The position numbers and the translations under genes are program-made. Under the pieces are notes generated by a model. It did not search any database and was not told the origin of the DNA. It was given only the letters and a program-made list of their open reading frames with translations. DNA of 21,132 nucleotides from a virus, in the IMG/VR virus record IMGVR_UViG_3300012936_000227, positions 1-21,132 of that record. The stretch is one strand, 5' to 3'. Shown piece by piece: positions 1-21,132 of this stretch (position 1 is the first letter of the stretch; each line of letters opens with the position of its first letter).

Positions 1-1
1 G

Positions 2-202
2 GTGAAACTGAGTGTTCATGAATGGGATCAGTGGAAAGAAAATAATCCTGAATGGGATAGAGATTGGTCAGACCCCTCTACTTGCCCCTCTGCTGCAGAG
101 ATTGGTGAGTGGAAGGATAAACTCATTAAATCTAAACCAGGATGGAATGAAGTACTAGAAAAAGCATCTAAAGCACCCAAATCACAAGTAAAGAAAATTT
201 AA
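2..202 (+). CDS. Small Trp-rich hypothetical protein, possibly 5'-truncated
   Basis: A 66-residue frame is open from the first bases of the window and could start at the GTG at position 2, or could be the tail of a longer gene whose start lies outside. The protein is acidic and unusually rich in tryptophan, with a clustered motif NPEWDRDWSDPST near residues 15-27 and a lysine-rich C-terminus. No catalytic motif or membrane segment is visible. It ends 4 nt before phoH and so is probably co-transcribed with it. I do not recognise a characterised family. I infer it is a real gene because the composition is non-random and the frame fits tightly against phoH, but its function is unknown and its N-terminus cannot be fixed. 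Confidence 0.6.
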   Translation: MKLSVHEWDQWKENNPEWDRDWSDPSTCPSAAEIGEWKDKLIKSKPGWNEVLEKASKAPKSQVKKI

Positions 203-206
203 ACCT

Positions 207-965
207 ATGGCAAGAAAAAGAAGAACGAATTCTGAACAACCAATTGGTGTTGGACTCACTGCAAAGCAAATGAGAAGAAAAAAACCGATTAATTCAGACC
301 TTCTTATAGATATCGAACCATTAACAGAAAATCAGAAAAAATTATTTGAATCTTACGCTGAAGGGAAACATCTTGTTGCTTATGGTGCATCAGGAACAGG
401 TAAAACTTTTATTACCCTTTATAATGCATTGGCAGATGTTTTAGATGATAGAACTCCATATGAAAAAATTTATCTTGTTCGTTCTTTAGTTTCAACAAGA
501 GAAATTGGATTCTTACCAGGAGATCATGAAGATAAGTCTTCATTGTATCAAATACCATATAAAAATATGGTTAAATATATGTTTCAAATGCCTAGTGATG
601 CTGACTTTGAAATGCTTTATGGAAATTTGAAAACACAAGAAACTATTAGTTTTTGGAGTACCTCATTCATTCGTGGAACAACATTAGATAATTGTATTAT
701 TATTGTTGATGAATTCCAAAATCTTAATTTTCATGAACTTGACTCCATTGTTACTAGAGTTGGTGAAAACTCAAAAATTATGTTCTGTGGAGATGCAACA
801 CAAACTGATTTGGTAAAACAAAATGAAAAAAATGGAATTGTTGATTTTATGAAAATTTTGAATGTTATGCCATCATTTGATACTATTGAATTTGGTATTA
901 ATGATATTGTAAGATCTGGTATTGTCAAAGAATATCTCGTAGCTAAAATGGAATTGAACTTATAA
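207..965 (+). CDS. phoH: PhoH-like P-loop ATPase
   Basis: A 252-residue P-loop NTPase of the PhoH family, which is common in marine phages including T4-like cyanophages. Walker A is GASGTGKT at residues 60-67, Walker B is the hydrophobic run ending in VDE near residues 164-169, and a sensor-like GDATQTD lies at 195-201, all in the usual PhoH order. The N-terminal 30 residues are basic (MARKRR...). The family is ATPase/RNA-helicase-like and is linked in bacteria to the phosphate-starvation regulon; its job in phages is unsettled. The ATG follows the upstream stop by 4 nt with no clear Shine-Dalgarno. The stop TAA shares its last base with the ATG of the next gene, which suggests translational coupling. 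Family call is firm; biological role is not. Confidence 0.95.
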   Translation: MARKRRTNSEQPIGVGLTAKQMRRKKPINSDLLIDIEPLTENQKKLFESYAEGKHLVAYGASGTGKTFITLYNALADVLDDRTPYEKIYLVRSLVSTREIGFLPGDHEDKSSLYQIPYKNMVKYMFQMPSDADFEMLYGNLKTQETISFWSTSFIRGTTLDNCIIIVDEFQNLNFHELDSIVTRVGENSKIMFCGDATQTDLVKQNEKNGIVDFMKILNVMPSFDTIEFGINDIVRSGIVKEYLVAKMELNL

Positions 966-1642
966 TGCACTTTCCTATAACATGTGTGGATAATTTTTAT
1001 TCCAATCCAGATGAAGTAAGAGAGTTTGCTCTTTCTCAAACATTTGGAAAAGAAACTGGAAATTTTCCTGGAGAAAGAACAAAACTATTACATCTAATTA
1101 ATGAGAACTTCTTTGCATCTTTTTGTTCAAAGTTGTTCTCATTATTTTATCAATTTCAAACAGAAAGGGTTGAGTGGGTTGTAGACTCTCACTTTCAAAA
1201 AATTTATCCTTATGAACAGGATAAAAATTCTTTAATGAATGAAGGATGGATTCACAAAGATTCTGATGATAGTATTGCTGCTGGAGTAATATACTTAAAT
1301 CCTAATTCTAATCCAGATGCAGGAACATCCTTTTTTCATACTATAGATCCAAATTATGAATGTGATTGGAGTTTTAGAGATGATCTTTATAAAGGTAAAC
1401 AAGTTGATAGGGAGAGGTATCTGCAAGAAAAACAAAAAAATACTAATGCACACGATAAAACTTTAGAAATAAAAAACATTTACAATAGATTGTCTTTTTA
1501 CGGAACACAATATCCTCATAGAGAATCTAACTTTTATGCTAGTGATACTGAACCAAGACTAACTCAGATATTCTTCATAAATGAGATTAATTCATTATCC
1601 ACACCAATTGAGAGAAAAAATAATTATGAAATCAATTTTTGA
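965..1642 (+). CDS. DUF6445-like / 2OG-Fe(II) oxygenase-fold protein
   Basis: A 225-residue protein starting with DNFYSNPDEVREFAL (residues 9-23) followed by FPGERT at 34-39, a pattern I associate with the DUF6445 family of phage and bacterial proteins. It carries the arrangement of metal ligands expected for a 2-oxoglutarate/Fe(II) dioxygenase fold: IHKD at residues 96-99 (H97, D99), a downstream stretch AAGVIYLNPN, a distal PHRE (H185) and R198 in PRLTQIFF as a possible 2OG-binding arginine. Substrate is unknown; hydroxylation of a protein or nucleobase is possible. The gene overlaps phoH by one base and its 3' end overlaps the following nuclease gene. Fold assignment is an inference from motif spacing; DUF6445 membership is from memory. 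Confidence 0.68.
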   Translation: MHFPITCVDNFYSNPDEVREFALSQTFGKETGNFPGERTKLLHLINENFFASFCSKLFSLFYQFQTERVEWVVDSHFQKIYPYEQDKNSLMNEGWIHKDSDDSIAAGVIYLNPNSNPDAGTSFFHTIDPNYECDWSFRDDLYKGKQVDRERYLQEKQKNTNAHDKTLEIKNIYNRLSFYGTQYPHRESNFYASDTEPRLTQIFFINEINSLSTPIERKNNYEINF

Positions 1643-2303
1643 ACATAAAGAATTAGACCTAAAACCATTGAGTAGAGAAAATATCGATGGTGTAAGATAT
1701 TATAATATTCCTGGAAAAGATAAACCTTTAAAATTAGTTTCTATTACTTCGGTAATTAGTAATTATAAAAAAGAATTCTTCGCTGCTTGGAGAAAAAGAG
1801 TTGGTGAAGAAAAAGCAGATAAGAAAACCAAACGTGCTACCAGTCGTGGAACTGATATGCATACTCTTGTAGAGCATCATCTTAAAAATGAGAGTCTTCC
1901 TAAAGTTCAACCATTATCTGAATTTTTATTTCATTCAGCAAAGGCAGAACTAAATCGTATAAATAACATTTACGCCTTAGAGGGGGCACTGTACAGCGAG
2001 TATTTGGGAATTGCTGGAACAGTTGATTGTATCGCTGAACATGATGGCGAACTGTCTATAATCGATTTTAAAACTTCTGAAAGACCAAAACCAAGAGATT
2101 GGATTGATGGATATTTTGTACAATGCTGCGCCTATGCCTGCATGTTACATGAGATGACTGGTCTAACAGTTAAAAAGTTTGTGATTATTATGTCATGTGA
2201 GAATGGAGAAGTAGTAGTATACGAAGAAAGAAATAAAGAAAAGTATATTAGGATGCTTGTTCAATATATAAAGAAATTTTTAAACGATAAGTTGACAAAA
2301 TGA
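1626..2303 (+). CDS. PD-(D/E)XK (RecB/Cas4-type) exonuclease
   Basis: From the ATG at 1626 this gene gives a 225-residue protein of the RecB-like PD-(D/E)XK nuclease superfamily. Motifs in order: GTDMH (H79), a possible acidic residue in SEYLGIAGTVD (E125, D134), the core IIDFKTS (D147, K149), and QCCAY (Q166, Y170), which matches the QxxxY motif III of RecB, AddB and Cas4 nucleases. The frame is also open upstream to an ATG at 1581, but the first 15 residues so gained overlap the previous gene and look non-native. A purine-rich GAGAG near 1610 sits before the ATG at 1626. It probably processes DNA ends during recombination or host DNA degradation, consistent with its replication-block neighbours. 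Direction of digestion cannot be told from sequence. Confidence 0.8.
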   Translation: MKSIFEHKELDLKPLSRENIDGVRYYNIPGKDKPLKLVSITSVISNYKKEFFAAWRKRVGEEKADKKTKRATSRGTDMHTLVEHHLKNESLPKVQPLSEFLFHSAKAELNRINNIYALEGALYSEYLGIAGTVDCIAEHDGELSIIDFKTSERPKPRDWIDGYFVQCCAYACMLHEMTGLTVKKFVIIMSCENGEVVVYEERNKEKYIRMLVQYIKKFLNDKLTK

Positions 2304-2320
2304 TGTTTATAACCTATATT
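2292..2320 (+). promoter_or_regulatory. Sigma70-type promoter ahead of gp33
   Basis: TTGACA at 2292-2297 is a perfect -35 box and TATATT at 2315-2320 matches the -10 consensus at five of six positions, with the optimal 17 bp between them. The -35 lies in the last codons of the nuclease gene and the -10 in the 39-nt gap before gp33. The expected start of transcription is about 2327. This would drive gp33, gp59 and the DUF1825-like gene through the host polymerase without phage late factors. Seen directly; activity is inferred. Confidence 0.65.
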
Positions 2321-2342
2321 ATTAACAATTATTTAAATACTA

Positions 2343-2633
2343 ATGCTATTAGAATTAATGACTTCAAGTAAGAAGCAAGAAAAGAAATTAGAAGAACTTT
2401 TAAATAAGAAATTTTTCTGTTCCTCTAAATTTTCTCAAGAAATAGAGACCATGGTAACAAATGATCCAGAAGTAAGTTATCTTGATGCAATACTTTCATT
2501 TTGCGAAGTTAATAATATTGAACTGGAAACAGTTCCAAAGTTGATATCTAAACCATTAAAAGAAAAATTAAAGTATGAAGCAATGAATTTAAACTTTTTA
2601 AAGAAAACTTCAAAGGCAAAATTAGTATTTTAA
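2343..2633 (+). CDS. 33: gp33-like late promoter transcription accessory protein
   Basis: A 96-residue protein resembling the cyanophage form of T4 gp33, the coactivator that bridges the sliding clamp gp45 and host RNA polymerase at late promoters. Recognisable features are the central helical stretch VSYLDAILSFCEVNNIE and the C-terminal LISKPLKEKLKYEAMNLNFL, and the position directly before gp59. T4 gp33 is slightly longer (about 112 residues). The start at 2343 is the first ATG after the promoter; an in-frame ATG at 2358 (MTSSKKQEKK) is a plausible alternative and neither has a clear ribosome-binding site. The gene ends 2 nt before the GTG of gp59. Identification rests on remembered family sequence plus synteny. 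Confidence 0.84.
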   Translation: MLLELMTSSKKQEKKLEELLNKKFFCSSKFSQEIETMVTNDPEVSYLDAILSFCEVNNIELETVPKLISKPLKEKLKYEAMNLNFLKKTSKAKLVF

Positions 2634-2635
2634 TT

Positions 2636-3223
2636 GTGAATCCTATAGAATGTTATAAGACTTATCTGTCTGTAAAAAATCATTTTTCAAAAGAAAGTTA
2701 TGATTTTTTTAAGTATAAAGGTAAAACAAAAGTATCTGATAAAACTTTTTATGCCAAAAAAGAAAGGTTTTGGTTTGAAAAATTATCTAGGAATAAAGAA
2801 GAAAAAGAAATTATAAATTTCTTTGTATCAAATTATTGTTCTGCTGATGATCCTTCATCTTTGTGGATTGGTGATATCATAAAAAATGGAGAGTCTGTTT
2901 ATATAAGATGGAAAGAAAAAAGAGATAACTTGTTAGATGTTTTTTTACAAGAAATTAGTAATTTAAATAAAGAAAATTTTGATCAATATTTTAGTGTAGT
3001 TAAGAATCGTCACCCACAAATTGTAAAAGATTATTTAAAAGGTGATATTTGTATAGAAACTATGATTATATTTGATACAATCATTAATTATAAAAAAGAT
3101 TTTGATAATAAATTAATAGATCCTATTTGGGAAATGATTTCTATGAAAATGAAAAAATATTCTGTTTTCCTTCAGATTAATAGTGTTAAATATAGAAAGG
3201 CATTGAAGGAGAAAATATTATGA
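2636..3223 (+). CDS. 59: gp59-like loader of the replicative helicase
   Basis: A 195-residue protein with the gp59 family signature: N-terminal MNPIECYKTYLSVKNHF, then FKYKGK, RFWFEKLSR near residues 44-52, and DDPSSLWIGDII near 71-82. In T4, gp59 binds forked DNA and gp32 and places gp41 helicase on the lagging strand; T4 gp59 is about 217 residues. The start codon is GTG at 2636, chosen because it yields the conserved MN.ECY beginning and follows the gp33 stop by only 2 nt. The 3' end overlaps the next gene by 4 nt (ATGA), which implies coupled translation. The nearby gp32 gene is its known partner, supporting the call. Confidence 0.9.
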   Translation: MNPIECYKTYLSVKNHFSKESYDFFKYKGKTKVSDKTFYAKKERFWFEKLSRNKEEKEIINFFVSNYCSADDPSSLWIGDIIKNGESVYIRWKEKRDNLLDVFLQEISNLNKENFDQYFSVVKNRHPQIVKDYLKGDICIETMIIFDTIINYKKDFDNKLIDPIWEMISMKMKKYSVFLQINSVKYRKALKEKIL

Positions 3224-3570
3224 ATTTTTTTGATTCCAAACTAGTACAAGAAGAATTAGAAGAGATAACAAAAATTCAAGAAGAAATATATGAGAATGTA
3301 TTTAAATTTCCTGAGATGGATACAGAAGAAAAATTAAAACATATTAATTTATTGAAGTCTCTCTTAGATAAACAAAAAGTTTTATATACTAGAGTAAGTT
3401 TATCCGATGATCCAGAAGCAAAAAGATTAAAGCGTTATATCAAAGACTCTGCTGTTATGATGGGAATGCCAGAAGATAAAGATATTAATGTTATATTTAA
3501 TAATATGACTATAATGCTTGACATGATGAGAAAGCAATTAATTGAAACTGATAAAAACGAAAACCAATAA
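3220..3570 (+). CDS. DUF1825-like protein
   Basis: A 116-residue, mostly helical, charged protein beginning MNFFDSKLVQEEL, with SLLDKQKVLYTRVSLSDDPEA in the middle and an ending helix with NVIFNNMTIMLDMMRKQL. This order (FFDS..VQ.E, then ...LLxKxKVLxxRxxLSDD, then MF/INxxxxxLxxM) resembles DUF1825, a small family found across cyanobacteria and in T4-like cyanophages. There is no catalytic motif or membrane segment; predicted helices suggest a protein-binding role. It is translationally coupled to gp59 through an ATGA overlap and lies just before gp32, so a link to replication or late transcription is plausible but unproven. The match is from memory of the family, so confidence is moderate. 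Confidence 0.72.
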   Translation: MNFFDSKLVQEELEEITKIQEEIYENVFKFPEMDTEEKLKHINLLKSLLDKQKVLYTRVSLSDDPEAKRLKRYIKDSAVMMGMPEDKDINVIFNNMTIMLDMMRKQLIETDKNENQ

Positions 3571-3580
3571 TGACAAGGGC

Positions 3581-3609
3581 TTGACATCCCTCCATGTTTC
3601 GACTATGGT
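3581..3609 (+). promoter_or_regulatory. Sigma70-type promoter ahead of gp32
   Basis: A perfect -35 TTGACA at 3581-3586 is followed after exactly 17 bp by TATGGT at 3604-3609, which keeps the most important -10 bases (T1, A2, T6). It lies in the 74-nt gap between the DUF1825-like gene and gp32. The predicted start near 3616 gives a leader of about 30 nt before the gp32 ATG. The leader shows no Shine-Dalgarno and no obvious hairpin. Together with the terminator at 4677-4711 this would make gp32 a monocistronic unit. Seen directly; function inferred. Confidence 0.65.
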
Positions 3610-3644
3610 AAAGAAGTCCACAGGCCAAATCTTATTTAATCCAA

Positions 3645-4643
3645 ATGTCAAATTTTTCTAATCTAAAAAAACAATCTAGTCTCGGCTCCTTGACTCAAAA
3701 ACTAGTCAAAGAAGTCGAAAAGATGAATAATGGCAACTCAAATTCCGATGATCGTTTCTGGAAACCAGAAATGGGTAAGGATGGAGTTGGTTCAGCAATT
3801 ATTCGTTTTCTCCCCGCACCAGATGGTGAAGAACTTCCATGGGTAAAAATGTATTCTCATGGATTCCAAGGCACTGGTGGTTGGTATATTGAAAACTCTC
3901 TAACTACACTCGGTCAGAAAGATCCAGTCTCTGAGTACAACCGCACTCTGTGGAACAGCGGTAATGACAAAGACAAAGAAACTGTACGTAAACAGAAGCG
4001 TAAACTATCATATTACTCTAACATCTACGTTGTAAAGGATCCTGCACATCCAGAAAATGAGGGTCAAGTATTCCTCTTCAAATATGGTAAAAAAATCTTT
4101 GATAAGGTTTTGAATGCTATGCAACCTGAATTTGAAGATGAAGAACCAATTAATCCCTTTGACTTCTGGGCGGGTGCAAACTTCCGTCTAAAGATCCGTA
4201 AGGTCGAAGGTTACTGGAACTACGATAAGTCTGAATTCGATAGTGTAAAACCACTTCTAGGTGATGATGATGCTATGGAAGCAATTTGGAAGAAAGAACA
4301 TTCTCTAGAAGAAATGGTTGCACCAACTAACTTCAAAACTTACGAGCAACTAGAAGCACGTATGAACACTGTGCTTGGTCTTAATAAACCAAAAGCACGT
4401 CGTTATGATGAAGAACTTGAAGATGAAAGTGAAGGTCGTGGATCATTCACACCAAACTTTAAGTCTAAAGAAGAGGATGTAATGGAGGAATTAGAAAAGT
4501 CTTACCATCAAAGTAAGAAAGTTTCTTCATCATCAGAACCAAATTTTAATTCTGATGATATTACACCATCTAATTCTTCGAGTGATGATGATGAAGAAAC
4601 TGCACTATCTTACTTCCAAAATCTTGCTTCTCAAGTTGATTAA
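3645..4643 (+). CDS. 32: gp32 single-stranded DNA-binding protein
   Basis: A 332-residue homologue of T4 gp32, which coats single-stranded DNA in replication and recombination. The N-terminus (SNFSNLKKQSSLGSL) fits the cooperativity domain; the OB-fold core is marked by IIRFLPAPDGEELPWVKMYSHGF at about residues 52-74 and by KLSYYSNIYVVKDPAHPENEGQVF at about 120-143; the C-terminus is acidic (SSSDDDEETALSYF), as needed for contacts with gp59 and other partners. The zinc ligands of T4 gp32 are not conserved and the whole protein has no cysteine. All eleven arginines use CGT or CGC, unlike flanking genes that mainly use AGA, a sign of strong expression or different history. No Shine-Dalgarno precedes the ATG. 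It has its own promoter and terminator and meets gp53 tail to tail with a 4-bp overlap. Confidence 0.97.
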   Translation: MSNFSNLKKQSSLGSLTQKLVKEVEKMNNGNSNSDDRFWKPEMGKDGVGSAIIRFLPAPDGEELPWVKMYSHGFQGTGGWYIENSLTTLGQKDPVSEYNRTLWNSGNDKDKETVRKQKRKLSYYSNIYVVKDPAHPENEGQVFLFKYGKKIFDKVLNAMQPEFEDEEPINPFDFWAGANFRLKIRKVEGYWNYDKSEFDSVKPLLGDDDAMEAIWKKEHSLEEMVAPTNFKTYEQLEARMNTVLGLNKPKARRYDEELEDESEGRGSFTPNFKSKEEDVMEELEKSYHQSKKVSSSSEPNFNSDDITPSNSSSDDDEETALSYFQNLASQVD

Positions 4644-5332
4644 TAAGTAAAGAAGTTAGGATTATCCGCTTTTAATAAGGTTTTAGTCACAAACTGACTA
4701 GAACCTTTTTTATATGCCATAATAGACTTAATGTCATTCAACAAAATAGCAAGATATTCAGGTTTTAAGAGAAAAATATTTCTTTTATTATTTTCTTTTT
4801 CTTCTTCATCTTCGTAATTTGTGATTGAATAAGTTATATTAGTTCTTACTACTTCATTATTTGTTCCAGCATCTAGGTATTTAATTGAATAATCACTATC
4901 TACATCCAATCCTTTTGGAAGAACTAAATTACCAATACTATCTCTGACCTCAACAGTCTTATAACACTTTACTGAATAAAGATTATCATATGTTTTATAT
5001 TTTTCCAGTAAATATTCATCAAACACTCTCTGAGGAGTAGGCCACTCATCTCTTACATTTAAAATATTATTTGATATTAAAACAACCCAATCAAGAGATT
5101 CATCATTATAAATTTTCTTAGCAACCTGATCAGGTCTTTCATCACCTACAATATCATAATTTGTAAAAAATACTAGACTAGAAAATATATCTTCTCTTAT
5201 CTTTACTCTTCTGAATAAATTCTTTACTGATATATAAGAATTTACAAGATCTTTGTCTTCGTCAAGTTGACTTATATATCTAAAATCTGGAATTTGTGCG
5301 AAGTACTTAAGTGATTTTTTTAAACTTTCCAT
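4640..5332 (-). CDS. 53: gp53-like baseplate wedge subunit
   Basis: A 230-residue protein resembling T4 gp53 (about 196 residues), the wedge subunit that helps join wedges around the hub. Supporting features are the N-terminal stretch FRRVKIREDIFSSLVFF (residues 40-56), DERPDQVAKKIYND and the hydrophobic SLDWVVLISNNILN, followed by EWPTPQRVFDEYL, a pattern typical of gp53-like proteins of many T4-like phages. It is the last gene of a three-gene minus-strand island, starting 1 nt after the stop of gp48. Its stop codon overlaps the end of gp32, and its final codons contain the gp32 terminator hairpin in antisense, which may constrain its C-terminal sequence. Confidence 0.85.
   Translation of the reverse strand: MESLKKSLKYFAQIPDFRYISQLDEDKDLVNSYISVKNLFRRVKIREDIFSSLVFFTNYDIVGDERPDQVAKKIYNDESLDWVVLISNNILNVRDEWPTPQRVFDEYLLEKYKTYDNLYSVKCYKTVEVRDSIGNLVLPKGLDVDSDYSIKYLDAGTNNEVVRTNITYSITNYEDEEEKENNKRNIFLLKPEYLAILLNDIKSIMAYKKGSSQFVTKTLLKADNPNFFTY
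4677..4711 (+). terminator. Intrinsic terminator of gp32, inside antisense gp53
   Basis: The arm AAGGTTTTAGTCA (4677-4689) pairs with TGACTAGAACCTT (4695-4707) across a 5-nt loop CAAAC. This is a 13-bp stem with a single G-U wobble, followed directly by a T run (TTTTTT at 4706-4711, partly in the stem). It starts 33 nt after the gp32 stop. It works only in the plus direction, since the other side of the stem lacks a U tract. The hairpin is within the coding sequence for the last residues of gp53 on the other strand. Confidence 0.86.
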
Positions 5333-5333
5333 T

Positions 5334-6722
5334 TTAGTAACCTATACTGTTAGTACCTATTTCAGCATAATCTTTATAATAAACTGGTTCCAATTCAGTG
5401 AATGATAGAGTCATTCTATAAGCAACCATTGAACCATCTTCACTATGACTCATATATGTGCCTTGTGGAGTGTAATCAACCGAACAATTTCTTAATGCAC
5501 ATTTATGTTTTACCATATTAATATATGGATTTATTTGCTTAAAACCTGCGGATCCATCTCTTTGATACAAGTATTTAATTGTAAATACATTTGGTGCTTT
5601 TAAAAACAATCCAAGTGATTCTCTTCTAGGTGCCATACCTTCCTTAAAGAATCTAATAATATCTCTAATATTTCTTGCTTCATCACCATTTTTTGGTGCC
5701 ATTTCAACAGTATAAGTAAAGTCTCTCAATCCAGGACCAGAAAATAGTAACTCTGTATTTGGATTAAGAATTGCTCCAGATGTTCTAGAAAGTAAATTAT
5801 TAACTCCAACCGCTTTTGCTGCTAATGCGGTTCTAATCGCATTTTGAACATCTGCATTCAATCCTGCATTACCCAATCTGTCTATTGCACCTTGAATTGC
5901 CGCACTAGGATCTTTCATAGCTTCCAAACTAGTTCTTGCTGCTTCTGCTTGAAGAGCATTTAATTCATCATCTGTCCACTTTACTTGATTGTTATCTTGA
6001 ATTCCTGCAGGTATTGCTAGAGTAACACTACCGTCTACTTTTTTAAATCCTCTGTCACCAAATCCAAATGTTTCTGTAGATGTATCAAGACTTCTTTTAC
6101 CATACTCATATTGAATAAATTCAACTACATCTTGAGCACTAGAAAAATCACCATCTGATAGTAGCATATCAATAGGATATGCATAATATCCATACTGCCT
6201 TTGCTCAGTTTTATTATCTAAATCAATAGGGCTCAGATCAACTGGTGTATCTGAAGTAGCAGTTGGTGTATCTGGAGTACCAGTAACAGTAATTGTTAAA
6301 TCAGCATTAGATTGAGAAGCAGCAGTATTAATATTTGATAAGGATGATTTATATCCTGTTGTTGCTTTTAATCTATCTATTGTAATAGGATCTGATGTTT
6401 TTGATATTACATCTGAAGCGTATTTTCTTGAATTGTTAATAAGTGGTGAAAGATTACCTTCTCCAATTTGTACAATAACTTCATTGTAAATAGTTCTTGC
6501 TGATGGAGATGGAAGGTTCCAACTACCAGTTTCAGGATTAAAGTTATAAAATTCTTGATTATCAGATTTACGAAATAATTTTATGACTCCTGTAGAATTA
6601 TTTACCTCTATTTTAAAATCAAGTGGTGGTGTAGTATCACCTTCTAAAGATGGTGATGTTATAGTGTTAGAAAATAATTCTGGACTCTGGGAGGTATTAT
6701 TCCACCCCTGTAAACTAGACAT
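5334..6722 (-). CDS. 48: gp48-like baseplate tail-tube cap
   Basis: A 462-residue protein assigned to gp48, which caps the baseplate hub and, with gp54, starts tail-tube growth; T4 gp48 is about 364 residues. The N-terminal 170 residues are Ser/Thr/Asp-rich and of low complexity (for example TVTGTPDTPTATSDTPVD). The conserved part follows: YPIDMLLSDGDFSSAQDVVEF, then a C-terminal tube-like domain with FSGPGLRDFTYTVEMAPKN, RDIIRFFKEGMAPRR and a final beta-rich YRMTLSFTELEPVYYKDY, which is typical of tail-tube-fold proteins. It lies between gp4 and gp53. Distinguishing gp48 from gp54 is by comparison with the separate gp54-like gene at 7236. Confidence 0.8.
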   Translation of the reverse strand: MSSLQGWNNTSQSPELFSNTITSPSLEGDTTPPLDFKIEVNNSTGVIKLFRKSDNQEFYNFNPETGSWNLPSPSARTIYNEVIVQIGEGNLSPLINNSRKYASDVISKTSDPITIDRLKATTGYKSSLSNINTAASQSNADLTITVTGTPDTPTATSDTPVDLSPIDLDNKTEQRQYGYYAYPIDMLLSDGDFSSAQDVVEFIQYEYGKRSLDTSTETFGFGDRGFKKVDGSVTLAIPAGIQDNNQVKWTDDELNALQAEAARTSLEAMKDPSAAIQGAIDRLGNAGLNADVQNAIRTALAAKAVGVNNLLSRTSGAILNPNTELLFSGPGLRDFTYTVEMAPKNGDEARNIRDIIRFFKEGMAPRRESLGLFLKAPNVFTIKYLYQRDGSAGFKQINPYINMVKHKCALRNCSVDYTPQGTYMSHSEDGSMVAYRMTLSFTELEPVYYKDYAEIGTNSIGY

Positions 6723-6745
6723 TTAATAATTGCCCTTTATAGTTT

Positions 6746-6753
6746 TATTTATT
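6746..6753 (-). promoter_or_regulatory. Candidate T4-type late promoter for gp48-gp53
   Basis: Read on the minus strand this is AATAAATA, matching seven of eight bases of the T4 late consensus TATAAATA and the ATAAATA core reported for T4-like cyanophages. It overlaps the gp4 stop codon and lies 24 bp upstream of the gp48 ATG, which leaves room for a start site and short leader. In AT-rich DNA this motif can occur by chance, so confidence is limited. Confidence 0.42.
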
Positions 6754-7201
6754 TGATACCTAGATCATATTCTGTAATTATTTTAAATTGAAGTTTTCTA
6801 TCTTCACAAAATTCTTTTGCTGCTCTCCACTTAGCAACATTTTTTTCATAAGTTAAAACTTCAGAAATAAAAGTTTTTTTTCTTTTATTTTTAGTTTCTT
6901 TTGGAGGTAACGTTTGTCTTTGAGGTTTAACTTCAACAACATAACTTTTCAATTTTCCCTGATTATCTCTTACCTTCATAATAAAATCAGGAAAATATCT
7001 TCTAATTTTTCTTGTTGTTGGGTCAAAATACGGGATAAAAAATTCTTCAGATCCCCATTCAATAATATTATCATTTCTATCACAGTACCTCATGAAATGA
7101 ATTTCCCATGAGGATCTATATACAATATTATTTGGATCACCCTTATACTTATTAGGATTTCGTGGATGAAATCTTCCTTGATGATATTTTCCTTCTCGCA
7201 T
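6749..7201 (-). CDS. 4: gp4 head completion protein (PD-(D/E)XK-like)
   Basis: A 150-residue protein, the same length as T4 gp4, the protein that completes DNA-filled heads before tail joining. The family pattern is clear: QGRFHPRNPNKYKGD (residues 8-22), IVYRSSWEIHFMRY (26-39), EWGSEEFFIPY, then RYFPDF (D72) and YVVEVKP (E90, K92). E33, D72, E90 and K92 form a PD-(D/E)XK nuclease-like set, consistent with the proposed trimming of packaged DNA ends. It is the first gene of the minus-strand island and is preceded by a perfect late-promoter motif. The ATG at 7201 is the only good start. Confidence 0.9.
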   Translation of the reverse strand: MREGKYHQGRFHPRNPNKYKGDPNNIVYRSSWEIHFMRYCDRNDNIIEWGSEEFFIPYFDPTTRKIRRYFPDFIMKVRDNQGKLKSYVVEVKPQRQTLPPKETKNKRKKTFISEVLTYEKNVAKWRAAKEFCEDRKLQFKIITEYDLGIK

Positions 7202-7224
7202 ACATACTATATAAGGTTTTTTTG

Positions 7225-7232
7225 TATTTATA
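7225..7232 (-). promoter_or_regulatory. Perfect T4-type late promoter motif for the gp4-gp48-gp53 island
   Basis: Read on the minus strand the octamer is TATAAATA, identical to the T4 late promoter consensus. It sits 23 bp upstream of the gp4 ATG in the 34-nt divergent gap, giving a predicted start near 7215 and a leader of about a dozen bases. On the plus strand the same gap shows only weak variants (TATATAAG at 7208-7215) ahead of gp54. The position in a true intergenic gap makes chance occurrence less likely than elsewhere. Confidence 0.58.
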
Positions 7233-7235
7233 TAA

Positions 7236-7946
7236 ATGGCAAGGCCACTACCAAGACCTAGAAGTATAGATCAATTAAAAAAGAGTATACTAAATCCGTC
7301 AACAACATCTAACTATATTTGTCAATTTGCCGCTCCATCTCTAGGTGTTGAATCATCTATTGCAGTAGACTTCAAAGAATCTGCAGTAAGCACTCTAGGT
7401 GCAGAATTTAATTCTTCTGAAAATCGAGATTTGTTAGCAGTATCTTGTTCGGAGGCAACATTACCTGGATCTACTTTAGCAACATATGATATTGATAATG
7501 CATATCATGGAGTAAGTGAGAAAATGGCATATAGAAGAATATATGACGATAGATCAGATTTTACTTTTATTGTAGATAGAGATTATTATATTATTAGATT
7601 TTTTGAACATTGGATTTCTTATATAGTAGGAGAAACTAGTAACAGTTTACCAAACGGTCAAAATTATTCATATAAAGTAAAATATCCAAAAAATTATAGA
7701 AGTGATAATTTATACATAACAAAATTTGAAAAAGATTATCTTAATAACAATACTAGATTAACTTACAAATTTATTGGCGCATATCCACTTTCAATAGTTA
7801 GTATGCCTGTAAGTTATGATCAATCACAATTATTAAAATGTACGGTTTCATTTACATACCTCAGATATATTGTTAATCCAGTTAGAGATGGAGGTGATGA
7901 TACTTTAATTGGAGATGGATTTGATCCTAACCAAGGATTAGCTTAA
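7236..7946 (+). CDS. 54: gp54-like baseplate tail-tube initiator
   Basis: A 236-residue protein (T4 gp54 is about 320) assigned to gp54, which with gp48 forms the platform for tail-tube polymerisation. Features are the start ARPLPRPRSIDQLKKSILNP, a central CSEATLPGSTLATYDIDNAYHGVSEKMAYRR (written here in part: EATLPG..YDI), and FTFIVDRDYYIIRFFEHW, a beta-rich pattern typical of tail-tube-fold proteins (gp19, gp48, gp54). The end (PLSIVSMPVSYDQSQLLK) again fits tube-like proteins. It opens the second plus-strand block, diverging from gp4. Its neighbours gp26 and the hub genes match the order of the T4 hub cluster in rearranged form. Confidence 0.83.
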   Translation: MARPLPRPRSIDQLKKSILNPSTTSNYICQFAAPSLGVESSIAVDFKESAVSTLGAEFNSSENRDLLAVSCSEATLPGSTLATYDIDNAYHGVSEKMAYRRIYDDRSDFTFIVDRDYYIIRFFEHWISYIVGETSNSLPNGQNYSYKVKYPKNYRSDNLYITKFEKDYLNNNTRLTYKFIGAYPLSIVSMPVSYDQSQLLKCTVSFTYLRYIVNPVRDGGDDTLIGDGFDPNQGLA

Positions 7947-7952
7947 TAAATA
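7945..7952 (+). promoter_or_regulatory. Candidate late promoter ahead of gp26
   Basis: AATAAATA overlaps the gp54 stop codon and lies 26 bp before the gp26 ATG. It carries the ATAAATA core of late promoters of T4-like cyanophages. A Shine-Dalgarno-like GGAG at 7972-7975 precedes the ATG. It could start a transcript for gp26 and the long hub gene series. Chance occurrence in AT-rich DNA is possible. Confidence 0.48.
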
Positions 7953-7978
7953 AAAATAACTGAATTGTATCGGAGATT

Positions 7979-8698
7979 ATGCCTTTACCAAAAATTAGTA
8001 CTCCAACATATGAGTTGGAGTTACCATCAACTGGAAAAAATATTAAATATAGACCATTTTTAGTAAGAGAAGAAAAACTACTAGTAATTGCTTTAGAAAG
8101 TGAAGACACTAAACAAATTACAACAGCAATTAAGACAGTAATTAAAAATTGCATTCAAAGTAGAGGATTAGAAGTTGAGACTCTTCCTACATTTGATATT
8201 GAATTTTTATTTTTAAATATTAGAGCAAAATCTGTAGGTGAAGAAATTGAAGTTAATGTTACTTGCCCAGATGATGAAACTACAACTGTGCCTATTAAGA
8301 TTAATGTAGATCGTATTAAAGTACAGAAGGATAAATCACATACAAATAAAATTAAAGTTGATGATTCTTTAATGATGGAAATGAAATATCCATCTCTTGA
8401 ACAATTTATTAAGAGCAATTTTGATTTTAATGATGGAAATCAAATGGAACAATCATTTGATTTAATTTCTAGTTGTGTTGATAAAATTTATAATGAAGAA
8501 GAAGCATGGGATTCCTCTGATGTAACTAAAAGTGAGATTATTGAATTCCTTGAGCAAATGAATTCTGGTCAATTTAAAGAGATTGAAACTTTCTTTGAAA
8601 CTATGCCAAAACTTTCACATACTATTAAAGTAAAAAATCCAAATACTAAAGTTACAAGTAGTGTCACTCTGGAGGGACTATCAAGTTTTTTCGCGTAG
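7979..8698 (+). CDS. 26: gp26-like baseplate hub / tail assembly chaperone-type protein
   Basis: A 239-residue protein assigned to gp26 (T4 gp26 is about 208 residues). It has the typical start MPLPKISTPTYELELPSTGK, then KYRPFLVREEKLLVIALES, DIEFLFLNIRAKSVGE and VTCPDDETT, where the CP..D stretch is common to gp26-like proteins of many T4-like phages. The C-terminus contains QFKEIETFFETMPKLSHTIK. A GGAG at 7972-7975 serves as ribosome-binding site. The last codons, AGT TTT TTC GCG TAG, include a perfect -1 slippery heptamer that would carry ribosomes into the next small gene (see the regulatory entry at 8671-8692). Placement between a tube-like gene and tape-measure-like genes is that of a tail assembly chaperone. 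Confidence 0.85.
   Translation: MPLPKISTPTYELELPSTGKNIKYRPFLVREEKLLVIALESEDTKQITTAIKTVIKNCIQSRGLEVETLPTFDIEFLFLNIRAKSVGEEIEVNVTCPDDETTTVPIKINVDRIKVQKDKSHTNKIKVDDSLMMEMKYPSLEQFIKSNFDFNDGNQMEQSFDLISSCVDKIYNEEEAWDSSDVTKSEIIEFLEQMNSGQFKEIETFFETMPKLSHTIKVKNPNTKVTSSVTLEGLSSFFA
8671..8692 (+). promoter_or_regulatory. Predicted programmed -1 ribosomal frameshift site
   Basis: The heptamer T TTT TTC (8686-8692) lies in the X XXY YYZ register relative to the gp26 frame, four codons before the gp26 stop inclusive. A Shine-Dalgarno-like GGAGGG at 8671-8676 is 9 nt upstream, the arrangement that stimulates -1 shifting in E. coli dnaX. After slipping, reading continues CGC GTA GGG ATG and enters the 57-residue ORF at 8701 without a stop. 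The product would be the first 238 residues of gp26, then RVG, then the 57-residue protein: about 298 residues. No strong downstream hairpin is evident. Sequence facts are direct; use in vivo is inferred. Confidence 0.6.
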
Positions 8699-8700
8699 GG

Positions 8701-8874
8701 ATGTCTCATATGAATTTGAGTAATTATTTTGAACTTAATTTTTCGTTGATGCAATACCATAAATACTCATTGACAGAGATTGAAAATATGATTCCTTGGG
8801 AGAGAGATATTTACGTTGCTATGTTGCAGAACCACCTTGAAGAAGAAAAACTAAAACAGCAACACAATGCCTAA
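8701..8874 (+). CDS. Small 57-residue protein, gp51 position, likely frameshift partner of gp26
   Basis: This short gene encodes 57 residues: it begins MSHMNLSNYFELNFSLMQ, has HKYSLTEIENMIPWERDIY (residues 20-38) and ends in a charged helix LQNHLEEEKLKQQHNA. The motif IENMxPWERDxYxxML is typical of the small second parts of tail assembly chaperones. It follows gp26, where T4-like cyanophages are annotated with gp51 (baseplate hub assembly catalyst); T4 gp51 is much longer, so that name is only positional. The ATG at 8701 has no proper ribosome-binding site; ATG 8710 is preceded by AGGG with 9-nt spacing and could be an independent start. The 3' end overlaps the next gene by 8 nt. Confidence 0.78.
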   Translation: MSHMNLSNYFELNFSLMQYHKYSLTEIENMIPWERDIYVAMLQNHLEEEKLKQQHNA

Positions 8875-11380
8875 GAAAGAGACTATAAGCATAAGAATTC
8901 TTAAACTACTCAATCTTGAGAGTGAGTTTGAGATGTCTTATGAAGAATATTCTCGTAACTTAAAAGAGGCTCTTGCTGCTGCTAGATTACTTAAATCAAA
9001 ATTTTCTTCTGAGGAAGCGGAATTATTACTTAAAGAATATAAAAGGATAAGAAATAAAAAAGGAAGATTTACTATAAATCCTAAAAAGGAGAGTGTTAAT
9101 ACAGGACCAGAACCAAAAGTTAATAAAAAGAAAGCAATAGCATTTTTAACGGGAAGTAAAGAAAAACCTATAAAAACAGAATCAAAAAGTAAAGCACCTT
9201 CCTATACAAATAAAGAAGAAAAAACAAAAAATAAATCAATATCATTATTGCAAAAAATATCATCAACAATTGATAAAATTCATAAGAATGTATTGACTCT
9301 TAATAAAATATTAACTTCCTCTAATGAAAAAGATAGAAGACAACAAGTAAGATCAAGGAGAAAAGCACAAGAAACACGTCTTGAATCTAAAGTTTTTGAT
9401 GGATTTATAAAAGCAACTAAAGAAATACTCAAACCGTTTAAGTCTATTTTTGATAGAATACTACAGTTTTTGGTGTTTACTTTCTTAGGTAGATTATTTA
9501 CAATGTTTAGTGACTGGGCAGGTAATCCAGAAAACGAGAAAAAAGTTAATAATCTTTTCAGATTTTTGAAGGACTTTGCTCCTGCACTTACTACAGCAGC
9601 GTTTTTATTTTTAACTCCTTTTGGAGCTTTTATTGGTTCTGTAATAAAAATTGCAGGTGGAATGACTAAGAGATTACTTACTCTGATACCAAAATTATTA
9701 CTGTTTGCAAAGAGACATCCAATTGCAACTGCAGTAGTTTTGACTGCGTTATCTGCAGGAAAATTATTTTTGGATTCAAAAGGTGCTGGTGAAAAGGCAA
9801 TAGAAGAGGAAAAGAAAAAATTAGGTAGAGAATTAACTGCAGAAGAGGAAACTAAAGTAATTCAAGATAAGTTCTTGTCAAATCCAATATTGAATCCTAT
9901 TGCTAATTTTATGATTCCAACATTGACTGATCAGGTAACTGCTGATGATAAACCAGAAGATGAAAAAAATATTGGTGATAGAACATTAGATTTTGGTGGA
10001 GGAATTTTTGATAGTATAAATCAGTTCTTACCAGACTTTAGTGGTATATTTACTGGAGAGTTTAATAAGGGTGGAATCTTTAGTGGAATAGTAGATAAAA
10101 ATACTGGAACAAGCGTGTCTGGATTTGGTAAAGATACTCAATTCTTACCAATGGCAGACGGTAAGAGTGGTGTTGTTGTACAACCAGGAGAAATCGTTAT
10201 GAATAAAGAGCAGCAGAAAAAACTTGCTGCCGATACTGGAATAGATCCAAGAGAATATGTACCTGGACCTAAAAAAGGTAAGTTACAGAAATTTGCTTCT
10301 GGTGGAATGATAGGATCTAATCCAAATTATGAGACTGCATATAAGACAATTGGTTCAAACTTCCCATCAGCAAAACCACATCATATTGCTGGTGCTCTTG
10401 GTAATTTTGAAACTGAAGCACCTGGATTAAAACCAAATACCTATCAAATAGGTGGTGGTCCTGGTCGTGGTATTGCTCAATGGGAAATTGATCATTCTGG
10501 AAATAATTATATGGGTAGATGGCCAAAAGCAGAAGAAATGTATGGAAAGGGAGTAATTAATAGTTTAAAAGACCAATTGAATTTTATGAAATGGGAAATG
10601 GAAACGGGACACCCTCTTCCAGATGGAAGACCAAATCTTCCTTATGGAAGAGCAACTAAAGATACTTGGTTGGGATCTCCAAATTTGAGAAGCGCAACTT
10701 TAAACTTTATGAAGGCATATGAAGCTCCTGGTATTCCTCACACTAACAGAAGACTTGCCAATGCAAAGAAATTTTTAGATCTATCTAAAAATTTTGGTTC
10801 AAAAAAACAAATGGTATCATCTCCTTCATTACAATCATCTTCTTCATCACAAAAGAAAGATATATTTGAACCATTCAAAACAGCATATAAAAACTATGAG
10901 TCTTTTAGAGATAGTGAAGATGGTCAAATGTTGCAGTCTCTCATAAAAAATATTTTTGGATTTAAAGGTGGAGGAAAAGTAAAAGAAGGAACGGGTATGA
11001 ATATTCCTGGAGCAACTGATGATAGACAATTAGTATCATTAAGGGTTCAACCAGGAGAATATCTAAAAGTGTTTACAAAAGATTTTGTAGATAAAGGTGG
11101 AATGGATATTATGAATCAACTTCAATCTAGGTTAGATTCAGATTCAAATGCTAGAAAAAGTGGCATTAAACCTTTAGATATGAATAGATACATTCCAGAA
11201 TCTCCATCTACATCTAACGGAGGTATTCAGATTATTAACCTACCATCGGAAGTTATTTCTTCTGGAGCACCTAATATAGCAAAGAAACCACAAGAAACGG
11301 TTCCAAGTTTTGAAGCAGTATCTTCATCATCTATTAATAATAGAATGGCAATAGCAACTATTTACGGAATGATGGAGTAA
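8867..11380 (+). CDS. Tape-measure/hub-like protein A with phage tail lysozyme domain
   Basis: An 837-residue protein. The N-terminal third is highly charged and helical, with an RRQQVRSRRKAQETRLESK stretch near 162-180 followed by FLVFTFLGRLF. Two hydrophobic segments follow (LTTAAFLFLTPFGAFIGSVI near 241-260 and the AVVLTALSAGKLFL region near 289-302), as in tape-measure proteins. A lysozyme-like domain of the phage tail lysozyme type (Phage_lysozyme2) lies at about 480-640: HHIAGALGNFETEA with candidate catalytic E517, GRGIAQWE, then DQLNFMKWEME. Gly-rich joints such as FNKGG, FASGGM and FKGGGK separate segments. It occupies the slot after gp26 and the small chaperone-like gene, where tape measures usually are; T4 has gp29 (about 590 residues) in the equivalent role. 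It shares its N-terminal layout with the next gene. Tape-measure role is inferred; lysozyme domain is fairly clear. Confidence 0.72.
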   Translation: MPKKETISIRILKLLNLESEFEMSYEEYSRNLKEALAAARLLKSKFSSEEAELLLKEYKRIRNKKGRFTINPKKESVNTGPEPKVNKKKAIAFLTGSKEKPIKTESKSKAPSYTNKEEKTKNKSISLLQKISSTIDKIHKNVLTLNKILTSSNEKDRRQQVRSRRKAQETRLESKVFDGFIKATKEILKPFKSIFDRILQFLVFTFLGRLFTMFSDWAGNPENEKKVNNLFRFLKDFAPALTTAAFLFLTPFGAFIGSVIKIAGGMTKRLLTLIPKLLLFAKRHPIATAVVLTALSAGKLFLDSKGAGEKAIEEEKKKLGRELTAEEETKVIQDKFLSNPILNPIANFMIPTLTDQVTADDKPEDEKNIGDRTLDFGGGIFDSINQFLPDFSGIFTGEFNKGGIFSGIVDKNTGTSVSGFGKDTQFLPMADGKSGVVVQPGEIVMNKEQQKKLAADTGIDPREYVPGPKKGKLQKFASGGMIGSNPNYETAYKTIGSNFPSAKPHHIAGALGNFETEAPGLKPNTYQIGGGPGRGIAQWEIDHSGNNYMGRWPKAEEMYGKGVINSLKDQLNFMKWEMETGHPLPDGRPNLPYGRATKDTWLGSPNLRSATLNFMKAYEAPGIPHTNRRLANAKKFLDLSKNFGSKKQMVSSPSLQSSSSSQKKDIFEPFKTAYKNYESFRDSEDGQMLQSLIKNIFGFKGGGKVKEGTGMNIPGATDDRQLVSLRVQPGEYLKVFTKDFVDKGGMDIMNQLQSRLDSDSNARKSGIKPLDMNRYIPESPSTSNGGIQIINLPSEVISSGAPNIAKKPQETVPSFEAVSSSSINNRMAIATIYGMME

Positions 11381-11384
11381 ACTA

Positions 11385-14258
11385 ATGAGACTAAATACCC
11401 CAAAATTTCTTCCAGGATCTTCTCCAAAATCTACAACAATAGTTCCAAAAACTAAAAAAGTTCCTCTAGGATCAATATCTTCTCTTACAGTAACTCCAAA
11501 AACTAAAAAAACTTCTGATAAAGATCCATTAATTAATATTTTAAAAAAATCTATATTAATTAATAAAAATCTAGAAAAAATCAATAAGTCTCTAATTAAA
11601 AATCAGAATAAAAAGAGAATACAATCTAATAGGAAAAAACGTAAAGACGAAGAAGATAGACTTGAAGGTAAAGCACTAACCGGAGAGAAAAAATCTAAAG
11701 AAGAAGGTGGTCAGAAAAAACCATCCTTCCTTCAAAGAATACAAGACTTCCTAGGATATACTTTTTTGGGGTGGTTATTTGAAAACACTAAAAAATATTT
11801 ACCGAGAATATTAGAAATTATTAATGTTTTAAAACCCATTACAAAATTTTTAACCAATACATTTAAATTGATTGGTGAAGCATTAATTACTTTTATTGAT
11901 ACTGGATATGATTTAATTGATAAATTTGGTAAATGGAAATCTAAGAATATTGATGGAACCAGCTTTGAAAAAATATTTAATCCTGTAATTGATAATTTAG
12001 AAACGGTTGCAAATCTTACATTGATTGCAGCAATGATTTCTATGACTGCTAAAGGCGGTATGGGTAGAAATAATAGACCTAGAAACCCTAAAGGTAGAAA
12101 TAATAGACCTAGAACAGGTAGAAATAATAGACCTAGAACAGGTAGAAATATTAGACCCAGAGGAGTTACTGGAACTCGTAAAGATAGACTTTTTAGAAAT
12201 CCATTTAGAAGAAAGCCTTCAATTACTGGAACTCGCAAGGATAGATTCTTTAGGAATCCATTTAGACAAAAACCAAAACCTACAGGAACAAGAGGATATA
12301 GATTCAGGGAAAGACTAGAAAAAATTAATCCAGTAAGAAAGAGAGCACCTGTTACAACAGGTAGTGGTACAACAATACAAATTTTAAAAGATAGAATAAA
12401 GTTTTTAGAGAATAGAATAAAAAAACTTCTTACTACTATAGGAGATCAAACAAAAAGAATATCTGATGCTGCTTTAAGACGAGCGCCAGTAATAGCATCA
12501 GAACTAAAAAAACGTGCAGATATTACTTTTGATGCTGTAAAAAGTGCTATACAAAAAGGTAAATTTAAAGCAAACCAACTTGTTGAGTTAGCAAAACCTC
12601 TACTAGGTAGAATAGTGAGTAGTGGGAAAGCAGGTTTAACTTCTGCTAAATCACTATTAAGACCTTTATTAAAACCATTGCAAACTCCAATTAGATCAAT
12701 ACCATTTATTGGTGCTCTAATTGATTTTGGTATTAATACTTTTATATTTGGAGATTCACCAGGTGAAGCAGCATTTAAAGCAGCATTTGCGGGTATACTT
12801 GGTGCAATTGGTGGTGCTGCTGGTAGTATTGCTCCCGGTCCAGGTACATTTATTGGTGCGACTTTAGGGGGTATGCTTGGAGATAAAATAGGAGGATGGA
12901 TTTACAATAAAACTATTGGAAGTGGTTCAGGTGAAGAAAAGAAAGCAGGTGAACTTGAATTAAATCAATTTAATAAAGGTGGTACTATAGAGAAAAGTGA
13001 TAGTCAAATTTCTAGAAAATCCAAGAAAGATATAAAAGAAGTAGAGAAATTAAAAATTAAAAGATTACCAACTACATATGGAAAACTTAATGAAATAGAA
13101 ACTGTTAAAAAAATATTCCCTACATCAATAGATCCTACAGAATTCCAAAGTCCGTATAATTTTATAAAAAATAGTACTTTAATTGGAAAACAAGTACCAT
13201 TTTATGGACCGCTATTTAATTTATTTGGTAAATCATTGTTAGGAAATACAAGTACTAATTATGATATAGGTATGATTAGTGTTGGTATTGCATCATTAGT
13301 TGGACATATATTTAAGACTGGACTTAAAAAAGAAAAATCATTATATGATATTTTTCAAAATCTTCCACAGTTAATTTACAATGCTACTGAGAGATTTTTA
13401 GTTTCTTTCTCTGAAAAAATATTAAATGAATTAGAAGTTCAACTGGAATTAAAATCAATTTACAACAGTACATTGTTAAAGGTTGATGATAAAAAAGATG
13501 AACCATCTGGATCTACCTATGGTCCTCAGTCAATACCAACAGAGAGAGACAGTGCTAGTGGTGCAGATACTTCTAAAAGTATTCCACAAATTGTAAACAG
13601 TGATTGGTCGCCAGTTTTAAATCTGATCTATAAGTATGAAGCTGGTAGTGGTGGATATGAATCAATGTATCCTAGTACTACACTTCCAGGTGCAACTAAA
13701 ATGACTATCGCAGAAGTTGCTTCTAAAGCAACTGGAGCAGTAGGTGCTTGGCAAAACATGCCAAGATTTTTGAATGAAAGAGCAAGAGCAGTTGGTTTAG
13801 ATCCAAACACAGCGTTATATAATGAAGAAAACCAGGAAAAAATTGCGATTTATTTGATTGGTGAGGGTCAGGCAAATGTGACGAAGGAAATGGCAAAAAA
13901 TAATCCTAAAGAAGCAATGCTTAGACTCTCAAGAGTTTGGGCTGCAATTCCTAAGGATGATAGTGGTGTGAGTTTTTATGCTGGTGTGGGTGATAATGCT
14001 GCTCATATTAAACCTCAACAAATGTATGATGCTTTTGAAAAATTAAAAGGTGGTGGAACTCCAATCAAAACACCTCAACCAAGATCATTCAAATCATTAC
14101 AAGAAAAGACTTCATATGAGAATGGTATAATTATTTTAATTAAACGTGAAAAGGAGATTGTACATACACCAATAAATAATAATGGAATGAGTATTATTAG
14201 AACTTCAAACAATAATTCAACATTAAATCCAAAAAAATTAGAATCTTTCATGAAATAA
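11385..14258 (+). CDS. Tape-measure/hub-like protein B with muramidase/transglycosylase-like domain
   Basis: A 957-residue paralogue of the preceding protein. The N-terminus again has a helical INILKKSILINKNLEKINK stretch, a very basic KKRIQSNRKKRKDEEDRLEGK, then FLQRIQDFLGYTFLGWLFE. Residues 227-310 are a run of Arg-rich tandem repeats (see the repeat entries). A Gly/Ala-rich hydrophobic region (FAGILGAIGGAAGSIAPGPG, about 468-487) suggests a membrane-active segment. At about 740-900 there is a domain like lambda-type muramidase/lytic transglycosylase: IYKYEAGSGGYESMYP with candidate catalytic E752, GAVGAWQNMP, and later IAIYLIGEGQ. The gene starts 4 nt after protein A and its stop abuts the start of the gp27-like gene. 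A role in tail length, hub assembly and peptidoglycan penetration is inferred; substrate is not proven. Confidence 0.7.
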   Translation: MRLNTPKFLPGSSPKSTTIVPKTKKVPLGSISSLTVTPKTKKTSDKDPLINILKKSILINKNLEKINKSLIKNQNKKRIQSNRKKRKDEEDRLEGKALTGEKKSKEEGGQKKPSFLQRIQDFLGYTFLGWLFENTKKYLPRILEIINVLKPITKFLTNTFKLIGEALITFIDTGYDLIDKFGKWKSKNIDGTSFEKIFNPVIDNLETVANLTLIAAMISMTAKGGMGRNNRPRNPKGRNNRPRTGRNNRPRTGRNIRPRGVTGTRKDRLFRNPFRRKPSITGTRKDRFFRNPFRQKPKPTGTRGYRFRERLEKINPVRKRAPVTTGSGTTIQILKDRIKFLENRIKKLLTTIGDQTKRISDAALRRAPVIASELKKRADITFDAVKSAIQKGKFKANQLVELAKPLLGRIVSSGKAGLTSAKSLLRPLLKPLQTPIRSIPFIGALIDFGINTFIFGDSPGEAAFKAAFAGILGAIGGAAGSIAPGPGTFIGATLGGMLGDKIGGWIYNKTIGSGSGEEKKAGELELNQFNKGGTIEKSDSQISRKSKKDIKEVEKLKIKRLPTTYGKLNEIETVKKIFPTSIDPTEFQSPYNFIKNSTLIGKQVPFYGPLFNLFGKSLLGNTSTNYDIGMISVGIASLVGHIFKTGLKKEKSLYDIFQNLPQLIYNATERFLVSFSEKILNELEVQLELKSIYNSTLLKVDDKKDEPSGSTYGPQSIPTERDSASGADTSKSIPQIVNSDWSPVLNLIYKYEAGSGGYESMYPSTTLPGATKMTIAEVASKATGAVGAWQNMPRFLNERARAVGLDPNTALYNEENQEKIAIYLIGEGQANVTKEMAKNNPKEAMLRLSRVWAAIPKDDSGVSFYAGVGDNAAHIKPQQMYDAFEKLKGGGTPIKTPQPRSFKSLQEKTSYENGIIILIKREKEIVHTPINNNGMSIIRTSNNNSTLNPKKLESFMK
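12063..12164 (+). repeat. Arg-rich tandem repeat GRNNRPR(T) in protein B
   Basis: Four tandem units encode GRNNRPRNPK, GRNNRPRT, GRNNRPRT and GRNIRPRG. The first is 30 nt and the others 24 nt; units two and three are identical at the DNA level, and the first shares its opening 22 nt with them. Near-identity at third positions points to recent expansion by slippage or unequal recombination. The encoded stretch is strongly basic and probably disordered. Confidence 0.85.
12168..12314 (+). repeat. 57-nt repeat TGTRKDRxFRNPFRxKP in protein B
   Basis: Two near-identical 51-nt copies (12168-12218 and 12225-12275), each followed by a 6-nt spacer, encode TGTRKDRLFRNPFRRKP and TGTRKDRFFRNPFRQKP, giving a 57-nt period. 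A third, diverged copy (TGTRGYRFRER) begins at 12282. It directly follows the GRNNRPR repeats, so about 85 residues are made of two different basic repeat families. Confidence 0.82.
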
Positions 14259-15635
14259 ATGGCATTAGAAAATGCAGCGGCACTAAATGGTAATATAAGT
14301 AAATTTTCAGTAGTTTCAAACTATACTGGAGATGAAATTGATATTAGAGGTGGTATTGCTGAATTTTATTATTATGAAAGTGTTATGGATAATACTGTTA
14401 GAGTTAATGTAAATGTTGTTGATGGTGGTGTTGAAGCAGGTAATAAAGATTCTGCTGCTAAAATAGAATATCCACAATCATTTACAGTAGGAGAAAAATG
14501 TTTTATTTCTATTGAAGATGGATATGGTCAAGAAATAAATTTAATAGATGAATATCATTTAAGAATAAAAACTAATAGTAATAGTACTTCAAATGCATTA
14601 TCATCTTTTTATACTCTCAATCTTTGGTCTGAAGAATCTATAAAAAATAATCAAGTATCAAAAAGAGTTGTAAAAAAATATGAGGGAAAGGTTAGTGATA
14701 CTATTTTTTCAATATTAAGAACTGATTACTTAAAAACTCCAAAAGATATTTTTGTTGATCCAACTTTTAATAACCTTGTTGTATATGGTGAGAGAAAAAA
14801 ACCTTTAGCAAGAGTTCATGAATTAGCTGCTAGATCTGTTCCAGAGGGAATACTGAATGCTGATGGTATTCGTGCAGGGTATCTTTTTTATGAAACTAGT
14901 ATAGGATATTTTTTTAGATCTATAGATAAAATTTTTACACAAGAAGTCAACAGAAGATTCATTTATAATAATACTACTGGTTTACCTAAAGGTTTTGATG
15001 CAAAAATATTATCTTATCAGTTCAATAGTTTTATAGATCTTGAATCTAAACTTTTAGATGGATCTATGTTTGATACAGAATTAATAACATTTGATGAATA
15101 TAGTTCTGAGTATAAAGGTGAAGGAGAAGATGCATTTGATGCTAAAACACAAACAGAAGATAGTAATTTTACTGCAGGAACTGATCAAATAAAAATATTT
15201 TCAGATTCAGATAGTGAATTTGAAAATATTGGTGCAACTAAAAGTGATTTTAAAGTGAGAGATGTTGGAATTTCAAATCCAGGAATTACTTTTGAAGAGC
15301 AATTACAAAAATCTACAGAAGATAACTTTAGTGTTGATAATATTTTAAGACAATCTAGGGCAAGATATAATAATCTATTCACAGTTTCATTATCTATAAC
15401 AATACCAGGTGATTTTGGAATAAGATGTGGAGACCTAGTACATATATCACTAGCAGAACAATCAACATCAACACTCACTCAGGAAAGCGAGCGTAATAGT
15501 GGCATATATATGATAGTAGATTTATGCCATTATATTGATTCCAATCCTGCCGTTACAGGTACGAGTGGAAACTGTTATACTAGGTTGAATTTAGTCAGAG
15601 ATACATTTGGTAAAAAACCAATACCTATTACATAA
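14259..15635 (+). CDS. gp27-like baseplate central hub protein
   Basis: A 458-residue, beta-rich protein assigned by content and synteny to the gp27-type hub; T4 gp27 is about 391 residues. It opens with ISKFSVVSNYTGDEIDIRGG and IAEFYYYESVMDNTVRVNV, then the YHLRIKTNSN region, and closes with LFTVSLSITIPGDFGIRCGD and LVHISLAEQ, a pattern seen in gp27/VgrG-like hubs where the last barrel ends in a G-D-x-V/I turn. It starts with the ATG directly after the protein B stop. The gp5-like gene lies just downstream, which matches the T4 gp27-gp5 complex. Between the two sits the CP12-like gene. A gp27 label is probable, but the sequence is too diverged from T4 for certainty by eye. Confidence 0.74.
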   Translation: MALENAAALNGNISKFSVVSNYTGDEIDIRGGIAEFYYYESVMDNTVRVNVNVVDGGVEAGNKDSAAKIEYPQSFTVGEKCFISIEDGYGQEINLIDEYHLRIKTNSNSTSNALSSFYTLNLWSEESIKNNQVSKRVVKKYEGKVSDTIFSILRTDYLKTPKDIFVDPTFNNLVVYGERKKPLARVHELAARSVPEGILNADGIRAGYLFYETSIGYFFRSIDKIFTQEVNRRFIYNNTTGLPKGFDAKILSYQFNSFIDLESKLLDGSMFDTELITFDEYSSEYKGEGEDAFDAKTQTEDSNFTAGTDQIKIFSDSDSEFENIGATKSDFKVRDVGISNPGITFEEQLQKSTEDNFSVDNILRQSRARYNNLFTVSLSITIPGDFGIRCGDLVHISLAEQSTSTLTQESERNSGIYMIVDLCHYIDSNPAVTGTSGNCYTRLNLVRDTFGKKPIPIT

Positions 15636-15645
15636 GAGGATTCAA

Positions 15646-15873
15646 ATGGAAAGTATCGAAAAGCATATTGAAAAGGATAAGCAAATCCTTCAAGATCCCA
15701 CAACTAATCCACAAATGCGTCGTCACATTGAAGGCGAACTGCATGAATTGGAAGACTATGTAGAGCATCATAAATCAGAGATTGAAAAAGGAGATCATCA
15801 TGATCCAACTGCTTTAGAACTTTATTGTGATCAAAATCCATCAGAACCTGAGTGTTTAATTTACGACGATTAA
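15646..15873 (+). CDS. cp12: CP12-like Calvin cycle regulator (auxiliary metabolic gene)
   Basis: A 75-residue acidic protein ending YCDQNPSEPECLIYDD. This matches the C-terminal signature of CP12, in which two cysteines separated by eight residues (C61 and C70) with an internal NP are followed by a terminal YDD/YED. In cyanobacteria the oxidised C-terminal hairpin binds GAPDH and recruits phosphoribulokinase, switching off the Calvin cycle. The N-terminal half (MESIEKHIEKDKQI, RRHIEGELHELEDYVEHH) is helical and lacks the N-terminal cysteine pair of plant CP12, as I recall for marine picocyanobacterial and phage forms. The ATG at 15646 has a strong ribosome-binding site AAGAGGA (15634-15640, 5-nt spacing), better than any neighbour; a longer frame from a TTG at 15607 is rejected. 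Both arginines use CGT. It lies between two hub genes. Cyanophages are known to carry cp12 and use it to divert host carbon metabolism. Confidence 0.82.
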   Translation: MESIEKHIEKDKQILQDPTTNPQMRRHIEGELHELEDYVEHHKSEIEKGDHHDPTALELYCDQNPSEPECLIYDD

Positions 15874-15877
15874 TTCT

Positions 15878-18800
15878 ATGTCTAGTAATTTTTGGAAGGG
15901 GCAAATTGTAGATGATCAAGTTTGGAAGGGTAATGAAAACTCTGAAAAATGGGGAAGTACTAATGATGTTCCAGGATGGCAAAAAAGATATAAGGTTAGA
16001 ATTTTTAATGAACACCCTAAATCAAAAGAAGAATTATCAGACAACGATCTTCCCCTAGTAAATGTAATATATCCAGTTACTGGAGGAAGTGGTCATGGTT
16101 CAAGTTTTCAAAGTTCAAATTTAAGAAAAGGATCTTTTGTCATTGGTATATACAGTGAAGATTCTCAACCAATAATACTAGGTACATATTCAAATAGTGA
16201 TCAAACTCCATTATTATTTGATATACCAAGAGAAGGATATGTACCATTTTCTGGATTAGTTGGTGAAACAGTTCCCTGGTATTCAATTCCTGGAGACGGT
16301 CAGAATGGACAAGGATCTGTCTATGGAAGTCCAAATGAAGCATCAGGATTTTTAGGAACTAACTGGGAGAGTGTTTCTGATAAGAATATTAAAGAAAGAA
16401 TACAGAAAGAATCTCCACTGAATTCATCTCACAAATGTGCTCAAGGTAGTGGCGCAATTGGTGGTATGCAATTGGCAATTATCGATATGATTATCGATAT
16501 TGAACAAATTAAAAAAAGAACTACTGATTGGTATTCTGGAGTTCAAGATTGGACAGAAAATGAAATAAAAAAAAGGATAGAGAACGCATCTAGAGACATA
16601 TCTAAAGTATTAAAGGATATGATTCAAGACGTGCGTCAATTTATAACCGCAAAAGTAAATGATGCAGTCAAAGCATTACAGTCTCTTATTCCAGCAAATG
16701 AAAGGCAAAAAAGTCAAAAAGCAGTAGAATCTGTTTTAGATTTAATAAATTGTTTATTTGATAAAATTGTTAACGCACTTATCAGCATGGTAATTGACAT
16801 GTTATTGTCAGTTGTTGATCGTTTTATAAATGCTCCTTTAAATGCTGTACAAAAACTTGCTGGTACATTAATTGGAAATGTATTTGGATATATTTTAGGT
16901 AGTGTTAACAAAATTATGGAACCATTATCAGCAATATTTGGTGGTGGTGGTTTAATTGATAAAATATCATCCTCTGCATTATCATTTCTTGGGGATATAT
17001 TGGCATTCTTATCATGCCAAAACGATTCAGAATGCCCAGAAGTAACTAAATGGAGTATGGGTGGAGGATTTGGTACAAAAAGTGAAAATTTATCTGCCGA
17101 TATTAATTCAGTATTGGATATGGCAAAAGATATTGGATCTCAAGTTGAATCATTAGTAGATCCAGATTCTTTTAGTTTTGATATTGATTTTGGAGGTGCA
17201 ATTTCTCAGGCTATAGCAGAAGATAATGTTGGACCTATTTTATGTGGCCCTCCAACAGTAGAATTTTTTGGTGGGGGAGGATCTGGAGCTGCAGCAAATG
17301 CCATTATAGGTGCTAGTGGAGAAATCTTAGGAATTGATATGGTTTCTTTTGGGCAAGGATATACATCTGCTCCTATTGCAAAAATTGTAGATTCTTGTGG
17401 AAAAGGTCAGGGAGCAGTATTGCTTCCTATAATGGGATCAAATCAAACTGGTGGATTTATAAATCAAGCACCAGTTTCTATCAGTAATGATGTTGATGCT
17501 TCAGAAAATCCATCTATTACTTTTAGTGGTGGAACAACACAAATTATTTCTATAGATAAACCAATTAAGGAAAAGGTTGAATCAACTATAAAAGCAACTT
17601 GGAAACTACTTGGACCAAGAAGAGTATCTTTAGAAGTTGTTGGAGAAGGAAGTGGTTTAATTAGAATAGATTTGGAAGTTAATGATAATCCTAATGATCA
17701 TGGAATATCATTTGGAACAGCTAGAGAAGAATGTTCTGGAATTAGGTTTGCTTATGATGGCGAAAAACAAAAAACTTTTCAAGAAAGTACCTATGTTGCA
17801 GGGTCTTATGAGTTTATAATTACTGATCTTATAGAAGATTTAATTTTAGAAGAGAATAATACAAGAATTAAATTAAGAGATAATGATGGACAAGACACTA
17901 ATGCATCATTTACAATTACGCAAATAACACAAAGTGATTTTATTAGAGAAACTAATGTAATTGAAACAGAAGTAATTACAGTTCCATTGACAATTAATGG
18001 TAATCTAGGACCATTTCCAATATCTGATATTGTTGAAGACTATGATTATCCTAGAACTGATGATGGAAATCAAATTGCTAATCCCTGTGCGGCAATTACA
18101 AATGTAAATATTATTAAGGCATATGAATTATTTGAAAATTATGAAATAGTAACAGAAAGACAAGCTGGATTTTATCCTAAAACTAATGGTGAATATGCTT
18201 ATCATAATTATGGTGGTCAAGCTGAACTTTGGTCAGGAGAAAATGATTTTATAGAAAGTGTAGTTGCTCTTCAAGGTGGACAAGGGGTAGGATTGCAAGT
18301 TCATGTAAGATTAGAAGCTACTATTGGATTAGGAGGAAGACCAAATAATACAAGATATAAAATAATATCAATAAGAAATCATGGTTATGGTTATCAAGTT
18401 GGTGATATTTTAAGTTTCCCAGATATAAATGGAAGACCTACAGCAGACATGGGAGGTATATTTAGAATTGCTTCTATGAGTTCTATAACATCTTTAAATG
18501 ATAGGGACTCCGTTGAAACTGAATCCAGATTAGTATTTCCTGGTGGAGGTATGAAAACTTTCAGTTTATACTCAAATTATGATCAAATAAAAGCAACTGG
18601 ATATTATCCAAGTAAGTTAGGTGAACTTGGATACAATGTTTGGGGTGGAGTTGTAGAAGCATGGGGATCTCTTGATGATACGGTTGTTCTTGACGTTGAA
18701 CCCATATCAATGGAAGGTAGTTCAGGTGAAGGAATGGTTCTTAAAATGAGATTTAGTGCTTTCCCTGGATTAGCAGGAAACCCAAGAAATACCACATATT

Positions 18801-20050
18801 CAATTTTAGAAATTACTAACCCAGGAACTGGTTATCAGGTTGGAGATAGATTAACAATACCAGATCTAGAGTTTAAAACCGAAAGTCAAATTGCTGCAGA
18901 TGCGGAGGAAAATGAAACTGCCTTCGTACAAAGCGAGGAGGCTGTTTTTTCTGGATCTATAAAAACACTCAGTGATATGGGAGGAATAATTAGGGTTGAT
19001 AGTGTAAGTGATCCAAGATTTGAAGATTTTATTATTACAGAAGATATTGTACCTACACAACCAGATAGTGATGGTAATATTGGTGGAATTGATATTGATG
19101 GTGGAGGAGAAGATACTGGAGGAATAATTGATGATGGTGCTGGAGTTGATGTTGTATGTCCTCCAAATTTAATTATAAGTACTTTTAATGATACCTGTAA
19201 TAAAGAAGTTAAAGATACAAGAACAATAGGTGTTACTCAAGTTATTGTTATACAATCAGGAATTGGTTACACTAGTGCTCCAGATGGTTCTTTAGGTGGA
19301 TCTGGAAGAACTTGGGCAAACGCAGAGGATACTGTTGTCCGAAGAATTGATGGTAGATGGGATATTCCTTATCCACCAGGTAGTCAACTTCCTGATAATT
19401 TAACTGTTTGTGATAGTATATTTGAACCAGGAGATCCTCCTGGTGATCCTGGAGGTCCTCCTGGAGGTCCTGGAGATCCTGGTGACCCCGGTGATCCTGG
19501 TGATCCTGGTGACCCTGGAGATCCTGGTGACCCCGGTGATCCTGGAGATCCTGATGACGAAGTAATAATTGTTGATCCTGGAGATACTGATGATCCTGGT
19601 ACTGGAGAACCTATTGAACCTCCAGATTTTCCAGAACCTCCTTTTGAGGAAGGTGAAATATTTGTCCCTCCTGGAAGAATAGATTATCCAGCACTATCAG
19701 ATTCTACATATGGTGTAATTTTATATCTATGTGATGTTTTTATTGAAAATGGTGGAATAAATTATTCTAAAGATGATACTATAGAATTATCTTCAGATTT
19801 TGGTGCTGTTTTAGAACCAATATTTGCAGATAATGGATCAATACTTGGTGTAAATATTCTAAGTAGTGGAACTGGCTTTACTGAAAGACCTACATTGACA
19901 GTAAAGACAGAAACAGGTTATAATGCAAACTTAATCCCTGTATTCTGTATAACTAGAGTGGGGGATTCAAAAATCATACCTAGTTCATCGGATGTGATAC
20001 AAGTTATTGACTGTGTAGGAAAACACCCACTAACACCAAGAAATATGTAA
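15878..20050 (+). CDS. gp5-like hub protein: OB-fold, helical insert, repeats and collagen-like tract; no lysozyme
   Basis: A 1390-residue protein. Residues 1-110 are a gp5/VgrG-type OB domain: FWKGQIVDDQVWKG, YKVRIFNEHP, LPLVNVIYPVTGGSGHG, KGSFVIGIY and QPIILGTY. Where T4 gp5 has its lysozyme there is instead a helical, partly hydrophobic region at about 165-385 (DIEQIKKRTTDWYSGVQDW, then LISMVIDMLLSVVDRFI) that ends in a pair of cysteines. The rest is beta-rich with internal repeats: GYTSAP-type modules near 480-500 and 1126-1133, a duplicated block at about 758-868 and 907-1043, and a collagen-like (GDP)n stretch at 1185-1225, then a Pro/Glu-rich linker and a last GYTSAP-related module. 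No catalytic lysozyme motif was found. It follows CP12 by 4 nt and is followed after 1 nt by the spike gene. Call rests on the OB domain and synteny with the gp27-like gene. Confidence 0.75.
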   Translation: MSSNFWKGQIVDDQVWKGNENSEKWGSTNDVPGWQKRYKVRIFNEHPKSKEELSDNDLPLVNVIYPVTGGSGHGSSFQSSNLRKGSFVIGIYSEDSQPIILGTYSNSDQTPLLFDIPREGYVPFSGLVGETVPWYSIPGDGQNGQGSVYGSPNEASGFLGTNWESVSDKNIKERIQKESPLNSSHKCAQGSGAIGGMQLAIIDMIIDIEQIKKRTTDWYSGVQDWTENEIKKRIENASRDISKVLKDMIQDVRQFITAKVNDAVKALQSLIPANERQKSQKAVESVLDLINCLFDKIVNALISMVIDMLLSVVDRFINAPLNAVQKLAGTLIGNVFGYILGSVNKIMEPLSAIFGGGGLIDKISSSALSFLGDILAFLSCQNDSECPEVTKWSMGGGFGTKSENLSADINSVLDMAKDIGSQVESLVDPDSFSFDIDFGGAISQAIAEDNVGPILCGPPTVEFFGGGGSGAAANAIIGASGEILGIDMVSFGQGYTSAPIAKIVDSCGKGQGAVLLPIMGSNQTGGFINQAPVSISNDVDASENPSITFSGGTTQIISIDKPIKEKVESTIKATWKLLGPRRVSLEVVGEGSGLIRIDLEVNDNPNDHGISFGTAREECSGIRFAYDGEKQKTFQESTYVAGSYEFIITDLIEDLILEENNTRIKLRDNDGQDTNASFTITQITQSDFIRETNVIETEVITVPLTINGNLGPFPISDIVEDYDYPRTDDGNQIANPCAAITNVNIIKAYELFENYEIVTERQAGFYPKTNGEYAYHNYGGQAELWSGENDFIESVVALQGGQGVGLQVHVRLEATIGLGGRPNNTRYKIISIRNHGYGYQVGDILSFPDINGRPTADMGGIFRIASMSSITSLNDRDSVETESRLVFPGGGMKTFSLYSNYDQIKATGYYPSKLGELGYNVWGGVVEAWGSLDDTVVLDVEPISMEGSSGEGMVLKMRFSAFPGLAGNPRNTTYSILEITNPGTGYQVGDRLTIPDLEFKTESQIAADAEENETAFVQSEEAVFSGSIKTLSDMGGIIRVDSVSDPRFEDFIITEDIVPTQPDSDGNIGGIDIDGGGEDTGGIIDDGAGVDVVCPPNLIISTFNDTCNKEVKDTRTIGVTQVIVIQSGIGYTSAPDGSLGGSGRTWANAEDTVVRRIDGRWDIPYPPGSQLPDNLTVCDSIFEPGDPPGDPGGPPGGPGDPGDPGDPGDPGDPGDPGDPGDPGDPDDEVIIVDPGDTDDPGTGEPIEPPDFPEPPFEEGEIFVPPGRIDYPALSDSTYGVILYLCDVFIENGGINYSKDDTIELSSDFGAVLEPIFADNGSILGVNILSSGTGFTERPTLTVKTETGYNANLIPVFCITRVGDSKIIPSSSDVIQVIDCVGKHPLTPRNM
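18150..19005 (+). repeat. Two diverged copies of a ~120-residue module in the gp5-like protein
   Basis: Copy 1 (about 18150-18480) and copy 2 (about 18595-19005) encode parallel sequences: GFYPKTNGEYAYHNYGGQAELW against GYYPSKLGELGYNVWGG..EAW; GLGGRPNNTRYKIISI against GLAGNPRNTTYSILEI; GYGYQVGDILSFPD against GTGYQVGDRLTIPD; and DMGGIFRIASM against DMGGIIRVDSV. Copy 2 has an insertion of about 25 acidic residues before DMGG. This is intragenic duplication, long diverged at the DNA level. Boundaries are approximate. Confidence 0.8.
19430..19552 (+). repeat. Collagen-like (Gly-Asp-Pro)n tract in the gp5-like protein
   Basis: Forty-one codons (residues 1185-1225) encode Gly-x-Pro triplets, ending in nine consecutive GDP triplets, with two single-Pro interruptions in the first part. 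Synonymous variation (GGA/GGT, GAT/GAC, CCT/CCC) shows the tract is held by protein selection and not only by slippage. Proline in the Y position of G-X-Y fits a collagen-type triple helix, which agrees with a trimeric gp5-like protein. This is the most GC-rich stretch of the gene. Confidence 0.9.
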
Positions 20051-20051
20051 T

Positions 20052-20633
20052 ATGAAAAATTATCATACTATAAGATACGGAAATAAAGATGGAGAATTAA
20101 AATTTGGTCACATTCACAGTGACCAACAAATGTCATCATTTTTAGTAAGAAGTGGTCATGATGATAGACACTTTATGACTATGGATGCTACTGGAAGTAA
20201 ACCTGAAGGTAGGAAAGGTGGAACTATTAATTCTTGTCCAGGATCATATCAAATAAAATGTGGAGATGATATTGAAAGAACAACACCTGCATTTTATGTT
20301 GAGGCATTAAATGGAGATATTGTATTAAATGCTAGAAACGGAAGAATCCGAATGATGGCAGATAATATTGATATACTTGCTTCAGGTTCAACTGGTGAAC
20401 AAGGAAATATACACATCACTGCAAACGAAAACGTTGAAATTAAGTGTAAGAACTTCGATTTTACGGCAACTTCAGTGGGAAAAGTTATTGCTAATGGTAC
20501 ATTAAAATTAACTGGAGACACTTTATTAAATATATACGGTGGTATTATAGATGGTGCTTCATCAGCATCTAAAATTAAACCATCTAAAGCAGGCCCTTGG
20601 GCAACAGAAGTTGAAAACAATTCTCTAATTTAG
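20052..20633 (+). CDS. Beta-helix spike protein resembling the gp5 C-terminal needle
   Basis: A 193-residue protein. After a mixed N-terminal part (YGNKDGELKFGHIHSDQQM, FLVRSGHDDRHFMTMDATGS) with a SCPGSYQIKCGDD segment, residues 80-165 form short repeated beta strands: GDIVLNARNGRIRMMADN, GNIHITANENVEIKCKN, VIANGTLKLTGDTLLN. This is the pattern of the triple-stranded beta-helix that forms the needle of T4 gp5 and VgrG. It is one nucleotide downstream of the gp5-like gene, which itself lacks such an end. I infer that the membrane-piercing needle is made as a separate chain here. An alternative is a trimeric baseplate or fibre component unrelated to gp5. No signal peptide or membrane segment is visible. 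Confidence 0.72.
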   Translation: MKNYHTIRYGNKDGELKFGHIHSDQQMSSFLVRSGHDDRHFMTMDATGSKPEGRKGGTINSCPGSYQIKCGDDIERTTPAFYVEALNGDIVLNARNGRIRMMADNIDILASGSTGEQGNIHITANENVEIKCKNFDFTATSVGKVIANGTLKLTGDTLLNIYGGIIDGASSASKIKPSKAGPWATEVENNSLI

Positions 20634-20637
20634 TATC

Positions 20638-21132
20638 ATGACATTCAAAACTGACGATCTTTATATAGGAAAGCGTTTATTTGTTGGAGAAGGATTTCCA
20701 ATTGCTTTAGGTATTGGACCCGCTGAAGCAAGAGGTTCTGCATATATTGAAGGACCTACAATTACTGGAGCACCATTAACATTTCCAATACCTGCGGGAA
20801 CCGCAATGGTTGGTCCAAATGTTAATGGTGAGGTAATTCCTCCCCTAATATTTGGTGCTATTTCTGGATTCAATTTTTCACCATATTCATTAGCAGTAGT
20901 AGGAGATGCCTGCATTTTTGATAATTTGACCGCTAATGGCATGGTTAATGTAGGAACTCACGTTCTTGCACAAGGAGAAGTAATTTCAAGAACATTAGGA
21001 GGACAACATATCCTCTCAATGAAAAAGAATTTTGATATTCCTCATCCAAAAAAAGAAAATTGGAGACTGAGACATACTTGCCCAGAAGGACCTTCTAATG
21101 ATGTATATCATAGAGGTAAAATAAATAATAAA
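20638..21132 (+). CDS. Tail/baseplate structural protein, 3' end outside window
   Basis: An ATG at 20638, 4 nt after the spike stop, opens 165 codons that reach the window edge without a stop. The start MTFKTDDLYIGKRLFVGEG is followed by IALGIGPAEARGSAYIEGPT, a Pro/Gly-rich beta section, and then FDIPHPKKENWRLRHTCPEGPSNDVYHRGK near residues 139-163 (cited here in part: IPHP..NWRLRHTCPEGP). The last motif is one I recall near the C-terminus of structural and fibre-type proteins of T4-like cyanophages, so the gene may be nearly complete or may continue as a longer fibre. Exact role is unknown; it probably belongs to the baseplate or fibre network with its upstream neighbours. Confidence 0.66.
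   Translation, partial: MTFKTDDLYIGKRLFVGEGFPIALGIGPAEARGSAYIEGPTITGAPLTFPIPAGTAMVGPNVNGEVIPPLIFGAISGFNFSPYSLAVVGDACIFDNLTANGMVNVGTHVLAQGEVISRTLGGQHILSMKKNFDIPHPKKENWRLRHTCPEGPSNDVYHRGKINNK

Follow-up and report, generated by a model that had tools for sequence, protein, structure and literature searches.

A conserved −1 slip site at the end of gp26 predicts a frameshifted tail assembly chaperone in a T4-like phage, probably a cyanophage

The small open reading frame that follows gp26 in many T4-like phages is usually annotated as a gene of its own, gp51. Is it a separate gene, or is it the C-terminal part of gp26, reached by ribosomes that change frame just ahead of the gp26 stop? We address this question for a 21-kb virus fragment (21,132 nt, here called the window), for which an earlier note made from the letters alone had proposed a programmed −1 frameshift of the kind used for the tail assembly chaperones G and GT of lambda.

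The gp26 locus and its slip site

The window, being a 21-kb fragment, shows a single gp26 match. The gp26 protein belongs to PF12322 by a wide margin (250 bits vs. a curated cut-off of 24.5, covering profile positions 2–219 of 219); among named phages, cyanophage proteins are nearest to it, and the phage behind the window is T4-like and probably a cyanophage. The locus sits, as the earlier note had placed it, between a tail tube gene, recognized by PF23849, and tape-measure-like genes (Table 1). Among annotated relatives, HTVC008M and Cr30 each have a tape measure gene on the downstream side, and HTVC008M also has a tail tube gene upstream.

Table 1. Features of the gp26 locus and its neighbours in the window
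Feature	Position	Strand	Basis
Tail-tube-like gene (gp54-like), upstream	7236..7946	+	PF23849 Phage_TTP_2 E=8e-15; phrog_45 tail tube
gp26 homologue of 239 aa, predicted to be the short form of the chaperone (TAC-N)	7979..8698	+	PF12322 T4_baseplate E=2e-74; phrog_150 positions 5-232
GGAGGG, Shine-Dalgarno-like, 9 nt ahead of the slip site; predicted to stimulate the frameshift from upstream	8671..8676	+	lowest anti-SD pairing energy
Slippery heptamer T TTT TTC, predicted −1 ribosomal frameshift site	8686..8692	+	TTTTTTN before stop in 240/243 relatives; synonymous constraint
−1 frame extension, 60 aa + stop, predicted C-terminal domain of long form (TAC-NC), usually annotated as separate gp51 from ATG 8701	8692..8874	+	phrog_634 E=2.6e-26; phrog_150 C-terminal 241-281
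Zero-frame stop TAG of gp26, predicted to be bypassed after shift	8696..8698	+	sequence
AGGG (8697-8700) with two potential start codons, ATG 8701 and ATG 8710, that may allow weak independent initiation	8697..8712	+	sequence; lost in many relatives
Large tail protein A (tape-measure/tail-lysozyme-like), downstream, predicted client	8867..11380	+	PF18013 tail lysozyme; phrog_9570 tape measure E=1.4e-6
Large tail protein B, downstream	11385..14258	+	phrog_90 endolysin; phrog_1047 tail lysin; weak phrog_973/794 tape measure matches

Two features of the tail region are recorded here in their own right. Positions 8867–14258 encode two large proteins in succession, both tape-measure-like, with lytic-domain matches that differ (tail lysozyme for A, endolysin/tail-lysin type for B), and a GDPGDPGDP repeat run lies at 19400–19530, inside a 1390-aa tail protein (15878–20050).

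The gp26 frame ends CTG GAG GGA CTA TCA AGT TTT TTC GCG TAG, and in it the heptamer T TTT TTC stands, as had been claimed, in the register of a tandem −1 slip. TTTTTTC directly precedes the last codon in 80/80 of the closest relatives, all from viral contigs, and the −1 register is kept in 80/80. Across 243 distinct loci, comprising these 80 relatives, the named phages and the loci yielded by four more viral-contig scans (scans with the distant queries Cr30 and D480 returned few or no loci), TTTTTTN ends zero to two codons ahead of the gp26 stop in 240, of which 228 have TTTTTTC. The carriers include the named phages Syn9, P-SSM2, HTVC008M (Pelagibacter), Cr30 (Caulobacter), phiM7 (Sinorhizobium) and, among the non-Tevenvirinae Straboviridae, VH7D (Vibrio) and AsFcp_2 (Aeromonas), as well as Pseudomonas phages. 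Within the bodies of the related gp26 genes, T TTT TTN occurs at only 14/30,072 codon pairs; a stop-proximal frequency of 240/243 against this background indicates that the heptamer is not there by chance.

Three loci depart from the pattern. Vibrio K474 (L093) and Serratia MAM1 (L098; Ackermannviridae) have gp26 genes with C TTT TTG and G GTT TTC in place of the classical heptamer; their −1 extension is still open, for about 60 aa, and carries MPWH, and these two phages probably use a different slip motif. In the third locus (L180) the gp26 frame stops early, probably through a sequence error.

The earlier note had named synonymous disruption of the heptamer in relatives as evidence against a frameshift, and codon choice at the site shows no such disruption. 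With redundancy reduced so that identity stays below 85%, 130 loci remain; in these, the first slip Phe is TTT in 130/130, vs. 66% overall in the same genes, and the second is TTC in 123/129 (95%), vs. 34% elsewhere in the same genes; over all 240 loci, the codon before the Phe pair ends in T in every one, vs. 154 expected from codon usage, these constraint figures carrying no formal probability, as figures from loci that share kinship. Codons near the slip site, for example the last before the stop, vary freely.

The −1 extension and the case for a separate gene

From the heptamer, the −1 frame runs through CGC GTA GGG into ATG 8701 and on to a stop at 8872–8874, as the earlier note had read it, predicting a fusion of 298 aa. 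The 60 residues of the extension are RVGMSHMNLSNYFELNFSLMQYHKYSLTEIENMIPWERDIYVAMLQNHLEEEKLKQQHNA, and they contain IENMIPWERDIY, the motif first written as IExMxPWERDxY. The extension is open in 240/240 loci with the slip site and is 56–69 aa long where a contig end does not cut it; in the relatives, the small reading frame lies adjacent to gp26 and in the −1 register, with no other register or distance found. The third positions of the −1 frame are the most variable, even upstream of any ATG, a pattern like that of coding sequence.

The best-surviving alternative, which we nevertheless consider very unlikely, is that the small reading frame is a separate gene, gp51, expressed either from a start of its own or by ribosomes that re-initiate once past the gp26 stop, and that TTTTTTC is incidental. 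Databases annotate it as a gene, and in most relatives (155 loci) the first ATG falls where ATG 8701 does in the window, two nucleotides beyond the gp26 stop. The earlier description of its own ATG as poorly spaced for initiation is correct for ATG 8701, which GGG abuts and which has GGAGGG 24 nt upstream, but not for ATG 8710, where AGGG lies 9 nt ahead and might permit weak re-initiation; the two ATGs could allow some separate expression. The relatives, however, include 37 loci that have no ATG before the conserved core, and in a Syn9-like group the first ATG usually comes at extension codon 19, with the 18 codons ahead of it conserved as protein (RIALLHxxLxxYYExNFALMHHHKW). The annotated gp51 genes of Syn9 (L085:2271-2414) and HTVC008M (L096:1846-1983) begin at an internal ATG, at extension codon 18–19, and thus start inside the domain and omit its N-terminal part, because no earlier ATG exists. 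Where the ATG is absent or late yet the codons upstream of it are conserved, frameshifting is the sole plausible route to the extension. Re-initiation also leaves the constraint on TTT TTC and on the preceding base unexplained, and in the phages tested for copy number a single PF12322 copy is present wherever the slip site occurs. In several other records, no gene is annotated at the gp51 place.

Signals around the slip site and the proposed mechanism

The Shine-Dalgarno-like GGAGGG reported 9 nt upstream of the heptamer is present in the window, and the expectation that the purine stretch would be conserved is upheld by synonymous selection across relatives. The mean anti-Shine-Dalgarno pairing energy of the 130 non-redundant relatives has its minimum just upstream of the slip site, at a value that 0/200 synonymous re-codings reach, and the Glu of the element is coded GAG in 68%, vs. 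29% overall.

Downstream of the slip site, no stimulatory RNA structure is found in the window (z=+0.77 and −0.23), which counts against the frameshift reading. A clade-wise scan in 40-nt windows gives strong structure only in the P-SSM2-like group, with z about −3.4 just past the slip site. These phages have an 11-bp hairpin, absent from the window, that begins 5 nt past the heptamer; it is seen in P-SSM2 (L086:2220-2250), where z is −4.55, and in L189–L268. In an alignment of 34 sequences (30 P-SSM2-like and four others), 92.5% of hairpin cells are paired; covariation is slight, a single pair having changes on both sides. The hairpin is a possible second stimulator in this group. Short palindromic stems, for example GGUCC-AUAU-GGACC, occur at the matching place in some other cyanophages. 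One helix common to all clades was considered and rejected; the search gave nothing but weak helices that took in the invariant slip run itself. A weaker second structure signal lies inside gp26, at about 8560–8600 in the window (some 130 nt before the slip site), with a mean z for the window clade of about −1.7.

The same T run, being a conserved homopolymer, could in principle act on RNA polymerase, which would slip on the six Ts and produce mRNAs of two lengths. We regard transcriptional slippage as still less likely than a separate gene: a six-base run is short, its seventh base is C in 228/240 loci and does not lengthen it, and the in-frame X XXY YYZ register, together with a Shine-Dalgarno-like element at near-fixed spacing, indicates ribosomes. 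The last alternative, that a gp26 ending in Phe-Phe happens to yield TTTTTTC by chance or amino-acid constraint, has next to no probability: the Phe-Phe residues are invariant in alignment A2, so the run is partly forced by the protein, but the synonymous-site test given above contradicts this reading, as does, for chance, the open extension in every locus with the slip site.

We conclude from these sequence comparisons that gp26 and the small downstream reading frame very probably form one expression unit for a frameshifted tail assembly chaperone. We infer that most ribosomes would end at 8696–8698 and release the 239-aa short form, and that a fraction would move one base backwards at T TTT TTC, with the same Phe tRNA re-pairing with UUU UUU and GGAGGG likely pairing with 16S rRNA behind the slipping ribosome. 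After the slip, 60 more codons would be read, yielding the 298-aa long form, which has an additional domain at its C-terminus. On the model of lambda gpG/gpGT, both forms would coat the downstream-encoded tape-measure-like protein or proteins and recruit the tail tube protein.

Domain layout, copy number and comparison with known systems

Profile comparisons with T4 agree with a short form that has the N-terminal domain only and a long form that has both. On phrog_150, T4 gp26 covers positions 14–235, T4 gp51 covers 13–280, and the small reading frame of the window covers 241–281. A profile of the extension aligns with the C-terminus of T4 gp51 (E=6e-4) and gives no alignment with T4 gp26. A profile of the gp26 alignment was uninformative against T4 gp51 as a lone sequence; the PHROG and Pfam profiles gave a clear answer. 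Full PF12322 copies number two in T4 and in Klebsiella KP1079 and one in each of 14 non-Tevenvirinae phages, all of which have the slip site and in whose records no second full-length PF12322 gene with the C-terminal domain is found. In the gp26 genes of T4 and KP1079, no slip site is found. In this sample, slip site and second PF12322 gene are thus mutually exclusive.

With moderate confidence, we propose a broader reading of these results: that the annotated gp51 of Kyanoviridae and several other T4-like lineages is mainly the frameshifted end of gp26, without being a free-standing gene; that the slip site and Shine-Dalgarno-like element, which are near-universal, form one layer of the signal, and a hairpin that may retune the short-to-long ratio forms a second, found in P-SSM2-like phages; and that in Tevenvirinae a gene duplication took the place of the frameshift. 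One phage family would then contain both arrangements, frameshifting within one gene and a pair of duplicated genes, apparently for the same job. The reading would correct a widespread annotation in abundant marine phages, in which gp51 is either called a baseplate hub assembly catalyst or left unannotated, and would tie the T4 hub chaperones gp26 and gp51 to the lambda-type chaperone system.

PMC3004832 lists both T4 proteins, gp26 and gp51, as chaperones of hub assembly and describes gp51 as required yet missing from the finished particle. Virion mass spectrometry is therefore a poor way to find the fusion peptide, for which lysate is better suited. Among the PDB matches listed for the fold predicted for gp26 (pLDDT 88), one alone exceeds a probability of 0.5: 2ob9_B, the tail assembly chaperone of HK97, a weak match (probability 0.77, E about 1, 62 columns only, TM-score 0.43 by target length); a search of solved structures by sequence with the gp26 profile gave no matches. 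Taken together, gene position, the short/long design, the listing of the T4 proteins as chaperones and the weak 2ob9 match point to a chaperone of the lambda G/GT type that would act on the large tail proteins, which supports the function that the earlier note had suggested.

Lambda gpG/gpGT resembles the window pair in having a short form and a −1 frameshifted long form, encoded between the tail tube and tape measure genes. The lambda slip heptamer, however, is G GGA AAG, and the phage of the window has a contractile tail; the two are likened by layout, not by sequence homology. T4 shares with the window a gp26 that is the short form and a gp51 whose C-terminal part is homologous to the extension, but differs in having two divergent, separate genes, with two PF12322 copies and no slip site.

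Vladimirov, Gautam and Davidson reportedly identified the tail assembly chaperones of T4-like phages in 2022, with frameshifting said to be conserved in several T4-like groups and T4 itself said to encode the two forms by genes 26 and 51. The earlier note, which knew of no established frameshift at gp26/gp51, is to be corrected on this point: passages of two later papers cite this work (Virology 2022, doi 10.1016/j.virol.2021.11.003), one for the presence, in T4-like phages, of poly-T −1 slip signals within the short-form genes (PMC12846349) and one for the use of separate short and fused genes by some T4-like phages (PMC10885494), and as far as these passages go, the gene pair is of the same kind as that of the window. 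Kind and locus are known already, as probably is the lineage spread, and our additions are incremental: the breadth of conservation, the upstream element, the loss of the ATG, the misannotation of gp51 and the P-SSM2-like hairpin. Similar in its signal is the chaperone locus of Pakpunavirus Adele and the Vandenendeviridae (PMC12846349), likewise with a −1 frameshift at a conserved poly-T motif and a conserved open −1 frame; compared by motif and frame logic, it differs in its motif, which is GTTTTT there and TTTTTTC in the window.
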